From: an uncultured Thomasclavelia sp.
Lineage (GTDB): Bacteria > Bacillota_I > Bacilli_A > Erysipelotrichales > Coprobacillaceae
Reading direction: 5' to 3'
NCBI RefSeq assembly: GCF_944324745.1
Contig: NZ_CALUXO010000074.1
Span: forward strand, 1-64,000
DNA: 64,000 bases
The translations under genes and the position numbers were made by a program. Position 1 is the first letter of the stretch; the number at the start of each line of letters is the position of its first letter. The notes beneath the pieces are model-generated. The model was not told the origin of the DNA and ran no database searches. It was given only the letters and a program-made list of their open reading frames with translations. This document shows positions 1 through 64,000 of this stretch, in pieces.

Positions 1-224
1 ATATAAAGATTTCTCATCAAACCATCGCTAACTATGCCCAGGCTGCCAGCCATCTGCTTTTTCCTTGGCTGGATAATTTTAAGCATGATCTTAATGCTTA
101 TCATTGTGGCGATGAAACATATGTCAAAGTTCTAGGCAAAAAAGCCTATACCAAACTGCTTTATCGACTAATTTTTAGAGAAGTGTATAGTAACAATTTA
201 ATCACATATATTTTCAAACAATAA
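1..224 (+). pseudogene. Transposase remnant (DDE type), cut by the window edge
   Basis: A frame open from base 3 to a TAA at 222-224 encodes a peptide containing HCGDETYVKVLGKKAYT. That motif resembles the region around the first catalytic Asp of DDE transposases found in Firmicute insertion sequences. After this motif the sequence stops resembling a transposase and soon ends, so the catalytic core is incomplete. I infer the 3' end of a truncated or rearranged IS gene. The upstream part lies outside the window, and no terminal inverted repeat was identified. The family assignment is tentative. Confidence 0.5.
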
Positions 225-250
225 TATAAAAAGCAAGAATTGTAAAATTC

Positions 251-1816
251 TTACTCTTGTAATACTTTTTCAATTTTACAGTTATGCTTTTTTGTTTTCT
301 TATCATAGTTTATTCCAACTAATAATAAATTATTCTTATAGTGTTCCAAAGATTTAGGATATTCTTTTTCTTTGATTTGGTTAATAGCCGTCTTAATATC
401 TTGATTCCATTTTAATTCTACTATCATTGCTGGTCTATCTTTTAATGGAATAAAAGCTATATCTGCAAATCCTTTACCACTTGGCATTTCTCTTATGATC
501 GTATAATAATTTCTTGCGGCTATATGAGCTAGCATTATTGTATAAGCTAAAGCATTTTCATTGTTATAAGTTAAGAGACTTGTATCTAAATGCGCTAGTT
601 CTATATATTTAGCCACAGTATTTTCATCTAAATTCCAAGTTGCTTCAAGTAATTTCTGACTATTAAGTAATGCTACTGTAGTTTCATTCCAATTTGAGTC
701 TTCTATTGAATTGACAAAGGCACTGATTACTTCTTTATTAGGAATATAACAACTATTATTACTTTGATTATAACCTAGATAGCCTAAATGAATAAGCAGT
801 GTTAGAATGTCATCTTTTGACTTGAATGTTGTCATATCGTTTTGAAATTTATTAGTATTTATTGTTATAGATTCACCAGATAACAATTCTATAACTGCTT
901 CCTTCAATCCATCATAATTCATATCAATATATACTCTTAATGCTTCATAAGTTTCAGTAGATGTCCAATAGTTTTCATATTTTCGATCCGTTAAAGCATA
1001 AACTACAGACCGATGATTATAAACTGATATTTCTGGTGACATTTGATATCCATCATACCATTCCTTGATTTTATTATAATCCATATTAAATTTCTGACAT
1101 AAATCTTTTACTTCATCTTCAGTAAATCCCATGAAGTTTTCTAATGGAGTAGGATTTATCATTGAAATTTCTTTAAACATATTTAATGCACTATGAGTAC
1201 CATATTTTTTTATTGGAAGAATTCCAGTCATATAAGCTAGAGTTGTATACGGTTGATCTTTCAATAAATTTCTTAAAAAATCCAGATAAGCTTTTTGAGA
1301 ATCAGTATCGCTTTGATATTCCCTAAAAATGCAATCCCACTCATCAATAATGAAGATAAAACTAGTCTGAGTATCATTGTAAATATCCTCAAAAATCTGT
1401 ACCAAATCATCTTCATCAAAATAATCAATATCAGGATATTCTTTCTTTAACTCTCTAAAAACTAATTTAGTTAGACGATTAAGCATTTTATTTACATCAT
1501 GAGTTTTACTTAAAAAACCTTGCATATTTATATGGATAACATTATGCTTGTTTAAATGTGTTAAATAATTATCTGTTTTACTAATTTTCAAATTATCAAA
1601 AATTTTTCTAGAATCACATCCTTTAGAATAATATGCTACAAGCATATTAGCATCAGTACTTTTTCCAAAACGTCTAGGCCTTGATACACAAATCATATTA
1701 TTATCTTTATCATATATCCTATTTGTATATTCTATAAGTAAGCTATGATCAACGTATATTTCACTGTTAAATATTCTAGAAAATGGTCTGTTATCTGGAT
1801 TTAAATAAATCCCCAT
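251..1816 (-). CDS. AAA-ATPase-like protein with C-terminal PD-(D/E)XK nuclease domain
   Basis: This 521-residue protein matches the architecture of the AAA-ATPase_like / PDDEXK_9 family, which is common in gut Firmicutes and Bacteroidetes. A P-loop variant, SRPRRFGKST, lies at residues 45-54. A Walker B segment, FIIDEWD, lies at 155-161. The C-terminal region at roughly 440-475 has a D...ELK pattern (ADIAFIPL...VELKW) typical of PD-(D/E)XK nucleases. The start is supported by AGGAAGTG just upstream. Length is normal for the family and the frame is intact. The cellular role of the family is not established; a defence or mobile-element role is often suspected. It sits between a transposase remnant and the leader-cassette cluster, consistent with an accessory region. 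Confidence 0.85.
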   Translation of the reverse strand: MGIYLNPDNRPFSRIFNSEIYVDHSLLIEYTNRIYDKDNNMICVSRPRRFGKSTDANMLVAYYSKGCDSRKIFDNLKISKTDNYLTHLNKHNVIHINMQGFLSKTHDVNKMLNRLTKLVFRELKKEYPDIDYFDEDDLVQIFEDIYNDTQTSFIFIIDEWDCIFREYQSDTDSQKAYLDFLRNLLKDQPYTTLAYMTGILPIKKYGTHSALNMFKEISMINPTPLENFMGFTEDEVKDLCQKFNMDYNKIKEWYDGYQMSPEISVYNHRSVVYALTDRKYENYWTSTETYEALRVYIDMNYDGLKEAVIELLSGESITINTNKFQNDMTTFKSKDDILTLLIHLGYLGYNQSNNSCYIPNKEVISAFVNSIEDSNWNETTVALLNSQKLLEATWNLDENTVAKYIELAHLDTSLLTYNNENALAYTIMLAHIAARNYYTIIREMPSGKGFADIAFIPLKDRPAMIVELKWNQDIKTAINQIKEKEYPKSLEHYKNNLLLVGINYDKKTKKHNCKIEKVLQE

Positions 1817-2000
1817 ATATTCACTTCCTTTCTGGCATAGTTATATTTTGACAAAATTTTATAATTTTATTATCAATATCTTAATTAATACACTTTTATA
1901 AATAGAATCCATTATACTCCTGAACTAAATAATAAGTTATACAACCAAGTATATTTTACCACAAATTTATAATAATTTAAAAAGCTTGTTTAAATTGTCG

Positions 2001-2068
2001 GAAAAACATCTTGGTATAATCTTATTTGTAAAGATATACCGAAGGGAGAGAAGAATAAAATGAAATTA
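2001..2068 (+). repeat. Leader-cassette block, copy A (promoter, 5' leader, first codons)
   Basis: This is the first of four near-identical blocks. It contains TATAAT at 2015-2020, CTTATTTGTAAAGATA, the ribosome-site stretch CCGAAGGGAGAGAAGAAT, and ATG at 2060. Variant states here: upstream flank CATCTTGG before TATAAT, middle GTAAAGATA, and start context AAAATGAAATTA. No good -35 box is present 17 bases upstream of the -10. The outer flank is shared with copy D and not with B or C. Confidence 0.9.
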
Positions 2069-2497
2069 AGTTGGAATAAACCTGAGATTATGGTTGAAAG
2101 TTTTCAACCTAATGAATATGTAGCGGCATGTTTTAAACTAGCTTGTGGTAGAGGTTCTGATCCATCACTACCATATGGGTATCATTGGGATTCACCAGAA
2201 AGAGGAGATGTCAGTCACTCAACAATAGGTACTCCGGATACATGTGGAGATGCAAGTGCAAATAGAGTTATCACTGATGATGGTGGTATTTTCCAAAGCG
2301 TCGGCGAATTCAACGGTGAACAAGGATGGTTAAATGGTGGATTAGATTATATACGTCAAATGGATGGAAATAATACCGTTGATCCAGGTGATGTAATTTT
2401 TTGGCATACTAATGCATCTGGTCGGGGCGATAAAAGAAAATGGAATCACTGGGGAGTTGTTCAACAAGAGGACCCAAATCATCCAAATCATTCATAA
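2060..2497 (+). CDS. Leader-bearing small protein A (candidate modified peptide/protein substrate)
   Basis: The product has 145 residues. Residues 1-24 form the shared leader (MKLSWNKP ... PNEYVAAC), and Cys24 and Cys29 fit a CxxxxC pair; a third Cys is at 62. The rest is polar and rich in Gly, Asp, Asn and aromatic residues. It ends in a segment shared with protein D: GD-I-W, then KR-W-H-G-V, then a final HPNHS. There is no membrane segment or classical signal peptide. Start ATG 2060 follows GAAGGGAGAG in the conserved block. I do not recognise a named family. The invariant leader plus variable body near a radical SAM/SPASM enzyme suggests a RiPP-like substrate, but modification is inference. 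The gene converges on protein B. Confidence 0.75.
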   Translation: MKLSWNKPEIMVESFQPNEYVAACFKLACGRGSDPSLPYGYHWDSPERGDVSHSTIGTPDTCGDASANRVITDDGGIFQSVGEFNGEQGWLNGGLDYIRQMDGNNTVDPGDVIFWHTNASGRGDKRKWNHWGVVQQEDPNHPNHS

Positions 2498-2514
2498 AAT
2501 AAGTACAATAAATA

Positions 2515-2556
2515 AAAAGGTTATTACAAATCATAAGAAATGTAATAACTTTTCTT
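2515..2556 (+). terminator. Terminator after small protein A
   Basis: A stem GTTATTACA/TGTAATAAC is followed by TTTTCTTTT just downstream of the stop of protein A. Confidence 0.75.
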
Positions 2557-2650
2557 TTGGCTATAATTATAAAATTTATGTTTTCTTATAAATATAATTT
2601 ATAAAAACTTAAGTTTATGCAATGTGTTTAATACAAATATTTATGATAAA

Positions 2651-2710
2651 AAATTCACTCATTAAGATGTTATAAAAATACTTTTTTAGTATTTTTATAT
2701 GAGTGAATTT
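2651..2710 (-). terminator. Long two-part hairpin downstream of small protein B
   Basis: The outer arms AAATTCACTCAT and ATGAGTGAATTT (12 bp) enclose a second perfect stem, TATAAAAATACT/AGTATTTTTATA, with an eight-base bulge on one side. Placed 19 bases past the stop of protein B, it most likely ends that transcript. It is larger than most terminators in the window. Confidence 0.65.
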
Positions 2711-2728
2711 AAAATCATTTTTACTTAA

Positions 2729-3127
2729 TTAAGAAGCATTTGGGTTAGTTTCATAATTTTCATTGCCAGGAGTCATAACATGATAATCACTATCAGCTCC
2801 TAACCTTTCATTCCACCAATATACTGCATATGCTCTATCGTGATTAGGATTAGTACCTCTAGTCACAAATCCATTTTCTTCTGGAGGGTTATCTTGAATT
2901 ACGCCCTTATGCCATCTATTGCAGCCACTAAAGCCACCCCATCTGTTTGAGTATAATAATCTATCACCGCTATCCCAACGACCATTATCATTTGAATCAT
3001 CATACAAGTAATAAAAAGTACTATTTCCTTGAGGAGTTGTACATTTTATTTTATAACAAGCTGCAATATATTGATTTGGTTTAAATCCTTCAACCATAAC
3101 TTGTGGTTCATTCCATTCTAACTTCAT
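2729..3127 (-). CDS. Leader-bearing small protein B (candidate modified peptide/protein substrate)
   Basis: The product has 132 residues. The correct start is ATG at 3127: the conserved ribosome-site block precedes it and the leader MKLEWNEP begins there. A longer in-frame start at 3205 would read through the promoter and is rejected. The leader ends PNQYIAAC with Cys24 and Cys29; a third Cys is at 69. The body has DDSNDNGRWDSGD, an Asp/Asn-rich loop reminiscent of metal-binding loops, and ends in NPNAS. There is no transmembrane segment. The gene is convergent with protein A and divergent from the recombinase. The family is unknown to me. Confidence 0.75.
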   Translation of the reverse strand: MKLEWNEPQVMVEGFKPNQYIAACYKIKCTTPQGNSTFYYLYDDSNDNGRWDSGDRLLYSNRWGGFSGCNRWHKGVIQDNPPEENGFVTRGTNPNHDRAYAVYWWNERLGADSDYHVMTPGNENYETNPNAS

Positions 3128-3172
3128 TATTCTTCTCTCCCTTCGGTATATCTTTACAAATAAGATTATATC
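3119..3172 (-). repeat. Leader-cassette block, copy B
   Basis: Reverse-strand copy with TATAAT at 3165-3170. Variant states: flank GATATAATC (shared with C), middle GTAAAGATA (shared with A), start context AATAATGAAGTTA (shared with D). A TTGCAA stands 17 bases upstream of the -10, the best -35 of the four copies. Confidence 0.9.
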
Positions 3173-3380
3173 ACTCTGATTATTTGTTTGCAAATAAATA
3201 TTCACATTTTATGCAATAATAATTCTCATTTTATGTATTTGCTAAAAATATGAGTAATATATTTCTCTTTTTTGTAAAAAATATCGTTGATAAAATTATT
3301 TTTAGGACATATTTGTTGTAATTTTTTCGGAAATTTACTCTTAATTTATGTTCCAAAAACAACAAAAAAGGAGAAGAAAA

Positions 3381-4514
3381 ATGGCGATTAGAAAGAGAAA
3401 AAGTAAGAAAGCAGAATCAGGTTTTACATATCAAGTTTACTTTAATTATGTTGATATTTTTAGTGGTGAACGTAAGAGATTTTCAAAGAGTGGATTCTTT
3501 TCATATGATGATGCGATATTGTATGAAAAGAGAAAAAGGATTGAATTAAATGCAGAACAAAATTATATAAAAAAATATAAAGTAACTATTGATCAAGTAT
3601 TTGATGAATGGCTTGAATTAGAAGCTGTTCATTTTTATCAGGATAATACTATTATTGATTATAGGAGCAGGTATAATAAACATATAAAAAATAGACTTGG
3701 AAATATTTTAATAAGTGAAATTAATTATAGATTGTTTCAATCGTATTTTAATGAGAATTCTAATATTGGAATTGCAACTAATTATAAATTAAAAGATATT
3801 TTGAATGTAATTATTAATTTTGGAATTAAATGTAATTATGTTGATAATAATCCATTAAAACTAGTTCATATAACTGGAGAATATCGACCTAGAAATAAAA
3901 ACAATTTAGTTTATAAAGATGAAGATTTTTTTAGAATAATTGAAAAACTAAATGATAATCCTTCTGACATTAGAAATGCATATATAACGGCTTTATTTAT
4001 TGGCCGTTATACTGGTTTAAGAATTTCTGAAGTTTTTGCATTAGATAAAGATGATTTTGATTTTGACAATCAACTTATTTATATATCTAAAAAAATGATA
4101 TATGCAAATAAAACCAGAAAAGAACTAATCGTTTCATCACAAATGAAAACTAAGTCATCCAAAGCCATATTACCATTTCATCAAGACTTACAAGAAATAA
4201 TATCTAAATGGCTTAAAATTCATCCCCACAAACATGTTGTTAGTGACAGTCATGGTAAATATTTAAATCCAAAGCAATTAGAATATACACTATGGAAAAT
4301 ATCTAAAGAATTAGATACTCATTTCCATTTTCATATGTTAAGACATACTCTAGCAACAAGACTTGTAAATAGTGGAGCTGAGCTAAAAGCAACTCAAGAA
4401 CTTCTTAGACATTCTAATATCACAACTACTATGAATATCTATACTCATGTCAATGAATCTAATAAAATCGAAGCATTATATAAGGCTTTTCCTAAAAAAG
4501 ATAGCACTAAGTAA
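3381..4514 (+). CDS. Tyrosine-type site-specific recombinase/integrase inside the cassette cluster
   Basis: The product has 377 residues from ATG 3381, chosen because AAAAAAGGAG lies directly upstream; an earlier in-frame ATG at 3348 lacks a ribosome site. A basic N-terminal arm domain, a SAM-like core-binding domain and a C-terminal catalytic domain are visible. The catalytic set is complete: Arg214 (GLRISE), a Lys near 261, His318-x-x-Arg321 (HMLRH), His344 (RHSNI) and Tyr354 (NIYTHV). It is flanked by inverted leader blocks B and C, and its stop lies four bases before block C. That is where an attachment site next to an integrase would be expected. I infer it mobilises or rearranges cassettes. 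Its true substrate site is not shown by sequence alone. Confidence 0.9.
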   Translation: MAIRKRKSKKAESGFTYQVYFNYVDIFSGERKRFSKSGFFSYDDAILYEKRKRIELNAEQNYIKKYKVTIDQVFDEWLELEAVHFYQDNTIIDYRSRYNKHIKNRLGNILISEINYRLFQSYFNENSNIGIATNYKLKDILNVIINFGIKCNYVDNNPLKLVHITGEYRPRNKNNLVYKDEDFFRIIEKLNDNPSDIRNAYITALFIGRYTGLRISEVFALDKDDFDFDNQLIYISKKMIYANKTRKELIVSSQMKTKSSKAILPFHQDLQEIISKWLKIHPHKHVVSDSHGKYLNPKQLEYTLWKISKELDTHFHFHMLRHTLATRLVNSGAELKATQELLRHSNITTTMNIYTHVNESNKIEALYKAFPKKDSTK

Positions 4515-4518
4515 GTTT

Positions 4519-4576
4519 GATATAATCTTATTTGTAGATAGATATACCGAAGGGAGAGAAGAATAAAATGAAATTA
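4519..4576 (+). repeat. Leader-cassette block, copy C
   Basis: TATAAT is at 4521-4526, only six bases after the recombinase stop codon. Variant states: flank GATATAATC (as B), middle GTAGATAGATA (as D), start context AAAATGAAATTA (as A). Start ATG is at 4568. Confidence 0.9.
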
Positions 4577-4978
4577 GAATGGAATGAACCTAAGATCATA
4601 GCTGAAGAATTTAAATCAAATGAATTTGTTGCAGCTTGTGGTGATAGTGGTACTACTTATTTGTTTAATTGCGATGCCGGTGGAGGAACACCTGGTAGTG
4701 TATATCAAGAAACAAATGGAAAAGATGGATTACAAACAACTGGCGGAAGGGGTTATAGAGCTGATACAGAACTTACTGCCTGGCCATTTAATTATTACTA
4801 TGCTTGTGACGAAAAACACACTGCTGAATCAACTGATGATTTTCTTAACGGATATTATTGTCCAAATGGCTATACGAGAAACGCCCAACAAGTTATTATC
4901 TGGCGAGGTATTCATGGCGATGATATTCACTGTACAACTAATCTTGATCAGGATTCATGGGAAACAGCAAAATCATAA
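4568..4978 (+). CDS. Leader-bearing small protein C, directly upstream of the radical SAM enzyme
   Basis: The product has 136 residues with leader MKLEWNEPKI ... SNEFVAAC. It is the most cysteine-rich copy (Cys 24, 35, 80, 98, 122) and lacks the Cys29 found in A, B and D. The body carries Gly/Thr-rich stretches and several Tyr-Cys pairs (YYYAC, GYYC) and ends TAKS, not the HPN-S ending of A and D. A hairpin and U-run separate it from the radical SAM gene 52 bases downstream on the same strand. I infer it is the primary substrate of that enzyme. A second open frame overlapping it is a shadow. Confidence 0.75.
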   Translation: MKLEWNEPKIIAEEFKSNEFVAACGDSGTTYLFNCDAGGGTPGSVYQETNGKDGLQTTGGRGYRADTELTAWPFNYYYACDEKHTAESTDDFLNGYYCPNGYTRNAQQVIIWRGIHGDDIHCTTNLDQDSWETAKS

Positions 4979-4988
4979 TTTAATACTG

Positions 4989-5013
4989 GTTGGAGATTAT
5001 CTCCAACTTTTTT
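4989..5013 (+). terminator. Intra-operon terminator/attenuator between protein C and the radical SAM gene
   Basis: A perfect stem GTTGGAGA-TTA-TCTCCAAC is followed by TTTTTT. Partial read-through here would give more substrate than enzyme, a layout seen in many RiPP operons. Confidence 0.8.
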
Positions 5014-5030
5014 GTTAAATAGGAGTAGTT

Positions 5031-6149
5031 ATGGAAAATGAAATAGAATATAAAGATACTTTAGAAAAATTTTTATTTACAAAAGCTTATAATAAATCAC
5101 TTCCAATATATGGTGTATTAGAATTAACACCTTTATGTAATATGAATTGTGATATGTGTTATGTTAGATTATCTATAAATGAAATGAATAAAAAAGGTAA
5201 ACTTCGTTCATTAGTAGAATGGATTTCATTAGCTGATGAAATGAAAAGTAATGGAGTCTTATTTATATTGCTAACTGGTGGTGAACCTTTATTATATCCA
5301 GGATTTAAAGAATTATATCTACATTTGATAAAAATTGGAATGATAGTAACCGTTAATACCAATGGTACATTAATTGATGATGAATGGATTCAATTTTTTA
5401 TTCAACATAGACCTAGACGTATAAACATAACATTATATGGCGATGATGAAAAAACATATGAAGATTTATGTCATTATGGTAAAGGATTTAATAAAGTTAT
5501 AAATGCTTTAAAAATGCTTAAGAAATATGATATACCAGTAAAGATAAATGGAAGTTTAACAAAAATCAATATGCACTGTGCAGATGGTATTCTAGATATA
5601 GGAGAACAATTAGATATACCAGTAAGAATAGATACCTATATGTGTTCAGGTGTTCGTGAAAGAAATAAACCATTTGCTTTTCAAAACAGAATGGACCCTA
5701 TAACTGCTGCCAGAACTAGAATGAAAGTTTTACATCGAGAAATGGGTGATGAAGTGTTCTTTACTTCATGTAAATATGAGCTGGATAAAATCAATTATAC
5801 TGATAAAGGTGAAAATCAACCATATAGTATGAAATGTAAGGCCGGAAGATGTTCATTTACAATTAATTGGCAAGGTAAAATGAGGCCCTGTGTAATAATG
5901 ACAGAGCCAAGTATAGATGTTTTTGAAACTGGTTTTAAAGAGTCATGGAAAATACTTGTTGAAAAAACAAGATCAATTAAAGGTGGCTCAAAATGTAATC
6001 AATGTAAACTAAGAAATTATTGCAATACTTGTCCAGCATATGCATTATTAGAAGAAGGAAAATATGATAGTGTACCAAGATATATTTGTGAGTATACTAA
6101 AGAATCAATTGAAGTTATGAAAAATGAATTATGTAAAACTAGCAAATAA
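5031..6149 (+). CDS. Radical SAM/SPASM maturase-like enzyme
   Basis: The product has 372 residues. The [4Fe-4S]-SAM motif is Cys36-x3-Cys40-x2-Cys43 (CNMNCDMC), and the SAM-binding GGEP is at 83-86. A C-terminal SPASM-type cysteine set follows: Cys269, 274, 287, 322, 325, 331, 334 and 353, which would bind auxiliary Fe-S clusters. The ribosome site AGGAG is seven bases before ATG. Family knowledge: SPASM enzymes install thioether, C-C or epimerised residues in ribosomal peptides, or activate sulfatases. With no sulfatase nearby and protein C upstream, a peptide-modifying role is the best inference. There is no RRE-like or B1-type partner protein, and no exporter or peptidase within the cluster. 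Confidence 0.85.
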   Translation: MENEIEYKDTLEKFLFTKAYNKSLPIYGVLELTPLCNMNCDMCYVRLSINEMNKKGKLRSLVEWISLADEMKSNGVLFILLTGGEPLLYPGFKELYLHLIKIGMIVTVNTNGTLIDDEWIQFFIQHRPRRINITLYGDDEKTYEDLCHYGKGFNKVINALKMLKKYDIPVKINGSLTKINMHCADGILDIGEQLDIPVRIDTYMCSGVRERNKPFAFQNRMDPITAARTRMKVLHREMGDEVFFTSCKYELDKINYTDKGENQPYSMKCKAGRCSFTINWQGKMRPCVIMTEPSIDVFETGFKESWKILVEKTRSIKGGSKCNQCKLRNYCNTCPAYALLEEGKYDSVPRYICEYTKESIEVMKNELCKTSK

Positions 6150-6150
6150 T

Positions 6151-6199
6151 AAAAAACTATTGTTATGCAGACTCAATTTAAGTCTGAACAATAGTTTTT
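6151..6199. terminator. Bidirectional terminator between radical SAM gene and protein D
   Basis: Arms AAAAACTATTGTT and AACAATAGTTTTT flank an inner AGACT/AGTCT stem, with A and T tracts on the two sides. It serves the two convergent genes. Confidence 0.85.
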
Positions 6200-6203
6200 A
6201 TCA

Positions 6204-6629
6204 TTATGATCTATTTGGATGACCTGGAGTGGTTTCCGTTACCCGGCCTTGGTGATGCCATGTACGTTTATTCAAAAAAGAACCAGCACTAGTTGTCCAA
6301 TAAATATAATCACCTACTTCAACTTCACTGATATTACCTTGTCTCTTATAAGTACCATCTGTATAAATCGTACACGCTAATGTTCCAAGACCATCAGTAT
6401 TGATTTCGGACATTCTTTCAGGTGTACCATCATTATTACTGTCTGTTAGCCATTGATGTCCAATCGTTCCACAATGTTCACTTCGATGATCTTGCGCTGA
6501 ATTATGAATCGAACTCTCATACTTATTTGCAAGTCCAGTTTCACAAGCAACACCCCAACAAACAGCAACATATTCATTAGGTTCAAATTCTTGAACTTGT
6601 ATACTAGGATTTTTCCATTCTAACTTCAT
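6204..6629 (-). CDS. Leader-bearing small protein D (candidate modified peptide/protein substrate)
   Basis: The product has 141 residues. Leader MKLEWKNP ... PNEYVAVC ends with Cys24, and Cys29 follows; further Cys are at 53 and 86. The C-terminal third resembles protein A: GD-I-W-T-SAG, KR-W-H-G-V, then P-HPNRS. A and D also share an H-S/C-TIG segment in mid-body. So A and D are closer to each other in the body than to B or C, although they lie at opposite ends of the cluster. Start ATG 6629 lies in the conserved block. The gene is convergent with the radical SAM gene. Function unknown. Confidence 0.75.
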   Translation of the reverse strand: MKLEWKNPSIQVQEFEPNEYVAVCWGVACETGLANKYESSIHNSAQDHRSEHCGTIGHQWLTDSNNDGTPERMSEINTDGLGTLACTIYTDGTYKRQGNISEVEVGDYIYWTTSAGSFLNKRTWHHQGRVTETTPGHPNRS

Positions 6630-6689
6630 TATTCTTCTCTCCCTTCGGTATATCTATCTACAAATAAGATTATACCAAGATGTTTTTTC
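6621..6689 (-). repeat. Leader-cassette block, copy D
   Basis: Reverse copy with TATAAT at 6669-6674. Variant states: flank CATCTTGG before TATAAT (as A, extending outward through the run of A residues), middle GTAGATAGATA (as C), start context AATAATGAAGTTA (as B). With copy A it forms an outer inverted repeat bounding about 4.7 kb. Confidence 0.9.
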
Positions 6690-6797
6690 ACCTTATGAAT
6701 TTGGCACTGATAATAAGAATAAATAAATGTAATATTTTTCAATAAAATAGATTTTTTAATAATAATTTTCATTGAATATTAACCCTAACAAATACAA

Positions 6798-6834
6798 AAA
6801 GATTTCAAATTTTTTAGCCATTTGAAATCTTTCG
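6798..6834 (-). terminator. Terminator after the SdpI-like gene
   Basis: Stem AAAGATTTCAAAT/ATTTGAAATCTTT (13 bp), followed on the minus strand by a short U-run. Confidence 0.7.
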
Positions 6835-6890
6835 TTTTGTACGATTATTTTCAAGATAAATCATTAAATAACTAACAGAAATTATAAAAT

Positions 6891-7550
6891 CTAATTATAT
6901 TTTTTAGCCATTTTATATGTATAATAAATATCAAATGGTAAAGATCCTATAAGAATGACCAAAGATAAAATAATACTAATTGATGAATGAACTAATAAGT
7001 TTATCATAATCATCAATAAACCAACAATGATAAATGATTTCCCACCAAATTGTTGACTTTTCTTCCATGTTATTTCATTTTTCATACTCCAACTAGTTCT
7101 AAGACCAATCATAGAGTTCATTTCTAATTTTGGCATCATAATACCCAGAATTATAATAATCACGCCTAATAATATAAAACTAAGTTGTTGAATATTGATT
7201 GGCATAGTAGATAAATTTTCAACTCTATTAAAATCAGCATAGAGAAAATAGAAAAACAAGATATTAAAAAATAATAACAACATTATACCTAAATTAATAC
7301 CTATTTTCTTATTATTTCCCCTACTTTTTTCTTGCTTAGAAGCATATTTTGTAATCAGAAGCATGATAAAACCAAAAATAACCGTTATTGCCGGAAAGAT
7401 AAATGTTTCATATTTACTACCCCACCTATCAACTCCACCATCGATTCCATAGTGAGCAGGAATTTGATCAGGTAAAAATGGTAACAAAACTAAAACCATA
7501 AATAATGGTAAAAACATTAGAAAGTAAAATAGTTTATTATTATTATTCAT
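6891..7550 (-). CDS. SdpI-family membrane protein (DUF1648 + SdpI domain)
   Basis: The product has 219 residues and about six hydrophobic segments. The N-terminal part (FLPDQIPAHYGIDGGVDRWG) is a DUF1648 signature. The second half (MIGLRTSWSMKNEITWKKSQ) matches the SdpI family. In Bacillus subtilis SdpI gives immunity to the SDP toxin and senses it; many homologues are of unknown role. The ribosome site AAAGGAG lies upstream of ATG 7550. It sits 260 bases from protein D on the same strand with a terminator after it, so it is probably its own unit. An immunity role for the adjacent small proteins is possible but is inference. No sdpR-like gene is adjacent. Confidence 0.8.
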   Translation of the reverse strand: MNNNNKLFYFLMFLPLFMVLVLLPFLPDQIPAHYGIDGGVDRWGSKYETFIFPAITVIFGFIMLLITKYASKQEKSRGNNKKIGINLGIMLLLFFNILFFYFLYADFNRVENLSTMPINIQQLSFILLGVIIIILGIMMPKLEMNSMIGLRTSWSMKNEITWKKSQQFGGKSFIIVGLLMIMINLLVHSSISIILSLVILIGSLPFDIYYTYKMAKKYN

Positions 7551-8069
7551 ACCTTGTTCTCCTTTAAAACTATTATTTGATAAATTTCTTAAAGAAACAT
7601 TAAAATCAAACAGTATTAAATATCATTTCTTTAAATAAATTATATAATAATTGCATGAAAAATAGAACAGACTTTAAAAGATAGTATATAGTAATTTCAA
7701 TACTATATATTCACAAAATAAATATGATTATTAATTTAAAATATCAATCATGATATTTTTGTATTGTACTGTTGCAGTATATAATTTTCTATAACTATCT
7801 CTTTTGCTAATTAAATGATGTTTATTATACTTTTATAAATTGAAAATCTTTGAAAAACATAATTTATATAAGATTTACTCTATTAAATTAGATATAAACA
7901 AAATTACTAATTATGGTATCTACTAAATTTATGAAAAAGCTAAAATTTAGTTTTAATTTACAGTAATGTTTTTATAATTATATAAAGTCGATATTTTAAT
8001 TATGAAACTATAAAATTACCCATCATCAACTTCAATAACCAACTTTCCAACAAGAGCAGATTTATATAT
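7551..8069. other. Gene-free stretch, 519 bases
   Basis: AT-rich DNA without a convincing gene. One notable element is an inverted repeat TATATAGTA-ATTTCAA-TACTATATA at 7685-7709. It is not followed by a U-run and could be an operator. No tRNA or riboswitch was seen. Confidence 0.5.
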
Positions 8070-8570
8070 TTACTTACCATATTTTTCACTATCTTGCTTG
8101 ATATTTCCTTTATATTGTAAAGATTTTTTAGTATATTGCATAATTTCAAATTTATTGCCATCGGGATCATGAATCCACATTTGCCATGTTTCTGATTGGC
8201 CTTTATTGGGTTCAACATCAATTTCAACACCAGCTGCAATAAGTTCTTCTCTGGCTTTGTAAATATCATCGACCATTAAAGCAAAATGCGAATATCCTAG
8301 TCTTGTATCTGGCTTTTCATGTTCTAACTGTCCATCTGCTTTAGGAAACAATTCCAAATATTGTCCTAGTGCTAATTCAATAAATATATAAGCGATTCCA
8401 GTTGGATCAGTTTTAGCCCTAGTTGCCGCCCCACGATTAATTTGATCTTTATAAGCCTCATAACGCATTATTATCTTAGCTTTTAATCCTAATTTATTTT
8501 CATAAAAATTCCTCATTTCATTCATCTGATCAGTATAAAATGATAAATGCATCACTTCATTAAATTTCAT
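8070..8570 (-). CDS. VOC (glyoxalase/bleomycin-resistance) superfamily protein
   Basis: The product has 166 residues with two beta-alpha-beta-beta-beta halves typical of the vicinal-oxygen-chelate fold. An N-terminal MHLSFYTDQMNEMRNFYENKLGL segment, cut here to note only the motif FYENKLGL, and a C-terminal IHDPDGNKFEIMQYT motif are visible. A His near residue 8, Glu/His residues in mid-protein and the Glu of KFEIMQ could be metal ligands. The ribosome site AAGGGAAG precedes ATG. Substrate cannot be assigned. It lies 49 bases downstream of the GH1 gene on the same strand and may be co-transcribed. Confidence 0.8.
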   Translation of the reverse strand: MKFNEVMHLSFYTDQMNEMRNFYENKLGLKAKIIMRYEAYKDQINRGAATRAKTDPTGIAYIFIELALGQYLELFPKADGQLEHEKPDTRLGYSHFALMVDDIYKAREELIAAGVEIDVEPNKGQSETWQMWIHDPDGNKFEIMQYTKKSLQYKGNIKQDSEKYGK

Positions 8571-8619
8571 AACATTCTTCCCTTCTAATCATTGGTAAAT
8601 ATTGATTTAATACTGATAT

Positions 8620-10110
<1,491 letters not shown>

Positions 10111-10328
10111 TTATTTATTGATTAAATAGATAACAACGTTCTCTATTAATTCAATACTTTTTCTTAACACCAATCTATTTCCAATTCTTAATTAAATTAT
10201 TAAATTTTTATAAGACTCTTTGTTGAATAAGTTATAATTTCTAAAATAAAACTTTGATAATCTAATCTTCTTAATAGTTTACTAACAATGAATATCAATC
10301 ATTATTTTTAGTCATTTTAGTTATTTCT

Positions 10329-11138
10329 TTAATATTTCTTATTTTGTATCGTTCTTTTATACATGAGTGAATAGATAACGCTTAAAATATATTGAAAACC
10401 TTCTTGTGAATAAAATGTTGCAATTCTATCATATGTATCTTCCTGATGCGGGATAATAATTTTATAATTACAATATCGAATCAATAAACTATCTTTACAA
10501 CCTGTTATTACAATAAATTTAGTTCTATTTTTAATAATTTCCCTTACACATTCATTGTAATAGTCAGTTCTATCATAAGTTATAAACAAACAGCAATCTT
10601 TTTTCCCAGCATTCTTAGCATAAGAAACTTCTTCATCATATTGTGTTGCTAGATGAAAGAACTTAGCAATTTTAGTACATTTATTAATAAAATTAAGAGC
10701 TGTAATTTCTGAATCACCACGACCAAAAACAAATACTCTATCACTTTCAACTAATAAATCAGCTATCTCTTCTAATTTTGATATGTCTAATTCACTATTT
10801 ATTAAATTTATAGTATTCTTATAAACACTTGCTATACTGTTTGCTATTTCTTGACTAGATTCATCATAACTAAACGGTATAAAATAATTTACTTGATTAT
10901 TTACATATTTGATTGATTCAATCAATCTAGCTAGTTGAATTTTGAAATCTTTATACCCATTAAAACCCAATTTTTTACAAATACGAATTATAGTAGATTT
11001 TGATGAGAAAGTGTTTTTTACCAGTTCATTTATTGACATATCAATCACTCGATTAGCATTATCATTGATGTAATGAACTACTGTCAGTTCTAAATCAGTA
11101 AACATATCATAATTATGTAACTTTTCAATTAAACTCAT
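10329..11138 (-). CDS. RpiR/MurR-family transcriptional regulator
   Basis: The product has 269 residues: an N-terminal helix-turn-helix_6 domain (residues about 1-80, with SSKSTIIRICKKLGFNGYKD) and a C-terminal SIS sugar-phosphate-binding domain (about 120-250, with VFVFGRGDSEITALNF). Such regulators sense phosphosugars and control adjacent sugar genes. The ribosome site GAGGTG lies before ATG. It is transcribed toward the GH1 gene 254 bases downstream and away from the EIIC gene. I infer it regulates both from the shared intergenic region. Confidence 0.9.
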   Translation of the reverse strand: MSLIEKLHNYDMFTDLELTVVHYINDNANRVIDMSINELVKNTFSSKSTIIRICKKLGFNGYKDFKIQLARLIESIKYVNNQVNYFIPFSYDESSQEIANSIASVYKNTINLINSELDISKLEEIADLLVESDRVFVFGRGDSEITALNFINKCTKIAKFFHLATQYDEEVSYAKNAGKKDCCLFITYDRTDYYNECVREIIKNRTKFIVITGCKDSLLIRYCNYKIIIPHQEDTYDRIATFYSQEGFQYILSVIYSLMYKRTIQNKKY

Positions 11139-11526
11139 TTTGACACCTCACTAATATAAATCATTTAAATATTAAGCAAAACAAATAAATAAGATGATTC
11201 AATATCAAAAAACTATTTGTTTCATCAATTCTATAAAATAAAAAAATCTTCTTTTATATTTATTAATTTTAACAAAATATCCAAAAATAACATTATTATT
11301 TCATTTATTGATACTTAGGTGTTTTATAACTTCCTTTATTTTTAATAAATTAGCATACTTAGGTCCTAAAACTTTCAAATCAAATTATTATTTATTTAAT
11401 TATGCTAAGCTAAATATCGAGTTATGTAAGGACTTTTATAAACTACTTTAACTTTTGTCCATACTCCCAAAACATCGGTTTATGAAAGCACATTACTCAA
11501 AAAAGATTAAAGAGAGGAAGAGAAAT
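11139..11526. promoter_or_regulatory. Divergent control region between RpiR regulator and PTS gene
   Basis: 388 bases without a gene. Two direct repeats, ATACTTAGGT at 11311-11320 and 11355-11364, each followed within ten bases by AACTT or ACTT, are 44 bases apart (about four helical turns). They are candidate RpiR-regulator sites. A recognisable consensus promoter was not found. Confidence 0.5.
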
Positions 11527-12834
11527 ATGGAAAGATTTCAAAGTATTTTACTGAAATTTGGAACCTGGGCAAGTCAAAATAAATACTTGTCTGCGATCAA
11601 AGATGGGTTTCAAAACTTTATGCCTTTTATCATTATTGGAGCAGTTGGGATATTATGGTCAAATGTTATCGTTAATGCCGAAACAGGATTAGGAGCAATT
11701 TTTAGTCCAATTATGGCCTTAGATTTTTTAAATCCTGCTTTTGATGCTTTAAACTTTGCTACTATTAACTGTATTACATTAGCAATTACTTTTTTAATAG
11801 GCGCTGAAATTGCTGAACACAATGGAATTGACAAAATGTTTGGTGCGATTCTAGCAATTGCTTCATTACTTACAATTACACAATCATCTTATGATTTTAT
11901 TGTCGATGGTAAAGTTATTGAATCTATCACCGGAATTTTTGGTAATTCTATTGGCAGCCAAGGACTATTTACTGGAATTATCATTGCAATTGTTTCTGTT
12001 GAATTATTCAGTTTATTCTTTAAAATTGATGCTCTTAAAATTAAATTACCTGATGCAGTTCCTCCTCAAATTGCCCGTTCTTTTGAATATTTAATTCCCG
12101 GGTTTATCGTTATGGCAATTATTTCTTTATTAGGACTTACATGTGAACTGTTAACTAGATATTATTTAAATGATTTGATTTTTAATCTAATTCAAACGCC
12201 ATTATTAAATATTGGTGGATCATTGCCTGGTGTTTTAATTTTTACATTTTTAATTGGGGTATTCTGGTCTGTAGGTTTACATGGTGATAATATGGTAAAT
12301 GGTGACTTTCTTCCAATTATTACAACTTTAATTGTTCAAAATACTGAAATGGTTGAAAAAGGATTAGAACCTGTAAATATTGTCAATTATTCTTGGTATC
12401 GAATTTTCTCTTGTACTGGTGGTACGGGAATGGTTTTAGGATTGGCATTAGCAATTTTTATTGTTGGTAAAAGAGCTGAAAATCGCTCAATTGCATCTAT
12501 TGGAATTACTGCTAATTTATTTAATATCATGGAAGTTGAAGCTTTTTGATTGCCTATTGTTTTAAATCCTATTCTTATAATTTCATTTATCTTAGCACCT
12601 ATTGTCTGTGTAATTATTGGTTATATTTTGACTGTTATTGGTTTTTGTCCAATAATGTATTTAAATGTTCCATGGACCATGCCACCTTTCTTATATGGTT
12701 TTATTGCCAGTGGTGGCAATATCATGGGTGGTATTTGTCAATTAATCGCTATCGTTGCTGCAACAATTATTTACATTCCTTTTGTAAAAATGTATGAAAA
12801 ACAACAAGCAATCGAAGATAATAAAAATGCATAA
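11527..12834 (+). pseudogene. PTS EIIC (lactose/cellobiose family) interrupted by an in-frame TGA
   Basis: From ATG 11527 (after AGAGAGGAAG) the frame runs 340 codons to TGA at 12547-12549. It continues in the same frame for 95 codons to 12834. The joined product would be about 435 residues, the usual EIIC length, with about ten membrane segments. The TGA falls where the family has the Gly of the NINEPxxFGLPI motif, so one GGA-to-TGA change explains it. The neighbouring residues (NIMEVEAF) also differ from the motif. I infer a recently inactivated gene; a sequencing error cannot be excluded. No EIIA or EIIB gene is next to it. Confidence 0.85.
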
Positions 12835-12855
12835 AAATTAAATATTTATTCATAC

Positions 12856-12894
12856 AAGGATTGCATACTTCTAAAGAAATATGCAATTCCTTTT
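12856..12894 (+). terminator. Terminator after the EIIC pseudogene
   Basis: Imperfect stem AAGGATTGCATA / TATGCAATTCCTT followed by TTTTCTTT. Confidence 0.65.
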
Positions 12895-12994
12895 CTTTAA
12901 AATATAAACAATCATTATTAAAACACTAACCTTCAATAATAATTTAAATTCATATTTTTTAAACATTAATGTAAATTATAAATCACAACTATTC

Positions 12995-13023
12995 TTTACA
13001 TTATATCAGTACTAGGATATAAT
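12995..13023 (+). promoter_or_regulatory. Sigma-A promoter for the candidate small RNA
   Basis: TTTACA and TATAAT are separated by exactly 17 bases. Predicted transcription start is near 13030, the first base of the hairpin described next. No reading frame with a ribosome site follows. Confidence 0.65.
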
Positions 13024-13029
13024 TTTTTC

Positions 13030-13112
13030 GTAACTGGTATAATCCCTTAGGTCTTTGATGCTTTTAGCATGTTCCTTTTATTAATTATTTAGACAGTACC
13101 AGTTACTTTTTA
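13030..13112 (+). ncRNA. Candidate small structured RNA, about 80 nt
   Basis: Arms GTAACTGGTA (13030-13039) and TACCAGTTAC (13097-13106) form a perfect 10-bp closing stem. The 57 bases inside include a GTCT/AGAC helix and an ATGC-TTTTA-GCAT hairpin. The closing stem is followed directly by TTTTTA. Promoter, start at the stem and U-tract at its end together look like a complete small-RNA gene. It does not match 6S, SRP RNA, tmRNA or a riboswitch class that I can recognise. A small inverted-repeat element (MITE-like) is the main alternative. Confidence 0.5.
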
Positions 13113-13146
13113 TTGGCATATCTTAAAATAACATATCAAACAAAGA

Positions 13147-13182
13147 AACGAGCTAGGTAAATAATCACCTAACCCGTTTTTT
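13147..13182 (+). terminator. Second terminator downstream of the small-RNA candidate
   Basis: Stem AACGAGCTAGGT / ACCTAACCCGTT with two mismatches, followed by TTTTTT on the plus strand. Confidence 0.6.
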
Positions 13183-13337
13183 ACATTCATAAAAACTTTA
13201 GATAGTTTAACTCTCTAGCATTAATACTATCAATCCATTTTTAACTATTTATATATTAATCGATTCTCTTAGTATATCCCATATATTATTTCTCAACTAT
13301 CTTAACATTAACATAATAAGATTTTGTAATTTTATCT

Positions 13338-13691
13338 TTAAAATAACTTAGGAATAAAGATAATAAGTCCGATAACTACCGAAGCAATAGCACTAATAAG
13401 TACCGAACCCGCCGCAACATCTTTAGCATATTTAGCAAGTTCATGGTAATCAGGTGAACATAAATCAACAACTGCCTCAATTGCAGTGTTTACTAGTTCT
13501 AAAGAAATAACTAAAGCAAATAACAAAATACAAATTAACCATTCTGTTATTGATAAATGAAAAATAAAACCACAAATAATAACTAAAATCATAAATATTA
13601 TATGTATCTTAATGTTTCTTTCCTTTTTTATACAACTAATAATACCGGAAATGGCATAATTTAGACTTTTGTAAAATGGATCTTTATGCAT
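13338..13691 (-). CDS. dgkA: Diacylglycerol/undecaprenol kinase (DgkA family)
   Basis: The product has 117 residues and three transmembrane segments, the standard size for Gram-positive DgkA. The signature LELVNTAIEAVVDL carries the Glu and Asn of the active site, and a C-terminal KDVAAGSVL segment is also conserved. In Firmicutes this enzyme phosphorylates undecaprenol for the cell-wall lipid-carrier cycle. The ribosome site GAGGAG lies before ATG. It appears to be a single-gene unit. Confidence 0.9.
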   Translation of the reverse strand: MHKDPFYKSLNYAISGIISCIKKERNIKIHIIFMILVIICGFIFHLSITEWLICILLFALVISLELVNTAIEAVVDLCSPDYHELAKYAKDVAAGSVLISAIASVVIGLIIFIPKLF

Positions 13692-13960
13692 AATATTAAC
13701 TCCTCAATATTAAAAATATTTTTAATGATTTCAAAACAAGTATAAGATTAATAATATTATATAATATTGTCTCTTTGCTTTCAATTAACCTTATTAATCA
13801 TAATTGAGACTACAATTGGGATGCTAATTTAAATTTTTACTACGATTTTAACAGTCATTATATTCAATGACCCTCAACATTTTAAAATAAATTAGTTTGT
13901 TATTGGAAATAATAACAATAGAACAAATAATATAATTAATAAGTTAGGAGAAATTAAAAG

Positions 13961-14887
13961 ATGAAAAAAGACAAGAATGCTATTACATTTGCTGTTCTAT
14001 CAAATGAATGGTTAAATCTAAAAAAACAGTCTGTTAAATATTCTACATTTATCAAATACAAAACAATTATTGAAGTACATCTTCTTAAATTATACAATCA
14101 AAAACCACTCGAAAATTGGTCAGAGCATGATTATTATAGATTGTTTGAGCAATATGATAAAAATAAATTAACTTCCAGTACATTACGCACCATTAAGTAT
14201 GTCTTAAAAGATATCCTGTCTTATGGAGAAGAAATATATGATCTTAAAGCAGTAAAATTAACGCGAATTAAAATAAGTGGAAAGAATAAATCAGTTGAAG
14301 TAATAAATGATATACAAAGACGAGACTTAATAATTAACTGTCAAAAAACATATGCTAATATTAATGTTGCTATTTTATTAGGACTACAAGCTGGATTGAG
14401 GCTAGGAGAAATTTGTGGTCTAAAATGGAATGATTTAGATTTTGAAACAGATACTATTACTATATCAAGAACCGTTCAGCGCGTTAGAAATACAGTTGAC
14501 CACCCAAGAACTATATTAATTGAACTTCCACCCAAAACCAATTCTTCAAAAAGAATTGTAATAATGACAGAATCATTATCATGTTATCTAAAATACTATA
14601 AAGACTTCTACAATCCAGATTCTGATTTAACATACATTCTTTCAAATAGTTATAAAATACCTGATCCAAGAGTTATACAAAGAAAATTTAAAAAGATATG
14701 TCAATTGGAAGATATGGATATTAATTTCCATGTGCTTCGTCATACTTTTGCCACAGTTTGTGTAAAATACAAAATGGATATTAAAGTATTAAGTGAAATG
14801 CTAGGACACTCCAATATATCAACAACTTTAAATCTTTATGTGCACCCTACCCTAGATCAAAAAATCGAAGAAATGAAAAAAAATTGA
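13961..14887 (+). CDS. Tyrosine-type recombinase/integrase (orphan)
   Basis: The product has 308 residues: a SAM-like core-binding N-terminal half and a catalytic C-terminal domain. The catalytic residues are present: Arg147 (AGLRLGE), Lys in the PPKTNSSKR loop, His257-x-x-Arg260 (HVLRH), His283 (LGHSNI) and Tyr293 (NLYVHP). It lacks the N-terminal arm domain seen in the other recombinase of this window, so it is shorter. Start ATG follows TTAGGAG. Stop is TGA. No excisionase or cargo genes are evident, so it may be a relic of an integrated element. Confidence 0.9.
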   Translation: MKKDKNAITFAVLSNEWLNLKKQSVKYSTFIKYKTIIEVHLLKLYNQKPLENWSEHDYYRLFEQYDKNKLTSSTLRTIKYVLKDILSYGEEIYDLKAVKLTRIKISGKNKSVEVINDIQRRDLIINCQKTYANINVAILLGLQAGLRLGEICGLKWNDLDFETDTITISRTVQRVRNTVDHPRTILIELPPKTNSSKRIVIMTESLSCYLKYYKDFYNPDSDLTYILSNSYKIPDPRVIQRKFKKICQLEDMDINFHVLRHTFATVCVKYKMDIKVLSEMLGHSNISTTLNLYVHPTLDQKIEEMKKN

Positions 14888-15016
14888 TATGTAAAATCGC
14901 AGAATTAATTATTCTATGACAATTTTTTGTAAAAATTCTAAAGTATTTTTGATAGTTATTTAGTTATTTTTTGTTTAAAAGTGCTTTAAAAATTATTAAT
15001 AGTAAAAACATTTTGT

Positions 15017-15062
15017 AGCTGTTTCATTAATATCGTTATTGATATTTTGAAACAGCTTTTTT
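15017..15062 (+). terminator. Terminator after the orphan integrase
   Basis: A nested stem AGCTGTTTCA ... AATATC-GTTATT-GATATT ... TGAAACAGCT is followed by TTTTTT. Confidence 0.85.
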
Positions 15063-15101
15063 AAGCAAAAAAAAGAAAGTACTTCAACTCGAAGTACTTT
15101 C
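15063..15101 (-). terminator. Minus-strand terminator
   Basis: Perfect 11-bp stem GAAAGTACTTC/GAAGTACTTTC with a five-base loop. On the minus strand it is followed by TTTTTTTT. Confidence 0.7.
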
Positions 15102-15443
15102 CCTAGTCAGTGGATCTTTTGCTAATGTTTAAGGACAATTAAGCATATCTTTTATCAATTTTAATTTATGATCTATAGGTATTAAATTATAGTATATTGT
15201 CATAAGTGTTTATTTTTTAGAAATGTTTATTAGTGTTAATTTAGTGTTTTCAATTTAAAACCAATTACATAAATAATAGAAAGACTTTCACTGACACTTT
15301 AATTCTACCATATTTAACAACATTGTGAAACAAAAAGAACCAAAAATGACAATAGTTTTGCATATTTGTTTATTTTATTTAATTTCTAAAACAAATTTTC
15401 TAATACATCAAAGAATACTAAATCAATATTTCTTAAAAAAAGC

Positions 15444-15477
15444 AAAAAATGGCTAAGTATAGTCATAGCCATTTTTT
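15444..15477. terminator. Bidirectional terminator
   Basis: Perfect stem AAAAAATGGCTA/TAGCCATTTTTT with a ten-base loop. It probably ends the small minus-strand gene at 15591-15749. Confidence 0.8.
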
Positions 15478-15590
15478 CTATTATTTATATCAAATTATTA
15501 TATTTTTAAATAATTAATTTAAATTCTAAAATAATAATATTAACACATATCAATTAATTATATAGTTCCTTGTAATTATAAAATAACGCT

Positions 15591-15749
15591 TTATGCTGCC
15601 TTATTGACAGTGACATATTTCCAATATGCTCGCTGTTTTCCACGGCAGGCAATTACTGGATAATTTGAGTAACCAAATTCTCGAGCAATTGTTCCTTTAG
15701 GAACCTTATTGGCATGTGTTAATTTTCCATTCACTACTGCATATTTCAT
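15591..15749 (-). CDS. Small hypothetical protein, 52 residues
   Basis: ATG at 15749 is preceded by AGGAGGAACTGAAA, an excellent ribosome site, and a terminator lies downstream, so this short frame is probably real. The product begins MKYAVVNGKLTHANKV and ends in TVNKAA. It is basic, has one Cys and one Trp, and has no membrane segment. I do not recognise the family. It stands alone between the orphan integrase and the amylase gene. Confidence 0.7.
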   Translation of the reverse strand: MKYAVVNGKLTHANKVPKGTIAREFGYSNYPVIACRGKQRAYWKYVTVNKAA

Positions 15750-15852
15750 TTTCAGTTCCTCCTTTATCTACACCTATATTATAGATAAAATAAAGAAAAA
15801 GATAAAACACAATAGTGTCTTTTAAAACCTAAAAAACGGTTTTAAAATAAAA

Positions 15853-17331
15853 TTATTTATTTTTTTCAACAAATGACTTCTTTACCCATAAAGAAACAGA
15901 GCCACCATCACAGATAAATTTACCATTCCCGTTTTCGTCAATGATGACTTCCTGATTGATATTATTTAAATAATCAACAAAGGTTTCTCCATGATGACAT
16001 TTACCAATATACATCTCTTTTTCACCACTAGGTCCATCACTCATAATAACTGCCATTGAACTATTGATATGCTCTAAATCGCCTTCATAAGTCCATCCAA
16101 TAACATTATGATGATCAAAATAATCATGCTCATCCCCATAAAGGCACTCATTTCTAACTTTAAGCATTTTATCAATCGTCACTTTAAAACAATCGACACC
16201 ATATTCTTCCATTCCATAATAATCACCATAGAAGACACAAGGATATCCTTGATTTTTTAATAAAATCAAAGCATAAGCTAAAGGTTTAAACCAGTTAGCT
16301 ACCGAACTTTGTAATGCCTGTCCTGGTTGACTATCATGATTATCGACAAACGTCACGGCATATTTAGGAGCTAATTTTACTAAAGTACCTTCAAAGATAG
16401 AACCCATATCAAAAGTTCCATTACTATGAGAAATTTGATAAAATTTAAAATGTAATGTTACATCAAATAACGTCATACAATGTTGACTGACATCTAAATA
16501 ATGCAGTAATTTATTTACATCTCCATGCCAGTATTCTCCCACGGCAAAAAGCTGTTTATTGCTGTAAGTTCTAAGTTCCTGTAACCATTTAGTAAAAAAA
16601 GTAAAATCGATATGCTTAACAGCATCTAAGCGAAAGCCATCAACATGGGTAAAATCTAAATACCATTTACCAAAGCGAATTAATTCGTCGACAACAGCTT
16701 GATTATCGAAATCGATATCCGCCCCCATTAAATAATCATAATTACCATTTTCATTATCTACTAACTCATCCCAGCTATCACCATTAAATTCATAGATAGC
16801 ATGGCGCTTACTACGTTCATCATAATCGACCCCATCAAAGCAATCTCGGTTCCAAACAAAAGTTGAATACTTACCATTACGACCACGACAATCAAAACGG
16901 GTCCAGACTTCGATTTGTTCTAAATCAGAGACAACTTTATTACGATCATTACTATCGTTTTCCACAGCCATGACTAATTCAGTTCCATCAGCACCCATGC
17001 GGTGATTTAAAACCATATCGGCATAAACTTCTAGATGATATTTATGAAGTTCTTCAATTGCCACTAGATATTCATCTTTCGTTCCATATTTAGTTCTAAC
17101 CGTTCCTTTTTGATCAAATTCACCAAGATCATATAAGTCATAGACACCATAACCAACATCATTGATACCGCCTTGACCTTTAAATGCTGGTGGTAACCAG
17201 ATTGAACTAAACCCAGCCTGAGCAATATTTTTAGCTTCCTGTTTAACTTTTTTCCAATGATTACCATCATTAGGTAAATACCATTGGAAATATTGAATCA
17301 TGACACCATTAACCTTATGATTTATTGACAT
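15853..17331 (-). CDS. Cytoplasmic alpha-amylase, family GH13
   Basis: The product has 492 residues and no signal peptide, so it acts inside the cell. The N-terminal FQWYLPNDGNHWKK and the DVGYGVYDLYDLGEF stretch match the AmyS / E. coli AmyA type of alpha-amylase. Catalytic residues are Asp236 (GFRLDAVKH), Glu266 (VGEYW) and Asp333 (VDNHD). It would hydrolyse alpha-1,4 bonds in glycogen or imported maltodextrins. Its start overlaps the end of the upstream dehydrogenase gene by 10 bases, indicating translational coupling in a three-gene operon. Confidence 0.93.
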   Translation of the reverse strand: MSINHKVNGVMIQYFQWYLPNDGNHWKKVKQEAKNIAQAGFSSIWLPPAFKGQGGINDVGYGVYDLYDLGEFDQKGTVRTKYGTKDEYLVAIEELHKYHLEVYADMVLNHRMGADGTELVMAVENDSNDRNKVVSDLEQIEVWTRFDCRGRNGKYSTFVWNRDCFDGVDYDERSKRHAIYEFNGDSWDELVDNENGNYDYLMGADIDFDNQAVVDELIRFGKWYLDFTHVDGFRLDAVKHIDFTFFTKWLQELRTYSNKQLFAVGEYWHGDVNKLLHYLDVSQHCMTLFDVTLHFKFYQISHSNGTFDMGSIFEGTLVKLAPKYAVTFVDNHDSQPGQALQSSVANWFKPLAYALILLKNQGYPCVFYGDYYGMEEYGVDCFKVTIDKMLKVRNECLYGDEHDYFDHHNVIGWTYEGDLEHINSSMAVIMSDGPSGEKEMYIGKCHHGETFVDYLNNINQEVIIDENGNGKFICDGGSVSLWVKKSFVEKNK

Positions 17332-18710
17332 ACATTACGTGGTTTCCCTTGTTTAAACATTTCGATATTTAAACAAACCTCTTCAATAACCCGATTCCGT
17401 GTTTCAATTGGAGCCCATGCAATATGTGGTGTCATTAATAATTTAGTTGGATCATTGATCGTTAATAAAATATTATCTTTAGTTAGTGGTTCCTGTTCAA
17501 AAACATCTAACCCAGCTCCAGCAATCTGATTATTTTTTAAAGCAGCCACTAAAGCCTGTTCATCAACAATCTTGCCACGACCAACATTGATCAAATAGGC
17601 ATTTCGTTTCATTTTACTAAATGCCTCTTGATTAAATAAACCAGCGGTATTTTCATTTAAAGGAGCATGAATGCTGATAATATCACTTGTTTTTAATAAT
17701 ACATCAAAAGAGACCGGATGATATTCATCTTGAATATTTTTATTGCTGGTAGAATAATATTGAATTTGGCAACCAAAAGCTTTAGCAATTTTAGCAACCT
17801 GTTTACCAATTGCCCCTAAACCAACGATCCCCCAGACTTTTCCTTTTAATTCATGAAAAGTATAGCCTAAATGAGTAAACATCGAACTAGAAGAATAGTT
17901 ACCCGAAGCCACGTATTGATGATAATAATGATTTTTATTATATAAATCTAATAATAAAGCAAATGTATGTTGAGCTACGGCATCTGTCGAATACCCCATA
18001 ACATTACAAACCGTAATCTTAGCTTCATTACAATACTTTAAATCAATATTATTAAATCCGGTAGCTGTTACACAGATAAGCTTTAAATTAGGCGCCTGTT
18101 TTAAAATATCGGCATTTAAAACATGCTTATTAGTGATAACAACAGTGGCATCTTCAATTCTTTCAACAATTTGATCAACTCTTGTCTGTTCATAAATAAC
18201 TGTGTTCCCATATTGATATAGTTTACTACAATCAATATCACTTCCTAATGTTTCACGGTCTAAAAAAACAATTTTAAAATTGCCACGTAACATCATCATT
18301 ATTTCATCAGATTCTTTTCCTTGTAACAAACAACCAAGTTTTTTAGCTAATTCATGATAATTCTTTTTTACATAACGACAATTACCAGTCATCATTCCAT
18401 TTTCAATGTTAAAGTCTAATTCATGGTTTAATAATAATAAAGCTAAATATCGATTAGTTATTTCTTCGGTATTTTTCACCATTTCAATAATAACATTGGC
18501 AAAGTTTTCATCCTTTTGATTACAAACAGTAAAACAAGTTTGAATATCATCATTATTAGCTAGTAGTTGTAAAAATAATGAATTAGATAATAATGGTAAA
18601 ATAAAATTATAAATATTGATGGGAACTGCCCCATAACCAGCAGTAAAATCAAATAATACTTGACATCCCATTTTTTCATCATTAATAATATCAATCAAAC
18701 TACTTCTCAC
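17322..18710 (-). CDS. D-2-hydroxyacid dehydrogenase with uncharacterised N-terminal extension
   Basis: The product has 462 residues. From about residue 145 onward it is a complete NAD-dependent D-isomer-specific 2-hydroxyacid dehydrogenase: VTATGFNNID (catalytic Arg is replaced or shifted here and should be inspected), GIVGLGAIGK (nucleotide site), NVGRGKIVDE, a Glu in FEQEPL, and catalytic His in MTPHIAW. Such enzymes use glycerate, lactate or phosphoglycerate. The first 145 residues are not part of that family and I do not recognise them. The start is uncertain: GTG at 18710 has AGGA directly adjacent; TTG at 18698 or ATG at 18671 are alternatives. Two bases separate it from the upstream phosphoesterase. 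Confidence 0.8.
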   Translation of the reverse strand: MRSSLIDIINDEKMGCQVLFDFTAGYGAVPINIYNFILPLLSNSLFLQLLANNDDIQTCFTVCNQKDENFANVIIEMVKNTEEITNRYLALLLLNHELDFNIENGMMTGNCRYVKKNYHELAKKLGCLLQGKESDEIMMMLRGNFKIVFLDRETLGSDIDCSKLYQYGNTVIYEQTRVDQIVERIEDATVVITNKHVLNADILKQAPNLKLICVTATGFNNIDLKYCNEAKITVCNVMGYSTDAVAQHTFALLLDLYNKNHYYHQYVASGNYSSSSMFTHLGYTFHELKGKVWGIVGLGAIGKQVAKIAKAFGCQIQYYSTSNKNIQDEYHPVSFDVLLKTSDIISIHAPLNENTAGLFNQEAFSKMKRNAYLINVGRGKIVDEQALVAALKNNQIAGAGLDVFEQEPLTKDNILLTINDPTKLLMTPHIAWAPIETRNRVIEEVCLNIEMFKQGKPRNVCQ

Positions 18711-18712
18711 TC

Positions 18713-20176
18713 CTAAAACAAATTTATAATAATTCTTTGACGATCTTGTAAAGTAATATCATCATAAATAATAAAACAATATTTAAAACGCTTATAGCGA
18801 TGATCATATTTTAAAACATTATAACTTAAATATCGGCTTTTAAACTCTTTAGCCCCACTACCACATGAAGATCCAGCCGCGATAACATATAACCCTTCTT
18901 GATATGTAAAAAAAGGTAAATGCTTATGACCATGAAGAACATATTGAATATTATGCTTTCTTAGCCATTTAACTAATTCCTGACTATCAACTAAAGCCTT
19001 GGTACTATCTAACAATTTCCCAACAAACAGTTTTTCTTGCCAGCGCTGCTTTAAAAATTCATCACGGGTAATTGGAAACAGATGATGATGCAACATCACG
19101 ATCATTGTATATTTTTGTAGATCTTTAATTTCAGCCAATTCTTCATCGATAGCATCTAATTGTTGCTGCCCTACTTTTCCTCGAGCTAGATTCCCTTCCC
19201 TCGTTGAATCAATTTTAATCAGAATTATTTTTTCCTCTTCTAATACTTTAATTTTCTCTCCTAATAAAAAAGCAATAACTTTACTTTTTTGACGTTTAAA
19301 AATATTTAATCCATGCACAATAACATCATGATTTCCCAAAATAAAAGAGACATGTGCTTTATACCTAGTTTTCAACATTTTCAAAAAATCATCAACTTCA
19401 TACATATTCTTTCGATTTGGAGAATTCATCAAATCACCAGTAATTAGAAATTTAAGCTGATAATATGATTTTAAGATGGGAACTGTCTCATCTAAACTCT
19501 GCTGTAAAGCTAATCGTCCAATATTTTTCTTTTTACTACCTAAATGCAAATCACTTAATTGAATAAAAAAGCTATCATAAGGACTTAGGTATTTAATTGA
19601 AAAAATAGTATCATGTTTTATTTTAAACATTATCTCATCGATATCTTGCAGAGTATGAACAGGTACAAAAACTGACTGATCATTTTTGAAAATCAAAAAA
19701 CCCGGCCAACGATCTATTTGATATAAAGCATTGATAAAATGTTTATGCGGTCCATAAAATGATAGATCATCTTTTGATAATAATTGATGACAATTAATAA
19801 CACTGATATTATCACTTTTTAAATCCTCGACTATTTTTGTTGAGGTTAAATAAGCATTGATTGGCTCACTGTAATCAAAACTTGATAAGACAATAATTTG
19901 GTATTTTTCCTGCTCCTGTAAAATATAATTCTTTAATTGTTCTAAATCTTCTATTGCAAAACGTTCGTATATTTGTTCCAGAGTCTTAGCTTTAGTTAAA
20001 TCAATAAATGTATCAAAGGAAATATTATCTAGAGCATTTAAAACAATATTTCGGTCATGAAGCCAGTTACGCAGCTGACATAATCCTTTATACCCATCTA
20101 ATAAACGGGTAAAATAATTAACACTGGTATCAAAGATTAAGTTTAAATATGCGTTAATTAGATCATATTCATTCAC
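18713..20176 (-). CDS. Calcineurin-like metallophosphoesterase with long N-terminal region
   Basis: The product has 487 residues. The metallophosphoesterase motifs are in the second half: LSDLHLG, LITGDLMN, GNHDV, a HHH cluster (MLHHHLF) and HGHKH. The first 200 residues are mostly helical and unrecognised. There is no membrane segment or signal peptide. Substrate could be a cyclic nucleotide, a phosphodiester or a protein phosphate. It opens an apparent operon with the dehydrogenase and the amylase. The ribosome site before ATG 20176 is weak (GAGTGA). Confidence 0.8.
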   Translation of the reverse strand: MNEYDLINAYLNLIFDTSVNYFTRLLDGYKGLCQLRNWLHDRNIVLNALDNISFDTFIDLTKAKTLEQIYERFAIEDLEQLKNYILQEQEKYQIIVLSSFDYSEPINAYLTSTKIVEDLKSDNISVINCHQLLSKDDLSFYGPHKHFINALYQIDRWPGFLIFKNDQSVFVPVHTLQDIDEIMFKIKHDTIFSIKYLSPYDSFFIQLSDLHLGSKKKNIGRLALQQSLDETVPILKSYYQLKFLITGDLMNSPNRKNMYEVDDFLKMLKTRYKAHVSFILGNHDVIVHGLNIFKRQKSKVIAFLLGEKIKVLEEEKIILIKIDSTREGNLARGKVGQQQLDAIDEELAEIKDLQKYTMIVMLHHHLFPITRDEFLKQRWQEKLFVGKLLDSTKALVDSQELVKWLRKHNIQYVLHGHKHLPFFTYQEGLYVIAAGSSCGSGAKEFKSRYLSYNVLKYDHRYKRFKYCFIIYDDITLQDRQRIIINLF

Positions 20177-20357
20177 TCTATGTCGCCCTGCTGCTAAAAA
20201 AATCCAACAGCATCAAAATTACAGCTGAAAATTTAAGCAGCTTTTCCTTTCTTACAAGATAAATATTATTATTGATATAATCATTAATAAAAATATTCCT
20301 TGGCTATATTTTAAAATATTTACGGTAGCTTGGCAATGTTTTTAATCATTTCTAAAT

Positions 20358-20386
20358 AAAAGAAAAGCCTATGAAAAATAGGCTTA
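20358..20386 (-). terminator. asnS operon terminator
   Basis: Stem AAGCCTAT/ATAGGCTT, followed on the minus strand by TTCTTTTATTT. Confidence 0.8.
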
Positions 20387-20387
20387 A

Positions 20388-21773
20388 CTAGAATTTTAAA
20401 TTTCTAGGTGTTCTTGGATATGGTTCAACATCACGAATATTTTGCATACCAGTTAAATACATTAAGAAACGATCAAATCCCAGACCAAATCCAGCATGTT
20501 TACAACCACCAAAACGACGTAAATCCATGTACCATTGTAATCCTTCTTTGTTCATTCCCTTTTCATCCATAATTCTTTCTAGTACATCATAACGTTCTTC
20601 ACGTTGTGACCCACCAACTAATTCACCAATTCCTGGTACTAATAAATCACAAGCCGCGACAGTTTTATTATCATCGTTTAAACGCATATAGAAAGCTTTA
20701 ATTTCTTTAGGATAATCAGTTAAAAATACTGGTCCTTTAACAACTTTTTCACAAATATAACGTTCATGCTCACTGTTTAAATCCATTCCCCATGAAACCT
20801 TATTTTTAAACTTAACATCAGCTTTTTTCAAAATTTCAATTGCTTCAGTATAAGTCATTCGTTTAAAATCACTGTTTTTAACTTTAGTGATTCGGTTAAT
20901 ACAATCTTTATCAATCATTGAAGCAAAGAATTCCATTTCAGCTGGAGCATTATCTAATACATAATCAATACAATATTTAACCATATCTTCGATTAAATCC
21001 ATATTATCTTCCAAATCAGCAAAAGCAATTTCTGGTTCAATCATCCAGAATTCACTGGCATGTCTTGAAGTATTAGAATTTTCAGCTCTAAAAGCTGGTC
21101 CAAAAGTATAAACATCACGATAAGCTAAAGCAAAAGCTTCAACATGTAATTGTCCAGTAACAGTTAAGAAAGCTTCTTTTCCAAAAAAGTCTTCTTCGAA
21201 GTTAGTATCATCAATAGTTGTTGCTCTAAACATTTCTCCAGCCCCTTCACCATCGTTGCTAGTGATAATAGGAGTATGAACATAGACAAATCCTTGAGAT
21301 TGGAAAAATTCATGAATTGCCATTGATAAAACACTACGTAATCTAAAAATAGCATAGAAACTATTAGCTCGTGGTCTTAAATGAGGAATTTCCCGCATAA
21401 ATTCAAATGAATGACGTTTTTTCTGTAATGGATAATCATTATCACAGCTTCCTTCAATTTCAATTTCAGTAGCTTCAACTTCAAATGGTTGTTTTCCTTC
21501 AGGTGTTAATTTTAACTTACCAACAACTCTGATTGCACTTCCGGTTGAAATTTTTTCAATTTCTTCATAATTTTCTAATTCTTCTTGCAAATATACAATT
21601 TGTAAGTTTTTAAAATAAGTACCATCATTTAAAGCAATAAAACCTAATTTCCCGTTATTGCGATTAGTTCGAACCCAACCCTCAAGTTCAACATACTCAT
21701 ATCCTTCTAGATCCATCATTTGATTGCTCAAAAACATCTCATATAATTCCCTAACGGTAATAAACTCAAACAT
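20388..21773 (-). CDS. asnS: Asparaginyl-tRNA synthetase
   Basis: The product has 461 residues, full length. An N-terminal OB-fold anticodon-binding domain is followed by the class II catalytic core. Motif 2 is [19 protein letters not shown], and motif 3 ends [13 protein letters not shown]. It ligates Asn to tRNA-Asn. AGGAGG precedes ATG. It follows rex by 37 bases on the same strand and is the last gene before a strong terminator, so it is probably the distal gene of the tsa/rex operon. Confidence 0.97.
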
Positions 21774-21810
21774 ATTAATCCTCCTAATTTTTACTTTATA
21801 TTTAAACAGC

Positions 21811-22440
21811 TTATTGTCGATGTGAATCCATCTTTAAAACTAATTCCTGAATTGCGACAACAACATCAACCTGTTGAACTTCAACTCCAGGTTCAACTGT
21901 AAAATGGGTATGTGTAAAATCAACTATTCCCTTGATTCCTAATTTCATCAATCGATCAACAGTAGCCTGCACATTATCAGATATCGCCAAAATAGCAATT
22001 TTACAATCCTTAGGAAACGTCTTTTCTAAATCATCAATATTATAGATTTTAACCCCAAAACGTTCCCCTTCTTTATTTTTATCTTGATCATAACCACAGA
22101 CGATCTTTCCAACTGTATATTGCCACCGATTATATTTCAATATGGCACTACCGAGATTACCAACACCAATAATAATAATTGATTCATCAAGACCTAAGCC
22201 TAAGACCTCACTCAATCCATCAATTAAATGCTTAACATCATAACCTTTACCTCGTTGTCCAAAATTATCAGTTTTTGAAAGATAAGTAAAATCGCGACGA
22301 ATCGTCGTATCTTGAATACCAGTAAGCGTTGATAACTCACTTGATAAACAATTTTCTTTTCCTTCATGTTGCATTTTTCTTAATGCTTTTAAATAGATTG
22401 GATAGCGAGACATCGTAGCATTAGAAATTTTTTTATCCAT
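21811..22440 (-). CDS. rex: Redox-sensing transcriptional repressor Rex
   Basis: The product has 209 residues from the ATG at 22440, chosen because GTGAGG lies nine bases upstream; a longer start at 22455 is possible. An N-terminal winged helix (residues about 1-80, with [11 protein letters not shown]) precedes a Rossmann domain ([12 protein letters not shown]) that reads the NADH/NAD+ ratio. Rex represses fermentation and NADH-reoxidising genes. Its start overlaps the end of tsaD. No perfect Rex operator was found in the window. Confidence 0.95.
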
Positions 22441-23467
22441 TGTCCATAACCTCACTTACTGATTCTTTTTCCAAATCCAAATTAGGTTTAATTCCCAATG
22501 ATAAATCACTAAACATCTTTAAATCATACATTTCCTTAGCAGCAAGGGCAATCATCATCGCATTATCAGTACAGCAATTCATTGGTGGTAACAACAAGGC
22601 TACATTATCTAATTTAGCCACTGCTTCTTCCATAGCTTGACGTAAACCTTTATTAGCACTGACACCACCGGCCAGCATTACTTGTTTTACGTTATAAGCT
22701 TTAGCGGCTTTGATCGTTTTACCAACCAATGAAGCAATAACCACATTTTGAAAAGAGGCCGCTAAATCGTCTTTATTAATCGTTTCATGTCGTAAATTGG
22801 CTTTATGATTTAAATTAATGACTGCTGATTTTAAGCCACTAAAACTGAAATTAAAACTATCATCATCCAATGGAACTGGCAATTTGTAAGTTGGTTTACC
22901 AGCAGCCGCCATTTTATCAAGTACTGGTCCCCCAGGATATGGTAAATTCAATACTCGGCCAACTTTATCATAAGCCTCACCAACAGCATCATCTAAAGTT
23001 TGACCAATTACTTCAAATTCAAATGGAGCTTTTAACAACACCAGCTCGCTATGGCCACCACTAACAACTAAACAAAGACTAGGATATTCCATATCCTGAT
23101 TATAATTATTAGCATAAATATGTCCGGCAATATGATGAACTCCAATTAATGGTTTATGATAAGCCATCGCTATCGTCTTTGCTGCCTGTAAACCGATATG
23201 TAAAGATCCTACCAGTCCCGGACCTTTAGTAACGGCCACAGCATCAATTTGATCAATTGATACATTAGCCTGTTTCAAAGTTTCTTTTAAAACTAATGAG
23301 ACACATTCAACATGTTTTCTACTAGCAATTTCTGGTACTACGCCACCATATAATGCATGGACATCAATTTGTGAAGCAATTACACTAGATAGAAATTCCC
23401 GTTTGTCTTTTAAAATAGCCATGGCCATTTCATCACAGCTAGATTCAATTGCTAAAATTAGTGACAT
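22433..23467 (-). CDS. tsaD: tRNA N6-threonylcarbamoyladenosine transferase TsaD
   Basis: The product has 344 residues. It carries the metal-binding HIAGH motif, VSGGHSEL and the C-terminal CTDNA motif of the Kae1/TsaD family. With TsaB and TsaE it makes t6A37 in tRNAs that read ANN codons. It overlaps rimI by 10 bases upstream and rex downstream. The frame is full length with no anomalies. Confidence 0.97.
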   Translation of the reverse strand: MSLILAIESSCDEMAMAILKDKREFLSSVIASQIDVHALYGGVVPEIASRKHVECVSLVLKETLKQANVSIDQIDAVAVTKGPGLVGSLHIGLQAAKTIAMAYHKPLIGVHHIAGHIYANNYNQDMEYPSLCLVVSGGHSELVLLKAPFEFEVIGQTLDDAVGEAYDKVGRVLNLPYPGGPVLDKMAAAGKPTYKLPVPLDDDSFNFSFSGLKSAVINLNHKANLRHETINKDDLAASFQNVVIASLVGKTIKAAKAYNVKQVMLAGGVSANKGLRQAMEEAVAKLDNVALLLPPMNCCTDNAMMIALAAKEMYDLKMFSDLSLGIKPNLDLEKESVSEVMDNG

Positions 23468-23913
23468 TCTTTCCCCTCCATTTCTTTAATCATTAAATAG
23501 GCATCTTCATGATTATCTTGATAATAATCTTTTCTAATTGCCACTGTTTGAAAACCAAACTGCTGATATAACTTAATTGCTTTTTGATTAGATACTCTAA
23601 CTTCTAAACTAATATTATCATAACCTAAATATTTAGTAATTTCGATACATTTATTCATTAATGCTTTAGCAAAACCACGACCTTGATATTGCTTTTTTAC
23701 TCCTAAAGTTGTAATTTGGCTTTGATCACCTAAATTCCACATTCCTAAATAACCAGCAATCTGATCATCTTCTTGTAATATCAATATGGTCGAAAAAGCA
23801 TTTTTTTCAATCTCATAAATAAAATCATCCTTGCTCCAAGGTGAAGTAAATAATTCCTGTTCCAAAGCCACTACTTCATCAATATCTTGTAATTCCATTC
23901 GCCGAATTATCAT
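23458..23913 (-). CDS. rimI: Ribosomal-protein-alanine N-acetyltransferase-like GNAT (RimI)
   Basis: The product has 151 residues with the GNAT acetyl-CoA motif YQGRGFAKALM and the RimI-type end NQKAIKLYQQFGF. It acetylates ribosomal S18 in E. coli; the substrate here is assumed from its conserved place between tsaB and tsaD. It overlaps both neighbours by a few bases. Confidence 0.93.
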   Translation of the reverse strand: MIIRRMELQDIDEVVALEQELFTSPWSKDDFIYEIEKNAFSTILILQEDDQIAGYLGMWNLGDQSQITTLGVKKQYQGRGFAKALMNKCIEITKYLGYDNISLEVRVSNQKAIKLYQQFGFQTVAIRKDYYQDNHEDAYLMIKEMEGKECH

Positions 23914-24509
23914 ATTTTTTTAGCAGCTACTCCTTTTAAATATTGTGGAACAAGATTATCAACATTACTTTGGTAATCGTAACTCAAACTAGCGTCATAA
24001 ATATTTTGACATAAATCCACTGGTTTAGATTCATAACCAACTAATTGACTATCACCGACCACTTGATAATCTTCATAGTTTTGCTTAAAACTTGAAAAAT
24101 CTGCAATATCCAGCAACTGATCTGCAACTACTGGTTTATTTTGATTATATACGCCCACAAACACTTTTTGACTGCGAGCATCAATAACACTAATAGCTTT
24201 TTGATTACCCGCATAGCCATGTAATGAGGATACTGCTTTAATTTTAATGTTTGAAATAGCTGCCAAAGTTTTAGCGATAGTTAAAGCTACTCTTTGTCCC
24301 GTATAAGAGCCTGGACCAATGGTAATAACCATTTCATCAACATCTAAAATTTCCCAGTGATGTTTATTAAGTAACTCATTTAATCTAAGCAAAGCATCTT
24401 CACTTTGCCGACGATTCCCCGCTTCCTGATATTTTTCAAGGGCCACTCCATCCTGGTAAAGTCCGATGACTAAATATGAATTCGATGTATCCATAATTAT
24501 TGTTTTCAT
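23910..24509 (-). CDS. tsaB: tRNA t6A biosynthesis protein TsaB
   Basis: The product has 199 residues. The N-terminal MKTIIMDTSNSYLVIGLY and the GPGSYTGQRV segment are characteristic of TsaB, an inactive paralogue of TsaD that scaffolds the t6A complex. The C-terminal half is shorter and more divergent than in E. coli, as is usual in Firmicutes. It overlaps tsaE and rimI by four bases on each side. Confidence 0.95.
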   Translation of the reverse strand: MKTIIMDTSNSYLVIGLYQDGVALEKYQEAGNRRQSEDALLRLNELLNKHHWEILDVDEMVITIGPGSYTGQRVALTIAKTLAAISNIKIKAVSSLHGYAGNQKAISVIDARSQKVFVGVYNQNKPVVADQLLDIADFSSFKQNYEDYQVVGDSQLVGYESKPVDLCQNIYDASLSYDYQSNVDNLVPQYLKGVAAKKI

Positions 24510-24955
24510 CCTAACGCCTCCAATAACTGTACATATTGCTTATCTTTAGTCGAGAAAATAAATTTACGAGAATTATCATCTATTTTTTCAATAACAACAT
24601 CTAAACGCTCTTTTGGTAAAATATCTTCAATAAATTCTGGCCATTCAACAACACAAACATCATCACTATCAAAAATCTCTTCAAAACCAAGATCATCATC
24701 TTGACCTTCTAAACGATAAGCATCAAAATGCGATAATTGCAAACGACCTTGATATTGCTTTAAAATTGTAAAAGTTGGACTATTAATAACACTTTTTATT
24801 TCTAATCCCTGACCAATCCCCTTTGTAAAAGTCGTTTTACCAGTTCCTAAATCACCATTTAAAGTCATTAACATTCCTGGTTGTAATAATTGACCAATTT
24901 TTTTTCCTAAAGCTAGTGTTGCCTGGATATTTTCCACAATAATTATTTTCTCCAT
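24506..24955 (-). CDS. tsaE: tRNA t6A biosynthesis ATPase TsaE
   Basis: The product has 149 residues. The P-loop GDLGTGKTTFTKGI and the HFDAYRLEG motif identify TsaE. It is the ATPase that resets the TsaB-TsaD complex. It lies 10 bases after the ntdP-like gene and overlaps tsaB by four bases. Confidence 0.96.
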   Translation of the reverse strand: MEKIIIVENIQATLALGKKIGQLLQPGMLMTLNGDLGTGKTTFTKGIGQGLEIKSVINSPTFTILKQYQGRLQLSHFDAYRLEGQDDDLGFEEIFDSDDVCVVEWPEFIEDILPKERLDVVIEKIDDNSRKFIFSTKDKQYVQLLEALG

Positions 24956-24965
24956 TATTTTTCTC

Positions 24966-25502
24966 CTATCCTTGAGTTAAATCTTCATAGACATGATACC
25001 AGTGTCTAGTAAAATCATCACTAAATGGTCCTTGTCTTTTCTTTGCTAAATCAATTAATATTTGTAATTGCTTATTTAATATTTTATCTAATTCTTTTGA
25101 ATAATTCATTGCTTTGGCATGTTGTCGATATTCTTCTTCATCCAAAATCCGATAATTCCCATCGGGAAAAACTTTTAAATCCAAATCATAATCAATGTAT
25201 TTTAAAGCTTCGCCATCATATAATGTTGGTGAAGCAATATTGCAATAATAATAAACTCCAGTTTTACGAATCATACATATCACATTATACCATTTTTTCT
25301 TAGGAAAATAACAGATGGCTGGTTCTCTGGTATGCCACATCCGTCCATCTGCTTCTGTTACTAAAGTACGATTATTAATGGAGATAAAATGATCATCATT
25401 TTCATCTAAAATAAACCCTTTAGACCAGCAGCGATGAATCGTTCCATCATGCTTATAACAATGAATTAATACTTTCTTTCCTATCAGAGAATCTGACATC
25501 AT
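24966..25502 (-). CDS. DUF402 protein, nucleoside tri-/diphosphatase (NtdP/YgaC) family
   Basis: The product has 178 residues with the DUF402 core: HRCWSKGFIL, PAICYFPKKKWYNV, then CNIASPTLYDGEALKYIDYDLDLKVFPDG (only the pattern YIDYDLDL is diagnostic). The conserved acidic residues bind metal. Firmicute members hydrolyse nucleoside tri- and diphosphates. AGAGG precedes two adjacent ATGs; either could be used. It seems to be the first gene of the tsa/rex/asnS operon. Confidence 0.85.
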   Translation of the reverse strand: MMSDSLIGKKVLIHCYKHDGTIHRCWSKGFILDENDDHFISINNRTLVTEADGRMWHTREPAICYFPKKKWYNVICMIRKTGVYYYCNIASPTLYDGEALKYIDYDLDLKVFPDGNYRILDEEEYRQHAKAMNYSKELDKILNKQLQILIDLAKKRQGPFSDDFTRHWYHVYEDLTQG

Positions 25503-25657
25503 TTTCTACCTCTCTTTATAACATTACCATTATACACAAATTACCTATATTTTTAAAGTCTAAAGAATAAAAGTAATTTTTTGCTCAAATTAACATTACC
25601 TATAAAAGTAATTTCTATCCAATTTATTAGAAATACTGTCTTATTTTTTTACCAAAT

Positions 25658-25710
25658 AAAAAACCTTCTAATAAACAGTACATAATTATTTATACTATCT
25701 ATTAAAAGGT
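25658..25710 (-). terminator. Terminator after thiT
   Basis: Imperfect stem ACCTTCTAATA / TATTAAAAGGT with one mismatch, followed on the minus strand by TTTTTTATTT. Confidence 0.65.
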
Positions 25711-25770
25711 CATTACATCACTTAATAATATTTTTTCTATCTAAAAAATAATAGCTATTACTATTTAAAT

Positions 25771-26298
25771 TTATATTTTAATAGTATTTTTAAGTCTAGG
25801 ATATAAGATCATAAATAAAATAAAGCAAACTACCATTGTCGCAATATTGTATGGTAAATTATATCCTAAATTGGCTGGTAATGGTGTTGCAAACGCATAC
25901 CATCCAGCAATTAGATGACAGATTGTTTTTAAGACCATAACAATAATAATTCCTACCGGCAGTTCTATTTTATTGATCTTAACTAATGGGATCAATCCTA
26001 CTAACCCAACAATTGCCATTGGTAAAAGATAATCAAAAATAACCGATAAAGCCCCATAAAATGTAGCAAAGCCTAAAACAAAATGCAATCCCACACAAAC
26101 TAGTGATACGATCAAGCCATAGACTGGTGTCATTAAATAACTGCAAAGCATCAATACTACCAGTGAAAATGCCACATTTCCTCCTTGAGGCATCTGTGGT
26201 GTAAATTGAGTTAGATACTCTAAAACAATCTGCAAAGCCGCAAAAATAGCCATATAAGTCATTGTTTTAGTGTTTAAAATAAATTTTTGGTTTTTCAT
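25771..26298 (-). CDS. thiT: Thiamine ECF-transporter substrate-binding subunit ThiT
   Basis: The product has 175 residues and six membrane segments. The family pattern is visible: a Gly-Gly-Asn loop after FTPQMPQGG, a GVGLHFVLG-like helix, and the C-terminal GWYAFATPLPANLGYNLPYN segment that binds thiamine. It works with the shared ECF energising module encoded elsewhere. A TPP riboswitch and a terminator precede it, which fixes the assignment. Confidence 0.95.
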   Translation of the reverse strand: MKNQKFILNTKTMTYMAIFAALQIVLEYLTQFTPQMPQGGNVAFSLVVLMLCSYLMTPVYGLIVSLVCVGLHFVLGFATFYGALSVIFDYLLPMAIVGLVGLIPLVKINKIELPVGIIIVMVLKTICHLIAGWYAFATPLPANLGYNLPYNIATMVVCFILFMILYPRLKNTIKI

Positions 26299-26334
26299 GT
26301 TTGTTTCTCCTTTCTAAAAAAAGAGCCAACAAAA

Positions 26335-26366
26335 TTAAAAAAGCTTTTTTGCAAGCGCAAAAAAGC
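26335..26366 (-). terminator. Riboswitch-controlled terminator upstream of thiT
   Basis: A perfect 10-bp stem GCTTTTTTGC-AAGC-GCAAAAAAGC is followed on the minus strand by a long U-run. It lies between the TPP aptamer and the thiT start, so it is the expression platform. Confidence 0.88.
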
Positions 26367-26380
26367 AATAACTTAAAATT

Positions 26381-26465
26381 TTGCTCTCTCTACGCTGGCA
26401 TTACCCAGTTCAGATGATAAGGGACAAGGTTTCGACCTTTCTCAGCAAAATGCGCCCCTGGCTCA
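26381..26465 (-). promoter_or_regulatory. TPP (THI-box) riboswitch
   Basis: Read on the minus strand it shows the conserved aptamer parts in order: CAGGGGCGC, GCTGAGA, a short variable arm, CTGAACTGGGTAATGCCAGC and the closing strand. Thiamine pyrophosphate binding would favour the terminator that follows and turn thiT off. Confidence 0.95.
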
Positions 26466-26471
26466 ACCACT

Positions 26472-26499
26472 ATTATAGATGAATAATCTAAAATATCAA
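26472..26499 (-). promoter_or_regulatory. Promoter for the thiT riboswitch transcript
   Basis: TTGATA and TATAAT are separated by 16 bases, just upstream of the aptamer. Confidence 0.75.
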
Positions 26500-26950
26500 G
26501 GTCTTTTACCCTTTTGATTGGATTTAACTCTAAAAATATATCAAGATTTTAAAAAATCAGGCTATTGATTGGCATTTACAATTTATTACAATTAAATTAT
26601 AATAGTAGAGTCATAGTTTTAATAGTTTTGAATTTATACCTTCAATCTTTTGTATATAAGCAAAATAAAGTTACACTTGTAATAGTCTATATAACCTGTC
26701 GGTTTGTTTTGGGTTATTTTTAAAATTATTTATATTGTTTTCTTATATTGTTGTTACTAAATATTATTACACTTTTAAAACTATGACACATTATTAGTAA
26801 ATTAATTAAATAAATTATTCCTAGATTAAAAATAATTAATAAAATCCGATAAACTATCATTTAATCGATATTTTTTTAATATTATTTTTAATTTTTTTAT
26901 TTTTATAAAGCTAAAGCTCTTGCATTTATCTAGAAATTTGAGAAAATGAT
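26500..26950. other. Gene-free stretch before ackA
   Basis: About 450 AT-rich bases with no supported gene. A weak hairpin, TAACC...GGTTA followed by TTTTTA near 26691-26721, could end an unknown transcript. An extended -10 (TGATATAAT, TATAAT at 26953-26958) at the right end probably drives ackA. Confidence 0.45.
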
Positions 26951-26983
26951 GATATAATGACGATATGTAAGGAGGCTCAATAA

Positions 26984-28174
26984 ATGGCAAAAGTTATTTC
27001 TGTAAATGCTGGTAGTTCATCTTTAAAATTCCAATTATTTGAAATGGATGATGAATCAGTTATTACATCTGGTGTTATTGAAAGAATCGGTTTAGATGAT
27101 TCAATATTCACTATCAAATACAATGGAGAAAAAGACGTTACTACAAAACCAATCAAAGATCATAAAGAAGCAGTAAATCTGTTATTAGAAACTTTGGTAA
27201 GTAAACAAATTGTTAAAGATTTAAATGAAATTAAAGGAGTTGGACACCGAGTTGTTCAAGGTGGCGCTTATTTTGATCAATCAGTCATTATCGATGATGA
27301 TGTTGTTGCTAAAATCGATGAATTAAAATCATTAGCTCCTTTGCATAACCCAGCTCACTTAACTGGATATTATGCATTTAAAGAAGCAATTCCTGATGCT
27401 GGTGCTGTTGCGGTATTTGATACAGCATTCCATCAAACATTAGAACCAAGATGTTATATTTATCCAATCCCTTATAAATATTACACTGATTATAAAGTTC
27501 GTAAATACGGTGCTCATGGTACTAGTCATTATTACGTTTCTCAACGAGCAATTGACTTATTAGGAAATCCAGAACACTCAAAAATTATCGTTGCTCACTT
27601 AGGAGCAGGTGGTTCTCTAACCGCTGTAAAAGATGGTAAATCTGTAAATACATCAATGGGATTCACTCCACTTGCAGGTATTATGATGGGAACTCGTAGT
27701 GGTGACGTTGATCCTTCTGTTATCGATTATTTAATCGAAGAAGTAGGAATGGATATGAAAGAAGTTATCACTATGTTAAATAAGGAATCAGGATTATTAG
27801 GAATTTCTGGGGTTTCTAGTGACTTTAGAGATGTTCAAGAAGCAGCTCAAAATGGACACGAAAGAGCTCAATTAGCGATTGATATTTTCTTCCGTCGTGT
27901 TATCGCTTATATTGGACGTTATTATATTGCTTTAGGTGGTTGTGATGCTATCTGCTTTACTGCTGGTATTGGTGAAAACTCATACTATGCAAGAAGCGGA
28001 ATTTGTGATTTACTTAAAGAAGCTCTTGGAGTTGAACTTGATGAAGAAGCTAATGTAAATGGTAAGGGAGAACGTTTAATTAGTACTCCAAATTCTAAAA
28101 TTAAAGTATTCGTCATTCCAACTAACGAAGAATTAGTTATTGCCAGAGACACAAAACGTTTATTAAATCTATAA
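26984..28174 (+). CDS. ackA: Acetate kinase
   Basis: The product has 396 residues, full length. ISVNAGSSSLKFQ (phosphate 1), GHRVVQGG, DTAFHQT, AHLGAGGS and FTAGIGENS match the acetokinase family. It makes ATP from acetyl phosphate in fermentation. AAGGAGG lies nine bases before ATG. An extended -10 promoter lies 26 bases upstream and a strong terminator follows, so it is transcribed alone; pta is not adjacent. Confidence 0.97.
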   Translation: MAKVISVNAGSSSLKFQLFEMDDESVITSGVIERIGLDDSIFTIKYNGEKDVTTKPIKDHKEAVNLLLETLVSKQIVKDLNEIKGVGHRVVQGGAYFDQSVIIDDDVVAKIDELKSLAPLHNPAHLTGYYAFKEAIPDAGAVAVFDTAFHQTLEPRCYIYPIPYKYYTDYKVRKYGAHGTSHYYVSQRAIDLLGNPEHSKIIVAHLGAGGSLTAVKDGKSVNTSMGFTPLAGIMMGTRSGDVDPSVIDYLIEEVGMDMKEVITMLNKESGLLGISGVSSDFRDVQEAAQNGHERAQLAIDIFFRRVIAYIGRYYIALGGCDAICFTAGIGENSYYARSGICDLLKEALGVELDEEANVNGKGERLISTPNSKIKVFVIPTNEELVIARDTKRLLNL

Positions 28175-28180
28175 AACTTA

Positions 28181-28205
28181 GCAGCGGAAAAAATCCGCTG
28201 CTTTT
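28181..28205 (+). terminator. ackA terminator
   Basis: Stem GCAGCGGA/TCCGCTGC followed by TTTTATG. Confidence 0.88.
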
Positions 28206-28237
28206 ATGTATTTTGCTTATTTTAAATATTGATCTTT

Positions 28238-28756
28238 TTATTTTAATAAATGCTCTTTAACATAATCTGTAATAATTTCATGTTTAGTCAACACATCACA
28301 AAATGATTTTCGTAAATCTAATCGCTGCATATCAACACAACGAATTTCACTTAACTGCAGCCGACTTCTAGTTTTCTTTCCAGACATTATAACATCAATA
28401 TCCAATTCAAATTCTGGATTGGCTTCACTATCTTTAATTGAAGTACAGGGAATTATCAGCATCTTATATCCTAAATCCTTTAAAACATAACACCAATGAC
28501 CATCCATTAATTCTTTAGGAAAACCACGACCAATATTAAAATAAGCCAATTGATGAACTTGTGGTCGGCTTGATAAATGATAATAAGTATTATCGATATC
28601 TCGTCCTCCTTCTTTTACTAAATGACAATAAAAATATTCTAATTGATTGGTCAGATGTTTTAAAGAACAGCTATATTTTTCAACATCATATATTCCGGTC
28701 TCTTCTAAGTTTTCCAATGATTTACTTATTTCTATTAAATTCTCTTTTACACTCAT
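28238..28756 (-). CDS. PemK/MazF-like protein with N-terminal extension
   Basis: The product has 172 residues from ATG 28756, preceded by AGGAGGAATTTAT; upstream in-frame starts lack this site. Residues about 75-172 resemble the MazF/PemK fold: LAYFNIGRGFP, GHWCYVLKDLGYKMLIIPCTS, then LSEIRCVDMQRLDLRK near the end. MazF proteins are ribonuclease toxins. The first 70 residues are helical and unassigned. No antitoxin gene lies next to it, so it is either an orphan, regulated in cis by its N-terminal part, or a non-toxic relative. The catalytic Arg and Ser/Thr positions should be checked by alignment. Confidence 0.65.
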   Translation of the reverse strand: MSVKENLIEISKSLENLEETGIYDVEKYSCSLKHLTNQLEYFYCHLVKEGGRDIDNTYYHLSSRPQVHQLAYFNIGRGFPKELMDGHWCYVLKDLGYKMLIIPCTSIKDSEANPEFELDIDVIMSGKKTRSRLQLSEIRCVDMQRLDLRKSFCDVLTKHEIITDYVKEHLLK

Positions 28757-28923
28757 ATAAATTCCTCCTAATAATTTATATTCCGTAATTATCAAAATCA
28801 CTTTTAGTTTTTACACTTTTTCCGATTTTATTCGTAAAACTATAATATCCCCAAAAATTTGTGTTTATTTTTAATCAAATAACTATCACACTTTAATCTT
28901 AATTTTCATATAATAATTATAGG

Positions 28924-28952
28924 TTGCTTTTTAGAATTTATTTGTATATAAT
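28924..28952 (+). promoter_or_regulatory. glmS promoter
   Basis: TTGCTT and TATAAT are separated by 17 bases, about 40 bases before the ribozyme core. Confidence 0.75.
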
Positions 28953-28984
28953 AGCAACTAAGTTATTACGGAGATTAATTAAAA

Positions 28985-29140
28985 AATTTAGCGCCAGGAC
29001 TAATTAATAATTAGTTGACGAGGACTAGACTTATCGAAAGATTCGGCGGATGGTCTAGAGGTATGATACTACCTGAACAATGAACAAAAATAACGAGTGA
29101 TCGTTAAACAAATTCATTCGGTATCCTCCATAATAACAAA
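28985..29140 (+). ncRNA. glmS self-cleaving ribozyme
   Basis: The core elements are present in order: the cleavage-site sequence TTTA|GCGCCAGGAC (cut predicted between 28990 and 28991), TTGACGAGGAC, TATCGAAAGATTCGGCGGATG, written here only as TCGGCGGATG, and a downstream stabilising domain. Glucosamine-6-phosphate activates cleavage and lowers glmS mRNA. The next gene is glmS, which confirms the call. The variable P1 arm (ACTAATTAATAATTAGT) forms a neat hairpin. Confidence 0.96.
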
Positions 29141-29170
29141 TAAAAATTAAATATTTTGGAGGAATTTTTT

Positions 29171-30988
29171 ATGTGTGGAATTACAGCATTCTCAGGTAAA
29201 GACGAAGCTTTACCATTTTTACTTCAAGGGCTATCTAAGCTCGAGTACCGTGGTTATGATTCAGCAGGAGTAACACTAGTCGATCAAAATCAGTTGATGA
29301 CTGTTAAGACTAAAGGAAGGCTGCAAAATCTAATCAACCAACTGGAACTGGAAAATCCAGCTGGTCATGTTGGAATTGGTCATACTCGATGGGCAACTCA
29401 TGGTATCCCATCTAATCTTAACTCACACCCACATACTAATAACGATAATACTATTTCATTAGTGCATAATGGAATCATCGAAAACTATCGTGAGTTAAAA
29501 GAAGAATTACTTGCCAAGGGTTATCATTTCCATAGTGAAACTGATAGTGAAGTTGTGGTTCATTTATTAGATTCTTATTATCAAGGAGACATGCTTGAAG
29601 CATTAAAACAAGTTATAAACCGCATTGAAGGAAGTTATGCATTATGCATCGTTTCTACCTTAGAGCCTGACACGATTTATGTTACTAAAAAAGATAGTCC
29701 GATCGTTCTAGGAACTAGCAAAGACGCCAGTTTTGCAGCGAGTGATATTCCCGCTTTATTAGACTATACTAAAGATGTATATTTTATTAAAGATTATGAA
29801 ATTGCTCGATTAAAACCAGGCGAAATTACTTTCTACAATGCTACAGGTAAAGAAATCGAACTAGAAAAAACTCATATCCCATATGATAATGAAGCAGCCC
29901 AAAAAGGTGGCTATGATACTTTTATGTTAAAAGAGATTCATGAACAGCCATATGTAATTGGAGAAACATTAAGAGGTCGAGTTGAAAATGAAGATCGCAT
30001 CGTTTTACCAGAATTAGAAGCAATTAAAGATCGTTTTGCCACTTTCAACAAAGCTTACTTTGTTGCCTGTGGAACTGCCTATCATGCCTGTTTATCAGGG
30101 GCTAATATTTTTGAACGTTTAACTGGTATCCCTACTTTTAGCCAGGCCGCTTCAGAATTTAGATATGGTGATCCAATCATCGATGAAAAAACATTATGTA
30201 TTTTTGTTTCTCAATCAGGAGAAACAGCTGATACTTTAGCTGCTTTGCGTTTAGCTAAAGATAAAGGCTGCACTACAATTGCAGTTGCAAATGTCTTAGG
30301 TTCTACCATTTCTCGTGATGCCGAAGCGACAATTTATACTTGTGCTGGTCCTGAAATTGCCGTTGCCAGTACTAAAGCTTATACTACTCAAGTAATTGTC
30401 TTATTATTACTAGCTATGTATATTGCGCAAACATTAGGAAAAGAAAATGATGTTTACAAAGACATTATCAAGGGAATTGCTGATTTACCTAAACAGCTAG
30501 AAAAGATTTTAGAAGACGAGCCATTATTTGAAAAATATGCCGGTTATCTAAAAGATTTACATGATGCTTATTTCATTGGTCGTAATTTAGATTACGCTTC
30601 TGTTTTAGAAGGAGCTTTAAAATTAAAAGAAGTATCTTACATCCATGCTGATGCTTATATTGCCGGTGAATTAAAACATGGACCAATTGCCTTAATTGAA
30701 GAAGGCAGTGTAGTCATTGCCGTAGCAACTCAACCTCGAGTAGCTGCTAAAACTATTAGTAACATTCAAGAAACTATTGCCAGAGGTGCTAAAGTTATCT
30801 TATTTACTTTAGCTGGTCAGGAAGTTGGAAATGTTGATGAAACTTATTATATGCCCGATGTAAATCCAATTTTACAAGCCGTATTGGTGGCGATTCCATT
30901 GCAATTAATTGCTTACTATGCTGCTAAATTAAAAGGATGCGATGTAGATAAACCTCGTAATCTAGCTAAATCAGTAACTGTTGAATAA
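29171..30988 (+). CDS. glmS: Glutamine-fructose-6-phosphate aminotransferase
   Basis: The product has 605 residues from ATG 29171; the next codon is the catalytic Cys (MCGITAFSG), which must become N-terminal, so the start five codons upstream is rejected. The glutaminase domain is followed by two SIS isomerase domains (CGTAYHACLSG, SQSGETADT) and the invariant end AKSVTVE. It makes glucosamine-6-phosphate for the cell wall. The ribosome site GGAGGAATT is ideal. A ribozyme in the leader regulates it. Confidence 0.98.
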   Translation: MCGITAFSGKDEALPFLLQGLSKLEYRGYDSAGVTLVDQNQLMTVKTKGRLQNLINQLELENPAGHVGIGHTRWATHGIPSNLNSHPHTNNDNTISLVHNGIIENYRELKEELLAKGYHFHSETDSEVVVHLLDSYYQGDMLEALKQVINRIEGSYALCIVSTLEPDTIYVTKKDSPIVLGTSKDASFAASDIPALLDYTKDVYFIKDYEIARLKPGEITFYNATGKEIELEKTHIPYDNEAAQKGGYDTFMLKEIHEQPYVIGETLRGRVENEDRIVLPELEAIKDRFATFNKAYFVACGTAYHACLSGANIFERLTGIPTFSQAASEFRYGDPIIDEKTLCIFVSQSGETADTLAALRLAKDKGCTTIAVANVLGSTISRDAEATIYTCAGPEIAVASTKAYTTQVIVLLLLAMYIAQTLGKENDVYKDIIKGIADLPKQLEKILEDEPLFEKYAGYLKDLHDAYFIGRNLDYASVLEGALKLKEVSYIHADAYIAGELKHGPIALIEEGSVVIAVATQPRVAAKTISNIQETIARGAKVILFTLAGQEVGNVDETYYMPDVNPILQAVLVAIPLQLIAYYAAKLKGCDVDKPRNLAKSVTVE

Positions 30989-31041
30989 TATTAAATAATT
31001 GCAATTATTATTTAATAGCAACTATCAATATTTAAGCAAAT

Positions 31042-31079
31042 AAAAACCGTTAGTTATCAAAATTATCTAACGGTTTTTT
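31042..31079. terminator. Bidirectional terminator between glmS and the nucleotidyltransferase
   Basis: Stem AAAAACCGTTAG/CTAACGGTTTTT with T-runs on both strands. Confidence 0.85.
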
Positions 31080-31095
31080 TAACTGTATTTAATAT

Positions 31096-32010
31096 TTAAA
31101 ATAATTTTTGTGGATAAATCCCTTCTTTGATTAATTGTTGAATACTTTTAACAACAGAATCTTTATCTTCTTTATACGTTACCCCAAACCAATTATCATG
31201 TGATTGTAAAACCTTAACACTAACCCGATTTTCAGCTAATAAACCACCGATGATCGTTGGCAGTAAATATTCCGTTTTTAAATCATCAGGTGCTAAATCT
31301 GCTAGGAATTTTACAAATTCTTCTTCCAAAATTGCAAACATCTCTGGTTGCAACGCCCACATATTCATCGAAACTGGTACTTTTAAATCTAATTCAATTT
31401 CCTTATCTTCTCTAGCAACTGCTTTATCGCCAGCTTTTTCAATGTTATGAGTTTCGCGAATATCTTTTAAATAACCACTTTCATCGACCTGACAAATACC
31501 ACGAGTTACCCCGCCATTTTCACTTAAAGTATTCTCTAAAACAAAACTTACCATCCCTAATGGTAATTTAAAACTTTTTTCTTTTGGCTCAGTTAAAAAC
31601 TGATAGGCTACCTGATAAGCTTCTTTACCATAATAATCATCAGCATTAATAACCAAAAATGGTTCTTTTACGACATCCTGACAGCATAAAATAGCCTGTC
31701 CTGTTCCCCATGGTTTTGTTCTATCTTTGAATATTTCCCGATATTCACTTGGAATCTGATCTAATTCCTGAAATACATATTCAACATCGATTACTTGTTT
31801 AATTCTTGATCCAATAACCCGATCAAATTCTTCCTCTAAATCCTTTCTAATCACAAAAACTACTTTGTTGAACCCGGCTTCTTTTGCATCAAATATAGAA
31901 TAATCCATGATTATTTCTCCATTAGGACCAACAGGTGCTAATTGTTTGATACCGCCGCCAAAACGACTACCAATTCCGGCTGCCATGATAACTAATGTAA
32001 TATTTTTCAT
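31096..32010 (-). CDS. Sugar-phosphate nucleotidyltransferase (GalU-like fold)
   Basis: The product has 304 residues from ATG 32010, which has AAAGGGTGG eight bases upstream; a GTG 12 bases earlier is less likely. LVIMAAGIGSRFGGGIKQL is the nucleotide-binding signature, and NADDYYG carries the metal-binding Asp. PWGTGQAI is also typical. The protein belongs to the NTP_transferase group but is not closely like GalU, GlmU or RmlA in its motifs, so the sugar cannot be named. It appears to be a single-gene unit. Confidence 0.85.
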   Translation of the reverse strand: MKNITLVIMAAGIGSRFGGGIKQLAPVGPNGEIIMDYSIFDAKEAGFNKVVFVIRKDLEEEFDRVIGSRIKQVIDVEYVFQELDQIPSEYREIFKDRTKPWGTGQAILCCQDVVKEPFLVINADDYYGKEAYQVAYQFLTEPKEKSFKLPLGMVSFVLENTLSENGGVTRGICQVDESGYLKDIRETHNIEKAGDKAVAREDKEIELDLKVPVSMNMWALQPEMFAILEEEFVKFLADLAPDDLKTEYLLPTIIGGLLAENRVSVKVLQSHDNWFGVTYKEDKDSVVKSIQQLIKEGIYPQKLF

Positions 32011-32186
32011 TTTCTTTTCCACCCTTTAAATATTCTCTTAAAAAATATAATAACTTAAAGTTGCTTTAATTGCCAGTATATGACAAAAAAATTTAGCCAT
32101 AATAATTTTAATTCACTAAAAATTAAGAATACTAATAGTAGTAATTAAGTTGTGATTTTGATAGAATAGTCGCGTGGGAGGTTTGC

Positions 32187-33524
32187 ATGTTTAAAATTAT
32201 ATTATCACGAAAAAATTACAAAATTTGTTTTATAATTTATGTCTTCATCAATACCCTGGCCTTAGGCTATCTAGGAATAGATATTAACCCATTAAGCTAT
32301 CTCATGTTGATCTGGGGTGGCATTTTAATTAGTTATGATCTAATCACACGACAGATCAACTTTCAAGATATCAATTTTTTATTAATAAGCGTTTATGGGT
32401 TGCTATTATTTTTGGCAACTTTATTAAATCCCTATAGCAATCAAAAATCCTTTTTAATTGCCTTGATGCAAATAATTATCTTTTTTCTAATCTATAAAAA
32501 TAGACAAAATTTTTCTATAAACACATTAAAACAAGAATTAAAGATAATTATTCCTTTGACAACCACATTAACAGCCATTGCCAGCTTGATTTCAATTTTA
32601 ATGTATATTACTAATTTTTCCAATCAACAAAATGGCTGGCCAATCGGTATGGTAGATGATCGATTATTTGGTGTTTATTTCAATTGTAATCCAGCTGCCT
32701 TTTTAGCAACAATAGCAATCATAATGGCAATGATTGCCCTTAAAAATAAGAGTAAGTATTCATCATTTTATCTTAGTAATATTATTATCCAAGTTATCTA
32801 TATCTTACTAACTAAATGTCGTAGTGCCCTAATTATTATTGCAATTATTTTAGCCGCAATGTGTTATGCCTACTTCATTAAAGAAAAGAATTACTCTCGT
32901 CTTGTTCGCTGTAGTATATCAGTTTTAATTTGTTTGGGAATATTTCTAGGAAGTATCTTTACGACTAATACTTTATCAAACTTGTTTAATCAAGATACTA
33001 GTGAAAGTCGTTTTCAAATTGATGAAGTGATTAAGTCAGTGGAACTTTTACTTACTGGTAATATTGAACCAAGTTTAAAATTAATTAACCAGGTTTCTAG
33101 TGGACGCATTGAATTATTGCACACTTCATATACGGTTTTTAAAACCAGTCCGATTATTGGAGTTGGCGCTAATAATTTTCAAAAAATTGGGATTCAAGAA
33201 ACTGATGATCAGGTAGTTAAACAAATTCAAGTAGTTCATAGTCATAATGTAATAGTTGAAAGTTTTGTTACTACCGGAATTATTGGTGGTTTGCTTTTCT
33301 TTATTTTTATCATTTATTCCCTTAAAGATATCTTAAAATGTCTAAAGCATCATAATTTTAATGTTTATATGATGTCACTACTATTTACATTAATTGTTGC
33401 CTCTGAATTTATTGGCAGTTTATTTGATTATGGTGTTTTCTATGTATATTGTCTATCAGCCACTTTAGCATGGATGTTTCTAGGTTATTTACATTATTTA
33501 GCCAACCAAAAAGACAAATCTTAA
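32187..33524 (+). CDS. O-antigen ligase-like (Wzy_C family) membrane protein
   Basis: The product has 445 residues and about 11-12 membrane segments. The large outside loop and following segment contain GRIELLHTSYTVFKTSPIIG and VHSHNVIVESFVTTGIIGGL, the Wzy_C pattern with conserved Arg and His residues. Members polymerise or ligate surface glycans. In a Gram-positive host the acceptor could be teichoic acid, capsule or glycoprotein. GGGAGG lies before ATG. No glycosyltransferases are nearby apart from the divergent nucleotidyltransferase. Confidence 0.85.
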   Translation: MFKIILSRKNYKICFIIYVFINTLALGYLGIDINPLSYLMLIWGGILISYDLITRQINFQDINFLLISVYGLLLFLATLLNPYSNQKSFLIALMQIIIFFLIYKNRQNFSINTLKQELKIIIPLTTTLTAIASLISILMYITNFSNQQNGWPIGMVDDRLFGVYFNCNPAAFLATIAIIMAMIALKNKSKYSSFYLSNIIIQVIYILLTKCRSALIIIAIILAAMCYAYFIKEKNYSRLVRCSISVLICLGIFLGSIFTTNTLSNLFNQDTSESRFQIDEVIKSVELLLTGNIEPSLKLINQVSSGRIELLHTSYTVFKTSPIIGVGANNFQKIGIQETDDQVVKQIQVVHSHNVIVESFVTTGIIGGLLFFIFIIYSLKDILKCLKHHNFNVYMMSLLFTLIVASEFIGSLFDYGVFYVYCLSATLAWMFLGYLHYLANQKDKS

Positions 33525-33538
33525 CGATTTGTCTTTTT
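33508..33538. terminator. Bidirectional terminator between the Wzy-like gene and rpsO
   Basis: Perfect stem AAAAAGACAAATC-TTAAC-GATTTGTCTTTTT. It overlaps the end of the upstream coding region. Confidence 0.88.
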
Positions 33539-33556
33539 AAAAATTTAACTTTATGA

Positions 33557-33823
33557 TTATTTTCTTAATCCTAAGCTTTCGCATAATGCAGAATATCTTT
33601 CGATATCTTTATTTTTTAAGTATTTTAATAAATCTCTTCTACGACCAACTTTTTTCAATAATCCACGATTTGAATGTTTATCTTTTGGATGTTGTTTAAA
33701 GTGACCATTTAATTTGTTGATATCAGCTGTTAATACAGCGATTTGTACTTCTGGAGAACCAGTATCTCCTTCTTTACGAGCATATTTTTGCATTACTGCA
33801 GTTTTTTCTTCTTTAGTTAACAT
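33557..33823 (-). CDS. rpsO: 30S ribosomal protein S15
   Basis: The product has 88 residues, full length, with the S15 signature ([32 protein letters not shown] as separated motifs; the second marked by HSNRGLL). It binds the 16S rRNA central domain. AGGAGG precedes ATG. A structured leader upstream suggests autoregulation. pnp is not adjacent. Confidence 0.98.
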
Positions 33824-33844
33824 TAACTTTTCCTCCTAAAATTT

Positions 33845-33905
33845 TAACTTAGCTAGCTCCAAGGTATACGTCGAAGTCCTCATATATCCTAGGGATAGCC
33901 GCATG
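33845..33905 (-). promoter_or_regulatory. Structured rpsO leader, candidate S15 autoregulatory element
   Basis: On the minus strand GCTA and TAGC close a helix that contains CTAGG/CCTTG (one mismatch) and an apical TATATG-AGGACTTCGA-CGTATA stem-loop. The AGGAGG of rpsO follows. Known S15 leaders in Firmicutes mimic the rRNA site. Assignment to a particular leader class is inference. Confidence 0.55.
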
Positions 33906-33974
33906 AATAATTTTATCAAAATAATTGATATTGTCAAGAAAATTTTAAATATGTATAGCAAATTTTAGGTATTT

Positions 33975-34724
33975 TTATTTATATTTTTTTACGAATACAT
34001 ATGCTTGATTATTTGATAGATCAGCTGCAAATTGATATCCTAGCTCATTAAAGTTTTTAACCTGTTCCAAACAATTAATCTTGTTTTTGATCAGATATCT
34101 TGTCATTGCTCCTCGAGCCATCTTAACATATACACCTACTTCTTTTAATTCATTTTGATACCATTGTTTAAAATAACATTTTACATAATTAATATCATCG
34201 CTTAAATATTTTTGAATGATTTTACTATATTGCTTTGCCCCCAAATCCAAAATATTATGATCATCCTTGATCAACTCCAGATAAATCCTATTGCCCCATA
34301 GTTGATATAAGCTACGATATTTACCATTATTAAAATAATTATTAAGTTCCAAACGGTAAGGGACAACTCCATCTAATGGTTTTAAAACCCCATAAAAACC
34401 CGATAAAATTACCAAATGCTCATTTAAAAAATCAAAATCATCAAAATCTAATAAATCAGCTTGTAAATAATCATATTGAATTCCTTGATAAGATAGGATC
34501 GCTGGTACAGTATTTCTCGTTAAATCCATCGTCTGATAATTCCAATAAGCTGCTTGGGCAATTGAGTCATTACAGCGAAGCATCTTTTTTATTTGATCTA
34601 CATTTAATGTTTTTAAATGTTTTAGGATTTCCCTTGTTACATCTAAAAAAACCGGTAAGCTTGCAGGGGTTAAATAACTAATATCATTAGTCATTTTTTT
34701 AGCTGGTGTCGTTATTATTTTCAT
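33975..34724 (-). CDS. yaaA: Peroxide stress protein YaaA (UPF0246)
   Basis: The product has 249 residues. KIITTPAKKM at the start, then LSGFYGVLKPLDGVVPYRLE, written here by its core YGVLKPLDG, and a basic C-terminal region match YaaA/DUF328. In E. coli YaaA binds DNA and lowers free iron during peroxide stress. It starts one base after the stop of the HAD gene, so the two are coupled. Confidence 0.93.
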   Translation of the reverse strand: MKIITTPAKKMTNDISYLTPASLPVFLDVTREILKHLKTLNVDQIKKMLRCNDSIAQAAYWNYQTMDLTRNTVPAILSYQGIQYDYLQADLLDFDDFDFLNEHLVILSGFYGVLKPLDGVVPYRLELNNYFNNGKYRSLYQLWGNRIYLELIKDDHNILDLGAKQYSKIIQKYLSDDINYVKCYFKQWYQNELKEVGVYVKMARGAMTRYLIKNKINCLEQVKNFNELGYQFAADLSNNQAYVFVKKYK

Positions 34725-34725
34725 C

Positions 34726-35580
34726 TTACTTGATCATTGAATAAATAGCCTCAGCAACACCATTATCTTCACAACTGGCAACAACTTGATAAGCTAATTC
34801 TTTGATTTTGGGATCAGCATTTTCAGGGGCAAATGAGTATTTAAATTTTTCAAACATACTAATATCATTTAAACCATCACCTAAAACCATTACTTCATCT
34901 GCTTCAATTTCCATTTGTTTAACTACCTGTTGTAAAATCAAACCTTTTTGTGCTTTAACATCAGTTACTTCAACATTATCATCGAATGACGATAAATAAG
35001 CAATACCATCGATTAAAGCTAATTTTTCCTTTGCCTGTTCAATAATAGCAGTGTTCGTGTTAAAGGCTTCAACTTTAATGATCTCTAAATCAGTTTTTAA
35101 AAACTCATCAACATTTTTAATTTCAATCAAATGCATACATGGCATATCCTGCTGATCACCATTTTCATAATCCTCACGTTGACGTTTAAAACGAGTAATA
35201 CAACGATTGATAAAAGCATCGCGAACGATTTCCGGTTTAGCAGTCGTATAAAAACCTTTAGTAGTAAAAATCATATAATAAGTATTTAAATCATCAAATA
35301 TTTTTAAAACATCTTTAAACAATTTCTTAGGAAAGTAACAACTAGAAATAATTTTACCACTGGCATCAGCAAACTGCGCCCCATTACCTAAAATACTATC
35401 ACAATGCAAATCAAAACGATCCAATACACCTTTTAATCCACCATAATCACGACCAGTAGCGATTGTAAAAATAACGCCACGATCTTGAGCATATCTAATT
35501 GCTTTTAAATTTTCTTGACTGATTGAAGCATCAGCTAATAATAAAGTTCCGTCCATATCAGAAACAATCATTTTAATCAT
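34726..35580 (-). CDS. Cof-type HAD-superfamily sugar-phosphatase
   Basis: The product has 284 residues. Motif I is DMDGTLLLAD, and motif IV is GDGLNDISMFE. A large C2B cap lies between residues about 85 and 185. These enzymes dephosphorylate sugar phosphates or flavin/pyridoxal precursors; the substrate cannot be named from sequence. It is coupled to yaaA. Confidence 0.92.
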   Translation of the reverse strand: MIKMIVSDMDGTLLLADASISQENLKAIRYAQDRGVIFTIATGRDYGGLKGVLDRFDLHCDSILGNGAQFADASGKIISSCYFPKKLFKDVLKIFDDLNTYYMIFTTKGFYTTAKPEIVRDAFINRCITRFKRQREDYENGDQQDMPCMHLIEIKNVDEFLKTDLEIIKVEAFNTNTAIIEQAKEKLALIDGIAYLSSFDDNVEVTDVKAQKGLILQQVVKQMEIEADEVMVLGDGLNDISMFEKFKYSFAPENADPKIKELAYQVVASCEDNGVAEAIYSMIK

Positions 35581-35680
35581 CTTTGTTCCTCCTGTCTTTT
35601 TCTTTATTTTAGCTTATTTTACCGAACTTCCTTTTATTTTTCTTAAATAGTAAAAAGTATTTTAAATATTCTAAAATGCT

Positions 35681-36436
35681 TTATTTCCACAAAAAATCCA
35701 AATAAACCGGATTTTCTTTTTCCCATGACGCTTCATTATGACGTCCGTTTTTAACAACGTTAATATAACAATAGCTATGATTATCGATCAATCGATCATT
35801 AAACCATCTAATATTATTTAACATCCAGTTTACTCCTGATTTACCACGCATTTCTCTTGTTCCAAAACTAAAGTAAACTCGAGTATCACTATCAATATTG
35901 TTAGAAAGATAATCTTGTTGTAATTGATTCAAACATAAAGATATCGCCGGTGAGATGCAGGCAGCTTTAGAAAAATACTGATTATATTTAATTACGGTAT
36001 ATAAAGCCATCAAACCACCCATAGAACTTCCAGCAATTCCAGTACATTCCCTAAAAGGGATCGTCCGATATTTTTGATCGATCATTGGCTTAAATTCATT
36101 AACTACCCAGTCCATCAATTGTTGACCTTGACCATGAATAGGACCAAAGAATCCTTTGGCAACATCATAAGGACAATATTCATTTAAACGCTGGTTTCCT
36201 TCATGACTACATTCCATTCCAACAATAATTAACTTCTTATCATATTGATCCATGAAATCTTTTAAACCCCAAGATTTACCATATGTAGCATCACTGTCAT
36301 AAAATAAATTATGACCATCATACATATACATTACTGGATATCTTTCCTGACTATAATGATAATCATCTGGTAAATAGACATGGATCATCCGCATACAATC
36401 AAACGGTGTCATCGCTACTTCAAACTTTTCAACCAT
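35681..36436 (-). CDS. Alpha/beta-hydrolase esterase (esterase D-like)
   Basis: The product has 251 residues. The nucleophile elbow is GSSMGG (Ser near residue 133), and a late HNEASW gives the likely catalytic His. It belongs to the putative-esterase family (PF00756) related to enterochelin and S-formylglutathione hydrolases. No signal peptide. AAAGGAG precedes ATG. It lies 11 bases after the aldo/keto reductase gene and is probably co-transcribed. Confidence 0.88.
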   Translation of the reverse strand: MVEKFEVAMTPFDCMRMIHVYLPDDYHYSQERYPVMYMYDGHNLFYDSDATYGKSWGLKDFMDQYDKKLIIVGMECSHEGNQRLNEYCPYDVAKGFFGPIHGQGQQLMDWVVNEFKPMIDQKYRTIPFRECTGIAGSSMGGLMALYTVIKYNQYFSKAACISPAISLCLNQLQQDYLSNNIDSDTRVYFSFGTREMRGKSGVNWMLNNIRWFNDRLIDNHSYCYINVVKNGRHNEASWEKENPVYLDFLWK

Positions 36437-36447
36437 TTTCTTCTCCT

Positions 36448-37596
36448 TTAAAAACCAAATATTTTTTTAGCCTCAGCCATCTTACTAATAATATCAACAC
36501 CAAAAGGACAATTTTTCATACATTGACCACAGGCAATACAATCACTAGCATGATGTAATAAAGCTTGATAATGTTCTCTTACAGTTTCCGGTACTTCATC
36601 ATGCGCTTTGCATAAGTCAACAAATTTATTAACTTCAGCAATATTGATTCCTTTTACACAAGGAGCGCAATGGCCACAATATACACAATTACCTTTAAAA
36701 GAATGCTTAGGAACATTAGCTAGAACTTCGGCGTAATCTTTTTTAGCATCTGTCGCTGTTTCATATTCTAAACAAGCCTCTAATTCCTCATCATTGTGAC
36801 AGCCTGCCATTACTGATACAACACCAGGACGAGTTAAACAATAATGCAAGCATTGCAATTCTGTCATTTTTACTTTAAATGGTGATAATTTTTCATCAAG
36901 TAAATCACCACCTCCAAATGCTTTCATTACTGTTAAAGCCACATCTTCTTTTTGAGCCAATTCATATAACTCCTGTCGAACTGGATCAATATTGAATAAT
37001 GGCTGTTCATATTTTTTATCATCCCACAGATCATTAACATTTTCTGATGGTGGTAACATATCGTAACAAGGATTGATTGAAAATAAAATAACATCGATTA
37101 ATCCCTTTTTAATTGCTTGAATAGCAATCAAAGGATTATGAGTACTTATCCCAATATGCTTGATTTTACCATTTCTTTTTAGGTCAATTGCATATTGAAT
37201 CACTGGTCCTTCGAATACCTGATCAAAATCATCTTGACTATCAACATAGTGAATCATCCCAATATCAATATAATCAGTGTTTAATCTAGTTAATAAATCT
37301 TCAAAACCAGAAATTACCTCATCCATTTTACGAGTTCTTAAATACTGATTATTTTTCCAATAAGTACATAAATGTCCTTCAATAACCCATTTATCACGCT
37401 GATTTGCTATTGCTTTCCCAAAATTGCTGCGCATATCAGGATTTGGAGCATAAAAATCAATAAAATTTATTCCATTATCACTAGCTTTAGTGACAAAACT
37501 TTTTACTTCTTCAAACGACTTTTTTGCCAACCCCTCACAACCTAAAGCAATTTCACTTACCATGATATCCGTTCTACCCAATTTTTTATATTCCAT
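36448..37596 (-). CDS. Aldo/keto reductase with C-terminal [4Fe-4S] ferredoxin domain
   Basis: The product has 382 residues. An AKR barrel (YKKLGRTDIMVSEIALG at the start; Asp, Tyr and Lys positions in the expected blocks) is followed by a Cys-rich end. CVYCGHCAPC and CIACGQCMKNC would hold two Fe-S clusters. Members are common in anaerobes and use electrons from ferredoxin or NAD(P)H; the substrate is unknown. A MerR-type promoter and a leader hairpin precede the gene. Confidence 0.9.
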   Translation of the reverse strand: MEYKKLGRTDIMVSEIALGCEGLAKKSFEEVKSFVTKASDNGINFIDFYAPNPDMRSNFGKAIANQRDKWVIEGHLCTYWKNNQYLRTRKMDEVISGFEDLLTRLNTDYIDIGMIHYVDSQDDFDQVFEGPVIQYAIDLKRNGKIKHIGISTHNPLIAIQAIKKGLIDVILFSINPCYDMLPPSENVNDLWDDKKYEQPLFNIDPVRQELYELAQKEDVALTVMKAFGGGDLLDEKLSPFKVKMTELQCLHYCLTRPGVVSVMAGCHNDEELEACLEYETATDAKKDYAEVLANVPKHSFKGNCVYCGHCAPCVKGINIAEVNKFVDLCKAHDEVPETVREHYQALLHHASDCIACGQCMKNCPFGVDIISKMAEAKKIFGF

Positions 37597-37621
37597 AAAT
37601 ATCTACCCCGTTTCTTCAAAT

Positions 37622-37640
37622 AAAAAGGGCAATTTTGCCC
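37622..37640 (-). terminator. Leader terminator-like hairpin before the aldo/keto reductase
   Basis: Stem GGGCAA/TTGCCC, then TTTTT on the minus strand, 26 bases before the gene start and downstream of the promoter. A second stem TGTAGTT/AACTACA lies upstream of it in the leader. Confidence 0.6.
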
Positions 37641-37685
37641 TAGAACATGGAATGTAGTTTACTTTAAAGTTTCAACTACAACTGT

Positions 37686-37716
37686 ATTATAACGTTTAAA
37701 GCTTACTTCAAGTCAA
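37686..37716 (-). promoter_or_regulatory. MerR-type promoter (19-bp spacer) for the aldo/keto reductase
   Basis: TTGACT and TATAAT are 19 bases apart. The spacer carries a dyad, CTTGAAGTAAGCTTTAAACG. Over-long spacers with such dyads are the hallmark of MerR-family activator sites. No MerR gene is present in the window. Confidence 0.7.
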
Positions 37717-37793
37717 GTAATTGCCATAAAATAAATCACTAGACTGACTTACCAAATCATAATTCAATTTCAAATATTACTAAATTGATCTAA

Positions 37794-38564
37794 TTAAATT
37801 AATTTAAAGTATTTTAAAGCTTTAACTACTCCATCATGATCAACAGTATCAGTTACATAATCTGCCACATTTTTAACTTCATTATTACTATTACCCATAG
37901 CTACTGCCACATTTACATGTCTTAACATTGGAATATCATTACCGCCATCCCCAAAAGCCATTGTATCTTCTAGATTTAATCCATAATATTCTAAAAACTT
38001 ATCAATTCCATTTTGCTTGGTACCACCTTTAGGAGAAATATCACAAAATAATGGATGCCATCTAGCTGAAATACAATTAGGCATTTGACTTAATAACTCA
38101 TGTTCTTCCTGTTCGCTAATAAAACATTGACACTGATAAATTCGCTGATTAACAACATTACTACAGTCTTTAGCTGGTTGATTATCATTATTAGTAATAC
38201 TATGAATTTCATCAACTCGCCAATCACGAAAATTATAATATTTATCATGTTCTTCAGTAAAGCCACAAGGAATATTATTGCTTGTGACATAGAAAAGTAA
38301 CGTTTCTAAATCCTCTTTACTTATAACATTTTCATAAATCACCCTATCACCTACATAACAATATTGCCCATTTAAAGTAATATAGCCATCAAAAGAGATA
38401 TCTTCTAATACCCCTAAGCCATCTTTCCCCCGTCCTGTAGCAACAAAAATCTTAATTCCTTGTTTCTTTAATTGTTTTAATGCCTCAATAGTTGTACTAG
38501 GAATCTGGTGTGTTTCAAAACTTACCAATGTTCCATCAATATCAAAAAATATCGCTTTTATCAT
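37794..38564 (-). CDS. Cof-type HAD-superfamily hydrolase
   Basis: The product has 256 residues. Motif I is FFDIDGTLVSFE and motif IV is AFGDGGNDIPML. It is a paralogue of the HAD gene at 34726 in architecture but not close in sequence. It begins one base after the glycerate kinase stop, so the two are translationally coupled. It may act on a phosphate ester from the same pathway. Confidence 0.9.
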   Translation of the reverse strand: MIKAIFFDIDGTLVSFETHQIPSTTIEALKQLKKQGIKIFVATGRGKDGLGVLEDISFDGYITLNGQYCYVGDRVIYENVISKEDLETLLFYVTSNNIPCGFTEEHDKYYNFRDWRVDEIHSITNNDNQPAKDCSNVVNQRIYQCQCFISEQEEHELLSQMPNCISARWHPLFCDISPKGGTKQNGIDKFLEYYGLNLEDTMAFGDGGNDIPMLRHVNVAVAMGNSNNEVKNVADYVTDTVDHDGVVKALKYFKLI

Positions 38565-38565
38565 T

Positions 38566-39714
38566 TTATTTTTCTCCTATTTTTATTTTCAATAATCTAA
38601 ATATTTGTTCCACTGTTTCTACCATATTATTCCAGGCATTTTCCTTATTCATAGCTTCTTGCAAAGTAGTTAATTTTCTTACAATTGGAAAATAAGCATC
38701 AATTCCTGCTTGATTACAAGCTCGCGCTTCAGGCGTCACACTGCCGGCCAAAGCAATTACTGGTTTACAATATTGCTTAGCTAATTTACTGACTCCAATT
38801 GGCGCTTTACCCATTGCTGTTTGATAATCTAAACAACCTTCACCTGTAATTACTAAATTGGCATCTTGTAACTCTGAGGCTAGATCTATAGCTTCTAAAA
38901 CTAACTTAATACCAGATTCTAGTTTTGCATTAGTAAAAGTTAAAAAGGCAAAGCCCAGACCACCGGCAGCTCCAGTTCCTGGATAATTAGGATCACTATC
39001 AGGATATTTATTTTTTACTATCTTAGAAAAATGATCTAGCCAATTATCAAGTTCAACGACCATTTCAAAGTTAGCTCCCTTTTGTGGTCCAAAAATATAA
39101 CTAGCCCCATTTTTACCACATAGAGGATTAATTACATCACAGGCAATATTAAACTGACATTCTGATAGTCCGGAAATTACATTTTGATCATCAATCTTAA
39201 CTAAATCTTTTAATCCAATAGCACCTAAAGAAATTGGCTGATTATTATGATCCAATAAATCAAAACCTAAGGCTTGTAACATTCCGATACCACCATCATT
39301 AGTCGCACTACCACCAATTCCAATAATAAAATTACGACATCCATTATCAATGGCATCTTTGATCATTTCACCTAAGCCATAGGTAGTGGTATAATAAGGA
39401 TTTCTTTTTTCTTCGGGTACTAGAGTTATCCCAGCTACACTGGCCATTTCCATAATAGCTAATTGTTTATCTTCGATTATTCCATATTGACTATCGATTT
39501 TTTCTTTTAAAGGACCGGTTACCTGGACCTGTTTTAATTTTCCATGCAAACCATTAACTAAAGCAGCAACCGTCCCTTCACCACCATCAGCTAAAGGTTT
39601 AACTACTACTTCGATTGTTGGATCAACTAAATGGATGCCCTCTTCGATGGCCTCACCAGCTTCCATTGATGTCAGACTTCCCTTCAACGAATCAATTGCA
39701 ACTACAACTTTCAT
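38566..39714 (-). CDS. glxK: Glycerate kinase (GlxK/GarK family)
   Basis: The product has 382 residues from ATG 39714, with GGGGTG eight bases upstream; a GTG three codons earlier is less likely. VVAIDSLKGSLTSMEAGEAI, cut here to its core DSLKGSLTS, and GIGGSATNDGG identify the family. It phosphorylates D-glycerate to 2-phosphoglycerate (or 3-). The 2-hydroxyacid dehydrogenase at 17322 could supply glycerate, but the two genes are 20 kb apart. Confidence 0.93.
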   Translation of the reverse strand: MKVVVAIDSLKGSLTSMEAGEAIEEGIHLVDPTIEVVVKPLADGGEGTVAALVNGLHGKLKQVQVTGPLKEKIDSQYGIIEDKQLAIMEMASVAGITLVPEEKRNPYYTTTYGLGEMIKDAIDNGCRNFIIGIGGSATNDGGIGMLQALGFDLLDHNNQPISLGAIGLKDLVKIDDQNVISGLSECQFNIACDVINPLCGKNGASYIFGPQKGANFEMVVELDNWLDHFSKIVKNKYPDSDPNYPGTGAAGGLGFAFLTFTNAKLESGIKLVLEAIDLASELQDANLVITGEGCLDYQTAMGKAPIGVSKLAKQYCKPVIALAGSVTPEARACNQAGIDAYFPIVRKLTTLQEAMNKENAWNNMVETVEQIFRLLKIKIGEK

Positions 39715-39772
39715 TAATTTCACCCCATTATTTATAAAACAAAGAAATCAAGTCGTTATGACCTGATTGATA

Positions 39773-40966
39773 CTAAACTTTTTCTGTCGCCAGGATAACA
39801 ATTACTGCACCAAAGATTGATAAAATAACCCCAACCAATAATACTTGATTTACACTAATTACATCTAATAAAACACCGCCAATTAAGTTAGCAAAGACAC
39901 CAGAAACTGTCATCGATGTGGTAACAAATGATTGTCCTTTAGTAATATCTGACTTGTCAACTTTACAATTAACATAATGTACAGAAGCCGGTATAAACAA
40001 TGCAAATGCTCCCATTTGGAAAATTTGAGCAATATAAATCATAATCATGTCACTGGCAAAATAAGTTATTGCGTGTTTTACTAAAAACATAGCAATTGAT
40101 ATTTTAATCAAAGTGCCACAGTTTACTTTTTTAACTAACTGATTGAAATATGCCATAGTTGGTAATTCCAGCATTGCTGCTAAAAAGACAGCATTTCCCA
40201 TATCACTACTATTACCACCAACATTAGTAATTATTTGAATAAAGAAATTATTGATGATAGTATGAGCAAAATAAACAAAGACAAATCCAAATAATAATAA
40301 CAGGAATTTTTTATATTTTTTGGCAAAACCTAATAAACTAGTATTTTCTTCAACCAATGTTTCTTCTGTTTCTTCCTCAACTTTGGCTTCAATTGATTGC
40401 GCTCCTTTTGGTAAAACAAAAGTATAAACAACAATAAATAACAAAACATTAAAAATAACATAACATAATGGCAATAAATCTGGATTGAACCATTCAACAA
40501 CATAACCTAATGCAATTGAAGTTACTGCATAAGCAACTGATCCTAATCCTCTAGCAGCCCCAAAGTTAATATTGATATTATATTTTTCAAAAATGAAAGC
40601 TAAAGTATTAACTAAAGGCTGTATCGTTGTTTCCAGTGTAAAAATTGAAACAATTAGAATAAAGATAATAGTTTGATTGGCCGGTAAAATCAACAAAGCA
40701 ACTGATAAAACAATTGCGATAGCTACAATCGTGGTAATAATTTTACGAATCTCAATATTTTTGTGATTATCAGCAAATGTAGCTAATGCTGGTTGCAAAA
40801 ATACTGCTAAGATACTACAAAGAGATAAAATAATTCCAATTGTTGAATTAGAAAACCCTTTGTAGAGCAAATAAACTGATGCATATCCCATCATCGCAGC
40901 AAAGGCTGCAAAATAAAATACCTGGCTGGCAATGTACTTAATGTTTAAACTTCTTGAACTATTCAT
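39773..40966 (-). CDS. MFS transporter (MFS_1-like, 12 TM)
   Basis: The product has 397 residues with two six-helix halves and a charged central loop (residues about 200-215, with EAKVEEETEETLVEE). The N-terminal half shows FADNHKN, a variant of the MFS loop 2-3 motif. It resembles the LacY/nucleoside-type branch. Substrate unknown. GAGGTAG precedes ATG. It is a probable single-gene unit upstream of the glycerate kinase on the same strand. Confidence 0.85.
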   Translation of the reverse strand: MNSSRSLNIKYIASQVFYFAAFAAMMGYASVYLLYKGFSNSTIGIILSLCSILAVFLQPALATFADNHKNIEIRKIITTIVAIAIVLSVALLILPANQTIIFILIVSIFTLETTIQPLVNTLAFIFEKYNININFGAARGLGSVAYAVTSIALGYVVEWFNPDLLPLCYVIFNVLLFIVVYTFVLPKGAQSIEAKVEEETEETLVEENTSLLGFAKKYKKFLLLLFGFVFVYFAHTIINNFFIQIITNVGGNSSDMGNAVFLAAMLELPTMAYFNQLVKKVNCGTLIKISIAMFLVKHAITYFASDMIMIYIAQIFQMGAFALFIPASVHYVNCKVDKSDITKGQSFVTTSMTVSGVFANLIGGVLLDVISVNQVLLVGVILSIFGAVIVILATEKV

Positions 40967-41175
40967 AAATCTCTACCTCTTTTTAAACGCTTACATTATC
41001 TATACTATATCATAATTGTAACCGACTAGAAAAATTTTTCAAATATAGAAATAAAAATAAAATATTTAATGTAAAAAATTTATCAAATTTAATTATTCTT
41101 CATTTTCATTAAATAGTACCACTAGAGTATCACCTTAACATAACTTGAATTGAATTATTTTTATAATCGAATCAG

Positions 41176-41204
41176 TTGACAAATCACCTGTTTCCAATTA
41201 TGAT
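41176..41204 (+). promoter_or_regulatory. gpmA promoter
   Basis: TTGACA and TATGAT are separated by 17 bases, a near-consensus sigma-A promoter. Confidence 0.85.
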
Positions 41205-41212
41205 TTAATTAA

Positions 41213-41230
41213 AGTTAGCGTACGCTAACT
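41213..41230 (+). promoter_or_regulatory. Perfect 18-bp palindrome at the gpmA transcription start
   Basis: AGTTAGCGTACGCTAACT is fully symmetric and starts about nine bases after the -10, so it overlaps the start of the transcript. It fits a repressor operator or a 5' mRNA hairpin. It is not followed by a U-run. Confidence 0.6.
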
Positions 41231-41248
41231 ACATAGGAGGAAAAGACA

Positions 41249-41995
41249 ATGAAACTAGTATTAGTACGTCATGGAGAAAGTGAGTGGAATAAATTAAATC
41301 TATTTACAGGCTGGAGCGATGTCGATTTAAGCAAAGATGGCCATGAAGAAGCTAAACAGGCAGGAATCATTTTAAAACAGGAAGGTTATGATTTTGATGT
41401 ATGTTATACCTCATATTTAAAAAGAGCTATCCATACCTTAGACCATATTTTAACAGAAATGGATCGCTGTTATTTGCCCGTACATAAAAACTGGCTACTA
41501 AACGAACGCCATTATGGAGCATTGCAGGGGTTAAATAAATCAGAAACTGCCGAAAAATATGGTGAACGGCAAGTAAAGATCTGGCGCCGTTCTTTTGATG
41601 TTTTACCACCAGCTCTAGATGAAAACGACCAGCTTAATCCTAAGAATTTACCAATGTATCAAAATATTGATCCTAGTAGATTACCTAATTGTGAAAGCTT
41701 AGAAACTACAATTGACCGCGTAATTCCCTATTTTAATGATGTCATCAAAAAAGATATGGAAGCTAATAAACAAGTATTAATTGTAGCTCATGGTAACTCC
41801 CTTCGAGCTTTAGTTAAATATTTTGAACAATTATCTAATGAAGAAATAATTGAAGTTAATATTCCAACGGGAATCCCCTTAGTTTATGAATTTGATAATA
41901 ATTTTAATCTAATTGATCACTATTATTTAGGTGATGCTGCTATGTTGCAAGCTAAAATGGAAACCGTCGCTAATCAAGGAAAAAAGAAGGGATGA
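41249..41995 (+). CDS. gpmA: 2,3-bisphosphoglycerate-dependent phosphoglycerate mutase
   Basis: The product has 248 residues. [18 protein letters not shown] holds the phosphorylated His, and [10 protein letters not shown] holds the second His. The length and internal block [13 protein letters not shown] confirm GpmA. It interconverts 3- and 2-phosphoglycerate. AGGAGG precedes ATG. Stop is TGA. A tiny membrane-protein gene follows after three bases. Confidence 0.97.
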
Positions 41996-41998
41996 TTT

Positions 41999-42100
41999 AT
42001 GATTTTAAGTTTATTATTTTTAACTGTTATTATTATCAGTGTTTTGACAATAAAATCAAAATTTAAAAAAATTGTTTATAAACACTGCCATCAAAACTAA
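41999..42100 (+). CDS. Small single-span membrane protein, 33 residues
   Basis: ATG 41999 follows AGAAGGGATG, which overlaps the end of gpmA. The product has one hydrophobic helix (LSLLFLTVIIISVLTI) and a basic tail (KSKFKKIVYKHCHQN). A terminator follows within 30 bases, so it is likely co-transcribed with gpmA. Function unknown. A chance frame cannot be excluded, but the helix-plus-basic-tail topology is typical of real small proteins. Confidence 0.55.
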   Translation: MILSLLFLTVIIISVLTIKSKFKKIVYKHCHQN

Positions 42101-42129
42101 AACACCTCTATTATGATATCCCCTTTTAA

Positions 42130-42154
42130 ACATCAGAGTTGCTCTGATGTTTTT
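42130..42154 (+). terminator. gpmA operon terminator
   Basis: Stem CATCAGAG-TTG-CTCTGATG followed by TTTTTATTT. Confidence 0.88.
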
Positions 42155-42221
42155 ATTTCATTGTCTAAATGGCAAGTATATTTTTGTGGCATTTAGGTTA
42201 AACTGATTATAGGTGAACTAT

Positions 42222-42386
42222 ATGTATTATCAAAATCTTCATGAAATGATCAATGAAAGCATGTCCTCACGTCAATATTTTCTTAATCTGCCAGTTAACA
42301 CCCAAGTGAAATTACATCAATACAATTCTTGCATCCATACTTTATTTCAGCTGCATTATTTCGTTGAACATATTGATTTGTTATAA
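42222..42386 (+). CDS. Small hypothetical protein, 54 residues
   Basis: ATG 42222 has only a modest ribosome site (AGGTGA, about five bases upstream). The product starts MYYQNLHEMINESMSS and is rich in His, Tyr and Leu with one Cys. It is predicted helical and has no membrane segment. A terminator follows at 42414-42442. I do not recognise the family. Placement between two terminators supports a separate small transcript. Confidence 0.5.
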   Translation: MYYQNLHEMINESMSSRQYFLNLPVNTQVKLHQYNSCIHTLFQLHYFVEHIDLL

Positions 42387-42413
42387 CAGATAACCAAAAC
42401 AACTTAAAAATTA

Positions 42414-42442
42414 AAAGAAGATACAAAACTAGTATCTTCTTT
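42414..42442. terminator. Bidirectional terminator
   Basis: Perfect stem AAAGAAGATAC/GTATCTTCTTT with a seven-base loop. Confidence 0.8.
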
Positions 42443-42562
42443 ATCTATAGGCAAATATTTAGCTAAACCTAAAAAATATAACTAAAAATTAGTAATCTAA
42501 GACATAAATAAACTATAAAACGTTAAGTTAATCTGTACTCAAGCTATTTTCAATCTAATTAA

Positions 42563-43411
42563 TTACCGTGGATTTTTACCAATATAAATTAATTTTACTT
42601 TTATTCCAGTATTAATTGAAATCGATGATTTAGCATCTAAGAACAAATTACGATATCCACGACATAATTCATCATTTACATCTAAATATATCTTTTTGCT
42701 GACATTATTAGCATAATATTCAAAATAGCCACTTCCAGCAATCACCTGGATATCATACCAGCCACTAGGATAATTGATTTCATCAAAATACATTCCAGCC
42801 ATTAAAGTCAATTCTTGTTTGGCTTTAACTAAGTCATTAGCAGGTTTTGGTTTTACTTTTTGTAATTCATTCTTTTTCTTTGGTAACGGACCATTTAATA
42901 AAGATTCTAACAAATCACCAATCAGATCTTCTTCATCTTCTTCCTCTTCAATTTTATCAATCTGATCATTATGATTAATATTTTTTTCTAATTCATTTAG
43001 TTGATGACAATACTCAATAATTCCACGAGCCCAGCCCTCACCTTTGTTTTTACAAACAGCTAATTCGTCATCATCATTAGGGAAAATTCCAATCATATAT
43101 CTTTTTTCATTATAATGGCGATCACGAATTAATAAATAAACAGCATCTAATTCAATTTTGATATCATTATCATTACCATTTAATAATGACATTAAATATA
43201 TCATTTCATCCCTTTCTAAATTGATTCCATGACCATAGTTACCACCAGCTTTGATCGTTACTGCATCATATGATTCAACAATACATAATACATCACTAAT
43301 ATCACTATATAAGTAACTATCCTGGTTAATAATGATATTTTTTTGATTATATAATACATTAAATTCTTTATATCCAATTTGACTTAATAAATTATTTACT
43401 TTCTCCATCAT
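42563..43411 (-). CDS. Hypothetical protein, 282 residues
   Basis: The start at 43411 is chosen because AGGAGTGATTAT precedes two adjacent ATGs; a longer in-frame start at 43516 overlaps the upstream gene and lacks a ribosome site. An N-terminal globular part of about 140 residues is followed by an acidic stretch (KIEEEEDEEDLIGDL, residues about 160-175). A basic linker (PKKKNELQKVKPKP) comes next. A C-terminal beta-rich part contains GWYDIQVIAGSGYFEYY. That end resembles small bacterial domains that bind or display ligands, but I cannot name it. No signal peptide. Confidence 0.6.
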   Translation of the reverse strand: MMEKVNNLLSQIGYKEFNVLYNQKNIIINQDSYLYSDISDVLCIVESYDAVTIKAGGNYGHGINLERDEMIYLMSLLNGNDNDIKIELDAVYLLIRDRHYNEKRYMIGIFPNDDDELAVCKNKGEGWARGIIEYCHQLNELEKNINHNDQIDKIEEEEDEEDLIGDLLESLLNGPLPKKKNELQKVKPKPANDLVKAKQELTLMAGMYFDEINYPSGWYDIQVIAGSGYFEYYANNVSKKIYLDVNDELCRGYRNLFLDAKSSISINTGIKVKLIYIGKNPR

Positions 43412-43481
43412 ATAATCACTCCTTTGTTTTATTATACTTAAATTGTAAGTCAATAATGTAAACACAATATTAATTATACTA

Positions 43482-44297
43482 TCATCCAAGTAAAAATTCA
43501 GCAAATAATAAATCATGATCGGAAAAAGATGATTTTTTTACTGCCCGATCAATTAACTTAAACTCACTGGAATAATAAATATTATCAGGAGAGCCAAAAC
43601 TTCCATAAGTCATCAAAGCCTCATCATCATTAACACTTGCCATGATATCAGTTTTCCAGCGTTCATTATATCCATAAAAATAATTAAAATCCCCAGCTAA
43701 AATAACTGGACGTTTAAAATCAATATTTTTTTCAATAAAATCTAATTGACTGGCATGATAACTATCATAAGCAACATGAGTATTATAAATATCAATTTCC
43801 TGCATACCATATTTAACCGTTGTCTTAGTTAAAACTCGGGGCTCATGAAAAAGACTATTTGGCATTAATTTAGAAGAAACTGCTGTAATAGGATACTTAC
43901 TTAAAATTCCTATTCCATAATAACCATTTATAATCCACATCGTTGAATAAAAATGATAATATGTATACCCCGCTTTTGCAGCCAACTCACTTACCATATC
44001 ATAATTTCCAGAACGCCAGGCATTTTGATCAACTTCTTGTAAACAGATAATATCTAAATTTAAGTCTTGAATATCGGTAACAAAATTATCAACCGCCTCA
44101 TAACTATAATTTAAAGAATGAACATTATAAGTGCCAATTCGAAGATGATTATCGGTGTTTATCGTTTCATTGAAATCATCTATCTTAAAATCATATTCAC
44201 TGGCATAAACGCTATAATAAAATCTTCCTGCCAAAGATACCGCTATTAAAATAACTACTAACGTAATGGTCATAACCACTTTCATCACCTTTTTCAT
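43482..44297 (-). CDS. Membrane-anchored endonuclease/exonuclease/phosphatase (EEP) family protein
   Basis: The product has 271 residues from ATG 44297; a TTG six codons upstream is possible. Residues about 5-25 (MTITLVVILIAVSLAG) form a signal anchor, so the domain faces outside. EEP motifs: RIGTYNVHS, CLQEVDQ (Glu), AGDFNYFYG (Asp/Asn) and the terminal SDHDLLFAEF (Asp-His). Substrates in this superfamily include phospholipids, inositol phosphates and DNA. An extracellular phosphodiesterase role is likely. Confidence 0.85.
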   Translation of the reverse strand: MKKVMKVVMTITLVVILIAVSLAGRFYYSVYASEYDFKIDDFNETINTDNHLRIGTYNVHSLNYSYEAVDNFVTDIQDLNLDIICLQEVDQNAWRSGNYDMVSELAAKAGYTYYHFYSTMWIINGYYGIGILSKYPITAVSSKLMPNSLFHEPRVLTKTTVKYGMQEIDIYNTHVAYDSYHASQLDFIEKNIDFKRPVILAGDFNYFYGYNERWKTDIMASVNDDEALMTYGSFGSPDNIYYSSEFKLIDRAVKKSSFSDHDLLFAEFLLG

Positions 44298-44393
44298 CAA
44301 ATCACCTGCCTGCAACTTAACCTAAAGTTAATATTAAGTATAAAACTTAAAGTCTAGTTTAAGTCAAGAAAAAATCCCAGATAATTATTATAT

Positions 44394-45203
44394 CTAGGAT
44401 TTATTAACATATTTTAAATAATCTTTATCTTTATCCTTTTTTCGAGGAATAAATCTTCTTAAAAATTTAAATGTGTTAGGAAATTTAATTGAAAAGAATC
44501 CAAAAACACTAAATACGATTGCCCCAATAAAATTGACAAACAAATCACCAATGGTATCAATCAACCCAATATCAATATAACCAGCTAATTGTTTCCCATT
44601 GACAATTACTTCAGTTATATTTTTAAAATCATACCGACCACCACCTAATAATCTGGCATTATTTAATGTTGTGATCAATGTATCTTTTTGAGTATTCATT
44701 CCAAAAAGATTATCCATACTAAATTCAAAAAATTCCCAGATAACACCAATTGTCATCGAAAAACAAAAAGCAATTAATGCCACAAAGAATGGTGATAACT
44801 CAAATTTTACACGATCACTTTTATTTAAAAGGTCAACTAAAGAAAAACCAATTCCAGCAACGATAAAACCATTAATCGTATGTAGCATAGTATCCCATTG
44901 TGGGAAAATTGAATAATAATTATTTACTTCCCCTAAAATTTCAGCTGAGAAAATAAATAAAAGAATAATTATTTCCAAAGTTGATGGCAATTCCACTTTA
45001 AAAGTAACTTGGAAAAAACTAGGCACTACTAACAGCAATAATGTCAATAAACAAGTAAATACATTTTCATAATTACCACGCCAAAATTGTAAAATAGCTG
45101 TAGCAATAACTAATAATCTTAGTGACATATAAACTATAAAAGATGCCCGGTGTTCATGGGTTTCCATCAACAATGCTTTTGACATTCTTCTTAATTTACT
45201 CAT
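44394..45203 (-). CDS. DUF2238-like membrane protein (paralogue 1)
   Basis: The product has 269 residues and about seven membrane segments. It contains WDTMLHTINGF, then GVIWEFFEFSMDNL, then a TIGDLFVN segment. Conserved Asp, His and Glu residues sit within membrane helices. This D-H ... WEFFE ... D layout is shared with the protein at 52910. It fits the YjdF/DUF2238 family. Function unknown; the intramembrane acidic and His residues could bind metal or carry protons. The C-terminus is strongly basic. Confidence 0.75.
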   Translation of the reverse strand: MSKLRRMSKALLMETHEHRASFIVYMSLRLLVIATAILQFWRGNYENVFTCLLTLLLLVVPSFFQVTFKVELPSTLEIIILLFIFSAEILGEVNNYYSIFPQWDTMLHTINGFIVAGIGFSLVDLLNKSDRVKFELSPFFVALIAFCFSMTIGVIWEFFEFSMDNLFGMNTQKDTLITTLNNARLLGGGRYDFKNITEVIVNGKQLAGYIDIGLIDTIGDLFVNFIGAIVFSVFGFFSIKFPNTFKFLRRFIPRKKDKDKDYLKYVNKS

Positions 45204-45349
45204 CCGTATCCTTCCTTATTTTATATATTTGCTTTTTATTATACCAAATTCAAAATAAATGAAAAGAATATATCTCAAATATTTAGATTTACCATATTTC
45301 AATAATTTCCAGTTATCCCAATTTATATAAAACTATATCAAATACTCAT

Positions 45350-45372
45350 AAAAAAGGCAGTAACAACTGCCT
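45350..45372 (-). terminator. mntP terminator
   Basis: Stem AGGCAGT-AACA-ACTGCCT, followed on the minus strand by TTTTTTATG. It overlaps the mntP stop codon. Confidence 0.85.
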
Positions 45373-45931
45373 AGAAAAATAAATGTTCAATCAATATTTT
45401 TGTTCCCATCAAAATTAAAATAATACCACCAGCAAGTTCGGCTTTATTTTTATATTTCTTACCAAAAACATTACCAACTTTTACCCCAATAATACAGATG
45501 ATAAAAGTAATCACTCCAATTAAAGTAACTGAAGTTAATAAAGAAACTTCAAAAAAAGCAAAAGTAATTCCTACTGCCAAAGCATCGATACTTGTGGCAA
45601 TCGCCAACATAAATAAATCACCAATTCTTAATTTACTGTCCTCTAATTCATCACTATCATCTTCAAAAGCTTCCTTGATCATACTAGCTCCAATGATACC
45701 TAATAAAATAAAAGCAATCCAATGATCAATTGCAGCAATTTTACTGGCAAATGTAGTACCCAAAAGATAACCTAATGCCGGCATCAATGCCTGAAATACC
45801 CCGAAAAATCCGGCAATGATAATCGCCTGGCGATAATTCATCTTCCGCATAGCCAAGCCTTTACAAATTGAAACTGCAAAAGCATCCATAGCCAGCCCGA
45901 CTCCAATTAATGCAATTTCAATTAACGACAT
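45371..45931 (-). CDS. mntP: Manganese efflux pump MntP
   Basis: The product has 186 residues and six membrane helices in two repeats. AMDAFAVSICKGL and ATSIDALAVGITFAF carry the paired Asp residues of the family. It exports Mn(II) at high concentration. The manganese riboswitch in its leader confirms the role. Confidence 0.96.
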   Translation of the reverse strand: MSLIEIALIGVGLAMDAFAVSICKGLAMRKMNYRQAIIIAGFFGVFQALMPALGYLLGTTFASKIAAIDHWIAFILLGIIGASMIKEAFEDDSDELEDSKLRIGDLFMLAIATSIDALAVGITFAFFEVSLLTSVTLIGVITFIICIIGVKVGNVFGKKYKNKAELAGGIILILMGTKILIEHLFF

Positions 45932-46001
45932 AAGCTAACTCCTTTACCAATATTCTTCATTTTTCCACTTTCCTTTCCTTCAAGTTTTTCCCATTGAAAA
46001 A

Positions 46002-46091
46002 GACCCGTATACAACAATATATTGTTATATCCGAGTCTTCTTTTTTACATCCAAAAAACTCAAATAGGGCAATATATTGTTCTATATGAGT
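46002..46091 (-). terminator. Tandem terminator hairpins in the mntP leader
   Basis: Two hairpins lie one after the other on the minus strand. The first has arms ACTCATATAG / CTATTTGAGT (46058-46091) followed by TTTTTT. The second has arms GACTCGGATATAAC / GTATACGGGTC (46002-46037) followed by TTTTT. Both share the palindromic core AACAATATATTG or a one-base variant. They lie between the aptamer and the gene, so at least one is the expression platform. Confidence 0.8.
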
Positions 46092-46097
46092 CTCGTT

Positions 46098-46185
46098 ATT
46101 TAAGACAAGCCAGATTATTTAATAATCAGTATGTTGACTTGACCCACTAAAAAAGTGCCAACTACTCCCTCAAGGGTTATTTTCA
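46098..46185 (-). promoter_or_regulatory. Manganese (yybP-ykoY) riboswitch
   Basis: The minus strand shows the hallmark parts: GAGGGAGTAGTTGG (5' loop region) and GTCAACATACTGATT, then a hairpin ATTATTAAATAAT and CTGGCTTGTC. The next gene is mntP, a standard member of the regulon. Mn(II) binding would prevent termination and switch the pump on. Confidence 0.82.
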
Positions 46186-46281
46186 ACGTACTTTCATTTT
46201 ACCGAATATTTTTATAGACGTCAAGATATAGATGATTTGACTAATACTAATTTTTTCTGTTTTAGATCATCAAATTTAATA

Positions 46282-47007
46282 TTAACTCTCTTTATTAATA
46301 GAGATAATTGCTTTTTTAGCCAGCACACTTTTTAAAATATACCAGATACTATATTTTTTTTGAAAAAACATAATCAATATTGCACTTATCAAAGGCAAAA
46401 TAGTTAAAAAAACGGCTTTTTCAACCAAAATTCTAGTAAAATATACTCCTAAAAAAGCTCCAATTATAAATGAAACGATGATCAATAAATAATAACTGGT
46501 GTTTTTTAATAACTGGTAATCTTTTTTAAATAGTGCCTGAAATAAATATTCAGTTCCACTTCTTAAATTACCAGTGCACATTGTTGATGAAAATGGTCGT
46601 CCTAAAACTTTTCTAAAACTTTCGGCCTGCATCACACATAAAAATGATATGAATATATTTGCAATTATATTCGTGATATGATTAATTGGAATAAAGCCGA
46701 CTATCATTATGATTACTATTTCTAATAAAATGATAATTTGCCGCCAATGAAACCTGGTATTATTTTTATTTCTAATATACATTGCCGCTAAGACTCCCAA
46801 AGAAAAAGCAACTATTGGAATGAAATATCTAATTGTCTGGATATAAGCTCCATTTGCAAGTGTCATTCCCAATCTTACGATATTACCAGTTTGAGCATTA
46901 GCAAAAACTTTATCTCGACAGCAATATGTATATGCATCTAAAAAACCGCCAACTAACGCTAATAAAATTGCCAATATAAATGACTCCGATTTCTGTTTTT
47001 CATCCAT
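46282..47007 (-). CDS. YoaK family (DUF1275) membrane protein
   Basis: The product has 241 residues and six membrane helices. GGFLDAYTYCCRDKVFANAQTGNIVRLG, represented by its core ANAQTGNIV, and STMCTGNLRSG are the family's two signature loops. Members are inner-membrane proteins without a settled function. AGGAGAG precedes ATG. Confidence 0.9.
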   Translation of the reverse strand: MDEKQKSESFILAILLALVGGFLDAYTYCCRDKVFANAQTGNIVRLGMTLANGAYIQTIRYFIPIVAFSLGVLAAMYIRNKNNTRFHWRQIIILLEIVIIMIVGFIPINHITNIIANIFISFLCVMQAESFRKVLGRPFSSTMCTGNLRSGTEYLFQALFKKDYQLLKNTSYYLLIIVSFIIGAFLGVYFTRILVEKAVFLTILPLISAILIMFFQKKYSIWYILKSVLAKKAIISINKES

Positions 47008-47304
47008 AAATATTCTCTCCTATCAAGATTCAATATATAACAGATTCTATTTACTGGCTATTGATTTCCCAATTTAAGAAATTTATGTCTTAAAAACAGC
47101 TTATTTAAACTTGATAATTGCATAATTTTTTAAATTATTCATGAATATTAGTATCAATGTATACATTTGTGTATGATGAACAAATCTAGCCCCAGTTATT
47201 TATAATTTTTGTCCCTATTATTTTCAAATAAAATTAATATAATAATGATGTACTAAAAATAAAACATTTAATCATAGATACTATCACACAGGAGGAGAGC
47301 AAAC

Positions 47305-47436
47305 ATGAACTTATCTTATCAATATTATTCTTTATCTAATAATCATGAAAATTGTCCAGCTTGGGTTGAAAGTGAAAGATATTTCAACTGTGAACATTTT
47401 TCAAAATTAATTCGTTTCTTTACTAGAAGATTCTAA
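47305..47436 (+). CDS. Small hypothetical protein, 43 residues
   Basis: CAGGAGGAGAGC lies eight bases before ATG 47305, and a strong terminator follows 20 bases after the stop, so the gene is very probably real. The product starts MNLSYQYYSLSNNHEN and ends FFTRRF. It has two Cys, many aromatic residues and a basic C-terminus; no membrane span. I do not recognise it. Confidence 0.7.
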   Translation: MNLSYQYYSLSNNHENCPAWVESERYFNCEHFSKLIRFFTRRF

Positions 47437-47456
47437 AAAAAATATCCCCCTATAAT

Positions 47457-47520
47457 AAAACGTACTATTTTGATCTATATCTTATTCAATAATTTGGATC
47501 AATTATAGTACGTTTTTTTT
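47457..47520 (+). terminator. Terminator after the 43-residue protein gene
   Basis: Arms AAAACGTACTAT / ATAGTACGTTTT, with an inner TTGATC/GATCAA stem, followed by TTTTTTTT. Confidence 0.85.
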
Positions 47521-47665
47521 ACTTTATCAAAAATCTTGTATTATTTCGTTATTTGTTAAATTTATCCTGTTAAAATGTTAAAATTATGTTATAATTTTTT
47601 ATCATAGTTGACAATTTTTATCAACCTAGTAATATTATGAATAACTAATGATAAGGGTGATTAAT

Positions 47666-48370
47666 ATGGATATAAAAATATACGCCGGTACTGTAAACCA
47701 GTATTACACTGATGACTGGATCTTAAACGAAGATGATAAAGAATCTTTAAAAATCGTGAAAGTTACTTCAAAGATAGAAAACAACGACAACCACTACATT
47801 CAAGAAATGGTCGCTAACTGGGAAAAACAAATATTACAGAGTATTTCTAATATTAAAAACAAGAACTATCCCAGCTGGTCTGAAATTCGCTCTGATTATT
47901 TAACAGCTCGTTTTATCCAAGAAGCTTATAGCGCTCTAATAATGTATAGTGCATCATTGATTTATCATTTACCGTTTCCAGAAACCATCAAATCAGATAC
48001 TAGTTTAGAAAATCATGATTTAGTTCAAATGGCACTTAATGATGAAAAATACAATTGGTCTTTATTTAACGGAACGACTTGCTGGTTACCAATTAATGAA
48101 CAATTAACCTTTTATGGTCCTAATCCAACTGGTCAAACTATCGTTATCGCCACGACTGGAACTCTGTTAAATGAATTAAAGCATATTAATCATCTAGGAT
48201 GGAATGGTAATGAAAGATCTATTATCAATTGGTATAAATTTGAAAAAAAACAAGATGAAAAAAGCTGCTTATATAATACAGAATTTTTAGCTAAACAAGC
48301 TTTTTCAATTTTATACCAAACTGTCGCATTTGCAAATAAAAACAATGTTCCTATTTTACTGAGTTATTAA
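47666..48370 (+). CDS. Hypothetical protein, 234 residues
   Basis: ATG 47666 is preceded by AAGGGTG; an ATG six codons earlier lies before that site. The protein is soluble, mixed alpha/beta, with a Trp-rich middle (NWSLFNGTTCWLPIN) and a TGTLLNELKHINHLGWNG region. No signal peptide or membrane segment. I do not recognise a family. A TTGACA box 17 bases from a weak AATATT lies upstream. A perfect palindromic terminator follows, so it is monocistronic. Confidence 0.65.
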   Translation: MDIKIYAGTVNQYYTDDWILNEDDKESLKIVKVTSKIENNDNHYIQEMVANWEKQILQSISNIKNKNYPSWSEIRSDYLTARFIQEAYSALIMYSASLIYHLPFPETIKSDTSLENHDLVQMALNDEKYNWSLFNGTTCWLPINEQLTFYGPNPTGQTIVIATTGTLLNELKHINHLGWNGNERSIINWYKFEKKQDEKSCLYNTEFLAKQAFSILYQTVAFANKNNVPILLSY

Positions 48371-48387
48371 TCATCATAATTTACATT

Positions 48388-48421
48388 AAAAGGTATTAAT
48401 TGATATCAATTAATACCTTTT
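48388..48421. terminator. 34-bp perfect palindrome, terminator
   Basis: The left arm AAAAGGTATTAATTGAT meets its exact complement without a loop, giving T-runs on both strands. Its position 17 bases after a stop codon fits a terminator. In DNA it could also form a cruciform. Confidence 0.75.
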
Positions 48422-48508
48422 ATTAATGTTATTAATATTTTCTATTATTTTTCAAATTAATAAACAAAATTTTAATATTTTTTTGATATACTTTAATTGG
48501 TGGTTATG

Positions 48509-49021
48509 ATGTTAGAATGTTATATAGTATCTGATAAATTTTTCGATTTAAAATCAATCAAAAATCTCTATCAACAATCATTCCCTAAAAATGAACTGAG
48601 TCCTTTTAAATTATTATTAAATCCTCAAGTTACAACATATGCATTCTATGATAAATCTGATTTTATTGGATTTATCAGCATCTTAGGTCATTTAGACATT
48701 ATAAATATTATTTATTTTGCCATAGCCAATAATAAGCGAAGTCAAGGTTATGGTTCCCAAATCTTATCACAATTAAAACTAAAATTCCCAAAACGCAGAA
48801 TTATTGTTGATATTGAAGCTGAAAACAAGCAAGCTGATAATAATTTACAGCGGCAGCAACGCAAACGATTTTATTTAAAAAATGGTTTCCATATAACTAC
48901 GATAGCTTATCATTGGCGAGATGAAGATTATATTATTTTAATTGACGGTAATGACATTACTGCCAAAGAATTTGATGATTTTTGGAACTACTTTACCAAA
49001 AATTCATCATTACAATTTTAA
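48509..49021 (+). CDS. GNAT family N-acetyltransferase
   Basis: The product has about 170 residues. Of two adjacent ATGs (48506, 48509) the second is better spaced from GGTGG. The acetyl-CoA motif is NNKRSQGYGSQILSQL. RFYLKNGFHITTIAYHW is the typical last GNAT motif. Acceptor unknown. It lies 46 bases before the DUF1538 gene on the same strand and may be co-transcribed. Confidence 0.87.
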   Translation: MLECYIVSDKFFDLKSIKNLYQQSFPKNELSPFKLLLNPQVTTYAFYDKSDFIGFISILGHLDIINIIYFAIANNKRSQGYGSQILSQLKLKFPKRRIIVDIEAENKQADNNLQRQQRKRFYLKNGFHITTIAYHWRDEDYIILIDGNDITAKEFDDFWNYFTKNSSLQF

Positions 49022-49067
49022 TTTAAAAATATAAATATTTATCAAAAAAGGAGGAGAGATACATTTA

Positions 49068-50588
49068 ATGAATGAAAAATTAAAAGAAAAAATTCAAGAA
49101 TCTCTAGCTAGTGTGGTCCCAATCACACTGATTGTCTTGTTTTTAAGTGTCACTTTAGTCCCGATGGAGATTGGTACCTTGGCATTGTTCATTACTGGAG
49201 CCGTCTTGTTGATTATTGGAATGAGCTTTTTCCAATTTGGTGCTGAAATTGCCATGACACCATTAGGACAAGGAATTGGGCGTCAATTAATGAAAACACA
49301 TAAAATCATCCTAACGATCATTATCTGTTTTCTAGTAGGAACTATAATCACGATTTCTGAGCCAGATCTACAAGTTCTTGCCGCTCAAGTAGCTTCCATC
49401 CCCAATCAAGTAATTATTTGGAGCGTTGCTGTTGGTGTTGGGATTTTTATGATCGTTTCAATTATTAGAATTCTTTTTAAAATTAGCTTACCAAAACTAT
49501 TAACAGCCTTATATTGTTTACTCTTTCTATTATCCTTTTTCACTCCTAGTGATTTTATAGCTGTAGCTTTTGATTCTGGTGGTGTAACTACAGGACCAAT
49601 GACAGTACCATTTATAATGGCAATAGGAATTGGTTTTTCAGCAACTCGAAGCGATAAAGATGGAAATAATGACAGTTTCGGTTTAATTGCTTTATGCAGT
49701 ATCGGACCAATTTTAATGATTCTGTTATTAAGTATTTTCTATAATCCAACGGAAGCTATTTACAGTGCAGTTGAAATAACACCAGTATTAATGAGCCAGG
49801 ATGTTGCCCGTGAATTTATCATTGCTTTACCACAATATGCTAAAGAAGTAATGATAAGCATGCTACCAGTAATTGGCGTTTTCATCATTTTCCAACTTTT
49901 CACTAAAAGATATCACAAAAAACAATTAATGAAAATGATTGTTGGTTTTATCTATACCATTATTGGTTTAATCTTATTTTTAACCGGTGTTAATATTGGT
50001 TTTGCTCCAGTAGGAAATCTATTAGGAAGTTATTTGGCAACAACGAATGTTCGTTGGATTTTAATTCCAATTGGAATGATTATTGGTTATTATATTGTTA
50101 AAGCGGAACCAGCTGTAAAAGTTTTAAATGATCAAGTAGAAGAAATTACCTGTGGTATCATTTCTCATAAAATGATGAATATGTGTTTATCAATTGGGGT
50201 AGCTTTTGCCGTAGGCCTAGCCATGTTTCGAGTATTGACTGGCATTAATATCTATTGGATAATAATTCCTGGATATGCTATTTCATTGATTTTAAGTCAT
50301 ATCGTTCCATCGATTTTTGTCGGAGTTGCTTTTGACTCTGGTGGTGTTGCCAGTGGCCCAATGACTTCAACTTTCTTATTACCATTTGCCATGGGAGTTT
50401 GTATTGCAATTGGTGGTAATGTGGTTACTGATGCCTTTGGAGTAGTTGCTTTAGTTGCTTTAACCCCTTTAATTACTATTCAGGCGATGGGACTACTTTA
50501 TGCAATTAAATCTAAACATGAAACAGAGCCAGCATCTTTGGAAACTATTGATGATGATATTACTGTTGAAGACTGGGAGGAAGAATAA
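49068..50588 (+). CDS. DUF1538 membrane transporter (internal repeat)
   Basis: The product has 506 residues and about 14 hydrophobic helices arranged as two homologous halves. Each half carries the motif VAFDSGGV-GPMT (residues about 165 and 425), the DUF1538 signature. No transport substrate is established for the family. The ribosome site is AGGAGGAGAG. The stop is two bases from the next gene, which encodes a PII-like regulator, a pairing that suggests nucleotide-controlled transport. Confidence 0.88.
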   Translation: MNEKLKEKIQESLASVVPITLIVLFLSVTLVPMEIGTLALFITGAVLLIIGMSFFQFGAEIAMTPLGQGIGRQLMKTHKIILTIIICFLVGTIITISEPDLQVLAAQVASIPNQVIIWSVAVGVGIFMIVSIIRILFKISLPKLLTALYCLLFLLSFFTPSDFIAVAFDSGGVTTGPMTVPFIMAIGIGFSATRSDKDGNNDSFGLIALCSIGPILMILLLSIFYNPTEAIYSAVEITPVLMSQDVAREFIIALPQYAKEVMISMLPVIGVFIIFQLFTKRYHKKQLMKMIVGFIYTIIGLILFLTGVNIGFAPVGNLLGSYLATTNVRWILIPIGMIIGYYIVKAEPAVKVLNDQVEEITCGIISHKMMNMCLSIGVAFAVGLAMFRVLTGINIYWIIIPGYAISLILSHIVPSIFVGVAFDSGGVASGPMTSTFLLPFAMGVCIAIGGNVVTDAFGVVALVALTPLITIQAMGLLYAIKSKHETEPASLETIDDDITVEDWEEE

Positions 50589-50590
50589 TC

Positions 50591-51277
50591 ATGCAACATT
50601 GTAATCAAGGTCATATAAAACTAAAAATTGTGCTTCTAATTACTAAAACTGAAGACGAAGAAATAATAAATGATGCGATGCAAGAATTAAAAATACCGAT
50701 TTTTTTCCATGCCCGCGGACAAGGAACAGCTACTTCTGAAATTCTAGATATTTGTGGTTTATCAGGAACTAATCGTTTAATAACTGCTGTAGTTATTCCA
50801 GAAATATTAATTAAAGAAACTATAAGTCATTTAAATAAATTACTAACTATGAATAAAAAAGGCCAGGGAATTGCTATTGTGACTCCAATCAGCGGCATTC
50901 AAAATTCTGTCATGGGCATCTATGATAATAATTTAGATAAAGGAGAAAAAATTGAAAAAATGAAAAAGAATTATGCTTATTCAATGATATTAGTTGCTAC
51001 AAATTATGGTTATAGTGATGACGTTATCGATGCAGCAAGAGCCGTAGGAGCTAAAGGTGGAACTATTATCAAAGGACGTCGCCGTGGTCTTGAAGAAGCA
51101 TTGCACTTTTTAGGCATCACTTTACAAGAAGAACAAGAATTTACAATGATCATTGTTCCTCGGGAGAAAAAATCAGAAACAATGATGGCAGTAAATCAGG
51201 CTTGTGGCTTAAAAACACCAGCTCATGGAATTGTTCTAAGTATACCGATTGAAGAAGCAATGGGAATTGAAGAATAA
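50591..51277 (+). CDS. Double PII-like regulatory protein
   Basis: The product has 228 residues and two PII-like ferredoxin-fold domains in tandem. The second is clearer: ARAVGAKGGTIIKGRRRG, then IVPREKKSETMMAVNQACG. The first has the shorter match DICGLSGTNRL. Classical PII proteins have a single domain and a T-loop tyrosine; this is a covalent dimer-like version. The coupling to the transporter gene suggests it gates or tunes that transporter in response to nucleotides or a metabolite. Confidence 0.82.
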   Translation: MQHCNQGHIKLKIVLLITKTEDEEIINDAMQELKIPIFFHARGQGTATSEILDICGLSGTNRLITAVVIPEILIKETISHLNKLLTMNKKGQGIAIVTPISGIQNSVMGIYDNNLDKGEKIEKMKKNYAYSMILVATNYGYSDDVIDAARAVGAKGGTIIKGRRRGLEEALHFLGITLQEEQEFTMIIVPREKKSETMMAVNQACGLKTPAHGIVLSIPIEEAMGIEE

Positions 51278-51291
51278 AAATAATGTTATTT

Positions 51292-51350
51292 AGAAACTGT
51301 AACTAAAGCAGTAATTTTAAAATTACTTAGAGGCGTTACAGTTTCTTTTT
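51292..51350 (+). terminator. Terminator after the PII-like gene
   Basis: Arms AGAAACTGTAAC / GTTACAGTTTCT, with an inner AGTAATTTTAAAATTACT palindrome, then TTTTT. Confidence 0.85.
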
Positions 51351-51364
51351 AATATACATTAAAT

Positions 51365-51916
51365 TTATTTATTATTTCTAGAAATATACCAGTTATTATT
51401 CGAAAGTTCCATAAATGATAAAATTTCATTGAACGAAACAGGATAATAATTATTAGCATCTACCCCGATATCATATCTTCGAATATTTGTAGATTTACAT
51501 TCTTGATTATAAGTTGTACCCATAGAATGAATATGACCATGAAGATGAATAGACCCTCGATGACTTTTATTCCATTCCAATAAAGGATAATGCATCAATA
51601 TCACAGGAACTTTATTGATTGACAATTCTAAGTAATCATAAATACCTTCAAAGAGCTCAGGATCATAATGTTTGTCATGATTGCCTTTAATTAAGATTTT
51701 CTTACCGTTAAGCTGTTTAATTAAATCATTTGCATAATCTACTGGAATCCGATATGAAAGATCCCCTAAAATATAAACTGTATCATCAGGTTTAACAATA
51801 GAATTATAATTAAAAATTAATTTTTTATTCATTTCATCAACATCCAAAAATGGTCGATTTTGCATTTTAATTACCGCCTTATGTCCTAAATGTAAATCAC
51901 TAGTAAAATAGATCAT
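51365..51916 (-). CDS. Calcineurin-like metallophosphoesterase (small, YfcE/phage-type)
   Basis: The product has 183 residues. FTSDLHLGHKAV, ILGDLSYR, KGNHDKHYD, MHYPLLEW and HLHGHIHS are the five metal-site motifs. It is a compact single-domain enzyme of the type often found in phages and Firmicute chromosomes. Substrate unknown. The ribosome site GGAGGG lies before ATG. Confidence 0.9.
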   Translation of the reverse strand: MIYFTSDLHLGHKAVIKMQNRPFLDVDEMNKKLIFNYNSIVKPDDTVYILGDLSYRIPVDYANDLIKQLNGKKILIKGNHDKHYDPELFEGIYDYLELSINKVPVILMHYPLLEWNKSHRGSIHLHGHIHSMGTTYNQECKSTNIRRYDIGVDANNYYPVSFNEILSFMELSNNNWYISRNNK

Positions 51917-52122
51917 TTTATCCCTCCTGCTATTATTATTTCATTTATTCATTATATTTTTAAAATCTTGATTACAAGTATTAGTAATTTTTCTTAAGTT
52001 ACAAAAAATAAAATTTCGATTCAAGTCATCTTTGCCATAAATAAATTAGGCATTAAACCATTTTGGGGATTAATTTAATATAAATTTATCTCTATTAATT
52101 TCAAATACCACTTCTAAATATC

Positions 52123-52353
52123 TTATTTTTTTAGGCCAGACTGTAAAAAATCCTTTGTACCTTTATTCATATTAAAAATTGGTAAGAACTCTACAACTAT
52201 TTCACCATCTTCTAAATAAACTATTATTTTACTCAAAAAATCATCTTTTTCAAAAATATATTCACTATTTTTATCTAGATATCTATTATACTTTAGCACT
52301 ACTTCTACAAAAGATAAAAAATTGGTATTTGCAGTGATTACTATATCTGGCAT
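52123..52353 (-). CDS. Small hypothetical protein, 76 residues (uncertain)
   Basis: The frame from ATG 52353 gives a 76-residue acidic protein with protein-like composition (SKIIVYLEDGEIVVEFLP). The ribosome site (GGTAG, about 12 bases upstream) is poor. It could be a real small gene or a remnant. No family is recognised. Confidence 0.35.
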   Translation of the reverse strand: MPDIVITANTNFLSFVEVVLKYNRYLDKNSEYIFEKDDFLSKIIVYLEDGEIVVEFLPIFNMNKGTKDFLQSGLKK

Positions 52354-52909
52354 AATATTTAAACTACCTACTTATTGGTATAGGAAATTTATCTATTACA
52401 ATCTTTTTTATCAATTTGATATTCTAATTAAATATTTTTTGATAAAATCAAAGTTATATAAAAGAATAATAGCAAGTAATCTGGATTTTTCGAGCCATAT
52501 TCAATAGAGGCTAATAAATTCATCTGTACCGACTTTTTCCTAGAATCTTCTTTTAGATAGAGATCAATCTCCCCCTTTTTAAGTTTTTACAACAAAATGA
52601 AATCCATTGGTGATTATTTTCTTTTCCTAAATGTAATTTTTAATAATAACTTGAATCTGTTTATTTACATTCTTTAGATGAATTTTATTTAATAATTTAT
52701 TTTTATAATAATTATATCATTCAAGATAAAAACAATCTATATTGTGAAAAATTGTAAAAAAACTTTATATTCAATATATTAGTTGCCTGTTTTTATTTTC
52801 TTAGATATTTTTATTCAACAATAATTAGATAGTAAATGCACTTTATTTATAAAACTAAAGAACTACGATGTCGTAGTTCTTTAGCTAAACTTATTTTTTA
52901 AATCTTCAA
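52354..52909. other. Gene-free stretch, 556 bases
   Basis: AT-rich with no supported gene. The only clear element is the terminator at 52855-52884. A TTGTGAAAAATTGTAAA stretch near 52743 is not symmetric enough for a Rex site. Confidence 0.5.
52855..52884. terminator. Terminator downstream of the second DUF2238-like gene
   Basis: Perfect 14-bp stem CTAAAGAACTACGA-TG-TCGTAGTTCTTTAG. U-runs are weak on both strands. Confidence 0.65.
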
Positions 52910-53524
52910 TCATTTTCTTTTATTAAGCTGGTACATCTTTCTTTCTAAAGATACGAAGAAATGTTCTTTAGGACTTTGATCGAAACAAATTAAATAAAAA
53001 GATAGGACTAGTCCACCAATTACAGCTACTAGCATATCTGTTATTGTATCATGGACACCACTGGTCCAATGATTGATAGCATCATAGTTGAAAAAGACCA
53101 GTAAGGCATATTCATAAAATTCCCATAATAACGCTACCATCGAATTAACTGCATTTAAAAACAAAATCATCAAACCTTTTCGGTGATTATCTCTTAAATA
53201 ATATTTATATATGAAATATATCAATTCACAAATGACAACACCACTGGCACAATGGGTAAACTTATCATAATACGGTATTGAATAACCACCTAGACAACTT
53301 CCTAATAAACTAGCAAAATAAACAAAAACCAGATTGATGATATGGAATTCTAAAGGAACTTTGATATGTAATATTTTCATAAGTGCCGGTAAAATAAACG
53401 GCGTCAAGCAAGCAACAAAAGTCATACCAAAATATTTTCCTTGCCAATTAACAAAAAAAGCATATATCAAAGTTGCAACATAAATTATTAAACAGCTATA
53501 CCATATAATTTTTATTTTTCTCAT
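52910..53524 (-). CDS. DUF2238-like membrane protein (paralogue 2)
   Basis: The product has 204 residues and about six membrane helices. YDKFTHCASGVV, ALLWEFYEYALLVF and HDTITDMLVAVIGG match, in the same order, the D-H, WEF-E and D motifs of the protein at 44394, which is 65 residues longer at its ends. The two are distant paralogues. Function unknown. The gene is alone, with a terminator 25 bases after it. Confidence 0.72.
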   Translation of the reverse strand: MRKIKIIWYSCLIIYVATLIYAFFVNWQGKYFGMTFVACLTPFILPALMKILHIKVPLEFHIINLVFVYFASLLGSCLGGYSIPYYDKFTHCASGVVICELIYFIYKYYLRDNHRKGLMILFLNAVNSMVALLWEFYEYALLVFFNYDAINHWTSGVHDTITDMLVAVIGGLVLSFYLICFDQSPKEHFFVSLERKMYQLNKRK

Positions 53525-53876
53525 AATGACACCTCTTTTTTATTGTATCATTATTTCATGATAATAGTTACTAAAGAAATTATTTTTGCTTAATTTTAAA
53601 TCAAACAGCTGATTAAAACATTATCATTATAAAATGTGATCTTTTCATAACAGACTATCACATTTTTTTACTTTAAATGTTTTATCATATTATTAGATTT
53701 TTAAAAATATTTTTATTATCTAACAATCCTTTCCAAGAAATATCAATTTAAGCTCAACACTCAATAATGTAAGCTTAACTAAAAAAGCTTAAATTTTATT
53801 TGATTGACAATAATTTTTTATTCAATTATCATGAAATCGAGGAAGATCTTGCTCAAAAAATGAGGAGGAAAATTTT
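53525..53876. other. Intergenic region, 352 bases, with an orphan terminator-like hairpin
   Basis: It lies between two divergent genes. AAAATGTGAT/ATCACATTTT followed by TTT (53631-53669) looks like a plus-strand terminator, yet no gene ends there. A promoter for the next gene is at 53804-53832. Confidence 0.55.
53804..53832 (+). promoter_or_regulatory. Promoter of the C45-type hydrolase gene
   Basis: TTGACA and TATCAT are separated by 17 bases, 45 bases before the start codon. Confidence 0.8.
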
Positions 53877-54869
53877 ATGTATCATGGACACTTTAAAGGT
53901 ACCCATTTTCAATCAGGGTATCTTTATGGAATCAAATTATTGAAAAATAATTTTAAAATCTCAAATCAGCCAACTTTTTCAATCAACCAATCAAAAAAGG
54001 AATTTGCACTCAAATGTTTGCCAATTTATCAGCACTTTTATCCGGAAATCATTGAAGAAATCAAAGGACTGGCAAATGGCCAGCAAATAGATTTTGAAGA
54101 CATACTAACATTTTTATTAAGTATGTATTGTTTTGAATTTGAAAATAAATGTACCTGTATTGCCATTTCTAATCATGATAATATTATTCTTGGTCGTAAT
54201 AGCGATTTTGTTAGTTCATTAAAAAAACTAACCATGAATTGCATTTATAAACTAGATAATACATATGCATTTACTGGTAATACTACGGCATTTATTCAAA
54301 TGGAAGATGGTGTTAATGAATATGGTCTAGCTTGTGGTTTAACTTTTATTTATCCAGAAACTATCGCTCCGGGATTAAATGCTGGGATGTTAATACGTTA
54401 TATTTTAGAAAAATGTCAAACAGTAACCCAAGCGATTAATTTTTTAAAAGAAGTACCCATTGCTTCAAATCAAATAATTACATTAGCCGACAGCAAAGGA
54501 AGAATTGTAGTTGTTGAATGTAATTGCCAAAATGTTTTAGTAATTGATTCATCTAATCATTATTTAGTAGCCACTAATCACTTTAATTTACCCAGTATGC
54601 AGCTTTATAATAATAACAATATTGATAATTTAGCATCTGATAAACGATATTTAAATGCCAATCAAGCTCTAGCAAATCATCAATTATCAAAAGAACTGAT
54701 AAAAGATATTCTATCTGGAAAACATGGCTTTATGTGTCAATATAGTCGTAAAAGTGGTGTCGATACTATTTGGTCAGTAATATATGATTTAAAAAATAAA
54801 CAAATCGAGCGAGTTGAAGGTAATCCGGGACGAAAAAAGTATTTAAATGATAACCGCTTTAAATTTTAA
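53877..54869 (+). CDS. C45-type acyltransferase/amide hydrolase (Ntn fold)
   Basis: The product has 330 residues. KCTCIAISNHDNIILGRNSDF, represented by CTCIAIS and GRNSDF, corresponds to the nucleophile region of the acyl-CoA:6-aminopenicillanate acyltransferase / linear amide hydrolase (C45/C59-like) families. One of the two Cys in CTC, after autocleavage, would be the N-terminal nucleophile. Later blocks GVNEYGLACGLTF and VECNCQNVLVI fit the family. AGGAGGAA precedes ATG. The natural substrate is unknown; bile-salt or N-acyl-amide hydrolysis is possible but not shown. Confidence 0.82.
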   Translation: MYHGHFKGTHFQSGYLYGIKLLKNNFKISNQPTFSINQSKKEFALKCLPIYQHFYPEIIEEIKGLANGQQIDFEDILTFLLSMYCFEFENKCTCIAISNHDNIILGRNSDFVSSLKKLTMNCIYKLDNTYAFTGNTTAFIQMEDGVNEYGLACGLTFIYPETIAPGLNAGMLIRYILEKCQTVTQAINFLKEVPIASNQIITLADSKGRIVVVECNCQNVLVIDSSNHYLVATNHFNLPSMQLYNNNNIDNLASDKRYLNANQALANHQLSKELIKDILSGKHGFMCQYSRKSGVDTIWSVIYDLKNKQIERVEGNPGRKKYLNDNRFKF

Positions 54870-54873
54870 AATT

Positions 54874-54913
54874 AAATGGTCGCTGACAGATATTTATTGT
54901 CAACGACCATTTT
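54874..54913. terminator. Bidirectional terminator between the C45-type gene and purB
   Basis: Stem AAATGGTCG-C-TGACA / TGTCA-A-CGACCATTT with one internal mismatch, then TTTT. Confidence 0.8.
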
Positions 54914-54916
54914 ATA

Positions 54917-56302
54917 TTATTTTTCTAAATCTAATTTAGCTAACTGATTTGCTAGTCCGATATAAGAAGCTGGTGTCATCGTAACTAAAGTATTACGATC
55001 TTGATCAGATAAAATTTCTAAGCTTTCAGCAAATTTAATAATATCTTCCTTAGAAATACTCTTACCACGAGTTAATGCTTTTAAAGTATCATAAGCATCA
55101 GGCACTCCATATTTTCTTAGCATTGTTTGAATTGGTTCTGCTAAAACTTCCCATTTCTCATTTAAATCGCTAGCTAGTTTTTCTTTATTAACAACACATT
55201 TTGCTAATCCATTCATCGTTTCATTAATTGCCTGTAATGAATAACCAAATGCTAGTCCAAGATTTCTTTGGCTTGATGAATCTGATAAATCACGCTGCAT
55301 TCTTGATTTTGGTAATTTATTAGAAAGAGCTACACAAATATTATTAGACATATCAATGTTAGCTTCACTATTTTCAAATCTAATTGGATTTACTTTATGT
55401 GGCATAGTAGAACTTCCAACTTCACCTTTTACTGGAATTTGTTTAAAGTATTCCATGGAAATATATAACCACATATCAACATCAAAATCCGCTAAAACAT
55501 TATTAAAATGACGAATTCCATCAAGAATATGACAAGTATAATCATGACTTTCAATTTGAGTTGTCAGTGGATTAAATTCTAATCCTAAATATTCTTCAAC
55601 AAACTTCTTAGCTAATTCTGGCCAGTTTAAATCTGGAAATGCGGTTAAAATCGCACTGTAATTTCCAGTTGCCCCATTAAATTTAGCTTTAATTTTTACC
55701 GCTTCAATATTTTCAATACTTGATAAGAAACGATAAGCATAAACTTTAAACTCTTTACCAATTGTTGTTGGTGTAGCTGGTTGACCATGAGTATGTGCTA
55801 GCATGGCATCATCACTATGATCATTAGCCCATTGATCAATAGTTTTAGTTAACTCTTTAGCTTTTGGTAACCAAACATCTTTTAATCCATGTTTTATCAT
55901 GCAAGCGTATGAAGTATTATTAATATCTTCAGATGTACATCCAATATGGACAAAGCTTTGTAAATAATCAAATCCTAAAGCTTTTACTTGTTCGTCGATA
56001 AAATATTCGACAGCTTTAACATCATGACGAGTTGTAGCTTCAATTTCTTTGATTCTAGCAAATGAATCATAGTTGAATTTACTAGCGATATCTGTCAATT
56101 TAGTCATATTTTGATGATCGAATTGACTTAAAACACTGCTTTCAACATTTTCTAATAAAAACTTCAACCACTGTATTTCGACAAAAACTCGATACTTTAC
56201 TAAAGCATATTCTGAAAAATATTCACCTAAAGCATCTTTTACCCCCGAATAACGACCATCTAATGGACAAAGGGTTAAACATTCAAACTCTTGTTTTTCC
56301 AT
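54917..56302 (-). CDS. purB: Adenylosuccinate lyase
   Basis: The product has 461 residues from ATG 56302, which has GAGGTGG eight bases upstream inside the end of purL; a GTG four codons earlier is less likely. SSTMPHKVNPIRFEN is the fumarase/ASL signature loop, and TSEDINNTSYA and HTHGQPATPTT are also conserved. It acts twice in purine synthesis. It is the last gene of the operon, followed by a terminator. Confidence 0.97.
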   Translation of the reverse strand: MEKQEFECLTLCPLDGRYSGVKDALGEYFSEYALVKYRVFVEIQWLKFLLENVESSVLSQFDHQNMTKLTDIASKFNYDSFARIKEIEATTRHDVKAVEYFIDEQVKALGFDYLQSFVHIGCTSEDINNTSYACMIKHGLKDVWLPKAKELTKTIDQWANDHSDDAMLAHTHGQPATPTTIGKEFKVYAYRFLSSIENIEAVKIKAKFNGATGNYSAILTAFPDLNWPELAKKFVEEYLGLEFNPLTTQIESHDYTCHILDGIRHFNNVLADFDVDMWLYISMEYFKQIPVKGEVGSSTMPHKVNPIRFENSEANIDMSNNICVALSNKLPKSRMQRDLSDSSSQRNLGLAFGYSLQAINETMNGLAKCVVNKEKLASDLNEKWEVLAEPIQTMLRKYGVPDAYDTLKALTRGKSISKEDIIKFAESLEILSDQDRNTLVTMTPASYIGLANQLAKLDLEK

Positions 56303-56303
56303 T

Positions 56304-59300
56304 CTATTTTCCACCTCTAAAATAATCTACACCAGCTTCAAACAATTTTTGATCCATTTCACCATAAACATTTTTAAAGCGGTTTTCACCTTGACGTTCA
56401 CTGTGTCCCATCTTTCCGATAACACGACCATCTAAAGAAATAATACCTTCGATTGCATACATTGAACCATTAGGGTTATATGGTGTTTGCATTGTAACTT
56501 TACGATTTGGATCAACATATTGTGAGAATACTTGTCCATTTTCGAACAATTTTTCCATTGTTTCTTTTGGCGCCACAAAACGTCCTTCACCATGACTTAC
56601 TGGAATTGTATATACTTCATCAACATTAACATATTTTAACCATGGTGATTTAACACTACCAATACGAGTATCCACCATTTGAGAAACGTGACGTCCAATA
56701 GTATTAAATGTTAAAGTTGGATCATCTTTAGACATATCTTTGATCTTACCATATGGTAATAATCCTAATTTAACTAAAGCCTGGAATCCATTACAAATAC
56801 CAATCATCAAACCATCACGATTTTCTAGTAAATCAGTAATTGCTGCTTTCAAACGTGGATTACGTAAAACTGTTGCAATGAATTTACCAGAACCTTCTGG
56901 TTCATCCCCAGCTGAAAAACCTCCTGGTAACATAACGATATTAGCTCGTTTAATTGCTGCTTCTAACTCATTAATTGAATCTTCCAGCATTTTTTGTGTC
57001 TTATTTCTAATTAACACCATTTCAACTGCGGCACCAGCTTTTTTAAACGCTCTAGCAGAATCATATTCACAGTTAGTTCCAGGGAAAACCGGAATAACTA
57101 CTAATGGTGTTTCAACAATTACTTTTGGCTGTAAAGTTGATCTAGTTTTACATGCCGCAACTTTTATTTCGCTTGTTGGAGCTTTTTCTCTAGTTGGATA
57201 TACTTTTTCAAGTGGTGCTTTATTAACAGCATAAGCTTCATCTAATGAAATCACATCACCACCATAAGATAAAGTACCACTGTCGTTAGTAATAGCAACA
57301 ATACGATACTTATCAAAAACACTTAAATCTTCTTCTGATTTAACCTCGATAATGATATTTCCATAACTGCGAGTAACATAGCTTCCTAAACTGTATTCAC
57401 CATTAAAGGCAGCACCTATACCATTTCCAAAAGCCATTTTACTTACTGCTTCAATAACACCACCATCTTTAACAGTATAAGCGCTATAAATACGTTTTTG
57501 AGACATTAAAGACATGATCGCATCATATTGTTTTTGAAGGTGTTCTAAATCTAAAACTTTAAATTTATCCTTTTTAATCATTACCTCAGCTAAAACATGA
57601 CCTGGTTCTTTAGCCTCAGGTGTCATAATATCATCAACTTCAGCACTAGTAATTGCAAATGAAACTAGCGTTGGTGGCACATGTAAATCCTCAAAAGAAC
57701 CAGACATACTATCTTTACCACCAATAGAAGGTAGTTTTAATGCACTTTGTACTCGATATGCGCCTAATAAAGCCGCCATTGGTTTACCCCAGCTTACAGG
57801 ATTATCTAATAGTTTTTCAAAGTATTCCTGGAATGAAAATCTAATTTTATGATAATCGCCACCCATAGCAACGATTTTAGCAATTGATTCAACAACGGCA
57901 TACATAGCCCCATGATATGGTGACCACTTAGAAATAACTGGATTATATCCATAAGCCATAACTGAACATGTCGTTGTTTCTTTATCCAATACTGGAATTA
58001 AAGCTGCCATTCCTTCAATTTCACTATGATATTTAATTCCTCCAAATGGTGATAAAACGGTACCATTACCAATTGAAGAGTCAAACATTTCAATTAATCC
58101 TTTTTGAGAAGCAACTGATAATTTTGATAAAGTATCTTTAACAGTTTTAACAAAATTTAATTGTGGCTCTTCATCAAATGGAGTCTTAGTAAAATCAGGT
58201 AAAGTGATTTTAACATTTTGATAACGATCAGCACCAGCTGCATCTAAGAACTCTCTAGAAATATTGACAATATCTTGTCCCATATGTTTCATAACCAAAC
58301 GATTTTGATCAGTAACTGTGGCAACTTGAACTACTTCTAAGTTTTCTTTAGCACATTGTTCTTTAATAAAATCAGCATCTTTTGGATCAATAACAATTGC
58401 CATTCTTTCTTGCGATTCTGAAATAGCTAATTCTGTACCAGTTAATCCTTCATACTTTTTCAATACAGCATCTAGATTAATCTCTAAGCCTGGTGCTAAT
58501 TCACCAACGGCAACACAGACACCACCAGCTCCAAAATCATTACAACGAACAATTTTTTCACTTACTTCTTTATTTCTAAATAATCGTTGAATTTTTCTTT
58601 CTTCAACTGGATTACCTTTTTGTACTTCAGCACCAGCTGTTTCGATTGATTTAACATCATGAGATTTAGAAGAACCAGTAGCTCCTCCAATACCATCACG
58701 ACCAGTACGACCACCGATTAATAAAACGATATGACCTTTTAATGGTTCTAACCGTTTAACTTGTTCTTTTGGAGCAGCAGCTACAACAGCTCCTAATTCC
58801 ATTCTTTTTGCCGTATAACCATCATCATAAATTTCATGAACATAACCTGTAGTTAAACCAATCTGGTTACCATATGATGAAAAACCATGGGCAGATTCTT
58901 TACATAATTTTCTTTGTGGTAATTTACCTTCAATTGTCTCTGCCAATGTTTTACGAGGATCACTAGCTCCCGTAATTCGCATTGACTGATATACATAAGC
59001 CCTTCCAGATAATGGATCACGAATGGCACCACCTAAACATGTTGCCGCCCCACCAAATGGTTCGATTTCCGTTGGGTGGTTATGAGTTTCATTTTTAAAC
59101 ATTAATAGCCATTGTTCATCACCCTCATTAGTATGGACAGTTATCTCAATTGAACAAGCATTAATTTCTTCAGAAACTTCCATATCATCCAAATATCCAG
59201 CTTTGCGTAATTCTTTCATGGAAATTGTCGCTAAATCCATCAATGTCAAAGGACGTTTAGTATCGACACCATAAACTAGATGGCGACTAGTTTTATAATC

Positions 59301-60071
59301 TGCAACATCTTTTTCAAGAATTTCTTTAAAAGCACCATTTTCAATTTCTAAATCAGTAATTACTGTTGCAAATGTAGTATGACGACAATGATCAGACCAA
59401 TATGTATCTAATACTTTTAATTCAGTTTCCGTTGGATCACGTTTTTCTTCATCTTTGAAATAATCTTGAGTTACTTTTAAATCATCATAACTCATTGCCA
59501 TACCATTATCTTGCAAGAATTTTTCTAACCCAGCTTTATCTAGTTGGTTAAAACCTTCAATTACCGGTACCGGTTTGATTTCAGGAGCAACCTCATTTAA
59601 ATCATCTGGTTTTTCTAAACTAGCTAATCTTTGGTCAACAGGGTTGATTAAAAAGTGTTCAATTTGATCTAAAACTGTCTTTTTATCACCATCAAAAGTA
59701 ATAGCATAAACTCGAGCACATTTTACTTTTGCCTCAGTATTTCCAGTTAAAATAGCAAAACATTGTTGACATGAATCGGCTCTTTGATCATATTGACCAG
59801 GTAAAAACTCAATAGCAAAAATTTCTTCATTATCATTTACAGGGAATTCTTCTTGATATACTTCATCTACCATTGGCTCAGCTAAAATAGTATTAATACC
59901 CTGAGCTAAAATGTCATCACTAATTCCCTGAACATCATAACGATTAATAATTCTCAAAGAATTTATTTTTAATCCTAATTGTTCAATCAAGTTGTTTTTA
60001 GTTTCATTAGCCTCAGTAGCATAAGCTGGCCGTTTTTCAACATAAATTCGCTTTACACTGCTCATATTCAT
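56304..60071 (-). CDS. purL: Phosphoribosylformylglycinamidine synthase, single-chain type
   Basis: The product has 1,255 residues. This is the large single-chain form, not the PurS/PurL/PurQ set used by Bacillus. An N-terminal PurS-like part, two AIR-synthase-like ATP domains and a C-terminal glutaminase (ICNGFQALVKLG with Cys; SHGEGRF with His) are in order. It converts FGAR to FGAM using glutamine. It lies four bases after purD and overlaps the purB leader. Confidence 0.97.
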   Translation of the reverse strand: MNMSSVKRIYVEKRPAYATEANETKNNLIEQLGLKINSLRIINRYDVQGISDDILAQGINTILAEPMVDEVYQEEFPVNDNEEIFAIEFLPGQYDQRADSCQQCFAILTGNTEAKVKCARVYAITFDGDKKTVLDQIEHFLINPVDQRLASLEKPDDLNEVAPEIKPVPVIEGFNQLDKAGLEKFLQDNGMAMSYDDLKVTQDYFKDEEKRDPTETELKVLDTYWSDHCRHTTFATVITDLEIENGAFKEILEKDVADYKTSRHLVYGVDTKRPLTLMDLATISMKELRKAGYLDDMEVSEEINACSIEITVHTNEGDEQWLLMFKNETHNHPTEIEPFGGAATCLGGAIRDPLSGRAYVYQSMRITGASDPRKTLAETIEGKLPQRKLCKESAHGFSSYGNQIGLTTGYVHEIYDDGYTAKRMELGAVVAAAPKEQVKRLEPLKGHIVLLIGGRTGRDGIGGATGSSKSHDVKSIETAGAEVQKGNPVEERKIQRLFRNKEVSEKIVRCNDFGAGGVCVAVGELAPGLEINLDAVLKKYEGLTGTELAISESQERMAIVIDPKDADFIKEQCAKENLEVVQVATVTDQNRLVMKHMGQDIVNISREFLDAAGADRYQNVKITLPDFTKTPFDEEPQLNFVKTVKDTLSKLSVASQKGLIEMFDSSIGNGTVLSPFGGIKYHSEIEGMAALIPVLDKETTTCSVMAYGYNPVISKWSPYHGAMYAVVESIAKIVAMGGDYHKIRFSFQEYFEKLLDNPVSWGKPMAALLGAYRVQSALKLPSIGGKDSMSGSFEDLHVPPTLVSFAITSAEVDDIMTPEAKEPGHVLAEVMIKKDKFKVLDLEHLQKQYDAIMSLMSQKRIYSAYTVKDGGVIEAVSKMAFGNGIGAAFNGEYSLGSYVTRSYGNIIIEVKSEEDLSVFDKYRIVAITNDSGTLSYGGDVISLDEAYAVNKAPLEKVYPTREKAPTSEIKVAACKTRSTLQPKVIVETPLVVIPVFPGTNCEYDSARAFKKAGAAVEMVLIRNKTQKMLEDSINELEAAIKRANIVMLPGGFSAGDEPEGSGKFIATVLRNPRLKAAITDLLENRDGLMIGICNGFQALVKLGLLPYGKIKDMSKDDPTLTFNTIGRHVSQMVDTRIGSVKSPWLKYVNVDEVYTIPVSHGEGRFVAPKETMEKLFENGQVFSQYVDPNRKVTMQTPYNPNGSMYAIEGIISLDGRVIGKMGHSERQGENRFKNVYGEMDQKLFEAGVDYFRGGK

Positions 60072-60075
60072 CCCC

Positions 60076-61326
60076 CTATCTTAATCCTATATCATGACGA
60101 TAAAATTTACCTTCAAAATCAATTTTATCTGCTACGGCATAAACTTTTTCTCTAACTTCTTCAAGTGAATTACCAGTAGCACAAATATTTAAAACCCGTC
60201 CTCCATTAGTAACTAGTTTACCATCTTTGATTGCTGTTCCGGCATGGAATACTACACAATCATCATGATCTTCAATATTTTTGATTTCTAATCCTTTTGG
60301 ATAACTTCCTGGGTACCCTTGACTAGCTAATACCAGACAGGCAACATGCAAATCATTCCATTTAACTGGAACATCTTTTAAAGTTTTAGTAGCACAAGCT
60401 ACCATAATATCATATAAATCACTGTCTAAACGTAACATGATTGATTGAGTTTCAGGGTCACCAAAGCGAACATTAAATTCTAATACTTTTGGCTGATTAT
60501 TTTCAATCATCAATCCAATAAAAACAACACCACGATAATCCATCTTATCAGCTTTCAAACCAGCCATAAATGGATCTAATATTTCGGTCTTGAAAATTTC
60601 ATCCATTCCTTCAGGTAAAAATGGATTAGGTGATACAGTTCCCATTCCCCCAGTGTTAGGTCCAGTATTACCATCATTTACTTGTTTATGATCTTTGGCA
60701 CTAACCATTGGGACAATTGTTTCACCATCAGTAAAGCAAAGTAAAGAGCACTCAAATCCGGTTAAGAATTCCTCTAAAACAACTTTACTTCCGGCACCAT
60801 CTAAACTGCCATCGATCATCATTTCTTTTAAGGTTTTAATTGCCTCATCTTTATTTTCAACAATAACAACCCCTTTTCCAGCGGCTAATCCATCAGCTTT
60901 AATAACTAATGGGTAGTCAAAATCATCGATTGCTTTAACTGCCTGATCATAATTATCAACTTCTTGATATCTGGCAGTTGGAATATGATGACGAATCATA
61001 AAGTCCTTAGAAAATGCTTTACTTCCCTCTAATGTTGCAGCATATTTTTTAGGACCAAAAACTAATAATCCAGCCGCTTCTAAATCATCAGCTAATCCAT
61101 TACATAAAGGAACTTCAGGTCCAATTACAGTCAAATCGATTTGATTCTTTTTAGCAAAATCAACGATCGTCTGATTATCTTCAACACTGCCTTCAATACA
61201 TTCTCCAATTTCAGCAATTCCTGGATTTCCAGGAATTGCATAGATTTTATCAACCTTTTCACTTTGATTTAATTTATAAGCAATCGCATGTTCACGACCA
61301 CCACTACCAATTACAAGTACTTTCAT
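60076..61326 (-). CDS. purD: Phosphoribosylamine-glycine ligase
   Basis: The product has 416 residues. VLVIGSGGREHAIAYKL at the start, the ATP-grasp middle (LVIKADGLAAGKGVVIV) and LEFNVRFGDPETQ near residue 290 identify PurD. It makes glycinamide ribonucleotide. AAAGGCA precedes ATG. It lies 17 bases after purH. Confidence 0.98.
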   Translation of the reverse strand: MKVLVIGSGGREHAIAYKLNQSEKVDKIYAIPGNPGIAEIGECIEGSVEDNQTIVDFAKKNQIDLTVIGPEVPLCNGLADDLEAAGLLVFGPKKYAATLEGSKAFSKDFMIRHHIPTARYQEVDNYDQAVKAIDDFDYPLVIKADGLAAGKGVVIVENKDEAIKTLKEMMIDGSLDGAGSKVVLEEFLTGFECSLLCFTDGETIVPMVSAKDHKQVNDGNTGPNTGGMGTVSPNPFLPEGMDEIFKTEILDPFMAGLKADKMDYRGVVFIGLMIENNQPKVLEFNVRFGDPETQSIMLRLDSDLYDIMVACATKTLKDVPVKWNDLHVACLVLASQGYPGSYPKGLEIKNIEDHDDCVVFHAGTAIKDGKLVTNGGRVLNICATGNSLEEVREKVYAVADKIDFEGKFYRHDIGLR

Positions 61327-61343
61327 ATCTTATTGCCTTTCTT

Positions 61344-62867
61344 TTAATGTCTAAAATGACGATACCCAGTAAATACCATTGGAATCCCTTTTTCATTACA
61401 ATAATCAATTGAATCTTGATCACGGATTGAACCACCTGGCTGTACAATCGCTTTAATACCTGCTTTATAAGCAACTTCAACACAATCACTGAATGGGAAG
61501 AAAGCATCACTAGCTAAAACAGCGCCATTGAAATCTTTATCTGGATTATTATGAATAGCATTTTCTAATGCCCAGACACGTGATGTTTGACCACCACCGA
61601 CAGCTAAAGTGACTCCATTTTTAACGATACAGATAGCATTTGACTTAACAAATTTAACAACTCGCATACCAAATTCCATATCACTGATTTGTTCAGGGGT
61701 TGGTTTAGCTTCAGTTACACAATTCATTTCTTTGATCATTTCAGTATTAATATCTTGAACTAGTACTTTACCTTCAAGATATTTAATGTCATATTTTGCT
61801 TCTCGAACATCAGGATTCTTTAATTTTAAAATTCTTAAGTTTTTCTTTTTCTTTAATACTTCTAAAGCATCATCATCAAAATCAGGAGCAGCGACGATTT
61901 CTAAGAAGATCTTATGCATTTCTTCAGCTGTTCTTTTATCAATTTTATAATTAACTGCTACGATACCACCAAAAATACTTTGAGGATCAGCTTCATAAGC
62001 TTTCATATATGAATCATAACCATCTTTACCAATAGCTACACCACAAGGAGTTGAATGTTTAATTGCAGCAGTAACGATTTGATCTTTAAATTCACGAACA
62101 ACGGCAACAGCTCCATATAAATCATTTACATTATTGAAAGAAATTTCTTTTCCATGTAATTGTTCATAATCTAATAAACTATGTTGTACAAATGGATCAA
62201 CATAAGCATTAGCCCGCTGTTGTGAATTTTCTCCATATCTTAAATGTTCTGTTTTCTTTAAACTAATATTTAAAGTATCAGGGAAATCATCACCAACCAC
62301 ACCAGCAAAATATCGAGAAATCATCGCATCATAAGCACCAGTTGTTGAAAAAGCTTTATATGCCAGATTTAATCTAAAATCAAAATCATCAGTATTATTT
62401 TTAATAGCTTCCAGTACTTTACTATAATCACCAGGATCAGTAACAATTAAAACATCTTTAAAGTTTTTAGCTGCTGAACGAATCATTGAAGGACCACCAA
62501 TATCGATGTTTTCAATCATTTCAGCCATTGGTTTTCCAGCTTTTAAAGCCTTTTCAAATTCATATAGATTGACACAAACTAGATCAATTGGCTGAATTCC
62601 CATTTTTTCTACTGTTTCAACATGTTCTTTAACATCACGTCTAAATAACAAACCACCATGAACTTTAGGATGTAGTGTTTTTACCCGTCCATCCAAAATT
62701 TCTGGAAACCCAGTTACATCATCAATTGCAATACAAGGAACTTTGGCTTCTTGTAATTTAGCCATTGTGCCACCAGTAGAAACAATTTCAAAACCTAGTT
62801 CCACTAAACCTTGACAAAATTCCACAATTCCTTCTTTATTAGTAACACTTACTAATGCTCTTTTCAT
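61344..62867 (-). CDS. purH: Bifunctional AICAR formyltransferase/IMP cyclohydrolase
   Basis: The product has 507 residues. The N-terminal cyclohydrolase domain (RALVSVTNKEGIVEF, GGTMAKL, DGRVKTLHPKVHGG) and the C-terminal formyltransferase domain (KHSTPCGVAIG) are complete. It carries out the last two steps to IMP. AAGGTG precedes ATG. It starts one base after the purN stop. Confidence 0.98.
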   Translation of the reverse strand: MKRALVSVTNKEGIVEFCQGLVELGFEIVSTGGTMAKLQEAKVPCIAIDDVTGFPEILDGRVKTLHPKVHGGLLFRRDVKEHVETVEKMGIQPIDLVCVNLYEFEKALKAGKPMAEMIENIDIGGPSMIRSAAKNFKDVLIVTDPGDYSKVLEAIKNNTDDFDFRLNLAYKAFSTTGAYDAMISRYFAGVVGDDFPDTLNISLKKTEHLRYGENSQQRANAYVDPFVQHSLLDYEQLHGKEISFNNVNDLYGAVAVVREFKDQIVTAAIKHSTPCGVAIGKDGYDSYMKAYEADPQSIFGGIVAVNYKIDKRTAEEMHKIFLEIVAAPDFDDDALEVLKKKKNLRILKLKNPDVREAKYDIKYLEGKVLVQDINTEMIKEMNCVTEAKPTPEQISDMEFGMRVVKFVKSNAICIVKNGVTLAVGGGQTSRVWALENAIHNNPDKDFNGAVLASDAFFPFSDCVEVAYKAGIKAIVQPGGSIRDQDSIDYCNEKGIPMVFTGYRHFRH

Positions 62868-62868
62868 T

Positions 62869-63462
62869 TTAAATCACCTTAGCCCTTTCATTTTCAACAA
62901 CTATTTTTCCATCACAATATAAAGCTACAGCTTTTGGCAAAATTCGATGCTCAATTTCTAGTACTCGTGCTTGAATATCTTCAGCCTTATCTAGATCATC
63001 AATATTACATGCCTCTTGTAAAATAATTGGTCCGCCATCTACTTCACCATTAACAAAATGAACAGTAGCTCCTGTAACCTTTACACCTCTAGCTAATACC
63101 CGTTCATGAACATGCATTCCATAAAAACCTGGCCCACAAAATGATGGTATCAATGATGGATGAATATTAATAATTTTATTTGGATAAGCATCAATCAACA
63201 CATCTGTCAAAATAGCCAGATAGCCTGCTAAAACAATCAAATCTACATTGCGTTCTTTTAGCATCTTGACTAATAATTCATCATCTTTTTTTACTACTGC
63301 TGTTTCAATTCCGGCATTTTTGGCCCGCGTTAATCCATAAGCATTTTTGCGGTTAGAGACAACTAAAACAATTTCACCATTAATCTTCCCAGCTTGACAG
63401 GCATCAATAACTGACTGTAAATCAGTTCCCCCACCAGAAACAAAGACGGCAATTTTTAGCAT
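62869..63462 (-). CDS. purN: Phosphoribosylglycinamide formyltransferase
   Basis: The product has 197 residues. VFVSGGGTDLQSVI binds phosphate. INIHPSLIPSF gives Asn and His, and GATVHFVNGEVDGGP gives the Asp of the catalytic triad. It formylates GAR with N10-formyl-THF. Its ATG overlaps the purM stop (ATGCTAA), a classic coupling. Confidence 0.97.
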   Translation of the reverse strand: MLKIAVFVSGGGTDLQSVIDACQAGKINGEIVLVVSNRKNAYGLTRAKNAGIETAVVKKDDELLVKMLKERNVDLIVLAGYLAILTDVLIDAYPNKIINIHPSLIPSFCGPGFYGMHVHERVLARGVKVTGATVHFVNGEVDGGPIILQEACNIDDLDKAEDIQARVLEIEHRILPKAVALYCDGKIVVENERAKVI

Positions 63463-64000
63463 AAACTTACTCCTTTTTCACCAGCTTCAATATTTCCAAC
63501 TAAGTAACATTTATCTCCAGCAGCTTCAATTGCAGCAGTAGCTTTAACGACATCATCAGGATCAACTGCAATTACCATACCAATACCCATATTAAAAGTA
63601 TTATACATTACCTCTTCACTAACATTTCCTTTTTGAGCAATCAATTTAAAGATTGGTGGTACTTGATAACTATCTTTTTTAATAACTGCTCGAACACCAT
63701 CTGGTAACATTCTAGGAATATTTTCATCAAAACCACCACCAGTAATATGGCTACATCCTTTAATAGTTACTCCAGCATCTTTAATATTTTTTAAAGCTTT
63801 AACATAAATTCTTGTCGGAGTTAATAATGTTTCACCTAATGTACTATTTAATTCCTCATAATAAGTATTTAATGATTCTTCAGTCATTTCAAAAACTTGA
63901 CGTACTAGTGAAAAACCATTACTATGAACGCCACTAGACGCAATTCCAATTAAGACATCACCAGGTTTAATATTTTCACCATTGATAATATCTTTTTTAT
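63456..64000 (-). CDS. purM: Phosphoribosylformylglycinamidine cyclo-ligase, C-terminal part
   Basis: The gene runs off the right edge; about 180 C-terminal residues are visible. GDVLIGIASSGVHSNGFSLVR, represented by SSGVHSNGFS, then HITGGGFDENIPRML and TFNMGIGM are PurM signatures. The frame is open to base 64000, so an internal ATG at 63887 is not the start. It makes AIR from FGAM. Confidence 0.97.
   Translation of the reverse strand, partial: KKDIINGENIKPGDVLIGIASSGVHSNGFSLVRQVFEMTEESLNTYYEELNSTLGETLLTPTRIYVKALKNIKDAGVTIKGCSHITGGGFDENIPRMLPDGVRAVIKKDSYQVPPIFKLIAQKGNVSEEVMYNTFNMGIGMVIAVDPDDVVKATAAIEAAGDKCYLVGNIEAGEKGVSLC

Follow-up and report, generated by a model that had tools for sequence, protein, structure and literature searches.

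A putative site-specific inversion switch for precursor genes of a RiPP-like pathway in an uncultured Thomasclavelia species

Near the start of contig NZ_CALUXO010000074.1 of an uncultured Thomasclavelia sp. (assembly GCF_944324745.1), four genes encode small proteins that begin alike and continue differently, and a tyrosine recombinase gene and a radical SAM/SPASM gene stand among them. What would such an arrangement be for? The stretch of DNA analysed, hereafter the window, comprises 64,000 nucleotides (positions 1 to 64,000 of the contig). An earlier, sequence-only reading had proposed that one enzyme could act on interchangeable substrates here and that the recombinase has a central role; the four leader genes (g1–g4), the recombinase gene and the radical SAM/SPASM gene were all present at the places it gave (Table 1), and both proposals gained support. 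The explanation that we consider best, and probable, is a site-specific inversion switch of the Vpma/Hin kind for the precursor proteins of a RiPP-like pathway, in which one cassette at a time would lie at a single promoter.

Table 1. Features of the leader-gene cluster, in coordinates of the window.
Feature	Position	Strand	Remarks
Site 1, TATAATCTTATTTGTA	2015..2030	+	upstream of g1
Proposed invertible segment A	2015..3170	.	g1 and g2; inverted sites 1/2 (I3)
g1, leader gene, 145 aa	2060..2497	+	site without -35
Terminator-like hairpin after g1	2515..2558	+	z -6.0
g2, leader gene, 132 aa	2729..3127	-	joined to promoter in assembled orientation
Site 2, TATAATCTTATTTGTA	3155..3170	-	upstream of g2
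Proposed invertible segment B	3155..4536	.	recombinase and outward promoter; inverted sites 2/3 (I6, I8)
Promoter	3165..3193	-	-35 TTGCAA, 17 bp, -10 TATAAT, TG before -10; reads out of recombinase segment into g2
Tyrosine recombinase, 377 aa	3381..4514	+	Phage_integrase E 7e-31; ORF open from 3348, relatives start at 3381
Site 3, TATAATCTTATTTGTA	4521..4536	+	upstream of g3
Proposed invertible segment C	4521..6674	.	g3, radical SAM gene and g4; inverted sites 3/4 (I2)
g3, leader gene, 136 aa	4568..4978	+	
Terminator between g3 and radical SAM gene	4988..5008	+	scan and folding
Radical SAM/SPASM enzyme, 372 aa	5031..6149	+	Radical_SAM E 1e-27; 66% identical to C97 enzyme
g4, leader gene, 141 aa	6204..6629	-	
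Site 4, TATAATCTTATTTGTA	6659..6674	-	upstream of g4

The four proteins have a common 24-residue start, as the sequence-only reading had noted, but its description of these leaders as almost the same was too strong: in the pair counted, g2 and g3, 15 of 24 residues are identical. All pairs of leaders show more synonymous than non-synonymous change (pS 0.32–0.64, pN 0.15–0.26), which argues for an old constraint at the protein level and not for recent copying. After residue 24 the bodies of g1, g2, g3 and g4 comprise 121, 108, 112 and 117 residues, respectively. For g2, the start at 3127 was preferred to a GTG at 3205, because the ribosome-binding site and the leader align at 3127. The leader lacks a hydrophobic stretch, and none of the four precursors belongs to a Pfam or NCBIfam family above the cut-off of that family. 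The single Pfam match obtained lies far below its cut-off and resembles chance. Among 315 genomes of the order, 10 matched a profile of the leader at E values up to 0.01, some of them weakly, and a phylum-wide sample contained no leader loci outside the order. One match, in G184 (E 0.005), is probably false, with no radical SAM gene nearby.

The strongest repeat in the cluster is not the leader but the 47–50 bp of DNA upstream of it, with 98% identity between inverted partners (I2, I3). At the start of this repeat stands the 16-mer TATAATCTTATTTGTA, which occurs in four copies of alternating orientation and is absent elsewhere in the genome. It was found in four of 43 genomes of the family, mostly drafts or MAGs and one genome per species. 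All four carry leader genes, and all copies in them lie shortly upstream of a leader-gene start. The reversed pattern, used as a control, had zero matches in the same 43 genomes, so the site pattern goes beyond chance. Across the four species the core is constant and the DNA flanking it varies, a pattern expected of a crossover site or of a site bound by a protein. Viral contigs contained ten scattered single matches to the core. The core was also met in 27 stretches of named genomes, part of which were inspected; in the inspected ones outside the genomes with leader genes (L057, L062, L063, L066, L067 and L074) it stands without a leader gene, and the other stretches are taken as chance.

The assembled orientation places a promoter directly on one of these sites, the -10 being the left half of site 2. 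In the comparison between species, all four sites on the 5' side of a recombinase gene have the -35 box TTGCAW (TTGCAA or TTGCAT) upstream of the TATAAT of the core, with a spacing of exactly 17 bp, and none of the 12 other sites has it (exact P = 1/1820 if the sites are exchangeable); these counts are not independent, because the five recombinases described below have a common ancestry. When the four intergenic regions were aligned, the box, its spacing and the core appeared as conserved islands in otherwise diverged DNA. A consensus promoter scan of the window ranked the site-2 promoter among the best and gave none at the other three sites. Overall the scan yielded no more promoters than shuffled DNA, and the weight of the argument therefore rests on the comparison between species. 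The silent sites retain TATAAT, in Thomasclavelia together with the preceding TG of an extended -10, so their silence may be incomplete; the sequence provides a single promoter as far as the -35 box is concerned, while the -10 remains at the silent sites. Leader genes of the window, and those in tandem arrays of Massilimicrobiota and Traorella, are followed by terminator-like hairpins (six sequences were folded, of which one was too short and one no better than shuffles).

The candidate recombination sites, the way their orientation alternates and the presence of a single promoter had escaped the sequence-only reading; they make a concrete switch out of its central recombinase. The recombinase has all of its catalytic residues (R, K, HxxR, H and Y), and its gene sits between inverted sites 2 and 3. 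The enzyme would act on the 16-bp core that each leader gene has in its 5' untranslated region, each site consisting of an upstream half, with or without a -35, and a gene half. The -35 lies at the 5' end of the recombinase segment and the -10 in the site itself, and the segment would therefore carry the promoter to whichever leader gene abuts this end. Genes at the other sites have a -10 and a ribosome-binding site but no -35. Recombination between inverted sites would flip the intervening segment and change the gene half that meets the promoter half; use of these sites by the recombinase, inversion and a switch in expression are thus the presumed chain of events. Because the four sites alternate in orientation, inversions among them can reach 16 arrangements, with each gene at the promoter in four; in the assembled state, the only one seen with a single genome per species, that gene is g2. 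Sites 1/3 and 2/4 are direct, and recombination between them could give deletion or, in reverse, cassette capture. Because the radical SAM gene keeps its place beside g3, behind a terminator, it would be unlinked from the promoter in most arrangements. A second radical SAM enzyme, encoded on contig C97 of the same genome, could then stand in for it.

What the selected protein might be used for is suggested by the genes around it. The radical SAM enzyme beside the precursors has SPASM-type cysteines (Pfam SPASM is below its cut-off) and lies far below every listed NCBIfam cut-off, including that of the SynChlorMet model ScmE, with 75.5 bits against the 400 needed. Contig C97 carries a fifth leader gene, without the core site upstream, together with the second radical SAM gene and genes for PqqD (an RRE), an HPrK-like protein, an S24-type peptidase and a nucleotidyltransferase; contig C100 encodes an ABC transporter 90% identical to one in the cluster of a sister species. 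The earlier statement that no exporter, peptidase or RRE protein is present thus holds within the window but not for the rest of the genome. In this genus and in others, most leader-gene loci have a radical SAM gene of the same type within a few kb; PqqD (Pfam PF05402) and the HPrK-like protein usually accompany it, and often so do the S24-type peptidase, the nucleotidyltransferase (PF14907) and an ABC transporter. Two loci of G022 are exceptions, and so, in the portions read, are Traorella C17 and Massilimicrobiota C89. Far from never accompanying radical SAM genes, leader homologues thus usually do so, in keeping with the RiPP logic of leader, variable body and SPASM enzyme that the sequence-only reading had recognized. 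The enzyme would modify the variable body of 108–121 residues. With PqqD encoded on C97, the RRE could be supplied in trans, and we infer that this PqqD serves the proteins of the window by recognising their constant leader. Modification would presumably be followed by cleavage and export.

It could also be that the switch is real and the proteins are not RiPPs, but small folded proteins, secreted or at the surface, with the radical SAM gene as a neighbour that does not act on them. Their long bodies would suit this, as would the location of several leader loci inside exopolysaccharide operons and a structure prediction for the g3 type, of low confidence (pLDDT 66), that consists mostly of strands after a disordered leader. 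The predicted structure has no match in the PDB by fold or by sequence, and with such a pLDDT the function is not readable from the fold. We nevertheless consider this reading unlikely, given that radical SAM and PqqD genes co-occur at most loci in several genera, that PqqD-type proteins bind the leaders of RiPP precursors, as established for PQQ and others, and that the leader is under protein-level constraint.

Exchange of cassettes between loci and genomes is a further matter. Direct tandem arrays of site and gene in Massilimicrobiota and Traorella fit deletion or capture between direct sites, and Thomasclavelia MAG.139 has a solitary site–gene unit. The g3 body is homologous to bodies in MAG.139, in Massilimicrobiota and on contig C97, and g4 is 58% identical over its full length to a leader protein of a sister species whose locus has no recombinase. 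All of this would also be expected of an integron-like system, in which the recombinase mainly excises and inserts cassettes of site, gene and terminator and inversions are a side effect. As the principal role of the enzyme we hold this to be improbable: every recombinase locus has both the gene of the enzyme and the promoter enclosed by inverted sites, like an invertase locus, entry and cassette sites are alike with the same core at all positions, and circles were not seen. Cassette exchange is compatible with the inversion switch, and the same enzyme could do both. We lean, by a little, towards a shufflon for RiPP precursors, in which each cell of a clone would make one of several modified proteins by inversion, and the same recombination site would also serve to acquire cassettes with new bodies from other species.

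The relatives of the recombinase bear on what kind of enzyme it is. Enzymes 56–78% identical to it were found in Thomasclavelia MAG.139, in Massilimicrobiota and at two loci of Traorella; together with that of the window these form one clade with 100/100 support, separate from the element-type integrases of this bacterial family. At a strict cut-off, a sample across the class added no member to the clade, and viral contigs gave no relative. The catalytic residues are intact in four of the five, and the Massilimicrobiota recombinase is broken in its assembly. All five genes lie among leader genes and are flanked by inverted, not direct, sites. In the window, in MAG.139, in Massilimicrobiota and at one Traorella locus, the recombinase lies between inverted cores with an outward-pointing leader gene after each. 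The second Traorella recombinase, 57% identical to that of the window, is encoded on a contig of 3.5 kb. This contig has the core TGAAATAGTCTTACATTTCA at both ends, within an inverted repeat of 53 identical bp that runs into a leader-gene start at each end; between the repeats are genes for a leader protein, a radical SAM enzyme and PqqD. The cores TATAATCTTATTTGTA and TGAAATAGTCTTACATTTCA have TCTTAY in common in the middle, and the arms of both are inverted repeats of each other, imperfectly so in TATAATCTTATTTGTA; inverted-repeat arms are usual in the sites of tyrosine recombinases. At this locus the recombinase and the site have changed together. Direct repeats would be expected at the ends of an integrated element, and the inverted flanking sites therefore favour an invertase. 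It is accordingly very improbable that the recombinase is an integrase left behind by a mobile element and that copying of leader genes produced the repeats as ordinary promoter duplications: its closest other relatives are indeed element-type integrases and its Pfam domains those of integrases, but all five loci have inverted flanking sites, the cluster contains no other mobile-element genes, the core varies less between species than the remaining upstream DNA and is altered where the recombinase has diverged, and the enzymes of leader loci form a clade of their own.

Among known systems, the proposed layout is closest to the Vpma and Vsp loci of mycoplasmas, with the addition of a Hin-like placement of recombinase and promoter on an invertible segment. 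Vpma of Mycoplasma agalactiae (recombinase Xer1) and Vsp of M. bovis undergo phase variation with a tyrosine recombinase in the locus, and inversion joins one promoter to silent genes (PMC2268961). Their recombination sites lie in a conserved 5' untranslated region, and their genes have a conserved start, a variable body and terminators (PMC2268961). The likeness extends to the recombinase, the sites in the 5' untranslated region, the single promoter, the silent genes and the terminators, with inversion in the window being inferred from sequence. In contrast, the Vpma and Vsp products are surface lipoproteins with signal peptides, whereas here a leader is found beside radical SAM and PqqD genes; moreover, the -10 here belongs to the site, and the segment with the promoter also carries the recombinase gene. 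The Hin/fljBA flagellar switch of Salmonella has an invertible segment with a recombinase gene and an outward promoter, as does segment B of the window. Hin is a serine recombinase that turns a single operon on or off with no choice among several cassettes, unlike the tyrosine recombinase and several cassettes considered here. The R64 shufflon has several inverted sites and a tyrosine recombinase that chooses among alternatives, swapping the C-terminal ends of one protein, while here whole genes would be exchanged behind one promoter. On the pathway side, PQQ, mycofactocin and SynChlorMet combine a short leader, a SPASM enzyme and a separate PqqD-type protein, SynChlorMet also with an HPrK-like protein. 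The window differs from them in bodies of more than 100 residues, an enzyme far below the NCBIfam cut-offs and precursors with no Pfam or NCBIfam assignment. In QhpC/QhpD, which concerns the gamma subunit of quinohemoprotein amine dehydrogenase, the substrate of a SPASM enzyme is a protein with a short leader followed by about 100 residues; this system, likened here by description, has a single variant and no recombinase, unlike the window.

The inversion switches known so far select surface antigens, flagella, pili, capsules or restriction specificities, and in the open-access literature we found no report of an inversion switch for RiPP precursors. If the proposal is true, phase variation and RiPP biosynthesis would meet in a switch that decides which substrate a post-translational modification pathway receives. 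More precursors of this kind could be found by searching for the site rather than for the protein. The arrangement also suggests selection for variability on these proteins, as with antigens, phage receptors and competition factors.

Residue conservation among the leader proteins was read from alignment A3 (n = 24). Cysteines 24 and 29 (g1 numbering) were invariant across the alignment despite the otherwise unlike bodies of the proteins, and the C-terminal residue was serine in nearly all of them.

At the DNA level, sites 1 and 4, upstream of the leader genes g1 and g4, had an extra 13 bp in common on their outer flanks, AAAAACATCTTGG, in inverted relative orientation; this stretch was not present at the inner sites of the window cluster. 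Directly past g4 lies a gene for an SdpI/YfhL-type protein, an immunity-protein family, and no such gene was noticed beside leader loci other than that of the window. A predicted AAA-ATPase/PDDEXK_9 gene adjoins the outermost cassette of the window, and a similar gene adjoins the lone cassette of MAG.139. The Massilimicrobiota recombinase gene carries a deletion and a frame change ahead of the catalytic C-terminus; either the arrangement there is possibly locked as a result, or the MAG is possibly in error.

Coordinates of features at the leader loci
Feature	Stretch	Position	Strand
13 bp, site 1	Window	2002-2014	
13 bp, site 4	Window	6675-6687	
SdpI/YfhL-type	Window	6891-7550	-
AAA-ATPase/PDDEXK_9 (predicted)	Window	251-1816	-
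Similar gene, MAG.139	L082	10247-10732	
Recombinase, Massilimicrobiota	L027	641-1771	

Several leader/radical SAM clusters (L023, L028, L030, L100, L136) lie within or adjoin exopolysaccharide operons, whose genes, named by eye from sequence, encode a CpsB-like phosphatase, Wzz-like and CpsD-like proteins and a sugar transferase. This setting hints at a cell-surface role for the products.
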